Assembly: GCF_016865485.1 (NCBI RefSeq)
Contig: NZ_AP024452.1
Coordinates: 4,486,501-4,550,500, forward strand
DNA: 64,000 nt
Reading direction: 5' to 3'
Origin: Luteitalea sp. TBR-22
GTDB lineage: Bacteria; Acidobacteriota; Vicinamibacteria; Vicinamibacterales; Vicinamibacteraceae
The translations under genes were made by a program, and so were the position numbers. Positions 1 through 64,000 of this stretch are shown piece by piece. The notes beneath the pieces were generated by a model that was not told where the DNA came from, did not search any database, and saw only the letters and a program-made list of their open reading frames with translations. Numbering within the stretch: position 1 is the stretch's first letter; every line of letters begins with the position of its first letter.

Positions 1-1
1 G

Positions 2-82
2 ACGCGCATCGGCGAGACGACGATCGCCACCGACGTCGACGAGGCGCAGGTGAGGGTGGGCCTGACGGCGCTCGGTCTGTAA
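2..82 (+). CDS. 3' end of an unidentified gene (partial)
   Basis: An open frame enters from the left edge and ends at the TAA at 80-82, giving 26 residues that end in VGLTALGL. Nothing upstream is visible, so no family can be assigned. It is the only plus-strand coding sequence in the first 20 kb and converges on the response regulator that ends at 183. The frame and stop are clear; whether it is a real gene end is inferred from the short tidy gap and the inverted repeat that follows. Confidence 0.45.
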   Translation, partial: TRIGETTIATDVDEAQVRVGLTALGL

Positions 83-182
83 TCTGAACCTGGAAATTCG
101 AAATGCTCGTGCGCCGGCTGCGCCTGGCGCGGCGAAGACCGAAGGCCCAAGCCGCCTGAAGTTTCACATTTCCAAGCTCGAA

Positions 183-184
<2 letters not shown>
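83..184. repeat. AT-rich inverted heptamer-type repeat between convergent genes
   Basis: The left arm at about 90-109 contains GGAAATTCGAAATGCTCG. The right arm at about 162-184 reads, on the other strand, TTGGAAATGTGAAAC. The arms are imperfect inverted copies built on a GAAATTC-like 7-mer and flank a GC-rich centre. The element fills the gap between two converging genes and reaches the stop codon of the response regulator, so it could act as a two-way terminator. Related AT-rich elements occur at 35143-35175 and 51193-51258. Confidence 0.5.
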
Positions 185-1601
<1,417 letters not shown>

Positions 1602-1667
1602 CTGGGGACAGACGAATCCGACGGGAGACGGGCGGTCCAGCCTTCCCTCGGCCGTGAGTCGGTCAGT

Positions 1668-2276
1668 CTACTGGATCCACGCCGACGGGACGCCTGCCGC
1701 GCGCGCCTCCCGCTGGAAGGCCTCGTGCGCCGCGGTGGCCTCCGCGAGCCTCTCCTCGGCCTTGGCCACTTGCGCCCTCAGGTCGGCGCGTTCGGCGGAC
1801 GCACGCGCCGCGATGTCGGGATTGGCCGCCTGCGACTCGAGCGACAAACGGTCGCCGAGCGCCTTGAGCTGACGCACTTGCGTGCGGGCCTCCGACAAGG
1901 CGCCGTTGATGGCGGCCGCGCGGCTGCGCCAGCCGTCCTCGTCGTCTGCCGGCGCAGCCTTCCCCTTCGTGTCCGCTGCGGCGGCCGCGGTGGCCTTCGC
2001 CTTCGCCTCGTCGGTCGTCGAGGCCGACTCCCGTCCCCTGGCGGCCTCGGCCAGTTCGGAGCCAGCCTCCGGTGCCGGGGCTGCAGGCGCACCCGCCGGG
2101 GCCAGGACCGCTGACGGCGGCAGGTCGGCGTTGGTCAACACCTTGCCCGAGGTCTTGATCTGCTCGCGCCGGGCGGCCTCCTGCCGAGCCACGTCACCGA
2201 GTGATTGCGCGTCGACCTGATGGGCCGTCGCCCCGATCCACAAGCAGGCCAGCAGGCCCGCGCCTCGTGCAGTCAT
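1668..2276 (-). CDS. secreted coiled-coil protein of unknown function
   Basis: A 202-residue protein. The ATG at 2276 is preferred because a GAGGAGG ribosome site lies 6 nt upstream; an in-frame GTG 15 nt earlier overlaps that site. The N-terminus is a plain signal peptide ending near HQVDAQ. Next come a short basic stretch (VARQEAARREQIK), a Pro/Ala-rich linker of about 60 residues and a long Ala/Glu/Arg-rich helix, probably a coiled coil, to the end. It probably acts in the periplasm. I do not recognise a named family. It sits between the pilin-like trio and the NtrC regulator, 65 nt from the latter. Confidence 0.75.
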   Translation of the reverse strand: MTARGAGLLACLWIGATAHQVDAQSLGDVARQEAARREQIKTSGKVLTNADLPPSAVLAPAGAPAAPAPEAGSELAEAARGRESASTTDEAKAKATAAAAADTKGKAAPADDEDGWRSRAAAINGALSEARTQVRQLKALGDRLSLESQAANPDIAARASAERADLRAQVAKAEERLAEATAAHEAFQREARAAGVPSAWIQ

Positions 2277-2365
2277 CGAATGCCTCCTCACTTCCCGCGC
2301 GGCCGACCGTGCCGCAGACAGGCGTCCTCCGGATGATCGGCCGGCGCACCCGGAAACTTGACCCG

Positions 2366-2381
2366 GTCAGTACTGACCGCT
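2366..2381. other. perfect 16-bp palindrome over a stop codon
   Basis: CGGTCAGTACTGACCG is perfectly self-complementary with no loop, and it contains the TGA stop of the minor pilin gene that ends at 2367. A palindrome without a loop suits a dimeric DNA-binding protein better than an RNA hairpin. The next gene, the coiled-coil protein, starts 90 nt further on. It may be an operator or chance; no second copy was noticed. Confidence 0.35.
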
Positions 2382-3011
2382 CCGCCAGGCGAGCAACGTG
2401 ACCGGCGCGCCCGACGCCGAGCGCGCGATGGTGACCACCTGACTCGAACGGGCCCCGCCGCGGCCCGCCACCACGCCCAGCACCCGGATCCGCTGGTTCG
2501 TGTCGATCCATGGTGCGCCATCTCCCTCCACGTCGTCTCCTACCCAGATACCGACCGACGGCGTCGTGCCGGCCCTCGGCCAGGCGACGAGCACCCCGGC
2601 AGCGTGACATTGCCAGGCGAGGCGCCAGCGAGGCGTGTCGACGCCCCAGCGGCTCGCCGCGTCCTCGATCGCCTGCACGCGGCTGGTCTCTGCCGCCGCG
2701 TCCAGGCCGACGAGGGGGCCCGGGGCATCGGCACAGGAAAGCGGCAGCGCCAGCGCGTCGACCCGCGACCAGTCGGGCACGCGGCCGAGAGCCAGCGCCG
2801 CCAGTTGAACCGCGGCCTCGGCGAGGCGCGCCGCCTCGCGTTCGTCGGCCAGCGTGCGGGTCATGTCCCGGTCGACGCGCGTGTGTCCGATGAGCCAGCC
2901 GGTCACGCTGACCAGGCACGCCATCAGGAGGAGCGCGGCCGGCAGCGCTGCGCCGGCCTCACTGCCCCCAGGCGAGATTGGGCAACACCGTGAACGTCTC
3001 GACCTCGACAT
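2367..3011 (-). CDS. type IV pilus minor subunit, PilX/GspK-like
   Basis: A 214-residue membrane-anchored protein. The ATG at 3011 has a GGAGG site 7 nt upstream and lies inside the end of the preceding gene, an overlap of about 50 nt. After a basic N-terminus comes EAGAALPAALLLMACLVSV, the short hydrophobic segment with an early Glu seen in PilX and GspK tip subunits, then a soluble domain with few Cys. It probably caps or primes the pilus fibre together with the two genes upstream. Sequence alone does not separate PilX from GspK; membership of the pilin-like trio rests on motif and gene order. Confidence 0.7.
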   Translation of the reverse strand: MSRSRRSRCCPISPGGSEAGAALPAALLLMACLVSVTGWLIGHTRVDRDMTRTLADEREAARLAEAAVQLAALALGRVPDWSRVDALALPLSCADAPGPLVGLDAAAETSRVQAIEDAASRWGVDTPRWRLAWQCHAAGVLVAWPRAGTTPSVGIWVGDDVEGDGAPWIDTNQRIRVLGVVAGRGGARSSQVVTIARSASGAPVTLLAWRSGQY

Positions 3012-4020
3012 CGCGCACCTCCTGCGCCGGGTGACGAGCCTGCCCGGGCACTGCGAACCAGGCGGGACTGCGGCCCCGCACCCCAGCGCCGGCTGCCTGC
3101 ACGCGCCACGCAAGGCGCACCGCACGCAGCCGCAACAGGTCGGCGTCGAAGCGCCAGGTCCCGGCGCCGCACCAGGGACCATCGGTGAGATCGGCAGGCG
3201 TGAGTTCCACCGGAGGCCCGGGCACGGCCCCGAGCAGGCCCAGCCGCGGCGTGCCATCAGCGGCGACGGCGCACGTCTCGACGCCAGGCACCGACGGCCA
3301 CCGCGGTGGCGCCGCCGTTCCGTAGTACCGCACGCGCAGCGCCACCACGTCGTCGGTGACGGGCTGACTGGGGGCCGCGTCGTCGGCGCGACGCAGCTGG
3401 CGGCGCGGGCCGTCGAACAGGAAGGCAGACACCTGCACCACCACCAGCGTCGCCGGCGCCGGTACCGCCTGCTCGACGGTCGTCGCGAGCCTCACGAGCA
3501 GCCCGGTCGCGTCGGCCACCGAGGCCATCGCCATGGCGCCTGTGCGTGAGGCGAGCAGCACGGTATCGCCGCGCCGGAACCCGCATGTGGGATGGGTGCC
3601 GCAGGCGGGGTGCCACGCCAGCGGCACCAGGTCGGCGCCAGGCGCGATGGAACCGATGACCGGCGCCTGCGCCGCACCGGCGGGCACCGTCAGCCACGAC
3701 AACCGGTCGCCCCAGGCCGAGCCCGGTGGGTCGGCCGTGCCGAGCAGGCGGCGCGGCCACACCGCGGGCACCGCGTGCGACAGCGGCCCCTCGCCGAGCA
3801 GGTCGGCGCCGGCGCCGGCGGGTGCCAGCGCCGCGTCGATGAGGGCGTCGGTCGCGCGCGCCCGCTGCTGCAGGTCCGTGGCTTCGGGCACCGTCCGCAC
3901 GACGTCGAACATCGGCGGCAACGCCGCCACCACGGTCGCCATCGCTGCCAGCACCAGGGCGAGCGCCACGAGCATGTCCAGCAGCGTGAACCCGCCGCGT
4001 GCCCCGCCGCGCGCGCTCAC
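2959..4020 (-). CDS. prepilin-type N-terminal methylation protein, PilW-like minor pilin
   Basis: A 353-residue protein starting at GTG 4020. The GTG overlaps the previous stop as GTGA and has a GGGGAGGAGG ribosome site. The prepilin peptidase site is clear: RGGFTLLDMLVALALVL, cut after Gly, with the usual Glu at +5 replaced by Asp. A hydrophobic helix follows, then about 310 residues of periplasmic domain with several Cys that could form disulfides. Size and position match PilW, the large minor pilin, or GspJ. The E5-to-D change is unusual, because E5 normally pairs with the neighbouring subunit's amino terminus. It is probably processed by the peptidase encoded at 5297. Confidence 0.8.
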   Translation of the reverse strand: MSARGGARGGFTLLDMLVALALVLAAMATVVAALPPMFDVVRTVPEATDLQQRARATDALIDAALAPAGAGADLLGEGPLSHAVPAVWPRRLLGTADPPGSAWGDRLSWLTVPAGAAQAPVIGSIAPGADLVPLAWHPACGTHPTCGFRRGDTVLLASRTGAMAMASVADATGLLVRLATTVEQAVPAPATLVVVQVSAFLFDGPRRQLRRADDAAPSQPVTDDVVALRVRYYGTAAPPRWPSVPGVETCAVAADGTPRLGLLGAVPGPPVELTPADLTDGPWCGAGTWRFDADLLRLRAVRLAWRVQAAGAGVRGRSPAWFAVPGQARHPAQEVRDVEVETFTVLPNLAWGQ

Positions 4021-4586
4021 GACGGTCCTCCTCCCCACGGGCACTGCAGGCCTCCCGCGAACGCCTCGTCGATCGACGATGGGACGCTCACGCGGACCCA
4101 GACCTCGACACAGCCTTCCGGTCCCGTGACCAGGCCCCACTGGCGGAGGTAGCGCCCTGCCGGCCCCGGCACCGGCCCCTCCCCGTCCCATCGCCCGCGG
4201 TCGTCGAGCCAGTCACTGGCACCCGGCGTGGGCGCCTCGAGCGCGCCGATGCCGGTCTCCCGCAAGCCGGTGCCTCCTTCGGCGAACACGTCGCCGCCAC
4301 CGAGGTGCGCTGCCTCGTCACGCACGATGCCTGCCGGCAGCCGCAGGTGCGTGAGCGCGCCGATCTCGGCAAGCCGCCGCCCGGCCAGCAGCGACATGAG
4401 CACGTCGCGGCGGGCGCGGCTGGTCGCCACACGGGCCGTCGCGACGATGGGCAGCAATCCGGTGAGCAACACGATGAGGAGTCCCGAGGCGATCACCGCC
4501 TCGAGGAGCGCGCCGCCGCGGGCGACGGAAGCGCGTTCACGGGCACCAGAGCGTGTCGAGGCAAGACGACGCGGGGGCGGACGCAT
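4017..4586 (-). CDS. type IV pilus minor pilin, PilV-like
   Basis: A 189-residue protein with the ATG at 4586 as the best start; longer forms add only low-complexity sequence. A basic leader is followed by ARGGALLEAVIASGLLIVL. Cleavage after the first Gly puts Glu at +5, as in type IV pilins. The rest is a periplasmic domain of about 140 residues. It is the first gene of a coupled trio (PilV-like, PilW-like, PilX/GspK-like) joined by a GTGA overlap. The upstream 162 nt hold no gene and no clear sigma-54 site. Confidence 0.75.
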   Translation of the reverse strand: MRPPPRRLASTRSGARERASVARGGALLEAVIASGLLIVLLTGLLPIVATARVATSRARRDVLMSLLAGRRLAEIGALTHLRLPAGIVRDEAAHLGGGDVFAEGGTGLRETGIGALEAPTPGASDWLDDRGRWDGEGPVPGPAGRYLRQWGLVTGPEGCVEVWVRVSVPSSIDEAFAGGLQCPWGGGPS

Positions 4587-4748
4587 GCCGCCTGAAGTGG
4601 CAAGGCGGAGGCCATGACGGGCGTCGACGTTTCTGGCCGCATTCGGCAAGGCGGCGGGACGGCCGTCGCAGGGATCGCGCACCTGCGCACCCGCGGCCGT
4701 GGCAAAGCCTGCGATCCCGTCAGCGCGAGCGAGTCTGGAGCAGCCGGG

Positions 4749-5297
4749 TCAGGCGACGTGCTCGACGTGGACCAGGTAGAGGACGCCGTCGACGTCGCCG
4801 TCTGCGGCACGCAGCGGCATCACCGTGACGGGGACCGCCGTCCCGGGGGCGCCGGGACCGACGACGGTCGCGTCGTGCCTGGCCATGCGCTGGAGGCACT
4901 CCTGCGCGACCCGCCGCAGGGGCTCGGTGCCGTCGAGCGTCCACAGCACCTGTCCCTCGGCGCGCGACAGGCCGAGCCAGCGCACTGCCTCGGTGTTGGC
5001 GATGCGGAGATTGCCGTCACGGCCGAGGACGAACACTCCCCCGGGCAGGCTCTCGACGACCTGTTCCATGAACCCCGCCAGCGCCTCGTAGCGCGCCTGA
5101 TGGGCCAGTTCCTGCCCTCGCAGACGGGTCAGTGCGTCCGACATGGCCGAGGCAAGGCCGGCCTCGCTCGAACGACCGCGCGTGCGCGCCATCTCCAGCG
5201 TGACGCGGCGATGGGCCGCGCGGCGGACCGAGAGCGCGAGCACGAAGCAGAACAGGACGAGGGGTCCGACGAGCCAGAGGTAGGTCTGCAGCGGCAT
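4749..5297 (-). CDS. membrane-anchored PAS-domain protein
   Basis: A 182-residue protein whose ATG overlaps the prepilin peptidase stop (TGATG). One transmembrane helix (about 6-26) is followed by a basic linker. A PAS domain covers about 75-182, recognisable from ESLPGGVFVLGRDGNLRIAN and the final strand DGVLYLVHVE. There is no kinase, cyclase or output domain, so it is a stand-alone sensor or the input half of a partner encoded elsewhere. Tight coupling to the peptidase suggests a role near the pilus assembly machinery. The ligand is unknown. Confidence 0.75.
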   Translation of the reverse strand: MPLQTYLWLVGPLVLFCFVLALSVRRAAHRRVTLEMARTRGRSSEAGLASAMSDALTRLRGQELAHQARYEALAGFMEQVVESLPGGVFVLGRDGNLRIANTEAVRWLGLSRAEGQVLWTLDGTEPLRRVAQECLQRMARHDATVVGPGAPGTAVPVTVMPLRAADGDVDGVLYLVHVEHVA

Positions 5298-6073
5298 CAG
5301 CGGTAGAACCCAAGATACCAGTCCAGGACCGGCTGGCCCACCAGGGAGGCCGCCAGCGCGGCCGGGGCGAGGAACGAGCCGAACGGCAGGGCCGTGGTCC
5401 GCGCATCGGCCTTGAAGGCGAGCAGGATCGCCCCCACCGTGCCGCCGGCGATGGACGACCAGATGAGCGTGAGGATCATCAGCGGCCAACCGAGCACGGC
5501 ACCGATCATCGCGAGCATCTTGACGTCGCCCATGCCCATCCCTTCGACGCCGCGCACGCGTTCGTAGATGGTGCCGGTCGCCCACAGGACTCCGCCGCCG
5601 AGCAGCACGCCGATCAGCGACGACTGCCAGCCCGGTGGAGTGACGACCACGGAGGCGAGCAGCCCGGCCACCGTGCCGCCCACCGTGATCTCGTTGGGCA
5701 GGATGCGGCAATCGAGATCGGTGAAGAAGAGCACCAGCAGCGCCGACGCGAACAGGAGGCGCACGATGAGCAGCCCGTCCCACGGGAACCACGCCCCGTG
5801 CAGCGCCCACAGCCCGGCGTTGAGGAGTTCGACGACCGGGTACCGCCAGTGGATCGGCGCGCGGCAGAACCCGCAGCGCCCGCGCAGCGCGACCCAGCTC
5901 GCCACCGGCACGTTGTGATACCAGCGCAGCGGGTGCTCGCACGACGGGCAGTGCGACGCCGGGAACGACACCGACAGGTCGCGCGGCAAGCGGTAGATGC
6001 ACACGTTGAGGAAGCTGCCGACCACGAGGCCGAGCAGCGCGAGCAGCGAGAGCAGCACGGGTTCGGTCGTCAC
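5297..6073 (-). CDS. pilD: prepilin peptidase / N-methyltransferase (PilD/GspO)
   Basis: A 258-residue inner-membrane aspartyl protease that cuts the leader of type IV prepilins after Gly and methylates the new N-terminus. It starts at GTG 6073, overlapping the TPR gene stop. The N-terminal zinc-type loop has two CxxC pairs (C42/C45 and C67/C70). The catalytic signatures are TDLDCRILPNEIT (D119/D121) and GMGMGDVK (D183). Length and about eight hydrophobic segments fit the family. Substrates in this window are the two pilins at 10.1-11.5 kb and the minor subunits just downstream. Confidence 0.95.
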   Translation of the reverse strand: MTTEPVLLSLLALLGLVVGSFLNVCIYRLPRDLSVSFPASHCPSCEHPLRWYHNVPVASWVALRGRCGFCRAPIHWRYPVVELLNAGLWALHGAWFPWDGLLIVRLLFASALLVLFFTDLDCRILPNEITVGGTVAGLLASVVVTPPGWQSSLIGVLLGGGVLWATGTIYERVRGVEGMGMGDVKMLAMIGAVLGWPLMILTLIWSSIAGGTVGAILLAFKADARTTALPFGSFLAPAALAASLVGQPVLDWYLGFYR

Positions 6074-7008
6074 CGAGGGCCCCCGCCGGCTGCCTTGCGC
6101 GGCTCGATCGGCAAGGGCCAGAGGCCGGACTGCCGGTGGACGTCGACGCGGCCCGTGGTCATGTCGATCGCGTACGGCGTCCCCGTGGGGTCGACGGGCA
6201 GCTGTCGCAGGTAGCCGGCCCGGAACAGCAGCGGCCACGACCATGGCGCCGAGAGGCCAGCCGCCCGGGCACGCTCGACGAGTGCCTGCAGCGCGTCGAC
6301 CTGGTCGAGCGCGTCGAGCTGCAGCAACCGGCGCTGGGCGTCGCGGCGCAGGAAGTCGTTGTCGGGCGTCTGCGCGAGCGCCCGCCACAGCAGGCGGGAG
6401 CTGTTGCGATCGCCGCCCTGGGCGAGCGTGACCGCCGCGAGGGACTTCAGCCACCACGGCGCCCCCGGCACGGCCGCGCCGCGCGAGAACGCCGCGGCGG
6501 CCTGGGCGTAGTCGCCGGTCCACCAGTAGTGCACGAACCCGATGTCCTGGTGGTACTCCCAACGGTGCGGGTTGGCGGCCACGCCCTTCTCGAGCAGTGC
6601 GATCGCCTGGTCGGGGCGACCCGGGCCGCCCGGCGGCTCTTCGGACAGGAAGATGGCGCCGAACCGGTACGCGATGTTGAAGCGCGGGTCGAGCGATGTC
6701 GCCAGGTCGAGGAACGGCTGCAGGTTCTCGAAGCGCTTCGGTCCGTCGACGCGCAGGCGCGTGGCGCCGAAATGCTGCAGGGCGCGCATCCAGTACAGGT
6801 CGGCCGCCAGCGTGTCGAACGACAGCACCGCGCGGCGAGCGACCGCGGGCGACTGCAGGTACAGCACGGCGGGCAGTTCCTGGGCGGGGCGCTTGCCGAG
6901 CGCGTAGGCCTGCAGGGCGGCGGCCGAGACCAGCGACGCGACCGCCACGGCCAGCCAGGGCCATCCTCGCGGCGTGGCAGGAGCGGCCATGGCGTCGGCG
7001 GCGGTCAT
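6070..7008 (-). CDS. membrane-anchored TPR-like protein
   Basis: A 312-residue protein. Its ATG overlaps the ABC permease stop by one base (TGATG). One N-terminal transmembrane helix (about 17-36) is followed by helical repeats of TPR type, for example the stretch with DPRFNIAYRFGAIFLSE and the next repeat with NPHRWEYHQDIGFVHYW. The C-terminus is Gly/Pro-rich. TPR proteins are scaffolds; its placement between an ABC exporter and prepilin peptidase suggests an envelope assembly or trafficking role. The exact family is not recognised. Confidence 0.75.
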   Translation of the reverse strand: MTAADAMAAPATPRGWPWLAVAVASLVSAAALQAYALGKRPAQELPAVLYLQSPAVARRAVLSFDTLAADLYWMRALQHFGATRLRVDGPKRFENLQPFLDLATSLDPRFNIAYRFGAIFLSEEPPGGPGRPDQAIALLEKGVAANPHRWEYHQDIGFVHYWWTGDYAQAAAAFSRGAAVPGAPWWLKSLAAVTLAQGGDRNSSRLLWRALAQTPDNDFLRRDAQRRLLQLDALDQVDALQALVERARAAGLSAPWSWPLLFRAGYLRQLPVDPTGTPYAIDMTTGRVDVHRQSGLWPLPIEPRKAAGGGPR

Positions 7009-7817
7009 CACTTGAAGTCCCGGCGCTGGAAGATGGCCACCGCGATGGCCAGCATCGCCGCGCTGTAGGCGACGCCGTACCCGACCGCGCCACCAACCTG
7101 GGCCCACGGCACCGGCACCCCGTGCACCACCTCGGCCTTGACGTCGAACAACGCCAGGTTCGGCAGCACCCAGGAGACGGCGCGCGCCACCCAGACCGTG
7201 GAGCCCGAGGCGCCGATGGTGTCCAGCGTCCGCAGGTCGCCCACGAAGTGGCCGGCCACCCAGATGGCCGTCGTGAAGGTGGCCGAGAGCAGGGCCGACG
7301 AGTACGTCGAGAACAGCAACGCGACCGCCGTGACCACCGCCAGTTCCACGTAGATCAGGCCGAGCGCGACGATCAGCCGCGGATCGGCGGCGGGAGCCGT
7401 CCAGACGGCCTGCACGTTGGCGGGCGTCAGCCTTCCGAACACCAGGAGCACCGCGTAGAGGGCGACGGTCATCACCAGCATGTTGACCGCGAGCGTGAGC
7501 AGGAGCCCCAGATACTTGCCGAGCAGGAACAGCGGCCTCGGCACCGGCTTGGACAACGTCGCATGGACGCTGCGACGCTCGACCTCGCGCGCCACGAGTT
7601 GGATCCCGATGAAGATCGCGATGCCGACCCCGAACAGCAGGGAGGCTGCCAGGCCGAGGTCCTTGATGATCTTGACGTCCTGCCCTGCCGCGAGCTGCCC
7701 GATGACCAGCGAGGTCCCCACCAGGAGCACGGCAAACAGCAGCAGGTTGTAGAACACGCGGTCGCGCACCGCCTCGCGGAACGTGTTGAGCGCCACCACT
7801 CCCGCCAGGCGGATCAT
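7008..7817 (-). CDS. ABC transporter permease (ABC-2 type)
   Basis: A 269-residue inner-membrane protein that starts at ATG 7817, overlapping the ATPase stop as ATGA. It has about six hydrophobic segments and opens with VALNTFREAVRDRVFYNLLL, the usual start of ABC-2 permeases related to NosY and GldF. Between the second and third helices is EVERRSVHATLSKPVPR, the cytoplasmic coupling segment of this family. It forms the membrane part of an exporter with the ATPase upstream. The substrate cannot be told from sequence. Confidence 0.9.
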   Translation of the reverse strand: MIRLAGVVALNTFREAVRDRVFYNLLLFAVLLVGTSLVIGQLAAGQDVKIIKDLGLAASLLFGVGIAIFIGIQLVAREVERRSVHATLSKPVPRPLFLLGKYLGLLLTLAVNMLVMTVALYAVLLVFGRLTPANVQAVWTAPAADPRLIVALGLIYVELAVVTAVALLFSTYSSALLSATFTTAIWVAGHFVGDLRTLDTIGASGSTVWVARAVSWVLPNLALFDVKAEVVHGVPVPWAQVGGAVGYGVAYSAAMLAIAVAIFQRRDFK

Positions 7818-8779
7818 GCCGCGCCCCCATCCGCATCGTCGCGGCGCTTGCCCTCGACGAACTTCAGGAACACGTCCTCGAGCGTCTCGCGCACCGGCTG
7901 CAGCGAGAGCACGCGTGCGCCGCCGGCCGCCAGGTCCTGCAGGAGGGACTCCGGCGCCACCGTGCCCGGCAGGTGCACCTGCACGCGGCCGCCCCCGAGT
8001 GGCGTGAGCGTCCCGCCAGCCTCGCGCAGTCGTGCCTGTCGGACGTCGTCGACCCCGTCGAGCAGCAGATCCCACCCACGGACGGAGAACTCGACCAGGT
8101 CGGTCATGCTGCCGAGGGCCTGCAGTCGCCCGGCCGCGAGGATGGCCACGCGACTGCACAGGGTCTCGGCGTCCGAGAGGATGTGCGAGCTGAACAGCAC
8201 CGTTTTTCCCTCGTCGCGAAGCGAGAGGATCAGGGTGCGCACGTCGCGGCGGCCAATCGGGTCGAGCCCCGACATCGGCTCGTCGAGGATCACGAGGTCG
8301 GGGTCGTGGACCAGGGCCTGCGCCACGCCCAGCCGCTGCACCATGCCCTTCGAATAGCGGCGCACGGCGAGGCGGCGCTCCGCGCCCAGCCCCACGCGGT
8401 CGAGCAGCGAGCTCGCCCGCGCCCGTGCCTCGCCGGCACGCAAGCCGCACAACTGGCCGTAGTAGGCCAGCAGTTCCTCGCCGGTCAGGTAGTCGTAGAA
8501 GACCGGATTCTCGGGAAGGAAGCCGACGCGGGCCCGCGAACTGACGTCGGCCACGGGCACGCCGAACAGGCGGGCGGAGCCGGCGGTCGGCCTGACCAGC
8601 CCGAGCAGGAGCTTGAGCGTCGTGCTCTTGCCGGCGCCATTGGGGCCCAGGCAGCCGAACACCTCGCCCGGCGCGACCGAGAACGTCAGGTCGTCGAGCG
8701 CGCGGTACGGCCGCGGCCGCCAGAAGCCGACCGGGTAGTCCTTGGTGAGGTGTTCGACGGCGATGACCGGATCGGGCAT
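7814..8779 (-). CDS. ABC transporter ATP-binding protein (CcmA/NatA type)
   Basis: A 321-residue nucleotide-binding subunit that powers the permease downstream. Walker A is GPNGAGKST (45-53), the signature is YSKGM (142-146) and Walker B is LVILDEP (163-169), followed by the switch His in SSHILSD. A C-terminal extension of about 90 residues after the nucleotide domain is typical of the ABC-2 multidrug/gliding group. It is the first gene of a coupled set running through the permease, TPR protein, peptidase and PAS protein. Confidence 0.95.
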   Translation of the reverse strand: MPDPVIAVEHLTKDYPVGFWRPRPYRALDDLTFSVAPGEVFGCLGPNGAGKSTTLKLLLGLVRPTAGSARLFGVPVADVSSRARVGFLPENPVFYDYLTGEELLAYYGQLCGLRAGEARARASSLLDRVGLGAERRLAVRRYSKGMVQRLGVAQALVHDPDLVILDEPMSGLDPIGRRDVRTLILSLRDEGKTVLFSSHILSDAETLCSRVAILAAGRLQALGSMTDLVEFSVRGWDLLLDGVDDVRQARLREAGGTLTPLGGGRVQVHLPGTVAPESLLQDLAAGGARVLSLQPVRETLEDVFLKFVEGKRRDDADGGAA

Positions 8780-8801
8780 GAGATGCCGGCGAGACGCCCA
8801 C

Positions 8802-8821
8802 GAGGGAGCCAGCGCTCCCTC
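8802..8821 (-). terminator. hairpin after the VKOR-DsbA gene
   Basis: GAGGGAGC and GCTCCCTC form a perfect 8-bp stem with a 4-nt loop, just past the stop of the gene ending at 8840 and upstream of the ABC ATPase start at 8779. There is no T-run after the stem, so it is at best a weak or Rho-assisted terminator. Confidence 0.4.
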
Positions 8822-8839
8822 AATCGGCAGTCGTGGCCA

Positions 8840-10090
8840 TCACTTCACGGCCGGGGCCGCGGCCTTGCTGATCTCGTACTCGAGGATGTACTCGAGCACC
8901 CTGGGGGCGATGCCGCCGGGGATGCGGACACCGTTGATGAAGAAGGTGGGCGTCGACTGCACGCCGAGGCTCGCGCCGAGCGCCGTGTCGCTCTTCACCG
9001 CGGGGATCACCGTGGGGTATCGCGCGTCGAAGTCGGCGATGCCCGCGACCTGCTTCAGGCCATCCTTCACCATCTCGGGCGAGAGCGACGGCTGGTTGGC
9101 GAACAGCCAGTGCTCGAACTCGCTGGCCTTGCCCACCGATCTGGCCATCCGCACGCCGGCCGCGGCCTCGCAGGCCGCCTGGTGCGCGCCGTTGGGAGCG
9201 CTGGCGTTGCACTCGCCCTCGAGCGGGAAGTCGCGCGTGATGAACTTGACCTTGCCGGCGAACTTCGCCCAGATCGGCTCGTAGAGCTCGAAGGTCTGCC
9301 GACAGGGCGGGCACTGGTAGTCGTTGAACTTGACCACCACGACGGCAGCGCCCTCGGCGTCGGCCGGGACGATCATCCGCGGCTGCTGGTCGAAGGAGGC
9401 GCGCAACTGCGCCTTCTGGTCGTCGGTGAGGGGCGGCTCGCTGGCCGCCTGGGCGGCCGCAGCCGCCGAGGCGCGTTCCTCGGCGGTGCCCGGCGCCCCG
9501 GCGGCGACGGCGGCCGCCGTCGATGCGGGGTCCTTCGGGAAGAAGGCCGCGGATGCGGCGGTGGCGCCGATCACGAGGAGGCACGCGGCCAGGGCCACCG
9601 GCGTGGCGACCAGGCGACCGAGATCACGGGACAGGCGTTCGGGCACGTCGATCATGGGCACACTCGCCGCGGACCCGGCGATGAAGAAGAGCCCGACGAC
9701 GGCCGCGTACGTCGTGAGGCACAGCAGGCACAGGGTCCCCAGCACGAACACCGTGGCCCATGCGAGGTAGAGGACGAAGCCGAGGCCGACCAGCGAGGCG
9801 ACCAGCAGGTAGCTGGCCAGCGCCTCCAGGCGTCGCCCGAGCGTCGCCAGGGCGAGCAGGCCCGCGAAGAAGCCCGCGCCCAGAATCGAGACCGGCACGC
9901 CGAGCAGCCGGCCGTACGCGCTCTGGTACGCCTGCGCGCAGCTGAAGGTGGCGTTGACGTCGCAGAAGCTCTCGTACCCGGGCGTGGTGGCGAGCTGGTA
10001 GTGCACGAACGCGGCGGCCACCGAGGCCGCCAGCCCGACGAGGATGCAGACGAGAGCAGCGGTATGGGCGCGCGGCGACATGAGGATCAA
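8840..10090 (-). CDS. VKOR-DsbA fusion: disulfide bond generating membrane protein
   Basis: A 416-residue fusion that should make and pass on disulfides in the periplasm. The N-terminal half is a four- or five-helix vitamin K epoxide reductase domain with loop cysteines C43 and C51 and the quinone-proximal pair CLLC (C121/C124). After an Ala-rich linker (about 185-220) comes a DsbA-like thioredoxin domain with CPPC (C260/C263) and a cis-Pro in QSTPTFF. The VKOR domain reoxidises the fused thioredoxin using quinone, replacing DsbB. The TTG at 10090 is chosen because AGGA lies 5 nt upstream; an ATG nine bases later lacks a ribosome site. Cys-containing pilins nearby are plausible substrates. 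Confidence 0.92.
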   Translation of the reverse strand: MILMSPRAHTAALVCILVGLAASVAAAFVHYQLATTPGYESFCDVNATFSCAQAYQSAYGRLLGVPVSILGAGFFAGLLALATLGRRLEALASYLLVASLVGLGFVLYLAWATVFVLGTLCLLCLTTYAAVVGLFFIAGSAASVPMIDVPERLSRDLGRLVATPVALAACLLVIGATAASAAFFPKDPASTAAAVAAGAPGTAEERASAAAAAQAASEPPLTDDQKAQLRASFDQQPRMIVPADAEGAAVVVVKFNDYQCPPCRQTFELYEPIWAKFAGKVKFITRDFPLEGECNASAPNGAHQAACEAAAGVRMARSVGKASEFEHWLFANQPSLSPEMVKDGLKQVAGIADFDARYPTVIPAVKSDTALGASLGVQSTPTFFINGVRIPGGIAPRVLEYILEYEISKAAAPAVK

Positions 10091-10097
10091 GGAAATC

Positions 10098-10123
10098 CTA
10101 GCATGCCGCCAGCGGCATGCTAG
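10098..10123 (-). terminator. perfect 12-bp inverted repeat between pilin and VKOR-DsbA genes
   Basis: CTAGCATGCCGC and its exact complement are separated by 2 nt. The stem follows the pilin stop (10142) by about 20 nt and its distal arm ends in the AGG of the ribosome site for the gene starting at 10090. It could stop pilin transcripts and also hide the ribosome site of the disulfide gene in read-through RNA. The T-tract after it is short (GATTTCC). Confidence 0.55.
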
Positions 10124-10141
10124 CGTCGCGCGTTCTGCGGG

Positions 10142-10657
10142 TCAGTGCTCGTCGAGCGGCGAGATCGTCGCGCCGGAGGCGAACGGCTCCGGCGGCGCGG
10201 TGCCGTTCATGTCCTGCCAGATCGTCCCGGCCTGGTTGGTCGCGAAGCCGCGACGCCCGGAGCTCGAAGAGAGCGGCTCTGCGCGGAAGTAGTAGGCGCT
10301 GATCGCCGGGGCCCCCGTGCAGTCGGTGGCCACCGGACGGCTGCCGAGCCCGGCCACCAACTGGAAGAAGTACCCGCTCTTCGGCGTGATGTCGATGTCG
10401 GGCGAGGCGAAGCGTTCGGTCACGAGCGTCGTGAGCGACGTGGTGTAGCCGTTGCTGCCGCACGTCGAGGCGAACGTGGACTGCGCGCTCACCAGGGTGC
10501 GGAGCGACTGGACGGCCGACGCCTCGTTGGCCGAGACACGAGCCCTCAGCAGGCCAGGAATGGCGATCGCCGCGATGATGCCGATGATGGCCACCACGAT
10601 CAGCAACTCGATCAGGGTGAAGCCGTCAGCGCGTCGGGGCCGGGAATGAACATCCAT
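10142..10657 (-). CDS. type IV pilin (major-type, second copy)
   Basis: A 171-residue prepilin. A basic leader of about 16 residues ends in Gly, followed by FTLIELLIVVAIIGIIAAIA with Glu at +5, the assembly helix of type IVa pilins. The helix is nearly identical to that of the neighbouring pilA, while the globular domain has diverged; it retains two Cys (STCGSNG and TDCTGA) that could form the D-loop disulfide. The ATG at 10657 is the only start that supplies a leader, and it lacks a clear ribosome site. A sigma-54-like promoter (10670-10685) predicts a transcript beginning only about 2 nt before it. It is probably a paralogous or alternative pilus subunit processed by the peptidase at 5297. 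Confidence 0.9.
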   Translation of the reverse strand: MDVHSRPRRADGFTLIELLIVVAIIGIIAAIAIPGLLRARVSANEASAVQSLRTLVSAQSTFASTCGSNGYTTSLTTLVTERFASPDIDITPKSGYFFQLVAGLGSRPVATDCTGAPAISAYYFRAEPLSSSSGRRGFATNQAGTIWQDMNGTAPPEPFASGATISPLDEH

Positions 10658-10669
10658 GCCCCTGTGGTA

Positions 10670-10685
10670 AGCAAGCCGCGGGCCA
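10670..10685 (-). promoter_or_regulatory. sigma-54-like promoter of the second pilin gene
   Basis: On the minus strand TGGCCCGCGGCTTGCT matches the -24/-12 consensus TGGCAC-N5-TTGCW with one change. The predicted start point is about 10659, only 2 nt before the ATG at 10657, implying a nearly leaderless mRNA, in line with the missing ribosome site. Confidence 0.5.
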
Positions 10686-10796
10686 GCGCGACCGTGAGAC
10701 CCAAGATGCGGGCGGCTCACGACTTACGGGTACGGTTACCGCCCGCGGCTGACGGGTCACGGCCGGCAGGACAGGGCGAAGCGCCGCAAGAATGCG

Positions 10797-10826
10797 GCAG
10801 GGCGAGCCCTTTCGAGCCCGCCCTGC
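10797..10826 (-). terminator. second hairpin downstream of pilA
   Basis: GCAGGGCG and CGCCCTGC form an 8-bp stem with a 14-nt loop, about 20 nt beyond the main pilA terminator. It may be a backup stop or protect a 3' end. The rest of the 250-nt gap to the next pilin holds only that gene's promoter. Confidence 0.4.
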
Positions 10827-10844
10827 GCTTCCTGCAACAAAGCA

Positions 10845-10870
10845 AAGAGGCCGGCAGGAGCCGGCCTCTT
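10845..10870 (-). terminator. intrinsic terminator of pilA
   Basis: An 11-bp perfect stem (AAGAGGCCGGC with its complement, 4-nt loop) lies about 38 nt after the pilA stop and is followed on the minus strand by the T-rich run TTTGCTTTGTTG. This is the most convincing Rho-independent terminator in the window and fits a strongly expressed monocistronic pilin gene. Confidence 0.85.
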
Positions 10871-10907
10871 CGTTGTCCCTGCGTGAGGGACGGTCGTTCG
10901 TGGTCGG

Positions 10908-11501
10908 TTAGTCGACCGGGCTCACACCCGCCGGCAGCGCCGCCGCCTTGATGTTGGCAGCCGTCATGGCGGTGCCATCGAGCTTCTGGAACGCGGTGCC
11001 GCGCTCGTCGGCGCCGAAGGAACGCTGGCCCGACGACCCGACGGCCTGCGGCACGGCGAGGGTGAAGTAGGTCGCCACGGCGTCAGCCGTCGCGGTGTTG
11101 CAGGTCGCAGCGGCGAGGGTCACTGCCGTGCCCACCGTGCCGGCGATGACGCCCACGTCGTAGCCGCTCTTGCCAGCGCTTCCGGCCAGCGCGCCGATCG
11201 TGCCGACTCCCGGAGGATTGACGGCCGGGTCGAGGTCGGGGCTGACGAAGCCGGCGGTGGCGCCAGCCGGCAGCTTGACGAGGTCCGCGAGCGACTGGGC
11301 GAACCCGCCACCCGCGCAGCTCGAGGCATACGTGGCCTGGCCGCTGCCGATGGCGCGCACCGAGCCGATCGCCGAGGCTTCGTTACCCGACATGCGGGCG
11401 CGGAGCAGGCCAGGAATCGCGATGGCCGCGATGATGCCGATGATGGCGACGACGATGAGCAGCTCGATGAGGGTGAAACCCTTGTTGTTGCGGATCTTCA
11501 T
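10908..11501 (-). CDS. pilA: type IV major pilin PilA
   Basis: A 197-residue prepilin with a very short leader (MKIRNNKG) followed by FTLIELLIVVAIIGIIAAIA, Glu at +5, so type IVa. The soluble domain of about 160 residues is Ala/Gly-rich, with Cys residues in SSCAGGG and AATCNTA. It has a strong GAGGAG ribosome site, a perfect sigma-54 promoter 76 nt upstream of the ATG and its own terminator, the layout of an abundant fibre subunit. PilR and PilS are encoded immediately upstream. Pili of this kind serve twitching motility, adhesion and DNA uptake; PilT at 16419 supplies retraction. Confidence 0.93.
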   Translation of the reverse strand: MKIRNNKGFTLIELLIVVAIIGIIAAIAIPGLLRARMSGNEASAIGSVRAIGSGQATYASSCAGGGFAQSLADLVKLPAGATAGFVSPDLDPAVNPPGVGTIGALAGSAGKSGYDVGVIAGTVGTAVTLAAATCNTATADAVATYFTLAVPQAVGSSGQRSFGADERGTAFQKLDGTAMTAANIKAAALPAGVSPVD

Positions 11502-11587
11502 GATGTCCTGTCTCCTCTGTGCGTCCTGCGTGACCCTGAAGGGGAGCCGCTCCCCGCGACCCCGGAACCCTTGGTGCCATTCCTTAT

Positions 11588-11603
11588 AGCAAGCGTGGTG
11601 CCA
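11588..11603 (-). promoter_or_regulatory. sigma-54 promoter of pilA
   Basis: TGGCACCACGCTTGCT on the minus strand matches every fixed position of TGGCAC-N5-TTGCW. The predicted start is about 11577, leaving a 76-nt leader to pilA. The neighbouring PilR is a sigma-54 activator with GAFTGA, so promoter and activator agree. Confidence 0.85.
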
Positions 11604-11720
11604 GCAGGGTCGCCACCGCCCGATCCGCGCAGATCCGTGAATTCCTTCGATTCTGACGAAGGGCAGCGTCGCGCGGTCGTCTCACCGACTTCCGATATCG
11701 ACGGCCCGGTGACCAATTGT

Positions 11721-11734
11721 GTCAGCAGCGACAA
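11721..11734. promoter_or_regulatory. candidate PilR enhancer site upstream of pilA
   Basis: TGTCAGCAGCGACA is an inverted repeat, TGTC-N6-GACA, centred about 150 nt upstream of the predicted pilA start. PilR of Pseudomonas binds clustered TGTC-type half-sites at a similar distance. The match is short, so it is suggestive only. A further TTGTC lies at 11761-11765. Confidence 0.4.
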
Positions 11735-11769
11735 CTCGCGTTACCTCGCAGCGCCATTAGTTGTCACCC

Positions 11770-11879
11770 GGGGGCGAGGGACGAGGGAAGGTACGCAAGT
11801 CACAAGGGATGCAAGGGACGAGGGACAAGGAGTCGAGGGAGACGTCGACTCCCGACTGCCGACTCCCGATTCCCGACCG
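11770..11879. repeat. heptamer array (GGGACGA then GACTCCC units)
   Basis: The left part repeats GGGACGA-like 7-mers (GGGGCGA, GGGACGA, later GGGACGA, GGGACAA). The right part from 11847 has GACTCCC, GACTGCC, GACTCCC, GATTCCC. It fills the 3' side of pilR up to 2 nt before its stop codon. The rest of the 380-nt pilR-pilA gap holds the pilA promoter, leader and enhancer dyad. Confidence 0.8.
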
Positions 11880-11881
11880 TT

Positions 11882-13312
<1,431 letters not shown>

Positions 13313-13338
13313 GGACCTGCGGGCACCTGACGCGCGCG

Positions 13339-15039
13339 TCAGGCCCTCTGGAGTTCGGCCGCCCCGTGCGGCTGCGACACCGGCGCGGGCAGCACCACGG
13401 CGATCTCGGTGCCCTCGCCCGGCGCCGACCGGACGTTCACGAGCCCGCCGTGATCGGTGACGATGCGGCGGACGATCGCCAGGCCCAGTCCGCTGCCCTG
13501 GCGGAACCCGCTCTGGAACGGCTGGAACATGCGCTCGACATCGGCCGCCGCCATGCCGATCCCGCCATCGCGCACCCACAGGCGCACGGCACCGGCGTCC
13601 TCCCCCGCGCCCCGCGCCACGCCGATCACCAGCGCGCCGCCCTGCGGCATCGCCTTGAGCCCGTTGCTGGCGAGGTTCCAGACCACCTGGCGCACCTGCG
13701 CCTCGTCCACGTCATGGTAGACCGGTTCGGACGCGTCGAGGCGCACCTCGATCGGGGGCGTCGCGCCCGCCACCTGTTGCCGGAGCAGCGCCCCGACCTC
13801 CCGCACCAGCGCGGCCACGTCGACCCGGGCACGCGTCACCCGCTGCGGTCCGGCATAGGACAGGAAGTTCTTGATGATGTCGTTGAGGCGCTGCGATTCG
13901 CGCATCACGATGTCGAGCAGCGTCGCCTGGTCGTCGCGCAGGCTCAACTCGCCGCGCAGCAGCTGGATGGAGCCGCTCATCGAGGCGAGCGGATTGCGGA
14001 TCTCGTGCGCGATGCCGGCCGCCATCTCCCCCACCGCCGCGAGGCGCTCCTGCCGCTGGCGCTCGGCCTCGCGCTGGTTGATCAGCGTCACGTCCTGGAA
14101 GGTCACCAGTTGCCCCGCGCGCTGGCCGGCCTCGCCGAGCAGCGGCGCCACCGTCGCGCCGAGCTCGAGCACCGTGCCGTCGGCGCGAGTGAACGGGATC
14201 GTCATCCGGGCGGGGCCGGTCTCGCCCGGCACGGACGGCAACGGCAGCACGCCCGCCAGCGGCTGGCCGAGGGCCTCGTCGGCCGATCGTCCCGTGATGG
14301 TCTCGGCGGTGCGGTTGAAGAGCACGACCTGCCCGTGGGCATCGGTCACGACGAGCCCGCCGGCGAGGCTGTCGATGACGCGCTGGCTGACCGTCGTGAG
14401 ATCGGCAAGGCTGGTCGTGGCGCGGGCCAGGTCGGCGCCAGTGCGTGAGAGGGACTCGGACAGATGCCCGACCAGCAGGGCCGTCGCCACCACGCCGCCC
14501 ACATTGGCCACGATGGTGTAGGCCGCCAGGGCCAGAGGCGGCAGCAGGCCCTGCCGCAGCGGGTCGCGCACCGCGTCAGGCGCGGGCACCCACCCGTACT
14601 GCACGGCGGCCATCAGCAGGATGCCCACGGCGAACACGAGCGAGGTGTGCAGGCCGGCGCGACGCCCGCCGAGCACGCTGGCGCCCAGCGTCGGCAGCAG
14701 CATCAGCGGCGTGTACGAACTCAGCAGGCCGCCCGTGCTCCACACGACGGCCAGGACGACCAGGGCATCGAGCGCGGCCTGCACGGCCAGCGCGGCGGCC
14801 GAGAGCGCGCCGCCCGCCAGCAGGCCCCACGCGCTGCTGGCCAGCGGCACCAGCGGCAGCAGCGCGAGCCAGGCCGCCTGGCGCAACTGGCCCTGCCCGG
14901 CCGTGAAGGCGGCCAGCGGCGCCAGCAGGGCCACGGCCACGAGGGCGCGCAGGCCGGCCAGCCAGGACAGCGCCGCGCGCCGTGGCCGGGCCGGCCACGA
15001 CGAGGGCGACGAGGCGTCCGCCGTGGGCGGCGTGCGCAT
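13339..15039 (-). CDS. pilS: PilS, membrane sensor histidine kinase
   Basis: A 566-residue sensor. About six hydrophobic segments in residues 20-195 form the membrane domain seen in PilS, followed by a PAS domain (about 215-320). The kinase core has AHEIRNPL (His345), the N box NLASNGLKAM, DGGIGM and GSGLGLAI. It should phosphorylate PilR, next in the operon. In Pseudomonas PilS senses pilin through its membrane helices; the same role is inferred here. Its start directly follows the pilC stop with no gap. Confidence 0.92.
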   Translation of the reverse strand: MRTPPTADASSPSSWPARPRRAALSWLAGLRALVAVALLAPLAAFTAGQGQLRQAAWLALLPLVPLASSAWGLLAGGALSAAALAVQAALDALVVLAVVWSTGGLLSSYTPLMLLPTLGASVLGGRRAGLHTSLVFAVGILLMAAVQYGWVPAPDAVRDPLRQGLLPPLALAAYTIVANVGGVVATALLVGHLSESLSRTGADLARATTSLADLTTVSQRVIDSLAGGLVVTDAHGQVVLFNRTAETITGRSADEALGQPLAGVLPLPSVPGETGPARMTIPFTRADGTVLELGATVAPLLGEAGQRAGQLVTFQDVTLINQREAERQRQERLAAVGEMAAGIAHEIRNPLASMSGSIQLLRGELSLRDDQATLLDIVMRESQRLNDIIKNFLSYAGPQRVTRARVDVAALVREVGALLRQQVAGATPPIEVRLDASEPVYHDVDEAQVRQVVWNLASNGLKAMPQGGALVIGVARGAGEDAGAVRLWVRDGGIGMAAADVERMFQPFQSGFRQGSGLGLAIVRRIVTDHGGLVNVRSAPGEGTEIAVVLPAPVSQPHGAAELQRA

Positions 15040-16248
15040 CTAGGTCAGCTTCGAGATGAGGTCGAAGATCGGCAGGTACATGGAGATCACGATGCCGCCG
15101 ACGACGACGCCGAGGAACGAGATCATGATCGGCTCGATCAGCGTGAGCAGGCCGGCGACCGCCGTGTCGACCTCGTCCTCGTAGAAATCCGCGATCTTGG
15201 CCAGCATCATGTCCAGGGCGCCGGTCGCCTCGCCGACGCCGATCATCTGGGTGACCATCGCCGGGAACACCTTGGTGTCCTGCAGCGGCTTGCTCACCGT
15301 CTCGCCGCGCTCGATGCTCGCGCGCGTCTCCATGATGGCGTCCTCGATGATCGCGTTGCCGGCGGTGCGCGCCGTGATCTCGAGGCCGTCGAGCAGCGGC
15401 ACGCCGGAGCTCATGAGCGTCGACAGCGTGCGGCAGAACCGCGCCACGGCCACCTTGCGCAGGATGATGCCCAGGATCGGCAGCCGGAGCAGCAGGCTGT
15501 CGATGGTGTGCCGGCCGTTGTTGGTCCGGTAGTAGGCGCGGATCGCGAAGGCGATGGCCGCCAGGCCCATGATGATGAACGCGCCGTAGCTGACCAGGCC
15601 GTTGCTCATCGCGATGACGATGCGCGTCGGCAGCGGCAGCTTGGCGCCGAGGCCGGCGAACATCTGCGCGAAGGTCGGGATCACCTTCCAGAGGATCACG
15701 GCGACCACCAGCGCGGCGATCACGATCACCGCCACCGGGTAGATCATCGCCGACTTGACCTGCGAGATCAGCCTGACGTTCTTCTCGATGTAGGTCGCCA
15801 GGCGCTTGAGGATCGTGTCGAGGATGCCGCCCGCCTCGCCGGCCTGGATCATGTTGGTGAACAGGGCGTCGAAGGTGCGCGGGTGCTTGCGCATCGCCTC
15901 GGCCAGCGACATGCCGCTCTCGACGTCCTCGCGCGTCTTGAGGATCGTCGCCGCGAAGCCCTTGTGCGGCTCCTGCCGGCCGAGGATGTCGAGGCACTGC
16001 ACCAGCGGCAGGCCGGCGTCGATCATCACGCTGAACTGCCGCGTGAAGATGGCCAGGCTCTTGGCCGGCACCTTGCCGCCCGACTTGGCCAGCGCCTTGG
16101 CGGCCCTGGCCTTCACGGGATCGATCCGCGTGATCAGGATCTGCTCGCGCCGCAGCGCCGCCACCGCCGCCTCGAGCGACTCGGCCTGCCGCTCGCCGTT
16201 GATGGTCTCGCCCGCCCGGGTCCGTCCGGAGAATGCAAACGCCTGCAT
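15040..16248 (-). CDS. pilC: PilC, type IV pilus inner-membrane platform protein
   Basis: A 402-residue GspF-family protein. The ATG at 16248 is favoured over an upstream GTG because GAGGG lies about 9 nt before it. The two T2SSF domains (about 65-190 and 270-395) each hold the cytoplasmic helical bundle, with FTRQFSVMIDAGLPLVQCL in the first copy and FCRTLSTLMSSGVPLLDGL in the second. Three transmembrane helices are visible. It anchors the PilB and PilT motors beneath the growing fibre. It is the first gene of a tight pilC-pilS-pilR group. Confidence 0.95.
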   Translation of the reverse strand: MQAFAFSGRTRAGETINGERQAESLEAAVAALRREQILITRIDPVKARAAKALAKSGGKVPAKSLAIFTRQFSVMIDAGLPLVQCLDILGRQEPHKGFAATILKTREDVESGMSLAEAMRKHPRTFDALFTNMIQAGEAGGILDTILKRLATYIEKNVRLISQVKSAMIYPVAVIVIAALVVAVILWKVIPTFAQMFAGLGAKLPLPTRIVIAMSNGLVSYGAFIIMGLAAIAFAIRAYYRTNNGRHTIDSLLLRLPILGIILRKVAVARFCRTLSTLMSSGVPLLDGLEITARTAGNAIIEDAIMETRASIERGETVSKPLQDTKVFPAMVTQMIGVGEATGALDMMLAKIADFYEDEVDTAVAGLLTLIEPIMISFLGVVVGGIVISMYLPIFDLISKLT

Positions 16249-16280
16249 GAAGTTCACCCTCGATGGACGGCCGTCGTCAT

Positions 16281-16418
16281 TCGGCCGTCGGCCTTCGGAT
16301 CACACACCCGGCAGTCGGCAGTCGGCAGTCGGCGGTCGACCGTGACGCGACCGCTGCCGACGCGTCGGCACCCGACTCCCCACTCCCGATTCCCGACTCC
16401 CGACTCCCGACTCCCGCG
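16281..16418. repeat. double heptamer array between pilT and pilC
   Basis: The left half repeats CGGCAGT three times (16309 onward) plus variants. The right half has six units of CGACTCC with single-base variants (16373-16414). The array runs to the pilT stop codon and up to the pilC ribosome site, so it occupies the whole gap. Both unit types recur elsewhere (25584, 52661, 17875, 11847). Confidence 0.85.
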
Positions 16419-17546
16419 TCAGCGCCGCACCGGCACGCCGGGCATCCCCGGCCGGTTCAGGCCCGCGCCGGGGACCACGCCGCTCCCCCGCTGGATCATC
16501 TCCTGCAGTTCTTCCTTCATCGAGGAGGCCGCCATCGCCGTTTCCAGCGTGATCTGCCGCGCCATGTACAGCGACGCCAGCGACTGGTTCATCGTCTGCA
16601 TGCCGAGCTTCTCCTGCCCGGCCTGCATCATCGAGTAGATCTGGTGCACCTTGTCGTCGCGAATCAGGTTCCGGATTGCCGGCGTCGGGACGAGGATCTC
16701 GAGCGACACGACGCGGCCCGGCCCGTTGGCCCGGCGCAGCAGCGACTGGCACACGATGCCCTCGAGCACGAGCGACAGCTGCGTGCGGATCTGCGACTGC
16801 TGGTGCGCGGGGAACACGTCGATGATGCGGTTGATGGTCTGCGACGCGGAATTGGTGTGCAGCGTCGCGAACGTGAGGTGACCGGTCTCGGCGATCCGCA
16901 GCGCCGACTCGATGGTCTCGAGGTCGCGCATCTCGCCGATCAGCACCACGTCGGGGTCCTCGCGGAGCGCGGCGCGCAACGCGCCGCTGAAGCTCTGCGT
17001 GTCGCTGTGGACCTCGCGCTGGTTCACCAGGCAGCCCTTGTGCTGGTGGATGTACTCGATCGGGTCCTCGATGGTGAGGATGTGCTCGTTGCGCTCGGTG
17101 TTGATCTTGTCGATCATCGCCGCCAGCGTCGTCGACTTGCCGCTGCCGGTGGGACCGGTGACCAGCACGAGGCCGCGCGGCCGCTCCGACAGCCTGGCCA
17201 GGATCGGCGGCAGGTTGAGTTCCTGGAAGCCGCGGACCTTCTCCGGAATCAGGCGATACACCGAGGCGACGGCGCCGCGCTGGTTGAAGATGTTGCAGCG
17301 GAACCGGCCGACGCCGCGGATGCCGAACGAGAAGTCGAGTTCCTGCGTCTCCTCGAAGCGCTTCTTCTGGGCGTCGGTGCAGACGCTGTAGGCCAGCTGC
17401 TTGGTCTCGGGCGCCGTGAGCGCCGGCAGCTTCAGGGGCACCAGCTTGCCGTGCACGCGCACGGTCGGCGGGGCGCTCGTGGTGAGGTGGAGGTCCGAGC
17501 CGTCGAGCTCCACCGTCGTCTTCAGCAGTTCGGGCAGTGTCGCCAT
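16419..17546 (-). CDS. pilT: PilT, pilus retraction ATPase
   Basis: A 375-residue hexameric ATPase that pulls the pilus back. The ATG at 17546 (MATLPELLKTT) gives the standard start. A PAS-like N-terminal domain comes first; Walker A is GPTGSGKST (131-139), the Asp and His boxes follow, Walker B is PDVVLIGEMRD, and the retraction-specific AIRNLIR motif is present, which separates PilT from PilB. The C-terminus ends in a Pro/Gly/Arg-rich tail. A sigma-54-like site lies about 160 nt upstream. Confidence 0.95.
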   Translation of the reverse strand: MATLPELLKTTVELDGSDLHLTTSAPPTVRVHGKLVPLKLPALTAPETKQLAYSVCTDAQKKRFEETQELDFSFGIRGVGRFRCNIFNQRGAVASVYRLIPEKVRGFQELNLPPILARLSERPRGLVLVTGPTGSGKSTTLAAMIDKINTERNEHILTIEDPIEYIHQHKGCLVNQREVHSDTQSFSGALRAALREDPDVVLIGEMRDLETIESALRIAETGHLTFATLHTNSASQTINRIIDVFPAHQQSQIRTQLSLVLEGIVCQSLLRRANGPGRVVSLEILVPTPAIRNLIRDDKVHQIYSMMQAGQEKLGMQTMNQSLASLYMARQITLETAMAASSMKEELQEMIQRGSGVVPGAGLNRPGMPGVPVRR

Positions 17547-17705
17547 GTTGTCTCGCGTGCCGCGCGCCGGTTCCCGCGATCCACAGCGGACTCGGGGTGT
17601 GCGGTCCCGGCACATCCGGCCGCAGACCGCCATCGGACGCCGCGCGCCGGCGGCCCGCTAATCGGCAGTCCGTCGGGGTCGCGTGAACGTCCGCCTGAGG
17701 TGCGG

Positions 17706-17721
17706 TGCAACCTGGACGCCA
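17706..17721 (-). promoter_or_regulatory. sigma-54-like promoter upstream of pilT
   Basis: TGGCGTCCAGGTTGCA on the minus strand keeps TGGC and TTGCA with the right spacing and differs from the consensus at two less conserved positions. Predicted start is about 17695, giving a leader of about 150 nt. The 420-nt pilB-pilT gap (17547-17965) otherwise holds only the heptamer hairpin at 17875-17961 and no recognisable gene. Confidence 0.45.
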
Positions 17722-17874
17722 GAATCGTAACGGCCGAGCTCAAACCAGCGCCGGACGGCAACTGTCTCGCTGACAAGCACTTACGCCAACCGGCGAAAAT
17801 CGACCGGCGGCCGTCCCCCAACCAAGGTGCGGCAATTGCGTACCGGGGCTGACGGTGGAGCGACAGTTTTGAGG

Positions 17875-17961
17875 ATCCCGGGAGTCGGGAATCGGGAGTG
17901 GGGAGTCGGGGACATGCCCGGGCGTTCCGACTCCCGATTCCCGACTCCCGACTCCCGACGG
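17875..17961. repeat. inverted heptamer array between pilB and pilT
   Basis: The left arm has GGGAGTC and GGGAATC units (about 17879-17911). After a short centre, the right arm (about 17928-17959) has the complementary GACTCCC and GATTCCC units. The two arms can fold into a long hairpin. It follows the pilB stop by 5 nt in the transcript, so it may end or stabilise pilB mRNA before the pilT promoter. Confidence 0.85.
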
Positions 17962-17965
17962 AGTG

Positions 17966-19714
17966 CTACTTGACCGTCTCCCGCGTGACCTCTTCGGTCG
18001 TGGTGACGCCTTCCTTCACCTTGAGGAGGCCGCTCTGGCGGAGGGTGATCATGCCTTCCTCGATGCCCTTGCGGCGGAGGTCGAGGGCCGACGCGCCGGT
18101 GAGGATCAACTCGCGCAGGTCGTCGGTGATCTCGAGGACCTCGTACAAGCCCACCCGGCCCTTGTAGCCCGTGTGGTTGCAGGTCTCGCAGCCCTGCCCG
18201 CGCATCGGCACCACCGTCTGCGCGTCCTCGGGCGAGAAGCCGATGTCGATGAGGGCCTGCGGCGGCACCGGGTGCGGCACCTTGCACTTGGCGCAGACCC
18301 GCCGGACGAGGCGCTGGGCGCATATCAGGTTCACCGAGCTGGCGACCAGGAAGGGCTCGATGCCCATGTTCATCAGGCGGCTGACCGTGCTCGGCGCGTC
18401 GTTGGTGTGCAGGGTCGACAGCACGAGGTGGCCGGTGAGCGCCGCCTTGACGGCGATCTCGGCCGTCTCGAAGTCGCGGATCTCGCCGACCAGGATGATG
18501 TTGGGGTCCTGGCGCAGGAACGACCGGAGCGCCGCGGCGAACGTCAGGCCGATGCTCTCGCGGACGTTCACCTGGTTGACGCCGGCGAGGTTGAACTCGA
18601 CCGGGTCCTCGGCGGTCATGATGTTGGTCTCGAGCGTGTTCAGCTGCGAGATCGCCGAGTAGAGGGTGTTGGTCTTGCCGCTGCCGGTCGGGCCGGTGAC
18701 CAGCACCATGCCCCACGGCTTCTCGATCTGAGTCTTGAACTTCGACAGCGAGCTGGCCTCGAAGCCCAGCTTCGTCATGTCGAGCATCAACTTGTCCTTG
18801 TCGAGCAGGCGGAGCACCACCTTCTCGCCGAAGAGCGTCGGCAGGCAGGAGACGCGGAAGTCGATCTCCTTGCTGTGGCCCTGGTCGTTGATGCGGATCT
18901 TGATGCGGCCGTCCTGCGGCAGCCGCTTCTCGGCGATGTCGAGCTTGGCCATGATCTTCAGGCGCGAGATGATCGCGTCCCTGAACTTCATGGGCGGGTT
19001 CATGACGTTGTACAGGATGCCGTCGATGCGGAACCTGATGCGGAACTCGCGCTCGTACGGCTCGATGTGGATGTCGCTGGCGCCCTTCTGGATGCTCGAG
19101 GTGAGCACCATGTTCACCATGCGGATGACCGGCGCCTCGCCGGTCTGCTTCTCCAGCGCGGCGACGTCGATTTCCTCGAGGTCCTCCAGAACCTCGACGG
19201 CATCGCTGTTGGCGTCGGCCTGCTGCTGGGCGTCCTCGAGGGCGCGGTTGGCCAGCTCGAGGGTGTTGGGCATCGTCGCGGCGCGCGACGGCGCCGCGTA
19301 GTACTTCTGGAGCGCGTCGGCCACCGCCTGCTCGGAGGCCACCACCGGCTCGACGTTGTAGCCCGTCATGAACTTGATGTCGTCCATGGCGAACACGTTG
19401 GTCGGGTCGGTCATCGCCAGCGTGAGCGTGGCGCCGGCGCGACTGAGGGGCACGACCTGGTACTTCTGGGCGGTCTCGGCGGGAATCAGCTTGACCACCG
19501 CCGGATCGATCTCGAACTTGCCCAGATCGATGGACGGCACCCCGTACTGACGGCTCAGCAGCGCGGTGATCTCCTCATCGCGCACGAAGCCCAGCTTCAC
19601 GAGGTTCATCGCCAGCTTGCCGCCGTTGGCCTTCTGGTACCCCAGGGCCTCCTGCAGCTGCGTGGGCGTGATCTTCTTCTCCTTCAGCAGGAGCTCGCCG
19701 ATTCTGACCGCCAT
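17966..19714 (-). CDS. pilB: PilB, pilus extension ATPase
   Basis: A 582-residue motor that drives pilus growth; ATG 19714 with AGGGGAA upstream. The N-terminal GspE-N domain (about 5-140) is followed by an acidic linker (about 150-190), then the ATPase with Walker A GPTGSGKT (341-348), Asp box, Walker B QDPNIILVGEIRD and the His box. A zinc site made of VCAKC and CETC in the C-terminal part is typical of PilB/GspE. It works with PilC and opposes PilT. The gene lies about 420 nt upstream of pilT, separated by a heptamer hairpin. Confidence 0.95.
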   Translation of the reverse strand: MAVRIGELLLKEKKITPTQLQEALGYQKANGGKLAMNLVKLGFVRDEEITALLSRQYGVPSIDLGKFEIDPAVVKLIPAETAQKYQVVPLSRAGATLTLAMTDPTNVFAMDDIKFMTGYNVEPVVASEQAVADALQKYYAAPSRAATMPNTLELANRALEDAQQQADANSDAVEVLEDLEEIDVAALEKQTGEAPVIRMVNMVLTSSIQKGASDIHIEPYEREFRIRFRIDGILYNVMNPPMKFRDAIISRLKIMAKLDIAEKRLPQDGRIKIRINDQGHSKEIDFRVSCLPTLFGEKVVLRLLDKDKLMLDMTKLGFEASSLSKFKTQIEKPWGMVLVTGPTGSGKTNTLYSAISQLNTLETNIMTAEDPVEFNLAGVNQVNVRESIGLTFAAALRSFLRQDPNIILVGEIRDFETAEIAVKAALTGHLVLSTLHTNDAPSTVSRLMNMGIEPFLVASSVNLICAQRLVRRVCAKCKVPHPVPPQALIDIGFSPEDAQTVVPMRGQGCETCNHTGYKGRVGLYEVLEITDDLRELILTGASALDLRRKGIEEGMITLRQSGLLKVKEGVTTTEEVTRETVK

Positions 19715-19746
19715 GTTCCCCTGACGAGATGATGCACCCTGTTGAC

Positions 19747-19768
19747 CGCGCGGTGGGACTGCCGCGCG
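19747..19768 (-). other. GC-rich hairpin in the pilB leader
   Basis: CGCGCGG and CCGCGCG form a 7-bp stem with an 8-nt loop, about 35 nt before the pilB ATG and 75 nt after the preceding stop. It may be the terminator of the beta-barrel gene or a leader structure. No sigma-54 match was seen in this gap. Confidence 0.3.
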
Positions 19769-19843
19769 CCCGCCCGAGGCCTGGGAGCCCCGGGCCCAGG
19801 TGGGCCTCTCCGGACAGGCAATCGGCACGGGCCTGCCAGAAAC

Positions 19844-20848
19844 TTAGAACACCATCCGCACCCCGAGCCCGAACCCGTCAGCCGACGACCGATCGAGGCC
19901 GACCGCCACGTACCCGTCGGCGAACAGCCCGCTGCGGATCGCGACGCTGCCGCCGGTGGTCAGCACGGGACGTGCCTCCCCGGTGGTGCTCACCCGGAAC
20001 CCGCCGCGCACCGCCGCCTTGCCCTGCCGGAACCGCTGCTCGGCGCCGCCGGCCAGCGACCGGAGGTCCCCGGTGACGTCTGGCGACCGTGTCAGATCGG
20101 CATCCAGCGACAGGATCAGGGTGTCGGTGGCGCGGAAGGCCGCGCCGGCACGGACCTGCCGCGTCAGGATCGCCCGCGACCCGTCGTCTGCGTCGAACTC
20201 GGGCTCGAACAGGTTCCGGGCGGTCAACCCGAGCTTCACCCGGCGCAGGTCGGCCATCACCCCAGCATCGACATCGGCTCGGTGGCTCCCACGGGTCGGC
20301 AGGTCGGCAGCTGCGTCGAGGGGATCCCCCGGTACCGGCGCCACCAGGGCCGAGGCAGCCGACCCATGGAGATACTTGATCGTGGCGCCCACGTGCAGGC
20401 CCGTCGCCAGCGACTGCAGCACGTTGACGCCGACCTGCGTCGTGGTCAGGCGGGTGAGTTCGGCCGGAGGGCCGGCGGGCGAGGCGCCACTCGCAGCGGG
20501 AATCCGGGCCGCCACGGAGGTCAGCCGGTAGAACGTCGCGCCCACGGGCCAGGTGCCGACGGCCACGAGGGTGCCGCTGCGGAGGCCCAGGCCCTCGCCG
20601 GCGGAGCCGGGCAACGGGGCGGCATCGAGCCGGGCCCGATCGTACTCGGCGACCGCCGAGAACAGGTCGCCGGTGACCAGCCCGGCGGGATTCCAGTACG
20701 TGGCCGAGGCGTCGTCGGCCACCGCCACGAAGGCTCCGCCCATGCCGAGGGCCCGCAGACCGACGGCCTCCATGCCCTGTCCGGCAGCGGGTCGGGAGGC
20801 CGACACCGCCAGCAGGCACCCCAGCAGGAACGCGCGGCCCACGGTCAT
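19844..20848 (-). CDS. outer-membrane beta-barrel protein, PorV/FadL-like
   Basis: A 334-residue protein; ATG 20848 begins a signal peptide (MTVGRAFLLGCLLAVSASR). The stretch GLRALGMGGAFVAVADDASA, followed directly by TYWNPAGL, is the N-terminal signature of the PorV/TraF/FadL-like barrel group. Alternating strands follow and the chain ends in Phe, as outer-membrane barrels do. Its role is uncertain: PorV acts in type IX secretion, FadL in hydrophobic uptake. It precedes pilB in the same direction, but no functional tie is shown. Confidence 0.75.
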   Translation of the reverse strand: MTVGRAFLLGCLLAVSASRPAAGQGMEAVGLRALGMGGAFVAVADDASATYWNPAGLVTGDLFSAVAEYDRARLDAAPLPGSAGEGLGLRSGTLVAVGTWPVGATFYRLTSVAARIPAASGASPAGPPAELTRLTTTQVGVNVLQSLATGLHVGATIKYLHGSAASALVAPVPGDPLDAAADLPTRGSHRADVDAGVMADLRRVKLGLTARNLFEPEFDADDGSRAILTRQVRAGAAFRATDTLILSLDADLTRSPDVTGDLRSLAGGAEQRFRQGKAAVRGGFRVSTTGEARPVLTTGGSVAIRSGLFADGYVAVGLDRSSADGFGLGVRMVF

Positions 20849-20988
20849 CCGGTCAGTGTACCCGGAGCCCGGTGTCCGCTTCCGAACATCCACCACATGG
20901 GTTGCGTACTATACGCGTGACGTCCAAAGACCCTTTGACGACACGCAGTGTCGCAGGGTGCATCCGGTTCGTCCCGGCAAAGTCGTCC

Positions 20989-21714
20989 ATGTCCACGGAA
21001 ACCTCGTCTGCTGCGGCGCCGCCGCTCCCCTTCGTCCAGCGCGTGATCGGCGTGGTCGTGTCCCCCGGGGACACGATGGCCCGCATCGCTGCCGCCCCTC
21101 GCTGGGTGGACGTCCTGGTGTTCACCACGGTGCTGGTGGCCGCCGGCTTTGCCGTCTTCCTGTCATCGGACGTCGGCAAGGCGGCCTATGTCGACCAGGC
21201 CGTGGCGAGCATCGAGTCGTTCGGCCGGACGGTCACCCCCGAGATGTACGCCGCCATCCAGAAGCAGGCCAGCATCGCGGCGGCCCTGCAGGGTGGCACC
21301 ATCCTGTTCTTCTCGCCGCTGATGGCCGCGGCCATCGCCGGCATCCTGTACGGCGTGTTCGCGGTGCTGGGTGGCGAGGCGACGTACAAGCAGGTGCTCG
21401 CGGTGGTCGCGCACGCGGGCGTCATCAGCCTGCTGCAGCAGGTCTTCTCGCTGCCCATGAACTACATGCGGCAGACGATGAGCAGCGCGACCAACCTGGC
21501 GGTGTTCTTCCCGGACCTGGCGGAGGGGTCGTTCCTCGCGTCCGTGCTGGGGTTCATCGACCTGTTCTGGATCTGGTACCTCGTCGTGCTCGCCATCGGC
21601 CTGGCGGCGGTCTACCGCCGTCGCTGGACCTCGGTGGCCGGCGGGTTGTTCGTGGTGTACGTGGTCATGGGCCTGGCCATCGCGGCCATCAAGGCCGTCC
21701 TGGGGGGAAGATGA
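20989..21714 (+). CDS. Yip1-family membrane protein
   Basis: A 241-residue protein from ATG 20989. A cytoplasmic N-terminus holds PFVQRVIGVVVSPGDTMARI, the pattern before the first helix in bacterial YIP1 proteins, followed by five hydrophobic helices with an internal motif GVISLLQQVFSLPMN. Function is unknown in bacteria. Its stop overlaps the start of the MacA-like adaptor (ATGA), so it belongs to the exporter operon. It is transcribed divergently from the beta-barrel gene. Confidence 0.75.
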   Translation: MSTETSSAAAPPLPFVQRVIGVVVSPGDTMARIAAAPRWVDVLVFTTVLVAAGFAVFLSSDVGKAAYVDQAVASIESFGRTVTPEMYAAIQKQASIAAALQGGTILFFSPLMAAAIAGILYGVFAVLGGEATYKQVLAVVAHAGVISLLQQVFSLPMNYMRQTMSSATNLAVFFPDLAEGSFLASVLGFIDLFWIWYLVVLAIGLAAVYRRRWTSVAGGLFVVYVVMGLAIAAIKAVLGGR

Positions 21715-23060
21715 AACGTTCGACCAAGCGGTGGCTCGGCGCCGCCGTGGTGCTGGCGATCGTGGCGGGCCTGGCCTACGCCAACTTCGCGTACCGCAAG
21801 AAGACGGGCAAGGAAGTCACGGTCGAGGCCATCCAGACGCGCGACCTGGTGCAGATCGTCTCCGCGTCGGGGAAGATCCAGGCCAAGCGCACCGTCAACA
21901 TCAGCGCCGACAACATGGGCCGCGTGACGCAGCTCTCCGTCGAGGAGGGCGATCGCGTCAAGAAGGGCCAGTTCCTGATGCAGATCGACCCGCGCAACCT
22001 GGCCTCGGCCGTCCAGTCGGGCGAGGCCGGGCAGCAGGCGGCACGGTCGCAGCTCGAGCAGCAGCGCCTGGCCATCGTGACGGCGCGCGAGAACCTCGCG
22101 CTGGCGCGTGAGGAACTGAAGCGCCAGGAGGAGCTCTGGGCGCAGCAGCTGACCACCAAGCAGGCCCTCGATCAGGCGCGCAACACGGTGACCGTGCGCG
22201 AGGCCGAGCTCCGCCAGCGCGAGCAGGACATCCGCACGCAGGAGCAGCGCATCCGCCAGGAAGGCGCCACGCTGAACCAGGCGCAGTACAACCTGAGCCG
22301 CGCCCGCATCGAATCGCCCATCGACGGCATCGTCTCCCGCCGTAACATCGAGGAGGGCGAGACGGTGGTGATCGGCACGATGAACAACGCCGGCACGGTG
22401 CTGCTGACCATCGCCGACATGTCGATCATCGAGGCCGAGGTCGAGGTGGACGAGACCGACATCCCGTCGGTGCGGCTCGGACAGGTGGCCAAGGTCACCA
22501 TCGACGCGCTGCCGGGCAAGGAGTACACCGGCAAGGTGACCGAAATCGGCAACAGCCCGATCCAGGCGACCGGCGCCCAGGCGTCCAGCGCGGGCCAGGC
22601 GGCGACCAACTTCAAGGTCACCATCCAGCTCGACACGACCATCGACGAGGTGCGCCCGGGCTTCACGTGCTCGGCCGAGATCGAGACGGCCAAGCGCTCG
22701 CAGGCGGTCGCGGTGCCCATCCAGGCGATGGCGGTGCGCGACATGGTCTACGACAAGTCGGGCGCAATCGTCCGGCCGCCCAAGAAGGACCCCAAGTCGA
22801 AGGCGCCGACACCGGCGACGCCGGCCGAGCTGCCTCCCGGGCAGACCCGCAAGGAAACCGAGGGCGTGTTCGTGATGCGCGACAAGAACGCCGAGTTCGT
22901 GCCGGTGCGGACGGGCATCGCGGGCGAGCGCTACTTCGAGGTGCTGTCGGGCGTGAAGGTCGGCGACAAGGTCATCACGGGTCCCTTCAACTCGGTGCGC
23001 GACCTGCAGGACGGTGACGAGGTGCGGTTGGCCGAGTCCGACGCGGCGAAGAAGAAGTAA
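21711..23060 (+). CDS. periplasmic adaptor protein, MacA/HlyD family
   Basis: A 449-residue membrane-fusion protein. One N-terminal transmembrane helix (about 8-25) is followed by the split lipoyl domain (DLVQIVSASGKIQAKRTVNI and RIESPIDGIVSRRN halves), a long alpha-helical hairpin rich in Gln/Glu/Arg between them (about 100-210), the beta-barrel domain and a membrane-proximal domain. An insertion rich in Pro/Lys (about residues 350-385) is unusual. It should link inner-membrane permeases to an outer-membrane channel. The two permeases follow directly. Confidence 0.92.
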   Translation: MKRSTKRWLGAAVVLAIVAGLAYANFAYRKKTGKEVTVEAIQTRDLVQIVSASGKIQAKRTVNISADNMGRVTQLSVEEGDRVKKGQFLMQIDPRNLASAVQSGEAGQQAARSQLEQQRLAIVTARENLALAREELKRQEELWAQQLTTKQALDQARNTVTVREAELRQREQDIRTQEQRIRQEGATLNQAQYNLSRARIESPIDGIVSRRNIEEGETVVIGTMNNAGTVLLTIADMSIIEAEVEVDETDIPSVRLGQVAKVTIDALPGKEYTGKVTEIGNSPIQATGAQASSAGQAATNFKVTIQLDTTIDEVRPGFTCSAEIETAKRSQAVAVPIQAMAVRDMVYDKSGAIVRPPKKDPKSKAPTPATPAELPPGQTRKETEGVFVMRDKNAEFVPVRTGIAGERYFEVLSGVKVGDKVITGPFNSVRDLQDGDEVRLAESDAAKKK

Positions 23061-23074
23061 CAGGCCCCGGCCTC

Positions 23075-24301
<1,227 letters not shown>

Positions 24302-24305
24302 TCAC

Positions 24306-25583
24306 ATGGCCATCCGGGTCGGCATGCTCTGGGAGATCCTCCGCATCGCGATCGACACGCTGCGCGCCAACAAGCTGCGCTCGGCGCTGACGATCCTCGG
24401 CGTCGTCATCGGCGTGATGTCGATCGTCGCGATGACGTCGCTGATCAAGGGATTCGGCGACTCGCTGGAGAGCCAGATCCGCACGTTCGGGAGCAACACG
24501 GTGTTCCTCCAGAAGCTCGGGTTCCAGAGCTTCTCGAGTGGCCGCAGCTTCCTCGAGGTGATCAAGCGCCCCAACCTGACCAACGAGGACGCCAAGGCCA
24601 TCGCCGAGTCGCCGCTGGTCAGCGAGGTCGGCCTGCAGCTGGGCGGCAACGGGCCGTTCGCCGCCATCGAGCGCATGACGTTTGCCGGGGTCGCCACCAA
24701 GCCCGCCGCGGTGGTCGGGGCGACGTCGAACTTCGGCGAGATGAACTACATCCCGTTCCTCGCCGGCCGGTTCTTCGGCGACTTCGAGGTCCAGAACCGG
24801 CGCAGCGTCATCGTCCTCGGGTATGCGCCGGCCGAGACGCTGTTCCTGACGCGCGGCATCGACCCGATCGGCAAGGTCGTGCGCGTCGGCCGCGACAACT
24901 ACGAGGTCATCGGCGTGATGGACAAGCGCCCGGCCGCCCTCGGCGACGCGAACAACTTCGCGGTCATCCCCTGGACGACCTACGAGAAGCGCTACCCGTC
25001 GCCGCGCTTCCGGGGCATCCTGTTCCGGCCGTTGACGATCGTGATCAAGGCCGCCGACGGCGTGTCGGTGACCGACCTGCGGACCGAGATCGAGACGATC
25101 ATGCGGACGCGCCACCGGCTGAAGCTGGGCGAGGAGAACGACTTCGACACGGTGACGGCCGACTTCATCGTGGACTTCCTCCGGCAGTTCACGCAGGCCG
25201 TGGTGCTCGCGCTGTTCGTCATCTCGTCGATTGCCCTGATGGTCGGCGGCATCGGCGTCATGGCCATCATGACCATCTCGGTCACCGAGCGCACGCGCGA
25301 GATCGGCGTGCGCAAGGCGCTCGGCGCACGGCGCCGCGAGATCCTCGTGCAGTTCCTGATCGAGGCCGTGTTCCTCACCCTGCTGGGCGGCCTGATCGGC
25401 ATCCTGCTCGGCGCGGCCATCGGATACGCCGTCAACGTGTTCGCGGGGTTCCCGGTGGCGCTGCCCCTCTGGTCGTTCGCCCTCGGCGTGGGCTTCTCGG
25501 CCACCGTCGGCATCCTGTTCGGCATGCTGCCGGCGATCAAGGCCGCCAAGCTCGACCCCATCGAGGCGCTCCGGTACGAGTAG
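24306..25583 (+). CDS. ABC transporter permease, MacB/FtsX type (copy 2)
   Basis: A 425-residue permease starting 4 nt after copy 1. It has the same layout: first helix from ANKLRSALTILGVVIGVMSI, a large periplasmic core, three C-terminal helices, motif RTREIGVRKALGARRREI and end KLDPIEALRYE. The two copies have clearly diverged in the periplasmic part, suggesting different contacts. No separate ATP-binding gene is in this operon or the rest of the window except the one paired with the ABC-2 permease at 7 kb. Confidence 0.93.
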   Translation: MAIRVGMLWEILRIAIDTLRANKLRSALTILGVVIGVMSIVAMTSLIKGFGDSLESQIRTFGSNTVFLQKLGFQSFSSGRSFLEVIKRPNLTNEDAKAIAESPLVSEVGLQLGGNGPFAAIERMTFAGVATKPAAVVGATSNFGEMNYIPFLAGRFFGDFEVQNRRSVIVLGYAPAETLFLTRGIDPIGKVVRVGRDNYEVIGVMDKRPAALGDANNFAVIPWTTYEKRYPSPRFRGILFRPLTIVIKAADGVSVTDLRTEIETIMRTRHRLKLGEENDFDTVTADFIVDFLRQFTQAVVLALFVISSIALMVGGIGVMAIMTISVTERTREIGVRKALGARRREILVQFLIEAVFLTLLGGLIGILLGAAIGYAVNVFAGFPVALPLWSFALGVGFSATVGILFGMLPAIKAAKLDPIEALRYE

Positions 25584-25612
25584 GCAGTCGGCAGTCGGCA
25601 GTCGGCACTCGC
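25584..25612. repeat. GGCAGTC heptamer array directly after the permease stop
   Basis: Three perfect GGCAGTC units and a fourth variant (GGCACTC) begin at the first base after the TAG. The same unit recurs at 16309 and, inverted, at 52661. Just downstream, GACGAAGGCCGAC is present twice as a direct repeat (25630-25642 and 25657-25669). Confidence 0.85.
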
Positions 25613-25672
25613 AGGCTCACGACTCGGGCGACGAAGGCCGACGAGGAACCGTCGACGACGAAGGCCGACCGC

Positions 25673-25695
25673 GCGGGCCGGCCTTGTCGGCCCGC
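25673..25695 (+). terminator. hairpin after the MacA/FtsX operon
   Basis: GCGGGCCG and CGGCCCGC form a perfect 8-bp stem with a 7-nt loop, 90 nt past the last permease stop. The T-run is poor. The hairpin overlaps the proposed -35 of the next gene. Confidence 0.45.
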
Positions 25696-25712
25696 CCCGC
25701 TTGTCATAGCAT
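25684..25712 (+). promoter_or_regulatory. possible sigma-70 promoter of the EF-G-like gene
   Basis: TTGTCG and TAGCAT are separated by 17 nt and would start transcription near 25719, about 30 nt before the ATG at 25750. The match is moderate in a GC-rich background. Confidence 0.35.
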
Positions 25713-25749
25713 CGCGGACGTGTAGCTCTTTCCCCCTTCGAGGGTGCTC

Positions 25750-27837
25750 ATGCCCACCTATGCAGCGGCGTCCATTCGCAACGTGGCAGTCGTCGGCCAC
25801 AACGGTTCCGGCAAGTCCCAGCTGATTTCTGCCCTGTTGTTCACCGCGGGCGCCACCACCCGCCTCGGGCGCGTGGACGACGGCACCGCGCCGACCGACT
25901 TCGACGAGGAAGCGATCGCGCGCAAGCACACGCTGGCGGCCACGCCGGCATGGCTGGAGTGGCAGGGCACCAAGGTCAACCTGGTCGACACCCCGGGCTT
26001 CGGCAACTTCCTCAGCGAGTCCGGCGCCGCCCTGCGCGTGACCGATGCCGCCCTCGTGGTGGTCGACGCCGTCTCCGGCGTCGAGGTGCAGACCGAGCGG
26101 GTGTGGCAGATCGCGGCCGACGAGCGCGTCGCGCGATTCGTGGTCGTCAACCGTCTCGATCGCGAACGCGCCAGCTTCGCCACCGCCCTCGAGGATCTGC
26201 ACGCGGCGTTCGGGCGCACCCTCGTCCCGGTGCAGCTGCCCTACGGCGAGGAGAAGGGATTCCGCGGGGTCATCGATCTCGTCGCCCAGCGGGCGTACAC
26301 GTACGAGGGTGGCACCGGCAAGGGCAAGGCCGTCGCCATTCCCGAGAGCCTGGCGGCCGAGGCGAAGAACGCCCGCGAGGCCCTGGTGGAACTGGTGGCC
26401 GAGGCCGACGACGAGCTGATGTCACGGTTCTTCGACGAGGGCACGCTCACCGACGACGAGTTGGTGGCGGGTCTGCGCACGGCCGTGGCCAAGGGCGCCG
26501 TGGTGCCCGTCTTCTGCGCGTCCGGCGCGGAGAACATCGGCGCCGACCGGCTGCTCGAGGCGCTGGTGCAGTACGCGCCCTCGCCGCTGGCGCACCCGCT
26601 GTCGGCCATCGACAAGGCGTCGGGCGAGGCCATCGAGGTCGCCGCCGATGAAGCCGCCCCGGCGCGCCTGTTCGTGTGGAAGACCGTCGCCGACCCGTTC
26701 GCCGGGCGCATCTCGCTGTTCCGCGTCGTCTCCGGCATCGTGAAGAACGACACCACGATGACCAACCTGACGCGCGGCTCGCAGGAGCGCATCGCGCACC
26801 TGCTCGCGCTGCAGGGCAAGACGCAGGCGCAGGTGAACGAACTGCACGCCGGCGATCTCGGCGCCATCGCCAAGCTGAAGGAAGCACAGACGGGCGACAC
26901 GCTCGCCGACAAGGCCGCCGACCTCGCCCTGCCGCCGATCGTGTTCGCCGCGCCGCTGATGTCGTACGCGCTCGAGCCCAAGACACGCGGCGACGAGGAC
27001 AAGATCAGCACGGCCCTTCACCGGTTGCAGGAGGAGGACCCGACGATCCGCACCGACCGCGACCCGCGGACGCACGAGCAGCTGATCTCCGGCCAGGGCC
27101 AGATGCACCTCGAGGTCACGGTCGCGAAACTGAAGCGGCGCTTCGGCGTCGAGGTCACGCTCAAGCTGCCGCGCATCCCGTATCTCGAGACGATCACCGC
27201 GGGGACCGAGGCGCACGGCCGCCACAAGAAGCAGACCGGCGGCCACGGCCAGTTCGGCGACTGCAAGATTCGCGTCGAGCCCCTGCCGCGCGGCGCCGAC
27301 TTCCAGTTCGAGGACGACATCTTCGGCGGCGCCATCCCGCGCCAGTACGTCCCGGCCGTCGAGAAGGGCATCCAGGAGGCGCGCCTGCGCGGGTTCCTCG
27401 CCGGCTTCCCGATGGTCGACTTCAAGGCCACGGTGTTCGACGGCTCGTACCACCCGGTGGACAGCAACGAACTGGCGTTCAAGATGGCCGGCTCGATCGC
27501 CTTCCGCGACGCGATGAGCCGCTGCAAGCCGGTGCTCCTCGAGCCGATCATGCAGGTCGAGGTGCACGCGCCGAACGAGTTCGCCGGCGACCTGATGGGC
27601 GACCTCAATGGCCGCCGCGGCCGCATCAGCGGCATGGAAGCCCGCGGCCACGCCACGGTGATCAAGGCGCAGGTGCCGATGGCCGAGATGCTCACCTACG
27701 AGCAGCACCTCACGTCGGCCACCGGCGGGCGCGGCTCCTATCACATGGCCCACTCGCACTACGAGGAAGTGCCCGCGCACCTGCAGGCGAAGATCGTGGC
27801 CGCCCACAAGCCCGATCACGTCGAGACCGAAGCGTAG
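25750..27837 (+). CDS. elongation factor G-like translational GTPase (second copy)
   Basis: A 695-residue paralogue of EF-G. ATG 25750 is chosen because GAGGG lies 7 nt upstream; a GTG two codons earlier overlaps it. G1 is GHNGSGKS (16-23), G3 DTPGF (80-84) and G4 NRLD (134-137) instead of the NKMD of canonical EF-G. The switch-I region is also altered (ARKHTLAAT). Domains II-V are present, including GGHGQFGDCKIRVEP. Such EF-G-like proteins are widespread and of uncertain role; the canonical fusA is at 49078. It has its own leader and is probably monocistronic. Confidence 0.9.
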   Translation: MPTYAAASIRNVAVVGHNGSGKSQLISALLFTAGATTRLGRVDDGTAPTDFDEEAIARKHTLAATPAWLEWQGTKVNLVDTPGFGNFLSESGAALRVTDAALVVVDAVSGVEVQTERVWQIAADERVARFVVVNRLDRERASFATALEDLHAAFGRTLVPVQLPYGEEKGFRGVIDLVAQRAYTYEGGTGKGKAVAIPESLAAEAKNAREALVELVAEADDELMSRFFDEGTLTDDELVAGLRTAVAKGAVVPVFCASGAENIGADRLLEALVQYAPSPLAHPLSAIDKASGEAIEVAADEAAPARLFVWKTVADPFAGRISLFRVVSGIVKNDTTMTNLTRGSQERIAHLLALQGKTQAQVNELHAGDLGAIAKLKEAQTGDTLADKAADLALPPIVFAAPLMSYALEPKTRGDEDKISTALHRLQEEDPTIRTDRDPRTHEQLISGQGQMHLEVTVAKLKRRFGVEVTLKLPRIPYLETITAGTEAHGRHKKQTGGHGQFGDCKIRVEPLPRGADFQFEDDIFGGAIPRQYVPAVEKGIQEARLRGFLAGFPMVDFKATVFDGSYHPVDSNELAFKMAGSIAFRDAMSRCKPVLLEPIMQVEVHAPNEFAGDLMGDLNGRRGRISGMEARGHATVIKAQVPMAEMLTYEQHLTSATGGRGSYHMAHSHYEEVPAHLQAKIVAAHKPDHVETEA

Positions 27838-27861
27838 GCGTCCTCGCTCGGTCAGGGCAAC

Positions 27862-27942
27862 GGGCTCAAGGCTCAGGACTCAGAAAGCATCCTGTGTGGT
27901 GTCTTCATGCTCTCTGAGCCCTGAGCCCTGGGCTTTGAGCCC
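27862..27942. repeat. inverted GGGCTCA heptamer element, arms differ by one unit
   Basis: The left arm (27862-27890, 29 nt) and the right arm (27907-27942, 36 nt) are inverted copies with two base differences, except that the right arm carries one extra 7-mer, CTGGGCT. The loop is 16 nt. The core next to the arms (AAGCATCCTG) also occurs, with changes, in the tuf-rpsJ element at 47696. It lies between the EF-G-like and PHP genes. Confidence 0.9.
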
Positions 27943-27982
27943 TCGAGGCCCACACGTTCCAGTTGCGCTAGTCTTGTCGGCG

Positions 27983-29026
27983 ATGAATCGCCGTCGCCTC
28001 GTCCTCGCCTCGTCACTCCTCTGCGGCGCCGCGTGGGCGGTCGCGCCAGGCGCGCAGGCGCCCACGCCCGTGGGTGCCTCGGCCCTGCGCTGGTTCAAGG
28101 GCAACACGCACACGCACACGCTGAACAGCGACGGCGACAGCACGCCCGACGACGTGGTGCGTTGGTACCGTGACCACAAGTACGACTTCCTCGTCCTCAC
28201 CGACCACAACTACCTGACGTCGGTGGACGGCCTCAACGCCCTCCACGGTGCCGACGACAAGTTTCTCGTCATCAAGGGCGAGGAAGTGTCCAGCGGGTTC
28301 CAGGGCAAGCCGTTGCACATCAACGGCCTCAATCCCGACCGCCTGGTGCCCGCCAGCCGCGAGGGCGCCAGCGTCGCCGAGGTGTTGCAGAAGAACGTCG
28401 ATGCCATCCGCATGGCCAACGGCGTCCCCCACGTCAACCACCCGAACTTCGGCTGGGCGATCACCGCCGACGACCTCGCGCAGGTGCGCAACAACCGGTT
28501 GTTCGAGGTCTACAACGCCCACCCGATGGTGAACAACGTCGGCGGATCTGGCCACCCGAGCCTCGAGCAGACCTGGGATGCGCTCCTGTCGCGAGGCATC
28601 CTCCTGTTCGGGCTCGCCACCGACGACGCCCACGAGTTCAAGAAGCTCGAGGACCTGTCGTCCTCGCGGCCGGGCATGGGCTGGGTGATGGTGCGCGCCG
28701 AGAAGCTCGAGGCGAAGGCCATCGTCGCGGCGCTGGACCGCGGCGACTTCTACGCCTCCACCGGCGTGGAACTCGCCGACTATCAGGCCTCTGCCAACGC
28801 CATCACGGTGAAGGTGAAGCAGAAGTTCTGGGGCAGCGGCGGCGAGGAGAACATGAAGGCCGGCTACCGCATCCAGTTCGTGGGCAAGGGTGGCGTCGTG
28901 CTGCAGGACGGCGAAGGCACCAATGCGACCTACACCGTCAAGGGCACGGAAGGCTACGTTCGGGCGCGCATCACGCAGTCGGACGGCAAGATGGCCTGGA
29001 CGCAGCCGGTGATGCTCGGACGGTAG
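27983..29026 (+). CDS. secreted PHP-domain metal-dependent hydrolase
   Basis: A 347-residue protein from ATG 27983. An N-terminal signal with MNRRRLVLASSLLCG contains a run of Arg that could be Tat-type. The PHP metal site is seen as GNTHTHTLNSDG, VLTDHNY, PHVNHPNFGW and GLATDDAHEF. A C-terminal beta-rich domain (about 270-347) follows. PHP proteins hydrolyse phosphoesters using two or three metals; a secreted member suggests an extracellular or periplasmic substrate. It converges on the gene ending at 29052. Confidence 0.88.
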   Translation: MNRRRLVLASSLLCGAAWAVAPGAQAPTPVGASALRWFKGNTHTHTLNSDGDSTPDDVVRWYRDHKYDFLVLTDHNYLTSVDGLNALHGADDKFLVIKGEEVSSGFQGKPLHINGLNPDRLVPASREGASVAEVLQKNVDAIRMANGVPHVNHPNFGWAITADDLAQVRNNRLFEVYNAHPMVNNVGGSGHPSLEQTWDALLSRGILLFGLATDDAHEFKKLEDLSSSRPGMGWVMVRAEKLEAKAIVAALDRGDFYASTGVELADYQASANAITVKVKQKFWGSGGEENMKAGYRIQFVGKGGVVLQDGEGTNATYTVKGTEGYVRARITQSDGKMAWTQPVMLGR

Positions 29027-29051
29027 GACGGCCCAGGGCTCAGGGGCGACG

Positions 29052-29768
29052 TCAATCCTCGGACTTGACGTCCGAGACCTGCGGCGTGGCCCGGTGCGTG
29101 CGGGCCGCGAGCACTTCCTCTCGGGCGCGTTCGCGGGCGCCAGGCAGCAGCGCGGTGAGGTCGGTGAAGCCGCGGGTGACGAGCCAGGGCCAGAGGAAAC
29201 CGGCCGATGTCCCGGACCACGCGGTGAGCGCAGCGCCCGGCAGGTAGGCGAAGGCCGGGGCGGCGACCCGCCGGACCTGCCACGCGGCGCTCGCCTCCAG
29301 CCAGTCGGTGGAACGCACCGGCGCCATCCACGCGTCGAGCGCGGCGCCAGCAATCATGCCCGCCGCCATCCAGCGGAGCCGGCCGCTGAAGCCATCGAAG
29401 TGTCCCTGTCCCCACGTGGCGGGGACGAAGAGGTCGGTCGGGCGGACGTCGTACGCGACGTAGAACGCCAGGATCAGGAAGCCGAGGACGAGGCTGGCCA
29501 GGGCTGCGGTCGTCGCCGCGCCGCCAGCCGCGCGTAGTCTCGCCGCCTCACCGTCGGCAAACGACCTGCCGCGAAGGGCACCGCGGAGACGTACCCGCAG
29601 CAGCGCGACGGCGAGCGTCGTCTCCAGCGTGTAGAGGACGATGGCCTGCGCCACCTGCCGGTCGGCGAGCACCGCAAGCGCCGGCACCGCGAGGGTGGAC
29701 GTCGACCACACGGCCTGTCCGGCCACGCTCCGCACCCAGGCGGCCACGCCACCGGCCTGCAGTTGCAT
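29052..29768 (-). CDS. membrane protein, tandem paralogue A of three
   Basis: A 238-residue protein. The ATG at 29768 is preferred because it gives the same N-terminal length as its neighbour; a GTG at 29804 is the alternative. Five or six hydrophobic segments are visible. The shared motif DAWMAPVRSTDWLEASAAWQ lies after the fourth. The same motif is in the next two genes. The cytoplasmic tail is Arg/Glu-rich. I do not recognise a named family with confidence; it resembles DUF-type integral membrane proteins. The heptamer array upstream separates it from paralogue B. Confidence 0.75.
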   Translation of the reverse strand: MQLQAGGVAAWVRSVAGQAVWSTSTLAVPALAVLADRQVAQAIVLYTLETTLAVALLRVRLRGALRGRSFADGEAARLRAAGGAATTAALASLVLGFLILAFYVAYDVRPTDLFVPATWGQGHFDGFSGRLRWMAAGMIAGAALDAWMAPVRSTDWLEASAAWQVRRVAAPAFAYLPGAALTAWSGTSAGFLWPWLVTRGFTDLTALLPGARERAREEVLAARTHRATPQVSDVKSED

Positions 29769-29825
29769 GCCTCCGAGAACGCCAGCGCCCTCCCGTACGG
29801 ACACCGTGGCCCAACGCAGACCGTT

Positions 29826-29947
29826 CGCCCTTCGCGTCCAGCGTCGGGCATTGCGCGTTCGGCATTCGGCCTTCTGTGTTCCCCGTGAGGCGTCAGGCCT
29901 TATCAGGCGTCAGGCGTTAGCCGTTAGCCGTCAGCCGTCAGCCGTCA
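29826..29947. repeat. GGCGTTA/GCCGTCA heptamer array
   Basis: Units include GCGTTCG, GCATTCG, then GGCGTCA, GGCGTTA, GCCGTTA and three GCCGTCA in a row. The array covers the space between two membrane-protein genes and runs into the stop codon of paralogue B (29945-29947), so the repeat supplies the stop. Confidence 0.85.
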
Positions 29948-30685
29948 CTCCGGGAGTCGCGTCGGATCGTTCCTGTCGTGTCGCGCGTGGCCGGCCGAGA
30001 ACGTCGGTGGCGCCTTGGGCGTGTTGCGGGCCGCCGGGTCGATCCCCTCGGGGCCGTCGAACATCGTCGCGCGGATGCGCTCGCGCTCGCCGGGCTTCAT
30101 GCCCCCGAGGTCGGCGAACAGCCGCAGTCCGAGGAAGCTCCACAGCATGCCCTGGCCGCCGAAGAAGTACGCGATTGGCAGCCCGATCAGGATCGAGACG
30201 ATCACCACGCTGGCTCGACTCGCCTGCCAGGCGATTCCCGTTTCCAGCCACGCCGGGGAGCGCACGGGCGCGACGACCGTGTCGAGGATGGCGGCCAGCA
30301 GCAGACCGCCGACCATGGGCCGCGCCCGGGCCATCATCGTGTCGAGCAGGTCGTCTGGCGGGCTGAGCCCAAGGGCCACGCCCGCGAACCCGACGCCCCA
30401 GACGAGGCCGACCAGAATCATCAGCAGCGCGCCCGGCACGCTGCGCCGCGTCCGCTTCAGCCTGGCCCTCACTTCCGGCTCGGCCGCGGAGGCCCGCCAG
30501 GCGATGGCGAGGCGCACGCCGAGCAGGGCGAGCGCAATCGCGGTCTCCGCCACGAAGAGGAGCACGGCGATGCCGTAGTGCTCGCCCTGGACGAGGGCGG
30601 CCGACGGGAACACGAACGCCACGATGCTCCACAGGCCCCGTCCTGCGCCGAACCGGGCCAACAGGCTCCCGAGCGGCCCCGCCAT
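29945..30685 (-). CDS. membrane protein, tandem paralogue B of three
   Basis: A 246-residue protein whose ATG overlaps the stop of paralogue C (TGATG). It has the same hydrophobic pattern as its neighbours and the shared motif DTVVAPVRSPAWLETGIAWQ. The C-terminal 50 residues are polar, and the last codons come from the adjoining heptamer array. Probably translated together with paralogue C. Function unknown. Confidence 0.8.
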   Translation of the reverse strand: MAGPLGSLLARFGAGRGLWSIVAFVFPSAALVQGEHYGIAVLLFVAETAIALALLGVRLAIAWRASAAEPEVRARLKRTRRSVPGALLMILVGLVWGVGFAGVALGLSPPDDLLDTMMARARPMVGGLLLAAILDTVVAPVRSPAWLETGIAWQASRASVVIVSILIGLPIAYFFGGQGMLWSFLGLRLFADLGGMKPGERERIRATMFDGPEGIDPAARNTPKAPPTFSAGHARHDRNDPTRLPE

Positions 30686-31368
30686 CAGTTCAGCCTCCCG
30701 CCACGCTCGAACCACTGCTTCCGCGCGCCCTCGCGAGCGTTGCCGAACATCGCGTTGAGGTCCATCAGCAGGCGCCCGACCACGAACAGGCCGACCATCC
30801 CGAGCAACGATCCGGTGATGGCGAACAACCCGTAGCCGAACATGATCACGGGGTGCAGGAGGATCACGCGATTCATCTGCATGGCCACCGACGATTGCAG
30901 CCACTCCGCGCTGCGCACCGGCGCGACCAGCGAGTCGACGATGGCGCTCAGGAGCAGCACGAGGGCGATCCACTGGCCGCGCCCGATGACCTCGGCCTGG
31001 ACGGTCCGCCATGGCGTGCCGGGGTCGCCGAGCAGGGCCGCCATCCACAGGAACGGCGCTCCGATGATGCCGACGGCGACGACGGCGCCCGCCAGGTTGC
31101 GCGCCTTGCGCAGGGCCCACCGCTGCCGCTCCTGGTCGCGCGTCTCGGTTGGCCCCGCTCGCCGGCGCGCGCCGACGAGGGCGATGCCGGTACGCATCCA
31201 CAGCAGGGCCGACGCGAGCACCGCTTCCACGAGGTAGAGGAGGATGGCGAGGGTCGGGCGGTGGTCGTCGACCACCGCGACGGACGGGAACCCGATGGCG
31301 GCCGCCGAGCGCAGGGACCAGCCGAACCAGGCGGCCCCGGGCAGGGCCGTCAGCAGCGCACGTGGCAT
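30685..31368 (-). CDS. membrane protein, tandem paralogue C of three
   Basis: A 227-residue protein starting at ATG 31368 with AGGA just upstream. Five or six hydrophobic segments; shared motif DSLVAPVRSAEWLQSSVAMQ. It is first in a two-gene coupled unit with paralogue B. The three genes have diverged strongly outside the motif, so the duplication is old. They sit at the downstream end of the ribosomal superoperon but after its terminator. Confidence 0.8.
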   Translation of the reverse strand: MPRALLTALPGAAWFGWSLRSAAAIGFPSVAVVDDHRPTLAILLYLVEAVLASALLWMRTGIALVGARRRAGPTETRDQERQRWALRKARNLAGAVVAVGIIGAPFLWMAALLGDPGTPWRTVQAEVIGRGQWIALVLLLSAIVDSLVAPVRSAEWLQSSVAMQMNRVILLHPVIMFGYGLFAITGSLLGMVGLFVVGRLLMDLNAMFGNAREGARKQWFERGGRLN

Positions 31369-31483
31369 GTCCTTGGAGACAACGCGTGACCCAGCGCGGC
31401 CGAACGAGCGGGGCGGCGACGCCCACGCCGGTCACGGCTGGCCGAGCAGTGGCCAGGGCGCGTGGTGGACCGCACGGAACGAC

Positions 31484-31512
31484 GAAGGGCGCGTCGTGTC
31501 GACGCGCCCTTC
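31484..31512 (-). terminator. terminator of the ribosomal superoperon
   Basis: GAAGGGCGCGTCG and its exact complement form a 13-bp stem with a 3-nt loop, about 75 nt past the rplQ stop. A short T-rich stretch (GTCGTTCC) follows on the minus strand. Confidence 0.75.
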
Positions 31513-31583
31513 TGCTGGCCGGAGGCCGGACTCGCCGCGCGCCCTGAGGCGCCATCGGCGAGCCTGTAACGATGAAGGCCGGA

Positions 31584-32141
31584 CTACTCGGCCTTCTTGG
31601 CCGACTTGCGAGCGCGCTTGGGCTTGTCCTCGCCCTCGGTCGCGCCCTCTTCCTGCAGCTTCTTCACTGCGGCCCTGGCGCGCCCGCGGATGCCCTTCGG
31701 CTCCTCGGCGGCCTCGGCCTTCGGGGCGTCGGCATTCGGGTCGTACTCGCTGCCGACGAGCTCGATCTGGGCGACCTCCGCGGCGTCGCCGCGACGATGG
31801 CCGAGCTTGAGCAGGCGGGTGTAGCCGCCCGGACGCTCCGCGAAGCGCGGCGCGATCGAGTCGAACAGCTTGGTGACGATCTTCTTGTCGGCGACGTCGC
31901 GCGCGACGAGGCGCTCCGCGGTCATGCGGCGGATGCGCTTCTCCTCGTCGGTGCCCTGCCCCACGAGGCTGCGCTTGGCGATGGAGATGATGCGCTCGAC
32001 GTACGGGCGCAGTTCCTTGGCCTTGGGCACCGTCGTCTCGATCCGCTCGTGGCGGAGGAGCGCCTGGGCCTGATTGCGCAGCAGCGCGATGCGGTGCTCG
32101 GTGACGCGCCCGAGCTTGCGGTGTGCAACAGCGTGTCTCAT
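31584..32141 (-). CDS. rplQ: 50S ribosomal protein L17
   Basis: A 185-residue large-subunit protein near the tunnel exit. The first 120 residues match L17, starting [12 protein letters not shown] and containing [21 protein letters not shown]-terminal extension of about 60 residues, Ala/Lys/Glu-rich and probably disordered, makes it much longer than the 127 residues of E. coli L17. Last gene of the alpha operon, 15 nt after rpoA. Confidence 0.97.
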
Positions 32142-32156
32142 GGGTCTACTCGCCGC

Positions 32157-33134
32157 CTACTGCGGCTGCTCCACGCTCATCCCGAGGCTGAGACCCATGG
32201 TCTGGAGGATCTCCTTGATCTCGTTGAGCGACTTCCGGCCGAAGTTCTTCGTCTTCAGCAGGTCGTTCTCGGTCTTGGCCACCAGCTCCCGGATGGTCCG
32301 GATGTTGGCGTTCTTCAGGCAGTTGTACGAGCGCACCGACAGCTCGAGCTCCTCGATGCTCTTGTCGAGGTGTTCGTTGCTCTCCTCGGTGAGCGTCGCG
32401 GGCGTGGCGTCGCCGCCCTCGCCGACCACGACATCGTCGTCATCGTCGCCGCCGAAGATGAAGAGGTGATCGCGGAGCAGCTGCGCCGCGAGCTCGATGG
32501 CCTCGGTCGGCGAGATGGCGCCGCTGGTGGTCACCTCGAGCGTCAGCTTGTCGTAGTCGGTGTTCTGGCCGACGCGCGCCGACTCCACCAGGTAGTTCAC
32601 CTTGCGGACGGGCGAGTGGGTCGAATCGACCGGGATCCAGCCGATGCCGAGGTCCTCGTCGAAGTTGCGGTCGGCCGACACGTAGCCACGCCCGTTCTTG
32701 AGGCGCATCTCCATGTAGAGCTTGCCGCCCTCCGACACCGTGGCGATGTGCGCATCCGGATCGAGGACCTCGACCGACTGGTCGACCTCGATGTCACGGG
32801 CGAGCACCGGCCCCGGCTTGTCGATCCGGACGTACAGCATCTTGGTCTCGTCGCCGTGCAGCTTGAACGGGACCTGCTTGAGGTTGAGGATGATGTCGGT
32901 GGCGTCCTCCACCACGCCCTCCACGGGCGAGAACTCGTGCTGGACACCCTCGATCTTCACCGCAGTGATGGCCGCGCCCTCGATGGACGACAGCAGCACC
33001 CGGCGCATCGCGTTGCCGATGGTGGTACCCCACCCGCGCTCGAACGGCTGCGCGGTGAACCGCCCGAACCGGCCGGTCTGGCTCTCGCGGTCGACGTCGA
33101 GTCGCTTCGGGCGCTGGAACCCCTTCCACAGCAT
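32157..33134 (-). CDS. rpoA: RNA polymerase alpha subunit
   Basis: A 325-residue subunit that seeds polymerase assembly. The N-terminal dimer domain holds [20 protein letters not shown]. After an acidic linker (near 230-250) the C-terminal DNA-binding domain has [16 protein letters not shown] and [11 protein letters not shown]. Length is close to the E. coli 329. It lies between rpsD and rplQ as in most bacteria. Confidence 0.98.
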
Positions 33135-33221
33135 CGATGTAGTCCTTTCCAGTCTGGGAACGGCGGACGGGGCCTGAAGGCCACGCCGCCCGCCAGCACG
33201 AACGCCTTGCGGCGTCGCGCG

Positions 33222-33851
33222 TTACTTCGAGTAGAGCTCGACGATCAGCTGCTCCTGCACGGGCAGGTTGATCTGCTCGCGCGTCGGCAGCGACACCACA
33301 CGGCCGGTGCCGGCGGCCACATCGACCGACAGCCACTCCGGAATCCCGCGCCCCTTCACTTCCTCGATGGCGTGGAGGATGGCGGGGTTCTTCTCGCTCG
33401 ACTGCCGAATGCTCACCACGTCGCCCTGGCGCAGCTGGTAGGACGGGATGTCCACCTTCTTGCCGTTGACGAGGAAGTGCCCGTGCTTGACGAGCTGCCG
33501 GGCCTGCGGCCGCGAGGTCGCGAACCCGAGGCGATAGATGGCGTTGTCGAGCCGACGCTCGAGCAACTGCAGGAGCGTCTCGCCCGTGATGCCGCGCTGA
33601 CGATCGGCGGCCTCGAAGTAGCGGCGGAACTGGTTCTCCAGGACGCCGTAGGTGCGCTTGACCTTCTGCTTCTCGCGCAGCTGCAGGCCGTAGCCGAGCA
33701 TCTTGGCCTTGCGAGCCTTGCCGTGCTGCCCCGGCGGGAGGTTGCGCTTCTCGATGGCGCACTTCTCCGTGTAGCAGCGCTCTCCCTTGAGGAAGAGCTT
33801 CATGCCCTCACGCCGGCACAGGCGGCAGACGGGTCCGATGTATCGAGCCAT
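33222..33851 (-). CDS. rpsD: 30S ribosomal protein S4
   Basis: A 209-residue primary 16S-binding protein, and in many bacteria the autoregulator of the alpha operon. It starts [20 protein letters not shown]9, C12, C26 and C31 form the zinc-type (C+) N-terminus. The S4 RNA-binding domain (about 95-155) is seen in [14 protein letters not shown]. It is 102 nt after rpsK; that gap could hold an S4 target but no structure was assigned. Confidence 0.97.
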
Positions 33852-33953
33852 GTAACTCTCGTGTCCTTCTCACGACGCGCGCCGGAGCGCGCGGAACAGC
33901 ACGCCGTGGGCGTGCCCTCCCTTTTTGTGCGACCGTGGTCGCCCTGCGACGCG

Positions 33954-34364
33954 CTAGACGCGACGCTTCTTGGGCGGCCGGCAGCCGTTGTGCGGAATCG
34001 GCGTGACGTCGCGGATGGTCTTCACGTCCAGCCCGACGTTTGAAAGAGCGCGGACGGCCGATTCACGACCCGCACCCGGTCCCTTGACGCGCACCTCGAC
34101 GGTGCGCATGCCCACGGCCTTGGCGGCCGTACCGGCATTCATCGCCGCCTGCGTGGCGGCGAACGGCGTGCCCTTGCGCGACCCCTTGAAGCCGATCGCC
34201 CCGGCACTGGACCACGACACGACGTTGCCCTCGGCGTCGGTGATCGTCACCAGCGTGTTGTTGAACGAGGCCTGGATGTGGGCCACGCCGCTGTGGACGA
34301 CCTTCTTCTCGCCGCGCTTCTTGAAGACCTTCTTGCGGCCGGCTGTCTTCTTCTCGTCTGCCAT
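33954..34364 (-). CDS. rpsK: 30S ribosomal protein S11
   Basis: A 136-residue small-subunit platform protein. A basic N-terminal extension of about 20 residues precedes the S11 core ([19 protein letters not shown]). The C-terminus [13 protein letters not shown] is the usual one. It begins 3 nt after the rpsM stop, so the two are likely coupled. Confidence 0.97.
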
Positions 34365-34367
34365 GTC

Positions 34368-34742
34368 CTACACCGTCTTCTTCTTGGCGATCGCGCCCTT
34401 GCGCGGGCCCTTCCGGGTGCGCGCGTTGGTCTTGGTGCGCTGGCCGCGCACCGGCAGGCTGCGACGGTGCCGCAGGCCGCGATAGCAGCCGATCTCCATC
34501 AGGCGCTTGATGTTGAGCGAGATCTCCTTGCGGAGATCGCCCTCGACGCCGCCCACGTCCTCGATGACCTTCGAGATCGACCGGACATCCTCTTCCGTCA
34601 GGTCCTTGACCCGCACGTCCGGGCTCACGCCCGAGGCCTTCAGGATGTCACCGGAGCGCTTCCGCCCGATGCCGAAGATGTAGGTCAGCCCGATCTCGAC
34701 GCGCTTGGTACGCGGAAGATCCACACCTGCGATACGTGCCAT
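34368..34742 (-). CDS. rpsM: 30S ribosomal protein S13
   Basis: A 124-residue protein at the head of the small subunit that touches L5 and tRNA. It begins [19 protein letters not shown] and ends in the basic [17 protein letters not shown] tail that reaches the P-site. The core [20 protein letters not shown] is intact. It lies 3 nt after rpmJ. Confidence 0.97.
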
Positions 34743-34745
34743 GCC

Positions 34746-34859
34746 CTATCCCTGCCGCTGCTTGTGCTTCTGGTTGTCGCAAATCACCCGCACGACACCG
34801 CGTCGCCGGACGATCTTGCACTTCACGCAAATGCGCTTCACCGATGCTCTGACCTTCAT
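34746..34859 (-). CDS. rpmJ: 50S ribosomal protein L36
   Basis: A 37-residue protein read directly from the DNA between rpsM and infA. It starts [20 protein letters not shown]11, C14, C27 and H32 form the zinc site, so it is the C+ type. It ends NQKHKQRQG, then TAG at 34746-34748. Length, sequence and position between infA and rpsM are all diagnostic. Confidence 0.97.
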
Positions 34860-34872
34860 GTCTCTCGCTCTC

Positions 34873-34897
34873 GGCCGGCCCGGAAGCCGGCCCTACC
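34873..34897. repeat. GCCGGCCCTACC hairpin repeat, copy 1
   Basis: GGCCGGC and its complement flank a short loop, ending in GCCGGCCCTACC. The infA stop codon lies inside the repeat. Similar copies occur at 47283, 49019 and 62152, all in intergenic spaces of the str-spc-rpoC region. Confidence 0.65.
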
Positions 34898-35135
34898 TGC
34901 CGTCGTCGTCGTTCTGCCGGCGGCCCCCTGGCTCGAGCCGTCCGATGATCCGGCCGCGCGTGACGTCCAACGGCGACACCCGCACAACCACCCGATCCCC
35001 CACCAGGATCCGCACGAAGTTGCGGCGGATGTCCCCGGTGCCATGCGCCGTGATCACGTGCCCCGAGTCGAGGCTGACGCGATAGAGCGCCTGCGGCAAC
35101 TGCTCGATGACCGTGCCGCGCAGTCCTTCACCCAT
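34893..35135 (-). CDS. infA: translation initiation factor IF-1
   Basis: An 80-residue OB-fold protein that occupies the ribosomal A site at initiation. It starts MGEGLRGTVIEQLPQALYRV and contains GHVITAHGTGDIRRNFVRI and the typical DRVVVRVSPLDVTRGRI. It is slightly longer than the 72-residue E. coli form, with a polar tail (RRQNDDDGR) whose end falls in a repeat. It lies between map and rpmJ as in many spc operons. Confidence 0.96.
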   Translation of the reverse strand: MGEGLRGTVIEQLPQALYRVSLDSGHVITAHGTGDIRRNFVRILVGDRVVVRVSPLDVTRGRIIGRLEPGGRRQNDDDGR

Positions 35136-35142
35136 GACCGGA

Positions 35143-35175
35143 CAATTCGAAACTCGACGTGCGAATCTCCAATTG
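35143..35175. repeat. AT-rich inverted 14-mer between map and infA
   Basis: CAATTCGAAACTCG and, inverted, CAATTGGAGATTCG are separated by ACGTG and agree at 11 of 14 positions. Each arm is two heptamers long. It fills the 45-nt gap between the map stop and the infA start and belongs with the AT-rich elements at 83 and 51193. Confidence 0.6.
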
Positions 35176-35180
35176 CGCCA

Positions 35181-35954
35181 TCAGCGGCCGGCCGAGACCG
35201 GCGCCGGCCGCAGCGTCAGGATCTCCACCCCATCGGCCGTCACCGCCACCGTGTGCTCGAAGTGCGCCGACAGCTTCTCGTCCACCGTGATGGCCGTCCA
35301 GCCGTCCGACAACACCCGCACCCCGGGCTTGCCCACGTTCACCATCGGCTCGATCGCGAGGACCATGCCCTCGGCCAGCCGCGGTCCGCGTCCGCCCGGA
35401 CCGTAGTTCGGGATCTGCGGCTCCTCGTGGAGCCTGGTCCCGATGCCGTGCCCCACGAACTCGCGCACGACCGTGAAGCCCTGGGCCTCCACGTACTCCT
35501 GCACGGCCTGCCCGATGTCGGACACCCGCGCCCCCGGCTTCACCGCGTCGATGCCCCGGTAGAGCGAGGCCTCCGTCACGTCCAGCAGGCGCTGCGACTC
35601 GGCGCTGATGGCCCCGACCCCCACCGTCACCGCCGAGTCGCCGTAATACCCGTCGAGCTTCACCCCCATGTCGATCGAGAGGATGTCGCCCTCCACCAGC
35701 GTCGTCGACGGCGAGGGGATCCCGTGGACCACCTCGTGGTTGCGCGACGCGCAGATGGTCGCGGGAAACCCGCGATAGCCCTTGAACGCCGGCTGCGCCC
35801 CCGCCTCACGGACCAGCCGCTCGGCCTCGGCGTCGATCTCGGCCGTCGTCACCCCCGCCACCACCATCGCGCGGAGCGCCTCGAGGATCCGCGCCACCAG
35901 CTGGTTGGACGCCCGGAGCTTGACCAGCTCGTCCGCCGACCGGCACGTAATCAC
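35181..35954 (-). CDS. map: methionine aminopeptidase, type I
   Basis: A 257-residue metalloprotease that removes N-terminal Met from new proteins. GTG 35954 overlaps the adk stop (GTGA). The five metal ligands are in SIDMGVKLDGYYGDSA (two Asp), FVGHGIGTRLHEEP (His), AIEPMV (Glu) and AHFEHTVAV (Glu). It has no N-terminal extension and no type II insert. The adk-map-infA order is common. Confidence 0.97.
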   Translation of the reverse strand: MITCRSADELVKLRASNQLVARILEALRAMVVAGVTTAEIDAEAERLVREAGAQPAFKGYRGFPATICASRNHEVVHGIPSPSTTLVEGDILSIDMGVKLDGYYGDSAVTVGVGAISAESQRLLDVTEASLYRGIDAVKPGARVSDIGQAVQEYVEAQGFTVVREFVGHGIGTRLHEEPQIPNYGPGGRGPRLAEGMVLAIEPMVNVGKPGVRVLSDGWTAITVDEKLSAHFEHTVAVTADGVEILTLRPAPVSAGR

Positions 35955-36610
35955 CGCGGCTCTCCCTGGGCCACGCTCATCGCCGACGCGAGCGCCCCCT
36001 GCATCGCCACCGCGACGGCGTCGGGCGACTGGTTGCCGTCGATCGTGAAGAACGTCGGACGCGACCGGTAGTAGTGCACCAGCGGCGCCGTCTGGTCCTC
36101 GTAGATCTGCAGGCGGTTGCGCACCACCTGCTCGTCATCGTCGGCCCGGGTCACCAGCGCGCCCCCACAGGTGGCACACACGCCCAGGTCCGGCTTGGTG
36201 GGATCGGCGTTGGTCCCGCACGTGCCGCAGACCCGGCGCGCATGCAGCCGGCCGACCAGCACTTCCACCGGCACCACGATGTGCAGCACGGTGAGCGGCG
36301 ACCGCCCCGCCATCATCCCGTCCAGCGCTTCGGCCTGTCCGACCGTGCGCGGAAAACCATCAAGGATAAAACCGAATGCCACGTCTTGTCGAGAGAGACG
36401 TTCCTCGACGATGGCAATGGCCACCTCGTCGCTGACGAGATGGCCCTGATCGATGCGCGCCTTGGCCTCGAGTCCGAGCGCCGTCCCGGCCGCCGCCGAC
36501 TCCCGCAGGATGTCGCCCGTCGAGACCTTCGGCACGCCGTAATGGCGGGCGAGCCGGCTGGCCTGGGTCCCCTTGCCGGCCCCCGGAGGGCCGAGCATGA
36601 CCACGTTCAA
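35951..36610 (-). CDS. adk: adenylate kinase
   Basis: A 219-residue enzyme that balances AMP, ADP and ATP. The P-loop is GPPGAGKGT (7-15) when the TTG at 36610 is used. That start gives MNVVMLGPPG, the family norm; GTG and ATG codons 2 and 4 triplets later would cut into the first strand. The long lid has four Cys (CGTCGT and CATCG), a zinc lid. AMP-site residues are in STGDILRES. It lies 23 nt after secY. Confidence 0.96.
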   Translation of the reverse strand: MNVVMLGPPGAGKGTQASRLARHYGVPKVSTGDILRESAAAGTALGLEAKARIDQGHLVSDEVAIAIVEERLSRQDVAFGFILDGFPRTVGQAEALDGMMAGRSPLTVLHIVVPVEVLVGRLHARRVCGTCGTNADPTKPDLGVCATCGGALVTRADDDEQVVRNRLQIYEDQTAPLVHYYRSRPTFFTIDGNQSPDAVAVAMQGALASAMSVAQGEPR

Positions 36611-36633
36611 TCCAGGTCGAGCCAACGGGCGGC

Positions 36634-38019
36634 CTACCCTCTCCGTCCGCGAATGCGGGTCTTCTTCATGAACCCGTCGTAGTGGCGCATGATGAGCTGC
36701 GACTCGAGCTGCTGCACCGTGTCCATCGCCACGCCGACCACGATCAGCAGCGAGGTGCCCCCGAAGAAGAACGTGACGCCCAGGCCGTTGGTGAACCACC
36801 CCGGGAGCGCCGCGTCGAGCGTCTCGCCGATGAACGGAATCGGCGCCACCTTGAAGCCGCTGATCAGGAACTCCGGCAGCAGCGCGACCGCCGCCAGGTA
36901 CAGCGCGCCGACCAGCGTGATGCGCGTCAGGATCAGGTCGATGTACTCGGCCGTCCGCTTGCCCGGACGGATGCCGGGCACGAAGCCGCCGTACTTGCGC
37001 ATGTTCTCCGCCACGTCGTCGGGGTTGAAGACGATCGCGGTGTAGAAGTACGCAAAGAAGATGATCATCACCACCTGCAGCAGGTTGTAGAGCGGCATGC
37101 CCCACGCGAGCTGCTGCGCGACCCGCTGCACCCAGCTCTCCGGCGGGAACATCCCGGCGATCGTCGCCGGGAAGGCCAGCAGCGAGGAGGCGAAGATCAC
37201 CGGCATCACCCCGCCCGTGTTCACCTTCAGCGGGATGTGCGTGCTCGAGCCGCCGTACATGCGCCGGCCGACGACGCGCTTGGCGTAGTGCACCGTCACC
37301 CGCCGGTGCGCGCGCTCCACGTAGACGATCGCCGCCACCACCGACACCATCACCAGGAGCAACAGCGCAAGCCGCAGCAGGCCGATCTCGCCGGTCTTCA
37401 GCTGGTCGAGCGTCGTCATCACCGCGCGCGGCAGCCCGACGACGATGCCCGAGTAGATGATGAGCGACATGCCGTTGCCGACGCCGCGCTCGGTGATCTG
37501 CTCGCCCAGCCACATCACGAACACCGACCCGGTGGTGAGCGTGAGAACGGTCATCAGGCGGAAGCCCCAGCCCGGGTCGTAGACCAGCGGCAGGCCGCCG
37601 GCGACGTTGGTCTGGCGCTCGAGGAAGATCGCGATGCTGAGCGCCTGGATCACCGACAGCAGGATCGTCCCGTAGCGGGTGTACTGCGTGATCTTGCGGC
37701 GACCGAGTTCGCCCTCCTTGGAAATCCGCTCGAGGGTCGGCCACACCACCGTCAGCAGCTGCAGGATGATCGACGCACTGATGTACGGCATCACGCCGAG
37801 TGCGAAGATCGTCACGCGCGACAGGTTGCCGCCCGAGAACAGGTCGTAGAGGCCGAACATCGTGTTGCGCGCCTGCTCGGCCAGCAACGCCAGCGCCTCG
37901 GTGTTCACACCGGGCGTCGGGATGTGGTGGCCGATGCGGAACACGCCGAGCAACCCCAGCGTGAACAGCACCCGGAGCCGGAGCTCCGGGACGGCGAAGA
38001 TGTTCCTCAAGCTATCCAT
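36634..38019 (-). CDS. secY: protein translocase subunit SecY
   Basis: A 461-residue pore of the Sec translocon with ten hydrophobic helices. It begins MDSLRNIFAVPELRLRVLFT. The plug-region helix is FGLYDLFSGGNLSRVTIFAL, and the conserved loop with GGSSTHIPLKVNTGGVMPVI and the C-terminal loop GKRTAEYIDLILTRIT are present. It carries exported proteins made here, including pilins, the VKOR fusion and outer-membrane barrels. It follows rplO after a heptamer element. Confidence 0.97.
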   Translation of the reverse strand: MDSLRNIFAVPELRLRVLFTLGLLGVFRIGHHIPTPGVNTEALALLAEQARNTMFGLYDLFSGGNLSRVTIFALGVMPYISASIILQLLTVVWPTLERISKEGELGRRKITQYTRYGTILLSVIQALSIAIFLERQTNVAGGLPLVYDPGWGFRLMTVLTLTTGSVFVMWLGEQITERGVGNGMSLIIYSGIVVGLPRAVMTTLDQLKTGEIGLLRLALLLLVMVSVVAAIVYVERAHRRVTVHYAKRVVGRRMYGGSSTHIPLKVNTGGVMPVIFASSLLAFPATIAGMFPPESWVQRVAQQLAWGMPLYNLLQVVMIIFFAYFYTAIVFNPDDVAENMRKYGGFVPGIRPGKRTAEYIDLILTRITLVGALYLAAVALLPEFLISGFKVAPIPFIGETLDAALPGWFTNGLGVTFFFGGTSLLIVVGVAMDTVQQLESQLIMRHYDGFMKKTRIRGRRG

Positions 38020-38039
38020 CGGTCTTCTCGATGCTCGCC

Positions 38040-38147
38040 GGCCTTCGGCCTTGGGCCTCGGGCCTTCGTTGGTCGCGATGCGGTCCGGCCGCGAGGGCGG
38101 TCGAGTGGACCGCCCTGACGGGGCCGTCGTTCAGCGTTCGGCGTTAC
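38040..38147. repeat. GGCCTTC heptamer array plus GCGTTCG units, rplO-secY gap
   Basis: Four perfect 7-mers of form GGCCTTC, GGCCTTG or GGCCTCG run from 38040 to 38067. A second group (GCGTTCG, GCGTTAC) at 38134-38147 overlaps the rplO stop codon. The element fills the gap between two essential cotranscribed genes. Confidence 0.85.
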
Positions 38148-38584
38148 AGGGTTTCTGCCGAGCCGCCAGCCGCCTGGATCTTCTGGGCGGCGGCGCCGCT
38201 GAACTTGTGCGCCCTGACCGTCAGCTTCTTGGTGATCTCACCGCGGCCGAGCACCTTGATCTTCTGGGTGCCCTGCGCGAGGCCCTGTCCGTGGAGCACG
38301 TCGGGCGTGACCTCGGTCCCGGCCTCGAACAGCTTCTCGAGCTGATCGAGGTTGATCACCGCATAGTCGCTGCGGAAGATGTTGGTGAAACCACGCTTGG
38401 GCAGCCGCCGGTGGAGCGGCATCTGGCCGCCCTCGAACCCGCGCTTGCGCTTGAAGCCCGAGCGCGACTTCGCACCCTTGTGGCCGCGGCCGGCCGTCTT
38501 GCCATTGCCGGAGCCCTGGCCGCGCCCGACGCGCTTGGTGGCGTGGGTGGCGCCGTCTGCCGGCTTGAGATCGCTCAAATCCAT
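38144..38584 (-). CDS. rplO: 50S ribosomal protein L15
   Basis: A 146-residue protein; ATG 38584 gives [20 protein letters not shown], the usual start. The Gly/Lys/Arg-rich N-terminal arm ([18 protein letters not shown]) reaches into 23S rRNA and the C-terminal domain follows. The last codons and stop lie in a heptamer array. It sits between rpmD and secY, flanked on both sides by heptamer elements. Confidence 0.97.
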
Positions 38585-38598
38585 AGTGAGATCCTGTC

Positions 38599-38712
38599 GG
38601 CCGTGGGCCATGGGCCCTGGGCCTTCGTGATTCAACATCCAGTCTGCGGGCGACCGCTTCGCCGCGGCGGTCGTGCACAGGCTCGAAGGCCGACGGCCCA
38701 GGGCCCGCGGCC
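38599..38712. repeat. inverted heptamer element, four units per arm, rpmD-rplO gap
   Basis: The left arm (38599-38626) is exactly four 7-mers of form GGCCNTG ending in GGCCTTC. The right arm (38685-38712) is exactly four 7-mers which, read on the other strand, are GGCCGCG, GGCCCTG, GGCCGTC and GGCCTTC. The arms flank 58 nt. This is the cleanest example of the paired-array layout and lies inside the spc operon. Confidence 0.92.
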
Positions 38713-38749
38713 AGCTCCGTTCAGGGCGCGTTCGACGAACGCGCCTGGT

Positions 38750-38974
38750 CTACTCGACGGTCACCATGTGGCGGATCTTCTGGATCATGCCGCGCATCGC
38801 GGGGTGGTCCAGCACTTCCACCGTGTGACCGATCTTGCGCAGGCCCAGACCCTTGACGATCTCGCCCTGCTTCTTGTCGTAACCGATCGTGCTGCGCACG
38901 AGCGTCACCTTCAGGGTCTTGCCCTTGGGTGCCGCCGGCGCGGCCGGCTTCTGTCGACGGGTGGTTTCCGGCAT
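38750..38974 (-). CDS. rpmD: 50S ribosomal protein L30
   Basis: A 74-residue protein. ATG 38974 has GAGG 5 nt upstream; a GTG directly before it is less likely. The L30 core begins at [20 protein letters not shown], after an N-terminal extension of about 20 residues rich in Pro, Ala and Lys that E. coli L30 (59 residues) lacks. It lies 7 nt after rpsE. Confidence 0.95.
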
Positions 38975-38981
38975 CACGTCC

Positions 38982-39497
38982 TCAGGCGTTGACCAGTTCT
39001 TCGGTCGTCTTGCCGCGCAGGCGGGCGATCGCGGCCGGGTCCTTCAGGCCCTTCAGGCCGGCGAAGGTGGCGCGCACGACGTTGTGCGGGTTGGCCGACC
39101 CGAGCGACTTGGTCAGCACGTTCTGGATGCCCGCGGCCTCGACCACCGCGCGCACCGCGCCACCGGCAATGATGCCGGTGCCGTCGGGGGCGGGCTTGAG
39201 CAGCACGCGGCCGGCGCCGAAGCGTCCGGTCACCTCGTGCGGCACCGTCGTGCCCTTCAGCGGCACGCGGATGAGCGACTTCTTGGCGGCCTCGATGCCC
39301 TTCTTGATGGCCGAGGGCACTTCCTTGGCCTTGCCCATGCCGAAGCCGACGTGGCCGGCGTTGTCGCCGACGATGACCAGGGCGCTGAAGGACAGGTTCT
39401 TGCCGCCCTTGACCACCTTGGTGACGCGGTTGATGGACACGACGGTGTCCTTCAGCTCGAGCTGGCTCGCGTCGATGCGATCGCGGAATTCGTACAT
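38982..39497 (-). CDS. rpsE: 30S ribosomal protein S5
   Basis: A 171-residue small-subunit protein needed for decoding accuracy. The double-stranded RNA-binding domain has [20 protein letters not shown] and the C-terminal domain has [19 protein letters not shown]. The spectinomycin loop has the wild-type look. It starts 8 nt after rplR. Confidence 0.97.
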
Positions 39498-39505
39498 GTC
39501 AGTCC

Positions 39506-39880
39506 TCAGAACTCGAGGCCGGCTTCGCGCGCGGCTTCGGCGACGGCGCGCACGCGCCCGTGGTACAGGAACCCGCCGCGATCGAACACGACACGGGTGA
39601 TGCCCTTCTCCTTCAGCCGCTCGGCGAGGATCCGGCCCACCGCCGCTGCGCCCTTGACGTTGCCGGCACTGGCGCCGTCCGACAGCTGGTCCTTCACGGC
39701 CGCCTCGGTGGTGCTCGCCGACGCCACGGTCGTGCCGCTGGCATCGTCGATGGCCTGCACGTAGATGTGGGCCACGCTGCGGAACACGGCGAGGCGCGGA
39801 CGAGCGGCGTCACCGGCCAGCTTCTTGCGCAGACGCAGGCGGATGCGCTCGCGGCGGTCCTTCTTGGTTTCGATCTTCAC
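39506..39880 (-). CDS. rplR: 50S ribosomal protein L18
   Basis: A 124-residue 5S rRNA-binding protein. The basic N-terminus has [16 protein letters not shown], then [20 protein letters not shown] and the end with [20 protein letters not shown]. Slightly longer than the E. coli form (117). It follows rplF by 26 nt. Confidence 0.97.
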
Positions 39881-39906
39881 GGCAGCTTCTCCGCTTCAGG
39901 CGCGCG

Positions 39907-40443
39907 TTACTTCGCGCCGGCCTTGCCGGCCTTCTTCTTGAGCACTTCGCCGGTGAACCGGACACCCTTCTGCTTGTAGGGGTCCGGCTTGCGCAGCGAC
40001 CGCATGTTGGCGGCCACCTGGCCGACCAGCTGCTTGTCGATGCCGGTCACCGTCACGTGGGTCTGCTTCTCGATGGCCACGTCGATGCCCGTCGGCAGCG
40101 GGAAGACCACCGGGTGCGAGTACCCGAGCGCGAAGTGCACGTCGCGCCCCTTCACCTCGGCGCGGTAGCCGACGCCGACGATGTCGAGCTCGCGCTTGAA
40201 GCCCTCGGACACGCCCTGCACGGCGTTGGCCACCAGCGTGCGCCCCAGGCCGTGGAACTTGCGCTGCTCGCGCGCCTCGCCGACGCTCGCGACGATCTGG
40301 CCGTCCTCGAGCGCCACGGTGACGCCCGGCGGCAGCGGCTGCGACAGCTGGCCCTTCGGCCCCTTCACCTCGACCAGGCCGTCCTTCAGCGTGACCTGCA
40401 CACCCTTGGGGACGGGGATCGGCTTCTTGCCAATTCGAGACAT
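39907..40443 (-). CDS. rplF: 50S ribosomal protein L6
   Basis: A 178-residue protein near the factor-binding site. It begins [20 protein letters not shown]. The L6 signature [16 protein letters not shown] is present near the C-terminus. Two homologous L6 domains (about 1-82 and 83-178). It is 12 nt after rpsH. Confidence 0.97.
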
Positions 40444-40455
40444 GTTCCTCAGTCC

Positions 40456-40863
40456 TTACCAGACGTTGCAGAGCACTTCGCCGCCGACGCCCGCCTTGCT
40501 GGCCTCGCGACCCGTCATCACGCCCTGCGACGTGGTGAGGATCGAGGTGCCGAGCCCGCCGAGCACCGTGGGCACCGCCTCGCGGCCGAAGTAGACGCGG
40601 CGGCCGGGACGGCTGACGCGCTCGAGGCCGGAGATCACGCGCTCACCGCGCGGCCCGTACTTGAGGGCGATCCGCACCACCTTCTGGGGCGAGGCGGGGG
40701 TCGTCGGGTTGTCGATCAGCTTGAAGCCGCCGATGTACCCCTCGGCTTCCAGGATCCGGGCGATTTCGAGCTTCAGCTTCGACGCGGGCACGTCGACGCG
40801 CGTGTGGCGCGCCTGCACGGCATTGCGAATCCGCGTGAGCATGTCGGCAATCGGGTCAGTCAT
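40456..40863 (-). CDS. rpsH: 30S ribosomal protein S8
   Basis: A 135-residue central-domain 16S-binding protein and, in E. coli, the repressor of the spc operon. It begins [20 protein letters not shown] and ends with [14 protein letters not shown] plus a short tail. It follows rpsN after a 121-nt gap, longer than its neighbours, which could carry a regulatory site but shows only GC-rich unassigned sequence. Confidence 0.97.
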
Positions 40864-40984
40864 ACCTGTTCCTTCGTGGGCCGGGCGCGGCGCGGGTCAT
40901 GCGACCCCGCGGCCTGCGCACCACGGCAGCGCGGTTCCCGGCGGCTCCTGCCGTCGCGGGCCTGCGCTCCCGGCCCTGTGTGGC

Positions 40985-41170
40985 TTACCAGCTGCTCTTG
41001 GTCACACCCGCGACCTCGCCACGCAGGGCGAGCTCACGGAAACAGAGACGGCACAGGGCGAACTTCCGGAGGTACGCCCGGGGACGGCCGCACCGCTTGC
41101 AGCGGTTGCGCGCGCGCACCTGGAACTTGTGCGCCTTCTCTTCCTTGGCAATCTTCGCAGTCGTCGCCAT
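40985..41170 (-). CDS. rpsN: 30S ribosomal protein S14, type Z
   Basis: A 61-residue zinc-binding S14. CKRCGR and CRLC supply the four Cys ligands. This short type Z form contrasts with the roughly 100-residue zinc-free form of E. coli. It begins [20 protein letters not shown] and ends GVTKSSW. It starts 3 nt after rplE. Confidence 0.97.
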
Positions 41171-41173
41171 GTA

Positions 41174-41716
41174 TCAGCTCTGCCTGAACGGGAAACCGAG
41201 GAGCTGCAGGAGGCGGCGCGACTCCTCGTCGGTCTTGGCCGTGGTCACCACGGTGATGTTCATGCCGCGCGGCTTGTCCACGCGCATGTAGTCGATTTCC
41301 GGGAAGAGCAGCTGGTCCTTCAGCCCGAGCGTGTAGTTGCCACGCCCGTCGAAGCCCTTCGTCGGGATGCCCCGGAAGTCGCGCACCCGCGGCAGCGACA
41401 TCGCGATCAGGCGGTCGAGGAAGTCGTACATCCGGTCGCCGCGCAGCGTCACCATCGTGCCGATCGGCATGCCCTGGCGGACGCGGAACTGGGCGATCGA
41501 CTTCTTGGCGCGCGTGATCACCGGCTTCTGGCCGGCGATCCGCTGCAGCTCGTCGGCCGCGACGTCGACGATCTTCGCGTTCGAGGTGGCCTCGCCGAGC
41601 CCGAGGTTGATCACGACCTTCGTGATCTTCGGGATCGCCATCACGTTGGCGTACCCGAACTCCTTCTGCAGCGCGGACGCCACTTCACTGCTGTAGCGCT
41701 CCTTCAGCCGGCTCAT
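41174..41716 (-). CDS. rplE: 50S ribosomal protein L5
   Basis: A 180-residue 5S rRNA-binding protein on the central protuberance. It contains [20 protein letters not shown] and the C-terminal [20 protein letters not shown]. It starts at ATG 41716, overlapping the rplX stop by 4 nt, so the pair is coupled. Confidence 0.97.
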
Positions 41717-42045
41717 TTGTCGATCACTCCGCCGTCCTTGCGTCGGCTGACACGGACCTTGCGGCCATCGCTCTCGAGGCGCATGCCCACGCGGGTGCGC
41801 TTGCCCGAGGCCGGGTCCACCAGCATCACGTTGGAGGCGTGGATGGCCGCCTCCTGCTCCACGATGCCGCCCTGCACCTGCTTCTGGGGGTTCGGCTTCG
41901 TGTGCCGCTTGACGAGGTTCACACCCTCGACCACCACCCGGTTGCGCTCGGCATCCACCAGGGTCACCCGTCCACGCTTGCCGCGATCCTTGCCGGCAAT
42001 GACGATGACCTCGTCGTTCTTGCGAATCCGCTTCAAGCCAGCCAT
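41713..42045 (-). CDS. rplX: 50S ribosomal protein L24
   Basis: A 110-residue early assembly protein. The KOW motif is in [20 protein letters not shown], followed by [12 protein letters not shown]. It lies 3 nt after rplN. Confidence 0.97.
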
Positions 42046-42048
42046 TGC

Positions 42049-42417
42049 CTACAGCACCTCGGGCGCGAGCGAGATGATCTTCATGAACTTCCGCTCGCGG
42101 AGCTCACGCGCCACCGGCCCGAACACGCGGGTCCCGATCGGCTCGCCGTCGTCCTTGACCAGGACCGCGGCGTTGCGGTCGAAGCGGATGTAGCTGCCGT
42201 CCTTGCGGCGCTGTTCCTTGCGCGTCCGCACGATGACCGCCTTCACCACCTGGCCCTTCTTCACGTTGCCGTCCGGCGCCGCTTCCTTCACCGACGCCGT
42301 CACGATGTCCCCGAGCCGCGCATAGCGCCCCGTCGACCCGCCGATCGGGTTGATCACGGAGATCTTCCGCGCGCCGGAGTTGTCGGCCACGTCCAGGATC
42401 GATCGCATCTGAATCAT
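42049..42417 (-). CDS. rplN: 50S ribosomal protein L14
   Basis: A 122-residue intersubunit protein. It begins [20 protein letters not shown] and carries the L14 signature region [20 protein letters not shown] and ends in APEVL. It starts 9 nt after rpsQ. Confidence 0.97.
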
Positions 42418-42426
42418 GGCGTTCTC

Positions 42427-42681
42427 CTAGATGACCTTCGCCTGCTCGACGATGCGCGTGACCACGAACCGCTTGCGGCGGCTCAGCGGACGGCTCTCGA
42501 CGATCGCGACCGTGTCGCCGACCTTCGCGGTGTTGGCCTCGTCGTGCGCCATGAACCGCGACGTCTTGCGCTGGCCCTTGCCGTACACGTCGTGGCGCAC
42601 CTGACGCGTCACGGCGACGACGACTCCCTTGTCCATCTTGTCGCTCACGACGCGACCGACGATTTCTGCCTTGGCTGCCAT
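42427..42681 (-). CDS. rpsQ: 30S ribosomal protein S17
   Basis: An 84-residue OB-fold protein. It has GRVVSDKMDKGVVVAVTRQV and the signature GDTVAIVESRPLSRRKRFVV. Same length as E. coli S17. It is 24 nt after rpmC. Confidence 0.97.
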   Translation of the reverse strand: MAAKAEIVGRVVSDKMDKGVVVAVTRQVRHDVYGKGQRKTSRFMAHDEANTAKVGDTVAIVESRPLSRRKRFVVTRIVEQAKVI

Positions 42682-42705
42682 AGCTCGCTTCCTGATCCCG
42701 ACGGC

Positions 42706-42900
42706 CTAGCGGCCGGCCTTCTGCCGCAGCACCGTCTTCACCCGCGCCAGGTCCCGGCGCAGCGCCCGGATCTGGAGCGGACGATCGAGCTGCCCCATCG
42801 CCTTGCGGATCCGCAGGGTGAACAGTTCCTTGTCCAGCTCCGAGGCGCGCTGCTGCAGCTGCTCGACGCCGAGGTCCTTGAACTCCGCCACCTTCGCCAT
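42706..42900 (-). CDS. rpmC: 50S ribosomal protein L29
   Basis: A 64-residue helical protein beside the exit tunnel. ATG 42900 overlaps the rplP stop by one base (TGATG). It contains LQQRASELDKELFTLRIRKA and RRDLARVKTVL. Longer in-frame extensions are in the rplP coding region and are not used. Confidence 0.96.
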   Translation of the reverse strand: MAKVAEFKDLGVEQLQQRASELDKELFTLRIRKAMGQLDRPLQIRALRRDLARVKTVLRQKAGR

Positions 42901-43322
42901 CACGCCTGCTCCTGCGCGAACCGCGTCGCGAACTTGGTGTGGATCGGCAGCTTGGCCGCCGCCAGCTCCATCGCGCGCTTGGCCGTCGCCTCGTCCACCC
43001 CTTCCATCTCGAACAGGATGCGACCCGGCTTGATCACGCACACCCAGGCTTCCGGCGCGCCCTTGCCCTTACCCATGCGGGTTTCCTGCGGCTTCTTGGT
43101 GATCGGCTTGTCCGGGAACACCCGGATCCAGATCTTCCCGCCGCGCTTGATGAAGCGGGTCATCGCGATACGCGCCGCCTCGATCTGTCGCGCGGTCAGC
43201 CAGCACGGCTCGAGCGCCTTCAGCCCGTAGTCACCGAAGCTGACGTCGGACCCGCGCCAGGCCTTGCCTGTCATGCGCCCGCGCTGCTGCTTGCGGTACT
43301 TGACCTTCTTGGGCATCAACAT
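42900..43322 (-). CDS. rplP: 50S ribosomal protein L16
   Basis: A 140-residue protein at the A site. It begins [20 protein letters not shown]; a second ATG two codons later is possible. It contains [20 protein letters not shown] and [20 protein letters not shown], the loop near the peptidyl transferase centre. It lies 12 nt after rpsC. Confidence 0.97.
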
Positions 43323-43334
43323 GGCGATTCGTTC

Positions 43335-44024
43335 CTATCCCCGACCACCCGCGGCACGCCGCGGCGACCGGTACTGTTCCTCCTCGCGGCCGAACTTCGG
43401 CACGAGGCGCTCCCCCTGGAACAGCCACACCTTCACGCCGATCGCGCCGTACGTCGTGCGCGCCTCGGCAAAGCCGTAGTCGATGTCGGCACGCAGCGTC
43501 TGCAGCGGCAGCTGGCCGTGCAGGTACCACTCCGACCGTGCGATCTCGGCGCCGTTGAGCCGGCCCGACACGCGCACCTTGATGCCGCGCGCTCCGAACC
43601 GCAGGGCCGACTCCACCGCCTTGCGCATCGCGCGACGGAAGGCGATGCGCTTCTCGAGCTGCATGGCCACCGATTCGGCGATCAGCTGCGCGTCGAGCTC
43701 CGGCTTCTGGATCTCCTGGATGTTGATGAACACCTCGCGGTTGGTGCGCTTCTGCACCTGCGCCTTGAGCTTGTCCACCTCCGCACCCTTGCGACCGATG
43801 ATGATGCCCGGCCGGCTGGTGTGGATGTCGATCTTCAGCTTGTTGGCCGCCCGCTCGATCTCCACCTTGGACACACCCGCGTGCGCGAACCGCTTCTTCA
43901 GGTCGTCGCGCAGACGGAGATCCTCGTGGAGCAGCTTCGCGTAGTCCTTGTCGGCAAACCAGCGCGAGCGCCAGGTCTTGTTGAACCCGAGCCGGAACCC
44001 GTAGGGATGAACCTTCTGGCCCAT
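43335..44024 (-). CDS. rpsC: 30S ribosomal protein S3
   Basis: A 229-residue protein of the mRNA entry channel. It begins [20 protein letters not shown]. The KH domain has [20 protein letters not shown] and the C-terminal domain has [20 protein letters not shown]. It starts 12 nt after rplV. Confidence 0.97.
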
Positions 44025-44036
44025 GCGTCTCTCGTC

Positions 44037-44453
44037 CTATTCCTGAGTACTGGCGCCCGCGGTCTTGCGCGCGCGCGGCTTGGTGGGGGCCTGCGGGGCC
44101 CGGCGGCGCACCGGCCGCTCCGCCACCTGCACCGTGAGGTGCGCCGTGCGCTTCACGACGCGGAAGGCGCGGCCCATCGGGGCCGGGCGCACGCGCTTGA
44201 ACGAGGTGCCCTGGTCGGCGTAGGCCGCCGACACGTAGAGCCGCTCGACGTCGCCGCCGAACCCCTCGGCCTGCTGCGCGTTGGCGATGGCCGACTTGAG
44301 CAGGGTGTGGATGGTCTTGGCCACGCCCTTGGTGGAGAACTTGAGCGTCGCCAGCGCGCCGGTCACGTCCTTGCCACGGATCAGGTCCAGCACCAGCCCG
44401 GCCTTCTGGGCCGAGGTGCGGACGCTCTTGGAGGTCGCTGTCGCTTGCACCAT
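44037..44453 (-). CDS. rplV: 50S ribosomal protein L22
   Basis: A 138-residue protein whose long loop lines the exit tunnel. The core is seen in SAQKAGLVLDLIRGKDVTGA and KRVRPAPMGRAFRVVKRTAH. A C-terminal extension of about 25 residues rich in Pro, Arg and Ala makes it longer than the 110-residue E. coli protein. It is 10 nt after rpsS. Confidence 0.97.
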   Translation of the reverse strand: MVQATATSKSVRTSAQKAGLVLDLIRGKDVTGALATLKFSTKGVAKTIHTLLKSAIANAQQAEGFGGDVERLYVSAAYADQGTSFKRVRPAPMGRAFRVVKRTAHLTVQVAERPVRRRAPQAPTKPRARKTAGASTQE

Positions 44454-44463
44454 GGTGGTCTCC

Positions 44464-44742
44464 CTACTTCCCGGCCTTCTCGGCCTTGAGGGGATGCCCC
44501 TTGAACGAGCGCGTCGCCGCGAACTCGCCCAGCTTGTGGCCGACCATGTTCTCGGTGACGTACACCGGCACGAACTTCTTGCCGTTGTGCACCGCGAGGG
44601 TGTGCCCGATCATCTCGGGAATCACCGTCGAGCGCCGCGACCAGGTCTTGACGACCTTCTTCTCGTTGGCAGCGTTCATCGCCTCGATCTTCTCGAGGAG
44701 CGGCGTGTCGATGAACGGGCCCTTCTTCAGCGATCTGCTCAT
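44464..44742 (-). CDS. rpsS: 30S ribosomal protein S19
   Basis: A 92-residue protein at the top of the small-subunit head. It begins [20 protein letters not shown] and contains the signature [20 protein letters not shown]. Same length as E. coli S19. It starts 9 nt after rplB. Confidence 0.98.
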
Positions 44743-44751
44743 GGTTCCGGC

Positions 44752-45576
44752 CTACTTCTGCCTGCGCGTGACGATGAACGCGTCGGTCGCCTTGCGGTTG
44801 CGCGTCTTGTAGCCCTTGGTCGGCACGCCCCACGGCGTCACCGGGTGACGGCCGCCCGAGGTCTTGCCCTCGCCGCCGCCGAGCGGGTGGTCCACCGGGT
44901 TCATGGCCACGCCGCGCACGTGCGGGCGCTTGCCCAGCCACCGGCTCCGGCCCGCCTTGCCGATCGACACGTTCTCGTGATCGACGTTGCCCACCTGGCC
45001 CACCGTCGCGTAGCACTCCATGTTGACGAGGCGCACTTCGCTCGACGGCATCCGGAGCGTCGCGTACTCGCCTTCCTTGGCCACCACCTGCACCGCGGCC
45101 CCGGCGCTGCGCGCCATCTGGCCGCCCTTGCCGGGGCGGAGCTCCACGTTGTGCACCACCGTGCCCAGCGGGATGTTCTTCAGCGGCAGCGCGTTGCCCG
45201 GCAGGATGTCGGCCGTGGCGCCCGCCACGATCGAATCGCCCACCTTCAACCCGACCGGATGCAGGATGTAGCGCTTCTCGCCGTCGGCGTAGGTCACCAG
45301 CGCGATGCGCGCCGACCGGTTCGGGTCGTACTCGATGGTCGACACCTTCGCCGGGATGTCCCGCTTGTCGCGGCGGAAGTCGATGATGCGATAGGTGCGC
45401 TTGTGCCCACCGCCACGCCACCACGACGTGAGCTCACCCTGGTTGTTGCGCCCGCCCGACTTCTTCAGCGGCTCGGTGAGCGGCTTGTACGGCTCGGTGG
45501 ACGTGATCTCGTCGAAGGTCTGCACCGTCTGGAAACGGCGCCCCGCCGACGTCGGCTTGTACGTGCGAACTGGCAT
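44752..45576 (-). CDS. rplB: 50S ribosomal protein L2
   Basis: A 274-residue protein needed for subunit joining and peptidyl transfer. It begins [17 protein letters not shown]. The conserved [20 protein letters not shown], with the catalysis-linked His, and the end [18 protein letters not shown] are present. It lies 15 nt after rplW. Confidence 0.98.
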
Positions 45577-45591
45577 GGGAGTCGTCCTCGC

Positions 45592-45882
45592 TTACGCGAT
45601 CTCCAGGATCTCGGGCACCTTCTGGTCGGCCTGCAGGCGAACGTAGGCCTTCTTCCAGTCGCTGCGGCGACCCACGAACCGGCCCTGCCGCTTCAGCTTG
45701 CCCCGCACCGCCGCGGTGCGCACGTCGGCCACCTTGGCGCCGAACAGCTGCTCGACGGCGTTCTTGATCTCCACCTTGGTGGCGTCCACGTGCACCTCGA
45801 AGGCGAGCACGTTGCCCAGCTCGCGCTGGAGCGTGCTCTTCTCGGTCACGAGCGGCCGGCGGATGACGTCGGTGAGTTTCAT
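45592..45882 (-). CDS. rplW: 50S ribosomal protein L23
   Basis: A 96-residue tunnel-exit protein, the docking site for trigger factor and SRP. It begins MKLTDVIRRPLVTEKST and contains FEVHVDATKVEIKNAVEQLF. The final residues are slightly shorter than in E. coli. It is 31 nt after rplD. Confidence 0.96.
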   Translation of the reverse strand: MKLTDVIRRPLVTEKSTLQRELGNVLAFEVHVDATKVEIKNAVEQLFGAKVADVRTAAVRGKLKRQGRFVGRRSDWKKAYVRLQADQKVPEILEIA

Positions 45883-45913
45883 GGTTCCTCGTCGATGACC
45901 CGGGGCTCGCGCC

Positions 45914-46534
45914 TCAGGCCAGCGCCTCCTGCAGGCGCGTCAGCGCAGCCTGGCTGGCGATGACCTTCGCGCAGTCCATCACGTCGCGCGCGGTCACCCG
46001 GTTGGCCTGCACGAGCTTCACGCCCGCCAGGTTGCGCGTCGACAGCACCAGCGCGTCGGCCGGCGCCACGTCGATCACGAGCGTCTTGCGGGTGTGGCCC
46101 AGCCCCTTGAGCAGCCGCGCCGCCTCGCGCGTCTTCGGCTCGCTCACCGCCAGCGCGTCCACCACGACCACCTGGCCGTCGCGCAGCTTGGCCGCCAGGG
46201 CATCGCGCAGCGCGCCCCTGGCCATCTTCTTGGGGAAGGCGTAGCCGTAGTCGCGGGGCTGCGGGCCGAGCGTCGTGCCGCCCTTGCGCCAGATCGGGTT
46301 GCGCACGTCGCTCACGCGAGCGCGTCCGGTGCCCTTCTGCTTCCACAGCTTCCGACCCGAGCCGGCCACCTCGCCGCGCGTCTTGGTCGCATGCGTGCCA
46401 CGGCGCTCCTCGGCCTGCTCGTGCCTGACGGCTTCCCAGATCAGGTCCGTGCGCACGCGGTTGCCGAACACCTCGTCACGCAGGTCGAGCGCGCCGACCT
46501 TCTGGTTGCTGGTGTTGACGACGTCGAGCTGCAT
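45914..46534 (-). CDS. rplD: 50S ribosomal protein L4
   Basis: A 206-residue protein whose loop reaches the exit tunnel. It contains the loop KTRGEVAGSGRKLWKQKGTG and QPRDYGYAFPKKMARGALRD. In E. coli L4 represses the S10 operon. Its ATG directly follows the rplC stop with no gap. Confidence 0.97.
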   Translation of the reverse strand: MQLDVVNTSNQKVGALDLRDEVFGNRVRTDLIWEAVRHEQAEERRGTHATKTRGEVAGSGRKLWKQKGTGRARVSDVRNPIWRKGGTTLGPQPRDYGYAFPKKMARGALRDALAAKLRDGQVVVVDALAVSEPKTREAARLLKGLGHTRKTLVIDVAPADALVLSTRNLAGVKLVQANRVTARDVMDCAKVIASQAALTRLQEALA

Positions 46535-47209
46535 TTACTTCTTCCCCTTCTTCGTCTCGACCTGCGGCACGCGCACCGGCTTGGCCTTGCGGGCCTTCCG
46601 GATCAGGACGATGCCGTTGCGCGGTCCGGGCACGGCGCCCTTGATCAGCAGGAGGTGGTTGTCGCCGTCCACCCGCACGATCTTCAGGTTGTGCACCGTC
46701 ACGCGGTCGTAGCCCATGTGCCCGGCCGCGCGCATCCCCTTGACCACGCGCGACGGGTACGACGAGGCACCGATCGAGCCGGGGGCGCGGTGGAACATCG
46801 AGCCGTGCGTCGCCGCGCCGCCGCCGAAGCCGTGGCGCTTGACCACGCCCTGGAAGCCGTGGCCGCGCGAGGTGCCGATCACGTCCACCACCTCGCCGTC
46901 GGCGAACAGCGCGCTGGCGAGGACCTCGCTGCCGGCGGTCACGCCGTCACCCGAGATGCCCACCTCGCGCCGCACGCGCGTCGGGGGAACGTTGGCCTTC
47001 GCGTAGTGCCCCTGCAGGCCGCGGCTCACCTTGGCCGGCTTGTCCTCGACCAGGCCGATCTGCGCCGCGGCGTAGCCGTCGGTCTGGGCCGTCTTGGTCT
47101 GGACCACCACGCAGGGGCCGGCCTTGATCACGGTGACCGGAGTCACGACGCCGTCAGCGCCGAACACCTGCGTCATCCCGATCTTCTTGCCGATGATTCC
47201 CGTCACCAT
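46535..47209 (-). CDS. rplC: 50S ribosomal protein L3
   Basis: A 224-residue early assembly protein near the peptidyl transferase centre. It begins [20 protein letters not shown] and contains [20 protein letters not shown] and the end with [18 protein letters not shown]. It starts 126 nt after rpsJ; that gap holds a GCCGGCCCTACC hairpin repeat. Confidence 0.97.
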
Positions 47210-47282
47210 CGTTGCGTTCTCACCTTCGGGGTCCGTCCACCGCGGCCGTGCCTGCGCCGCGGTACGCCAACCCCATCGTTGT

Positions 47283-47311
47283 GGGCCGGGCTCCCAGGAG
47301 CCGGCCCTACC
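47283..47311. repeat. GCCGGCCCTACC hairpin repeat, copy 2
   Basis: GGGCCGGGCTCC and GGAGCCGGCCCT pair with one mismatch over a 2-nt loop and end in TACC. It lies in the rpsJ-rplC gap about 25 nt after the rpsJ stop. Confidence 0.7.
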
Positions 47312-47335
47312 AATCTCGCCGGTCCGGAGCGACGG

Positions 47336-47671
<336 letters not shown>

Positions 47672-47695
47672 GTGCGTATCTTTCGTGATGGCTTC

Positions 47696-47791
47696 GGGCT
47701 CAGGGCTCAGGGCTCAGGGAGCGTCCTGGCACTGCCGGCGCAGGCCGACCCGGAATGCCTTCCGAGCCGTGAGCCGTGCGCCTCGAGCCGT
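47696..47791. repeat. inverted GGGCTCA heptamer element, tuf-rpsJ gap
   Basis: Three perfect GGGCTCA units (47696-47716) face four GAGCCGT-type units (47764-47791). The inner flank AGCGTCCTG matches AGCATCCTG of the element at 27862, and AATGCCTTCCGAGCC matches ATGCTCTCTGAGCC, so the two sites share an ancestor. It ends 4 nt before the tuf stop codon. Confidence 0.9.
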
Positions 47792-47795
47792 CCTG

Positions 47796-48983
<1,188 letters not shown>

Positions 48984-49018
48984 TGCGCCTGATCTCCGGT
49001 TCTACGCTGCTGCTTCAA

Positions 49019-49047
49019 GTCCGGCCGGACCCGGGAGCCGGCCCTGC
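49019..49047. repeat. GCCGGCCCTACC-like hairpin repeat, copy 3
   Basis: CCGGCCGG and GGGAGCCGGCCCTGCC lie in the fusA-tuf gap. The last bases read TGCC instead of TACC. The repeat occupies about a third of the 94-nt gap. Confidence 0.6.
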
Positions 49048-49077
49048 CGCAGCAGGGCCACGTTCCCGAACCCGTCC

Positions 49078-51189
49078 CTACTGCTTGGTGCCCTGCATGC
49101 GGGCGATGACTTCCTCGGCGACGTGGTTGGGCGCCTGCTCGTACCGGTCGAAGTGCATCGAGTACGTGGCGCGGCCCTGGGTGCGCGACCGCAGGTCGGT
49201 CGCGTAGCCGAACATCTCCGACAGCGGCACGCGCGAGCTCACGATCTGCGTCCCGCCGAGGTCTTCCTGCGACTGGATGTGGCCGCGGCGGCTCGAGATG
49301 TCGCCCATGATGTCGCCCATGAACTCCTTGGGCACCACCACCTCGACGCGCATCACGGGTTCGAGCAGCACCGGCCGCGCCTTCTTGGCCGCGTCCTTGA
49401 ACGCCATCGAGCCGGCGATCTTGAACGCCATTTCGTTCGAGTCCACGTCGTGGTACGAGCCGTCGTACAGCTCGATGCCGACGTCGTCGATCGGGAAGCC
49501 GGCAAGGACGCCCGTCGTCAGGGCTTCCTTGATGCCCTCGTCGATCGGCTTGATGAATTCCTTCGGGATCACGCCGCCGACGATCTTGTTCTCGAACAGG
49601 TAGCCTTCGCCCGGCTGGCGCGGCACGAGGCGGATCTTGGCGTGGCCGTACTGGCCGCGACCACCCGTCTGGCGGACGTACCGGCCCTCGCCCTCGGCCG
49701 CCATCGTCAGCGTTTCCTTGTAGGCGACCTGCGGCTTGCCGGTGTTGGCCTCGACGTTGAACTCGCGCTTCAGGCGGTCGACGATGATCTCGAGGTGCAG
49801 CTCGCCCATGCCCGAGATCACGGTCTGGCCGGTCTGCGTGTCGGTCTTGACCCGGAACGTCGGGTCCTCGGCCATCAGCTTGCCGAGACCGACACCCAGC
49901 TTCTCCTGGTCGCTCTTGCTCTTCGGCTCGATGGCCAGCGAGATCACCGGCTCGGGGAAGTCCATCGACTCGAGGATGACCGGGGACTTCTCGTCGCAGA
50001 TGGTGTCGCCGGTCATGACCGACTTCAGGCCCACCGCGGCGGCGATGTCGCCCGCGTAGACTTCCTTGATTTCCTCACGCTTGTTGGCGTGCATCTTCAG
50101 CAGGCGGCCGATGCGCTCGGTCTTGCCCTTGGTGCTGTTGAGCACCGAGGAGCCCGAGGTCATCACGCCCGAGTACACGCGGATGAACGTGAGCTGGCCG
50201 ACGAACGGGTCGGTCATGATCTTGAACGCCAGGGCCGAGAACGGCGCCTTGTCGTCGGCCGGGCGCTCGAGCACCGACTCGGCGTTGTCGACCGCGATGC
50301 CCTTGATCGACGGGATGTCGACCGGCGAGGGCAGGAAGTCCACGACGGCGTCGAGCAGCGGCTGCACGCCCTTGTTCTTGAAGGCCGAGCCGCACAGGAC
50401 CGGCACGAAGGGCGCCTCGGACCGCTGGTGCACCGACTCGTTGACGCGCTTGCGCAGCGCCGCCCGAATCTCGGCCTCGGTGAGCTCCTCGCCGCCCAGG
50501 TACTTCTCGAGCAGCGTGTCGTCGGACTCGCTGGCCTTCTCGAGCAGCTGCTCGCGGTACATCGCGGCCTGCTCCTGGAGGTCGGCCGGGATGTCCTCGA
50601 GCACGTAGTCGGCGCCCATCGTCTCGTCCTTGTAGACGACGGCCTTCATCCGGATCACGTCGACGATGCCGCGGAAGCGGTCCTCGGACCCGATCGGGAA
50701 GGCGAGCACGCAGGGGTTGCCCTGCAGGCGCGACTTGATCTGCTCCACCGTGCGCTCGAAGTTGGCGCCGATGCGGTCCATCTTGTTGATGAAGCAGATG
50801 CGCGGCACGTGGTACTTGTCGGCCTGCCGCCACACCGTCTCGGTCTGCGACTCGACGCCGGCCACCGAGTCGAACACCGCGACGGCGCCGTCGAGCACGC
50901 GCAGCGAACGCTCGACCTCGGCCGTGAAGTCGACGTGGCCGGGCGTGTCGATGATGTTGATGCGGTGCTCACGCCAGAAGCAGGTCGTGGCCGCCGACGT
51001 GATCGTGATGCCCCGCTCCTGCTCCTGCTCCATCCAGTCCATCGTCGCGGTGCCTTCGTGCACCTCGCCGATCTTGTAGGTGATGCCGGTGTAGAAGAGG
51101 ATGCGCTCGGTCGTGGTCGTCTTGCCGGCATCGATGTGGGCCATGATGCCGATGTTGCGCGTACGACTGAGAGGTACCTGGCGAGCCAT
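49078..51189 (-). CDS. fusA: elongation factor G
   Basis: A 703-residue translocase. It begins [21 protein letters not shown]1 is AHIDAGKT, G3 DTPGHVDF and G4 NKMD. Domain IV has [20 protein letters not shown]. This is the canonical EF-G, in contrast to the divergent copy at 25750. It follows rpsG after a short AT-rich element. Confidence 0.98.
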
Positions 51190-51192
51190 TGT

Positions 51193-51258
51193 TCGAATAC
51201 TCGAAAATTAGAAGTGCAATTCTGAAATCTTGAAATTCTGACATTTCAGAATTTCACC
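51193..51258. repeat. AT-rich inverted repeat, rpsG-fusA gap
   Basis: GAAATTCTGA and its exact complement (51232-51255) form a 10-bp stem with a CATT loop; TGAAATC and TTGAAAT units continue to the left. The stretch is strikingly AT-rich against its surroundings. It resembles the elements at 83 and 35143 and occupies the gap between two essential genes. Confidence 0.75.
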
Positions 51259-51263
51259 ACCTG

Positions 51264-51737
51264 CTACCAGCGGTAGTGGGCGAACGCCTTGTTCGCCTCG
51301 GCCATGCGATGCGTGTCCTCACGCTTCTTCACGGCCCCGCCGCGCATGTTGCTGGCATCGAGCAACTCGTTGGCCAGCTTCTCTTCCATCGTCTTGCCGT
51401 CGCCACGCGAGCGGGCATACCCGACGAGCCAGCGGATGGCCAGCGAGAGGCGACGGTTGACGTTCACCTCGATCGGCACCTGGTAGTTGGAGCCGCCGAC
51501 GCGCCGCGACTTCACCTCGAGGCTCGGCTTCGTGTTGTCGATGGCCTTCTTGAAGACCTTGAGGGGCTCCTCGCCGGTCTTCTCCTGGATCATCTCGAAG
51601 CTCTTGTAGAGAATCCGCTCCGCGGTGCTCCGCTTGCCGTCACTCATCACCGAGCCGATGAACTTGGTGACCAGCGTGCTGTTGTAGAGCGGGTCGGGCG
51701 TGACCTCGCGCTTGGCAATCTCTCGTCTGCGTGGCAT
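51264..51737 (-). CDS. rpsG: 30S ribosomal protein S7
   Basis: A 157-residue 16S 3'-domain primary binder and, in E. coli, the repressor of the str operon. It begins [20 protein letters not shown] and contains [16 protein letters not shown] and [14 protein letters not shown]. It starts 16 nt after rpsL. Confidence 0.98.
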
Positions 51738-51753
51738 CTGACTTCAGCTCCTG

Positions 51754-52128
51754 CTACGACTTGGGCCGCTTGGCGCCGTACTTGGACCGGCCCTGCCGGC
51801 GGTTCGCGACGCCCGTGGCGTCCAGCGTGCCCCGCACGACGTGATAGCGGACACCCGGGAGGTCCTTCACGCGGCCACCGCGAATGAGCACCAGCGAGTG
51901 CTCCTGCAGGTTGTGGCCGACGCCCGGGATGTAGGTCGTCACCTCGATCTTGTTCGTCAGCCGCACGCGCGCCACCTTGCGGAGCGCCGAGTTCGGCTTC
52001 TTGGGCGTCTGGGTGAACACGCGGACACAGACGCCCCGCTTCTGCGGGCTCTCCTGCAGCGCAGGGCTCTTCGTCTTGTCGATGACCGCCTCGCGGCCCT
52101 TGCGAACAAGCTGACTGATGGTCGGCAC
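51754..52128 (-). CDS. rpsL: 30S ribosomal protein S12
   Basis: A 124-residue decoding-centre protein, first gene of the superoperon. The GTG at 52128 gives [13 protein letters not shown], the family start; longer frames are not conserved. [15 protein letters not shown] and [13 protein letters not shown] carry K43 and K88, so the classical streptomycin-resistance positions are wild type. A hairpin at 52179-52202 lies in its leader. Confidence 0.98.
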
Positions 52129-52178
52129 AGTGACTCCACCTGCACGCGCGCGTCGCTCGAGACGACAGACACGCTTCC

Positions 52179-52202
52179 GGGCACGCCTCGTCAGGCGTGC
52201 CC
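52179..52202 (-). other. perfect hairpin in the rpsL leader
   Basis: GGGCACGCCT and its exact complement form a 10-bp stem with a 4-nt loop, about 50 nt before the rpsL GTG. No T-run follows. It may be an attenuator or a protein-binding leader structure of the str operon. Confidence 0.5.
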
Positions 52203-52660
52203 GTTCGGACTTGCCTCCGTGCCACCGCGACAGCGGCGACACGGCGTCCCGGGCCTGAAAGCCGGCGGACTGCCGGCCTGGCACCCGGGACTGGGTACCC
52301 TACGAATTCGAAGTTGTCGCTCGCGGACCACCCGTGGGCGTTCCGCTTGGATGTGCCCGCCAATCCCCACCGCCGGTTCGTGCTCGGCGCCCGGGATCCG
52401 GGCCTCACTTCGCGTGACTCGGAGTCAGATAGGGTGTCCTGACCCCGACAAAACCTTGCGAGGCTATCACGACACGGGGAGGGAGTGCAACCCCCGGGCC
52501 AGTTCCTCGGCATTACCGCCGGCCGGAGCCCCGAAGGGCGTCTCGGTACGCACGGCGAACGGCCAGTGTAGCACAAGAGACTGCGCCGGCGTCGCTGGTC
52601 GGTCGGCCTGCGGCCGTCGGAGCGCACGGCTTCGCGGCTCAGGCCTCAGAGATCACGGCC

Positions 52661-52692
52661 GACTGCCGACTGCCGACTGCCCACTGCCGACG
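52661..52692. repeat. GACTGCC heptamer array
   Basis: Three perfect GACTGCC units, one CACTGCC and the start of a fifth. The unit is the complement of GGCAGTC found at 25584 and 16309, so the same family occurs in both orientations. Confidence 0.85.
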
Positions 52693-52759
52693 ATGTACGG
52701 CTTACGGCTGCTCGGGAGCATCCCCCGATCCAAGGCCGAGGGGCGAATGACGAAGACCG

Positions 52760-53689
52760 TCAGGATTTCCGCGCGATGACCCGCATGTTCGACGTCCGGC
52801 CCGTGACCCAGCGCTGCACCGTGTCCAGTAGCCCATAGACGATCAGCGCCGGCACCGAACGCTCGGAGAGCAGCCCCGACGCCCAGCGCCATCGCGGCCG
52901 GTCACGCACCACGTTCTGCAGTGTGTGGGCCCAGATGAACGGGCTCAGCAGGTACTCGGCCCGCTCCACCGCGAGTCCCTGTTGTTCGAGCAGGCCCGCC
53001 AGCGACTCGCGGGTGTACAACGACCAGTGCCTCGGGCAGTGCCACCCGCCCCATCGGTCCCGGGCCACCCAGTCGCGGTCCCACGACCCCACCGACGGGG
53101 TCTCGATCAACAGGCGTCCACCAGGAGCGAGCAGGGCCGCCGCCCGCGCCACGCAGGCCCTGGGATCGGCCAGGTGCTCGATCACCTGGTTCATGATGAT
53201 GAGGTCCACCGACCCTGCCGGCCAGGCGAGTGCCTCGAACTGCGCGCAGACCATCTCGAGGCCCGTGCGCCGGAGCGCCGCGCACGCCTCCTCCGAGATG
53301 TCCACCCCGACGACCCGCCAGCTCGGGTCGCCGTCGGCCTTGATCGCCTGCAGCAACTGCCCCTCGCCGCAGCCGACCTCCATCACCGTCGCCCCCGGCG
53401 CCAGCCACCGCCGCAGCATCCGCACCCGGCTGCCCTGCACCAGCCCGCGCAGCCGCGTCGTGACCGGCCCGAGGAAGGCCGCATACCGGTAGTACGACGG
53501 CGGGTAGATGATCCCCAGCGTCTCTGGCGCCGGCCGGTTGCGCAGGTACGTCAGCCCGCACGCGCGGCACTGCACGAACACGAACTCGTTGTCGCAGGTG
53601 GCGAACTCGTGGTCGCGCGACCGGCCGACCTCGTCGGCCTCGCGACTGCCGCAGGTGCTGCAGGCGGCCTCGATCGTCGGAATCAGCAT
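52760..53689 (-). CDS. zinc-ribbon SAM-dependent methyltransferase
   Basis: A 309-residue class I methyltransferase. ATG 53689 overlaps the desaturase stop (TGATG). The N-terminal CxxC pairs C10/C13 and C41/C44 form a probable zinc ribbon. SAM motif I is VMEVGCGEGQLL (102-113), and MNQVIEHLADP and LLAPGGRLLIETPS follow. C-terminal residues include a hydrophobic patch (LSPFIWAHTLQNVV). The methylated substrate is unknown. Coupling to a desaturase suggests lipid or polyketide-like modification, as an inference. Confidence 0.88.
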   Translation of the reverse strand: MLIPTIEAACSTCGSREADEVGRSRDHEFATCDNEFVFVQCRACGLTYLRNRPAPETLGIIYPPSYYRYAAFLGPVTTRLRGLVQGSRVRMLRRWLAPGATVMEVGCGEGQLLQAIKADGDPSWRVVGVDISEEACAALRRTGLEMVCAQFEALAWPAGSVDLIIMNQVIEHLADPRACVARAAALLAPGGRLLIETPSVGSWDRDWVARDRWGGWHCPRHWSLYTRESLAGLLEQQGLAVERAEYLLSPFIWAHTLQNVVRDRPRWRWASGLLSERSVPALIVYGLLDTVQRWVTGRTSNMRVIARKS

Positions 53690-54711
53690 CAGGCCGCCGC
53701 CCGCCGCTGCCGGGCGCGCGCATCGGCGAGCACCCCGCGAATGGTCCCGAGGATCGACCGCGACGTCATGCCGGGCTGCAGGTAACCCGTCTCGGTCAGG
53801 TGCTCGCGGACGCGCGGGAGGTGGCAGGCCGGCACTTGCGGGAACAAGTGGTGCTCGACGTGCAGGTTCATGTTCAACGTGTAGAAGAACAGCCGGTCGA
53901 CCGGGTTGGGCAGGTGCGACCGCACCGAGCACTCGCCCTCGTGGCGGAACACGTGCACGTGCTCGCAGAATGCGCGAATGCGGCTGAAGAAGAGGCCGAA
54001 GGTCGCCGCCGTCGCCGGGTAGGCCAGCACCAGCCAGGGTCGCCGCCCGCCCGCCGTGGCCAGCAGCGCAATCAGCAGCTGGACCACCACGATCGCGCCC
54101 AGCTGCGCGGCCGGCGACACGATCGGCACGTGTCGACGCGCCGGCGCGTCCCCGCCTGCCGACGAGGCCGCTGCCGCCGGGCGCGCGACGATGCCGCGCA
54201 GCGCAGCCAGGCCCATGCGCGCCGCCTGCACGCCCAGCAGCGGCTTCAGCAGGTGTGCCACCAGGCTGGCCGGGGAGGCATCCTGCAGCGTGAGGTAATC
54301 GGACTCTTCCCCGTCCTCGTCGGTGCCGCAGTGGCGGTGGTGCTGCCAGTGCAGCCGGCAGAACGCGTCGTAGCTCGTGATCAGGAAGCCGCTCGCCACC
54401 AGTCCCACCGCGTCGTTGAGCCGCTTCCGCCTGAACAGGGTGCGGTGACAGCACTCGTGCATCAGGATCGTGAGCTTGTAGACGTACGCGCCGATCACCG
54501 GGACGACCGGCGCGATCGCCACCGGTCCCCAGCGGTCGATCAGCCACGGCAGCGACGCGATGCCGGCCAGGAGCACGCCGAACAGCGCGGCGACGCCGCG
54601 CCAGCCGAAGGCATCGACCGGTTCGTACCAGGCGCGGGGCACGCGCAGGCCCGCCGGCTTCACGAGGCCGTGCACGTAGGTGACCCCGGGCGGGGGTGGC
54701 AGCGCGGGCAC
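53689..54711 (-). CDS. fatty acid desaturase-type membrane di-iron enzyme
   Basis: An integral membrane enzyme of about 340 residues. The three His boxes are HECCH, HWQHHRHCG and HVEHH, the ligands of the di-iron centre. Four or more hydrophobic helices are present. GTG 54711 is chosen because AGGG lies 5 nt before it; an ATG at 54741, inside the preceding gene, is the alternative. It should introduce double bonds or hydroxyl groups into acyl chains or related lipids. The methyltransferase downstream is translationally coupled. Confidence 0.88.
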   Translation of the reverse strand: MPALPPPPGVTYVHGLVKPAGLRVPRAWYEPVDAFGWRGVAALFGVLLAGIASLPWLIDRWGPVAIAPVVPVIGAYVYKLTILMHECCHRTLFRRKRLNDAVGLVASGFLITSYDAFCRLHWQHHRHCGTDEDGEESDYLTLQDASPASLVAHLLKPLLGVQAARMGLAALRGIVARPAAAASSAGGDAPARRHVPIVSPAAQLGAIVVVQLLIALLATAGGRRPWLVLAYPATAATFGLFFSRIRAFCEHVHVFRHEGECSVRSHLPNPVDRLFFYTLNMNLHVEHHLFPQVPACHLPRVREHLTETGYLQPGMTSRSILGTIRGVLADARARQRRAAA

Positions 54712-54718
54712 GTCGGCC

Positions 54719-56875
54719 CTACTTGCCGCCGCCGAACGCATCGGCCGGCACCGCAGGGTTCACCTGCACCGTCTTCACCGTCACCTTCTGCGCCACCGCA
54801 CCGCCCACCGACGACGTGCGGGCGTGCGGCACCGTGAGGCCGCCGTCGGCGCGGTAGTCGTGATACTCGGTCAGGACGTCGGCCGGCGCGCCGGTCGGCC
54901 CCGTGCCGCGCGCGAGCAGGCTCCGGATCTGCCCGGTCTTCGGGTCGATCCCGAGCGTCATGGCGTCGCCCTCGACCTCCACGCGGACGAGCGACACCGC
55001 GGTGTCGCCGACCTTGCCCTCGCCGGCGACGGCGGCCTTGAAGCCGGGCTGCCCGCGCCGCTGCAGCAGGAAGATCGGCGAGCGCTGGATCTGCTTCAGC
55101 ATCGACGTGCGCTGCGCCTCGGGCAGCGGCATCGACCCCTGCGGCCCGCCGTCGACGCTGCCGCTCGCGCCCGCGATCTTCATCGTCATGGCGCCCATCG
55201 GCGTGACCAGTTCCTGCCGGACGCGATCGGGCGGCACGACGAGCACCGTCGACTGCAGCTCGATCTCGCCCTGCGGCGTCGTGGCCGTCACCGTGGTCTC
55301 CTCGCGGTACGCCTTCACGCCATCGATCGCGGCCGCGCCGCCCATCGCCTCGACCGCCTTGCCCACGAGCGCCTTGCCGGCCTCCTCCGCGCCAGCGGCT
55401 GCCGCGCCGGTCGGCGCCGGGGCGGCCGACGACGGCGGCTCCGGAATCGAGATGTCGAGGGTCTTGACGGCGCCGAACGTGCTCAGCGGCTTGTCGCGCC
55501 CCTCGGTCGGCCCGACGACGAGGATCGCGAACTGCTCGGGCTTGATGTACTGCTTCGCCACGCGCGCCGTGTCGGCCGCGGTGACCTTCTCGATGCCGGC
55601 GCGGTAGCGCTCGAGCCAGTCGGTCGGCAGCCCGTAGTACTCGTAGACCACGTGCTGGCCGAGCACCTGCTCGGAGGTCGCCGAGTTGAAGATGAAGGAG
55701 TTGAGGATCGACTGCCTGGCGCGGGCGATCTCGGCCTCGGTCGGCGGCTCGCTGATGATTCGCCTGGCCTCGGCGACGAGCGTCTCGATCGTCTCGGCCG
55801 TCGTGGACGTCTTGGTGCTCGTGGCCATCGAGAACGGCGCGACGCGCGTGTAGCCGCTGCCGACCGAGCCGCCCACCGAGTAGGCCAGCCCCTTCTCGGT
55901 ACGCACCTTCGAGAAGAGGCGCGACGTGAAGCTCCCGCTCAGCACCTCGTTGAGCACCTGCACCGGGTAGTAGTCCGGGTGCGTGCTCTTGAGCGTGCCC
56001 ATGTGGCCGATGCGGATCGACGACTGCGCCACGTCGCTCTTGACGGCCTCGTACACGCCGGGCGCCGACTGCGGGCGCGGGTCGGGGAAGGTGATGGTCG
56101 CCTTCGGCCCGCGATTCCAGCTGCCGAACACCTTCGTGATCGCGGCGAGCGCATCGGCCTGCGTGACGTCGCCGTGCACGGCGATGATCGTCTGCTCGGG
56201 ATGCAGGTACCTGCCGTGCCAGGCCACGAGGTCGTCGCGGGTGATCGCCTGCACCGACGCGTACGTCACCTCCCGGGCGAACGGCGTGTCGGCCCCGTAC
56301 ATCAGCTCGCGGAACTCCCGGCTGGCGATGCTGCCCGGGTCGTCGTTCTGCCGCGCGATCGAGGCCTCGATGCCACGCCGGGCCACCTCGAGACGCGCCG
56401 GGTCGAAGCGCGGCGTGCGCAGCACGTCGGAGAACACCTGCAGCACCTCGACCCAGTCCTGCTTCAACGCGCTCATCCCCGCCGTGCCCGCGTCGTCGCC
56501 GATGCCGGTCTCGATGGACGCCGCGCGGTCCTCGAGGTAGCGATCGAGCGCGTCGGGGGCGAGCGCCACCGTGCCGCCGGCACGCATCTGCGAGCCGGTG
56601 AGGCTGGCCACGCCGACCTTGTCGGCCGGTTCGAGCAGCGAGCCGGTGCGGAAGCGGGCCGAGACGCTCACCAGCGGCAGCTCGTGGTCCTCCATCACCA
56701 GCACCACGAGGCCGTTGGGCAGCACCGTGCGGGTCGGCTTGGGCAGGGCGAAGGCGGGCAACGCCGGGTACTTCAACTGGTCGATCGTGGTGGCCACCTG
56801 CGCGCCGGCCGGCAACGGTGCCGCGGCGACGAGGGCCCATGCGGCGAGCGCCGCGCAGACAGGGGTGCGGTTCAT
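54719..56875 (-). CDS. inactive M16 peptidase subunit with C-terminal extra domain
   Basis: A 718-residue exported protein; ATG 56875 overlaps the upstream stop (ATGA). Signal peptide (about 1-25), then two M16 halves. The HxxEH zinc motif is replaced by GVASLTGSQM, so this half cannot bind zinc in the usual way. The second M16 half retains GSFTSRLFSKVRTEKGLAY. From about residue 490 an extra domain with DRVRQELVTPMGAMTMKI resembles LolA-type outer-membrane lipoprotein sorting folds. It probably pairs with the active subunit encoded upstream. Confidence 0.9.
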   Translation of the reverse strand: MNRTPVCAALAAWALVAAAPLPAGAQVATTIDQLKYPALPAFALPKPTRTVLPNGLVVLVMEDHELPLVSVSARFRTGSLLEPADKVGVASLTGSQMRAGGTVALAPDALDRYLEDRAASIETGIGDDAGTAGMSALKQDWVEVLQVFSDVLRTPRFDPARLEVARRGIEASIARQNDDPGSIASREFRELMYGADTPFAREVTYASVQAITRDDLVAWHGRYLHPEQTIIAVHGDVTQADALAAITKVFGSWNRGPKATITFPDPRPQSAPGVYEAVKSDVAQSSIRIGHMGTLKSTHPDYYPVQVLNEVLSGSFTSRLFSKVRTEKGLAYSVGGSVGSGYTRVAPFSMATSTKTSTTAETIETLVAEARRIISEPPTEAEIARARQSILNSFIFNSATSEQVLGQHVVYEYYGLPTDWLERYRAGIEKVTAADTARVAKQYIKPEQFAILVVGPTEGRDKPLSTFGAVKTLDISIPEPPSSAAPAPTGAAAAGAEEAGKALVGKAVEAMGGAAAIDGVKAYREETTVTATTPQGEIELQSTVLVVPPDRVRQELVTPMGAMTMKIAGASGSVDGGPQGSMPLPEAQRTSMLKQIQRSPIFLLQRRGQPGFKAAVAGEGKVGDTAVSLVRVEVEGDAMTLGIDPKTGQIRSLLARGTGPTGAPADVLTEYHDYRADGGLTVPHARTSSVGGAVAQKVTVKTVQVNPAVPADAFGGGK

Positions 56876-58404
56876 CGCGTGCCTCCCGTGGCCGTGGCGG
56901 CCTCGTTCTCGAGACGTGCGACGGTGCGATTGGACGCCTTGAACACCTCGGTCGCCACCCGGCGGATGTCGGCCTTGGTCACGGCCTCGGCGCGCTCGAT
57001 GTAGCGGAAGATGTCGCGCCAGTCGCCCGTGAGCGTGTGGTAGGTGACCAGCTGCGACGCCAGGCCGCTGTTGCTGTCGAGCGAGCGGATCAGGTCGGCC
57101 TTGGCGCGTGTCTTGAAGCGCGCCAACTCGTCGTCGGTGACGTCCTCGGTCGCCATGCGCGTCAACTCCGCCCGCAGCGCCTCGGCCACCTTGTCGTTGC
57201 TCACGCCGCGCGCCGGCACGGCCAGCGCCAGGAACAGGTGCGGGTACTTGACGCCGGGCAGCCCGCCGCCGACCTGCGCCTGTACCGCGACCTTCTGCTT
57301 CTCGACCAGCGAGACGTACAGCCGCGAGGTGCGGCCGCGCCCGAGGATCTCGGCGATGGCGTCGTACACCGCGTCGTCGGGATGCAGCGCCGACGGCTTG
57401 TGGTAGCCCTCGATGTAGAACGGCTGCGACTTCTCGCGCAGCGTCACGGTGAGTTCCGCCGTCTGCGGCGGCTCGATGGTGCGCAGGGGCGCAGGCTTCT
57501 CGCCCTTCGGCAGGCGTCCGAAGTAGCGGTCGAGGATCGGGATGATCTCGGCCGCCTTCACGTTGCCGACGATGGCGGTGACCATGTTGGCCGGCACGTA
57601 GTAGGTGCGGAAGAACCGCTCGGCGTCGGTCATCGTGAAGCGCTGCAGGTCGCTCATGTACCCGACCGTCGGCTGCTTGTAGGGATGGGCGAGGAACGCC
57701 GTCGCGAGCATGCGCTCGATCAGCCGGCCGATCGGCTGGCTCTCGGTGCGCTGGCGCCGCTCCTCCATCACCACGTCGCGCTCCTTGTAGAACTCGCGGA
57801 ACACCGGGTGGAGGAACCGCTCGGACTCGAGGTAGGCGAACAGCTCGAACTTGTTGGTCGGCAGCGAGTAGTAGTACGTCGTCGCCTCGGCGCTGGTGCT
57901 CGCGTTGAGCCCCACGCCGCCCTCGCGCGACACCGCGTCGTCGAAGGCGTTGGGCACGACGAAGGCCTGCGCCGCCGCTTCCTTCTCCTTGAAGGCTTTC
58001 AGCAGGCGGTCGATCTCGGCCTGGTCCGGCTTGAGGGCGGCGCGGGCGCGCTCGTAGGCCTGGTAGGCGGCCTCGAGTTCCTTCAAGGCCGCCTCTTCCT
58101 TCGCGAAGTCGGTCGTGCCGAGGCGCGGCGTGCCCTTGAAGGCCATGTGCTCGAACATGTGCGCCAGGCCGGTGATGCCCGGCACTTCCTGCGCCGAGCC
58201 GACGTCGACCCGCGTGGCGAACGAGAACACCGGCGCCCCTGGACGCTCGAGGATCAGAAACGTGTAGCCGTTGGGCAGCGTGTGCACCGTGAGGCGCTTC
58301 TCGAAGGACGCCAGGTCCTGCGCTCGGGTCGGTCCGGCGGCTGCCAGGACCGACACCGCCACGGCGGCGCAGACCCCGCGCCACCCTCGGAGGCTCGACT
58401 GCAT
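56872..58404 (-). CDS. active M16 zinc peptidase
   Basis: A 510-residue exported protease; ATG 58404 is preferred because GGGAGAG lies about 6 nt upstream, rather than the earlier in-frame ATG. Signal peptide ends near PTRAQ. Zinc motif HMFEH (H82, E85, H86), with the downstream Glu in the following helix; an 80-residue helical insert with many Glu and Lys separates them from the rest of the N-terminal half. The C-terminal half has GRGRTSRLYVSLVEKQKVAV. Works with the inactive partner as a periplasmic heterodimer. Confidence 0.93.
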   Translation of the reverse strand: MQSSLRGWRGVCAAVAVSVLAAAGPTRAQDLASFEKRLTVHTLPNGYTFLILERPGAPVFSFATRVDVGSAQEVPGITGLAHMFEHMAFKGTPRLGTTDFAKEEAALKELEAAYQAYERARAALKPDQAEIDRLLKAFKEKEAAAQAFVVPNAFDDAVSREGGVGLNASTSAEATTYYYSLPTNKFELFAYLESERFLHPVFREFYKERDVVMEERRQRTESQPIGRLIERMLATAFLAHPYKQPTVGYMSDLQRFTMTDAERFFRTYYVPANMVTAIVGNVKAAEIIPILDRYFGRLPKGEKPAPLRTIEPPQTAELTVTLREKSQPFYIEGYHKPSALHPDDAVYDAIAEILGRGRTSRLYVSLVEKQKVAVQAQVGGGLPGVKYPHLFLALAVPARGVSNDKVAEALRAELTRMATEDVTDDELARFKTRAKADLIRSLDSNSGLASQLVTYHTLTGDWRDIFRYIERAEAVTKADIRRVATEVFKASNRTVARLENEAATATGGTR

Positions 58405-58541
58405 CTGTGACTCTCCCATCAGGGGACCGTGACGATCCCGGACCTATTATGACGACCGCCGCTCGGGTTGGGTCGCCCGGTCATGCGGTCCGGGGTGTGG
58501 CATCGTTACGCCCTGTATGGGGCGAAGGCCCCGCCTCTGCC

Positions 58542-60395
58542 ATGACGGCCCAGCATCCGGTTCGCATCAGCCATTACGAGATCCAGCGCGTCCTCGGCCA
58601 GGGCGGCATGGGCCTCGTGTACCTGGCGCTCGACCCGGGCCTGCAACGCCAGGTGGCCCTGAAGGTGCTCCGCGCCGACAGCGACGACCATCGCGAACGC
58701 TTCCGCCGGGAAGCCCGCATCGTGGCGCGGCTACAGCACCCCAACATCGTCCAGATCTACGCCGTCGGCGAGCACGAGCAGCAGCTCTTCATCGCCATGG
58801 AATACATCGACGGCGAGCCGCTCTCCGAGGGGCTGCGCCGGCGGGCGCCGTGGAGCCTGCAACGCCGCCTCATGATGGCCGCCGACCTCTGCGCCGGGCT
58901 CGCCTTCGCGCACCGCGCCGGCGTCGTGCACCGCGACGTGAAGCCGTCCAACCTCATGGTGGCCAACGGCTCCGGCACCGTGCGGCTGCTCGACTTCGGC
59001 ATCGCCCGCGGCGCCGATTCGCTCGCCACCATGGGGCTGACCCAGCACGGCAACATCGTCGGCACCTTGAACTACATGTCGCCCGAGCAGATCACCGGGC
59101 AGCCGCTCGACCACCGCAGCGACATCTTCGCCGTCGGCGCCGTGCTCTACGAACTGCTCGCCTACCGGCAGGCCTTCCCCGGCGACAACCTCGCCACCCT
59201 CACCTACCGCATCGTCCACCTCGGCCCCGACCCGCTCCGCACGCTGCAGCCCGACCTCGATCCTGCCCTGTACGCCGTCGTCGAGCGCGCCATGGCGCGC
59301 CAACCGGAGGACCGCTATCCGCACCTCGAAGCGCTGCGGACCGACCTGCTCGGCGTCGTGTCGCGACTCGACCCGGCAGCGGCCGGCGGGCTGGCCGGCC
59401 AGGGGGCACCAGGCACGGGGGCCACGCCACAGCCGGTCATCTGGTCGCGGGCCCTCGACCCGACCGTCCTCGCCGACACGCCGGGATCGCCGCGATCCAC
59501 CGCCGCCCTCGCCGAGACCGAGACAGAGACGGCACTCAGCCAGGACACTGGCAGGCGGCGCACGTGGCCTCGCGTGGCGGCGATTGGCAGCCTGGTGGCC
59601 GCGGGCGCGTTGGCCGCCTGGGTCACGGTGGGCCGGGGCGGGGCGCCCGCCCCTGACCGGCCGGGTGCGGGGGGCACGGACGGGGGCGGGACGGTGACGC
59701 GGCCAAACGACCCGATTCCCGAAGCGCCCCGCCCGGGTCGGGACGCGCCTCCCGTCGTCGCGATACGGCCGGAGCCGGGTGCGATTGATGATCCTGCCCC
59801 GCGTGCCGGAGAACGGACGCCCGAGAGGAACGCGCGCGGCGAACCGCCTCCAATCCGTCCCGACCGGCGCAAGGACGACACGCCCCCGGACTCCGGGCGT
59901 CAGGTGGGCGGAGGCTCCGGCAGTGTGACGCCGCCGACCGACTTCTCCTCCCTGCCGCCTGTCCAGCCGGGACAGCCGCCCGCGACGGAGGGCCCGGGGC
60001 CGTTACGCGGCGCCGACAGCGGGGGCGCTGCGGCAGGAACGGCGGCCCTGCCGCCGGTCGTCACCGGGCCGAGCGACGAGGACCAGGTGCAGTCGGTGCT
60101 GGCACGCTGGGCGCGTGCTTACGCCGCCCGCGACGCGCGCGGCGTGGACGAGGTGCAACCCGGCACCGCCGGCACGCTCGAGAAGCAGTTCGCCGCCCTG
60201 TCGCGCGTCGACGTGACGCTGTCGGGCTGCCGCATCGACGTGCAGGGGCCGCGCGCCAGCGCGGAGTGCGGCGAGCAGTTCACCGCCGAGACACGCTTCG
60301 GCGGCAAGCCGACCAGCGAAGCGCGGCGCCGGTCGTTCGTGCTCGACAAGACGTCGGGCACGTGGCGCATCACCGCCGCGCGCATCGTCCGGTGA
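58542..60395 (+). CDS. transmembrane Ser/Thr protein kinase with C-terminal NTF2-like domain
   Basis: A 617-residue PknB-type kinase from ATG 58542. Catalytic residues: GQGGMG loop (19-24), K41, HRD at 130-132 and DFG at 151-153. One transmembrane helix near residue 390 (VAAIGSLVAAGALAAWVTV) is followed by a Pro/Gly-rich external region of about 130 residues and a final domain of about 115 residues of NTF2/SnoaL type (VLARWARAYAARD onwards). It is transcribed divergently from the M16 pair. The external domain may bind a ligand; its identity is unknown. Confidence 0.92.
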   Translation: MTAQHPVRISHYEIQRVLGQGGMGLVYLALDPGLQRQVALKVLRADSDDHRERFRREARIVARLQHPNIVQIYAVGEHEQQLFIAMEYIDGEPLSEGLRRRAPWSLQRRLMMAADLCAGLAFAHRAGVVHRDVKPSNLMVANGSGTVRLLDFGIARGADSLATMGLTQHGNIVGTLNYMSPEQITGQPLDHRSDIFAVGAVLYELLAYRQAFPGDNLATLTYRIVHLGPDPLRTLQPDLDPALYAVVERAMARQPEDRYPHLEALRTDLLGVVSRLDPAAAGGLAGQGAPGTGATPQPVIWSRALDPTVLADTPGSPRSTAALAETETETALSQDTGRRRTWPRVAAIGSLVAAGALAAWVTVGRGGAPAPDRPGAGGTDGGGTVTRPNDPIPEAPRPGRDAPPVVAIRPEPGAIDDPAPRAGERTPERNARGEPPPIRPDRRKDDTPPDSGRQVGGGSGSVTPPTDFSSLPPVQPGQPPATEGPGPLRGADSGGAAAGTAALPPVVTGPSDEDQVQSVLARWARAYAARDARGVDEVQPGTAGTLEKQFAALSRVDVTLSGCRIDVQGPRASAECGEQFTAETRFGGKPTSEARRRSFVLDKTSGTWRITAARIVR

Positions 60396-60457
60396 GGCCG
60401 GGACGCCGGCGAGGCCGGTCTTCCTCCCGGCCTGGCGCGGCGCTCCAGCCCACCCCC

Positions 60458-61915
60458 TCAGAACGTGTAATCGAACCCGATCGTCGTGGTGATGCGGCTG
60501 CGCAGTCCGCCATCGGTCACCGGCAGGAGGAGGTGCGCCGACACGAGGCCCCGCGATCCCACGTTGATCTTCGTGCCCAGGGCGACGAGGCCGAGGGTGA
60601 GTGAGCCCGACCGGGCCTGGAACTCGCGGAACGAGGGCGACTGCAGGGCCGGCGACAGGATCGGTTGTCCCTGCGGCGTGTACGTGAAGGATCGCTCTCC
60701 CACGTCGAGGCGCCCGACGTCGAGCAGGGTGCGGCCCATGAACTCGCCGAGCAGCGTCACGCGGTCGGATGCGGCGTATTCGAGCCCGCCGTTGAAGTGG
60801 AACTCGTCGGGAGGCGTGGCGGCCGGCAGCAGCGACGAGGCGAGCACCGGGTCGTCACCGATGTAGTTGGCCACATCGGTGCTGCCACTGAAGGTGTAGC
60901 CGACGTTGACGTGCTGGGCGAAGCGGTCAGTGCCGGTCGAGACGACGGCGCCGAGGCGCGCCTGCGCGGCGCCGGTGCCGAGCAGGTTGCTGGCGTCGCC
61001 GGTCGGCAACCGCAGGTCGAGGGTGGCTGCGATGCCCTGTGCGCCGCGCTGCCGCAGGTTGTACTTGCTGCGCAGGATGATGTCGCCGAGGCCGCTGGCG
61101 CTGCGGGCGTCGGTGAAGGTGCGCCGCGACACGTCGCTGCCGGTCTGGAAGGTGTGCACCAGCGGCTGGAATGCCGTGCCGAGGCGCACGATCTCGGCGT
61201 CGGCCGTCGCCTCGAGGTCGACGCGCATCACCGGCACCGCGATGCCGACGTCCCAGCGCGAGGTCACGCCATAGGTGGCGAAGAAGGCGGCGATGTCGGT
61301 CGACGCCTTGATCGAGGTCCGCACCGTCACGATGTCGGACTCGAAGCCGGGGTTGAGCAGGTTGCCGTCGCCGGTGGCCTGCAGCCCGACCTGCGCCGGG
61401 CAGCAGTCGTTGTGCGGCAGCAGGAACTGGATGGAGCCGTCGTCGAGCGACTGCCCCTCGAACTGGTCGTACGACGTGTGCTGGTAGGTCGCGCCCGCCG
61501 AGAAGCGCCCCTTGCCGACGGTGAGGGACCGTTCGCCGAACGACGGCCCGAAGCTGCGCGTGGCGCGCGCCGGCAGGCCGGTGGTTTCGTCGAGCGTGAA
61601 CGAGAACGCGCCGCTCGAGTTGCCGATCGGGAACGTCGCGAACTGGGTGGCCAGCAGGCGGTTGAAGTTGAGCACCACTTCGGCGGCGTCGACCTGGAAG
61701 CCGCGGCCCGACCGCGGGTCGGTGCCGACGTACAACTCGTTGAGTGGCGTGAAGTGCGCGTCGTGCGGCACCGGCGTCCCGGCGTCGAGCCTGATGCCGC
61801 CGAGGATCAGGTTCGGCAACAGCCCGGCCACGCCGGCAGGCGCCTGCGCGCCCACCGGCGCAGCCTGCAGGCACAACGCGGCCGTGAGCACGACCATCGT
61901 GGTCTGCTTGAGCAT
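60458..61915 (-). CDS. outer-membrane beta-barrel protein, phenol MetA-pathway type
   Basis: A 485-residue protein. Signal peptide MLKQTTMVVLTAALCLQAAP, then many amphipathic strands ending in FDYTF with terminal Phe. The segment GLGDIILRSKYNLRQRG and TLDLRLPTGDASNLLGTG match the family PF13557, putative channels sometimes tied to aromatic uptake. GGGAGG lies about 10 nt before the ATG. It converges with the kinase at 60395, leaving 62 nt. Confidence 0.8.
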   Translation of the reverse strand: MLKQTTMVVLTAALCLQAAPVGAQAPAGVAGLLPNLILGGIRLDAGTPVPHDAHFTPLNELYVGTDPRSGRGFQVDAAEVVLNFNRLLATQFATFPIGNSSGAFSFTLDETTGLPARATRSFGPSFGERSLTVGKGRFSAGATYQHTSYDQFEGQSLDDGSIQFLLPHNDCCPAQVGLQATGDGNLLNPGFESDIVTVRTSIKASTDIAAFFATYGVTSRWDVGIAVPVMRVDLEATADAEIVRLGTAFQPLVHTFQTGSDVSRRTFTDARSASGLGDIILRSKYNLRQRGAQGIAATLDLRLPTGDASNLLGTGAAQARLGAVVSTGTDRFAQHVNVGYTFSGSTDVANYIGDDPVLASSLLPAATPPDEFHFNGGLEYAASDRVTLLGEFMGRTLLDVGRLDVGERSFTYTPQGQPILSPALQSPSFREFQARSGSLTLGLVALGTKINVGSRGLVSAHLLLPVTDGGLRSRITTTIGFDYTF

Positions 61916-62109
61916 TCTGGGTGTCCTCCCGTGTAGTCGTCAACGCGGCCGGGGGCGGACGCGAACAGCAGCTCTGCGTTTTTCGGCCACGCGGTGCCGT
62001 GTGGCTTCCCGGGGCTGGGGCTGGGGGATTGGGGAGAACAGGAACTCGAAGCGGCCATTCGGCTCCCAGCGCCCAGTTCCTGCTGCTGCTCTGAACTCCC
62101 CGAACGACA

Positions 62110-62143
62110 ACGGGCGGGACTCCCGTGTGGAAGCCCCGCCCGT
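62110..62143 (-). terminator. strong terminator of the rpoBC operon
   Basis: ACGGGCGGGACTCCC and its partner form a stem of about 15 bp with one G-U pair and a 4-nt loop, 42 nt past the rpoC stop on the minus strand. GTTGTCGTTC follows. The 270-nt gap otherwise has the hairpin at 62157 and, at 62040-62086, a looser inverted repeat (CAGGAACT with AGTTCCTG). Confidence 0.75.
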
Positions 62144-62151
62144 CGCGTGTC

Positions 62152-62181
62152 CGGCCGCCGGCTCGGAAGAGCCGGCCCTCC
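62152..62181. repeat. GCCGGCCCTACC-like hairpin repeat, copy 4
   Basis: GCCGGCTC and its exact complement flank GGAA, ending GCCGGCCCTCC. It starts 4 nt after the rpoC stop and precedes the main terminator. Confidence 0.65.
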
Positions 62182-62184
62182 TCG

Positions 62185-64000
<1,816 letters not shown>

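Follow-up and report, generated by a model that had tools for sequence, protein, structure and literature searches.

A facing array of four plus four heptamers in the rpmD–rplO gap of Luteitalea sp. TBR-22, best read as one of a genome-wide population of period-7 arrays

The rpmD–rplO gap and its relatives

As shown in Table 1, the gap between rpmD and rplO in the spc operon of Luteitalea sp. TBR-22 contains two facing arms of heptamers. The gap was studied within a stretch of 64,000 nt, which was analysed as a whole and is called the window here. It is 165 nt long and mostly occupied by the four-plus-four element, which ends just 5′ of the rplO ribosome-binding site. A longer ORF for rplO begins at 38638, within the array. 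This start is unlikely because relatives align from MDLSDLKP.

Table 1. Positions of genes, repeat arrays and hairpins (window positions unless another contig is named).
Feature	Position	Strand	Description
rplO (L15), downstream gene	38144–38584	−	ATG at 38584
Left arm	38599–38626	+	Units GGCCGTG GGCCATG GGCCCTG GGCCTTC; direct reading and unit parse
Centre, 58 nt	38627–38684		Single copy in genome
Inner hairpin of centre	38651–38657 / 38667–38673		CGACCGC / GCGGTCG
Right arm	38685–38712	−	Minus-strand reading GGCCGCG GGCCCTG GGCCGTC GGCCTTC; unit parse, inverted pair
Separate small hairpin	38722–38748	−	CAGGCGCGTTCG..CGAACGCGCCCTG; just past the rpmD stop; found by folding
rpmD (L30), upstream gene	38750–38977	−	Stop at 38750
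Second array	38027–38071		GGCCTTC-type units; rplO–secY gap of the spc operon
Further arrays in window	16268–16425; 17873–17966; 27855–27944; 29844–29954; 47684–47791		Several with facing arms
Facing-arm example	17879–17957		GGGAGTC/GACTCCC
AATTTGA hairpin, examples	G000 C1:4749878–4750006; 206344–206473; 4574432–4574560		Dispersed family

A sequence-only reading of this DNA had described a perfect four-plus-four inverted element. Its count of four heptamers in each arm held, and the distance of 58 nt between the arms inside the rpmD–rplO gap was exact by unit parse. All eight units have the form GGCCNNN, so that each begins with GGCC on its own strand as had been claimed. The match between the arms was less than perfect: 24 of 28 positions were complementary when the arms were paired from the loop outward, and the longest arm pair given by inverted-repeat detection was 86% complementary. 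The lag-7 score of the 165-nt gap (13.5) exceeded those of all 400 dinucleotide shuffles, and its inverted-repeat score (19) exceeded those of all 200. The transcribed strand folded with −92.4 kcal/mol, whereas shuffles averaged −72.4 (z = −4.9). No match to the element was found in Rfam at the gathering score, and a plasmid collection searched with the spc region gave distant secY-type matches only. The array lies within a co-directional operon and is therefore probably transcribed; this arrangement and the strong fold suggest the large RNA stem that the same reading had proposed.

Five congeneric genomes, one per species, were used to compare the rpmD–rplO gap: TBR-22, G001, G002, G003 and G004. 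The gap of G004 is 93 nt long and contains 4+2 GGCC-type units, the arms being related to those of TBR-22 and the centre short and different. In G001 the 90-nt gap has AACGCCG units followed by GGCCGAN-type units; this direct array gives no stem, with an inverted score of 5.0 that lies within the shuffles. The unit nearest the Shine-Dalgarno sequence is GGCCGACAGGA in both TBR-22 and G001. The gaps of G002 and G003 are 19 nt or 25 nt long and lack an array, and the bare gap of G002 holds a single GGCCGA. The sequence-only reading had proposed such a comparison and had taken conservation base for base as the mark of a fixed regulatory RNA. Such conservation was absent. With 4+4 units, 4+2 units, a different array or none among the five congeners, its view of a variable or expanding array was supported.

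Facing arms were also found in the rpmD–rplO gap of more distant Acidobacteriota. The Acidobacteriaceae locus L028 has 4+4 facing arms of AGTTTCN, and facing arrays of unrelated units are present in L015, L029 (octamers), L251, L252 and L253, as well as in L038 and G039, where they were read by eye. In many other relatives the gap, at 0–30 nt, is too short for an array, which makes the structure recurrent and not obligatory. Octamers (GAGGATTT, GGATTGCA and GTCTATCG) replace heptamers in the rpmD–rplO gaps of some relatives (L116, L115 and L029). Acidobacteriaceae-like genomes (L255–L273 and L022) share a conserved leader of the form GCGAGTCGG-(variable hairpin)-CCGGCGTTA-AGCGAGGAAA that runs up to the rplO start. 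Pairing in its hairpin was kept through two-sided changes in 4 of 10 pairs, and Rfam gave no match in ten of these loci. This leader directly 5′ of rplO is possibly an unlisted L15 leader RNA.

Period-7 arrays across genomes and orthologous gaps

Among all lags in the window, lag 7 gave by far the strongest self-similarity. At a threshold of at least 20 matches in 24, lag 7 was detected at 1175 positions in 460 kb of TBR-22 and at 1088 positions in 400 kb of G001. Period 8 was the second commonest (83 positions in TBR-22 and 42 in G001), and lags 2–6 and 9–13 gave at most 24 positions each in the two genomes at the same threshold. Arrays were then counted in 1.26 Mb sampled from TBR-22 and in 0.4 Mb of G001, with genes predicted by a simple codon-usage finder. 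The TBR-22 sample contained 147 arrays at a density of 78 to 150 per Mb, and 132 of them (about 90%) were located outside predicted genes; the density in G001 was 192 per Mb. Four units was the commonest array size in the 1.26 Mb, the low end of the size range being affected by a detection threshold near three units. Gaps genome-wide are filled with similar arrays, and the view of the element as a special insertion into the spc operon is not supported. Besides the element, the window has about ten other places with period-7 arrays that the first reading did not mention, including the one in the rplO–secY gap.

An inverted partner, defined as a reverse complement with a score of 14 or more no further than 160 nt away, was present at 17 of 69 arrays (about a quarter) in the first 460 kb of TBR-22. 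Controls taken at random positions or beside other arrays gave one to three. The 4+4 GGCC element is typical of this facing-arm subset. The G-rich arm came first in 23 of 25 pairs, or in 19 of 23 after removal of the AATTTGA family; this bias is only suggestive, since background inverted repeats lean likewise (30 of 48). Avoidance of divergent gaps was not general, the counts for such gaps being 0 of 28 in G001 but 22 of 138 in TBR-22. Outside these genomes, named rplO loci from many phyla (856 kb) contained 18 period-7 arrays, compared with one each for periods 6, 8 and 9, and the Clostridiales MAG Po218_bin63 carries facing heptamer arrays of AAAGTTG and TTTCAAC (L046:7780–8000).

TBR-22 and G001 were compared at 226 orthologous adjacent gaps. 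An array was present in both genomes at 23 gaps, in one genome only at 15 and 15, and in neither at 173 (p = 4.5e-12, unstratified). When the gaps were stratified by length, the 23 shared gaps stood against 11.5 expected (p = 3e-7). Identical units were found in 1 of 51 comparisons (2%) at orthologous gaps, which is no more than the 3.1% of pairs at unrelated loci between the two genomes. Within one genome, distant loci had identical units in 10.4% and 5.7% of pairs; for random heptamers with matching composition the value was 0.2%. The sharing of gaps together with the low identity of units indicates that arrays recur in place while their sequence is replaced, and the higher sharing of units within a genome indicates that each genome has its own favoured units. 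Between TBR-22 and G004, 3 gaps were shared, 5 had an array in TBR-22 only, 0 in G004 only and 53 in neither (p = 0.0016); one shared site had an identical unit and the other two had units two changes apart. A test of whether unit variants had been copied from locus to locus in ordered blocks was not significant against shuffled unit order in the larger classes; where the signal was most suggestive, 11–20 of 200 shuffles reached the observed value.

Origin of the element

The 4+4 element is best read as belonging to the period-7 array population of Luteitalea-like bacteria, which recurs in other Acidobacteriota. The explanation that we favour, and regard as fairly probable, is a heptameric simple sequence repeat (SSR) array with facing arms, made by slippage and fold-back copying, turning over fast and tolerated in spacers. 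The structure of the element is shown, and so are the abundance and non-coding place of the arrays, their presence or absence in sister species, their recurrence in the same gaps and the turnover of their units. Replication slippage would have multiplied a short seed already resident in the gap; the single GGCCGA in the bare G002 gap and the GGCCGACAGGA unit common to two species would fit such growth. The second arm may have been made by fold-back copying, either snap-back or by template switch. The array would be transcribed as part of the spc mRNA and form a long stem there, tolerated between two genes that are translated separately and just 5′ of the rplO ribosome-binding site. It is likely to have at most a modest effect on mRNA processing or on the translation of L15.

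Several points weigh against this explanation. Slippage is suggested here by comparison between species, with one genome per species. The sharing of units by distant loci goes beyond local slippage, and therefore inter-locus copying or a strong unit preference has to be added. Recurrence of a 4+4 hairpin in the rpmD–rplO gap across the phylum could mean selection for the stem. As a much less probable alternative, a selected RNA stem would divide rpmD from rplO in the spc mRNA and be repeatedly rebuilt from heptamer arrays, acting as an insulator, an RNase processing site or a control of L15 translation. The strong fold of the transcribed strand is in line with this, as is the recurrence of inverted arms with unrelated units in this gap of several distant Acidobacteriota; in two Acidobacteriaceae-like loci, L253 and L269, the heptamer hairpin lies between rpmD and the conserved rplO leader motif and leaves the motif undisturbed. 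However, many relatives, including two of the four congeners, have a stemless gap of 0–30 nt, the direct array of G001 forms no stem, and in TBR-22 arrays are as common in other kinds of gap. We also put forward, as a speculation with a rather small chance of being right, that certain Acidobacteriota gaps, rpmD–rplO included, keep a hairpin of about 4+4 heptamers that is rebuilt time after time, its place and fold persisting while its letters are replaced, with units copied between loci within each genome. Such hairpins would form a class of structured spacer that is marked out by its period and symmetry and not by its sequence.

Insertion of a mobile miniature element (MITE or REP-like) between rpmD and rplO appears improbable. 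TBR-22 does have a dispersed hairpin family with AATTTGA heptamer-like arms and a conserved centre in at least 40 copies, its genome gave two weak Y1 transposase-like matches, and in the sister species G002 and G003 the site carries no array. The gap flanks at these empty sites are too diverged to be aligned for a target duplication. The sequence-only reading had allowed for mobility, but movement as a unit is not supported: the 58-nt centre has no second genomic copy, and elsewhere only the heptamers match. In G004 the arms are related but the centre is not the same, and neither conserved ends nor a clear target duplication was seen. A REP/RAYT system was considered and rejected, there being only the two weak Y1 matches and no shared centre. 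The members of the AATTTGA family are about 129 nt long, occur in both orientations and have the form GGC-AATTTGAAATTTGA-(centre of about 75 nt, GC-rich and structured)-TCAAATTTCAAATT-GCC; five copies were read. This family resembles a MITE in which AATTTGA heptamers make up the terminal arms.

That the element is a repeat forming G-quadruplexes, a proposal made for the GGGAATC repeats of Xanthomonas and Nostoc, is very improbable. Some TBR-22 arrays do use GGGAGTC or GGGAATC units, 59 of the 147 arrays in the 1.26-Mb sample have a four-tract G3 motif, and arrays most often consist of four units. The GGCCNNN arms, however, do not have four G3 tracts, and 88 of the 147 arrays (60%) lack the motif, so that the rule of period 7 cannot be put down to quadruplexes. 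That the rpmD–rplO gap holds an intrinsic terminator or a promoter element can hardly be credited in spite of the strong GC-rich stem, since no site resembling either was found in 38400–38900, the stem is not followed by a T run, and termination there would cut off rplO and secY.

It has been on record since 2007 that period 7 is in excess among bacterial tandem repeats, and we know of no accepted cause. The cause becomes testable in Luteitalea, where arrays number on the order of a hundred per Mb and turn over their units rapidly, and where complete genomes offer filled as well as empty sites. The alternatives to be separated are slippage with a step set by the polymerase, copying between loci and selection for the stem. 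Even the spc operon repeatedly accepts such arrays in one gap.

Comparison with known heptamer repeats

A literature search, with subscription journals mostly outside its scope, found no paper on such arrays in Acidobacteriota. Rehm et al. (2015, PMC4692102) cite heptanucleotide tandem repeats in Calothrix as well as a 2007 study in which heptameric SSRs were generally in excess among bacterial genomes. The arrays of TBR-22 resemble these repeats in their period of seven, their intergenic place and their large GC-rich genome; facing arms and an analysis of orthologous gaps do not appear in what is cited there of either. In Beggiatoaceae, TAACTGA heptamers lie just 5′ of start codons, including those of ribosomal-protein operons (MacGregor 2015, PMC4679880). 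TBR-22 likewise has heptamers in a gap of a ribosomal-protein operon. TAACTGA is one fixed unit and nearly always direct, with one inverted case reported (PMC4679880), whereas the TBR-22 units are variable (GGCCNNN) and the arms face each other.

Facing heptamers and the replacement of one unit class by another have their best precedent in the P6b stem of the group I intron in the tRNA-Leu gene (trnL) of Nostoc, which is built of degenerate heptanucleotide repeats (PMC4476775). In both cases complementary heptamer arrays form the two sides of a stem, the number of units varies and the unit class is replaced wholesale. The Nostoc stem belongs to a structured intron, while that of TBR-22 lies in an operon spacer.

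The closest known case, and the same kind of object, is the heptamers of Xanthomonas and Nostoc (GGGAATC and GGGGA(C/T)T), which are tandem, genome-wide and non-coding with four units preferred (Rehm et al. 2015, PMC4692102). Related species keep GGGAATC-type repeats in the same gaps between genes while length and sequence change, and about 70 convergent inverted pairs occur per Xanthomonas genome (PMC4692102). TBR-22 shares with them the tandem 7-nt units, the genome-wide and non-coding occurrence, four as the commonest number, retention in corresponding gaps of related species with changing length and sequence, and convergent pairs at part of its sites, and some of its arrays use the identical GGGAATC/GGGAGTC unit type. 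What differs in TBR-22 is the variety of its units, with many families coexisting and mostly without G3 tracts (GGCCNNN in the element itself), the replacement, and not mere mutation, of units at gaps orthologous with G001, and a host in the phylum Acidobacteriota.
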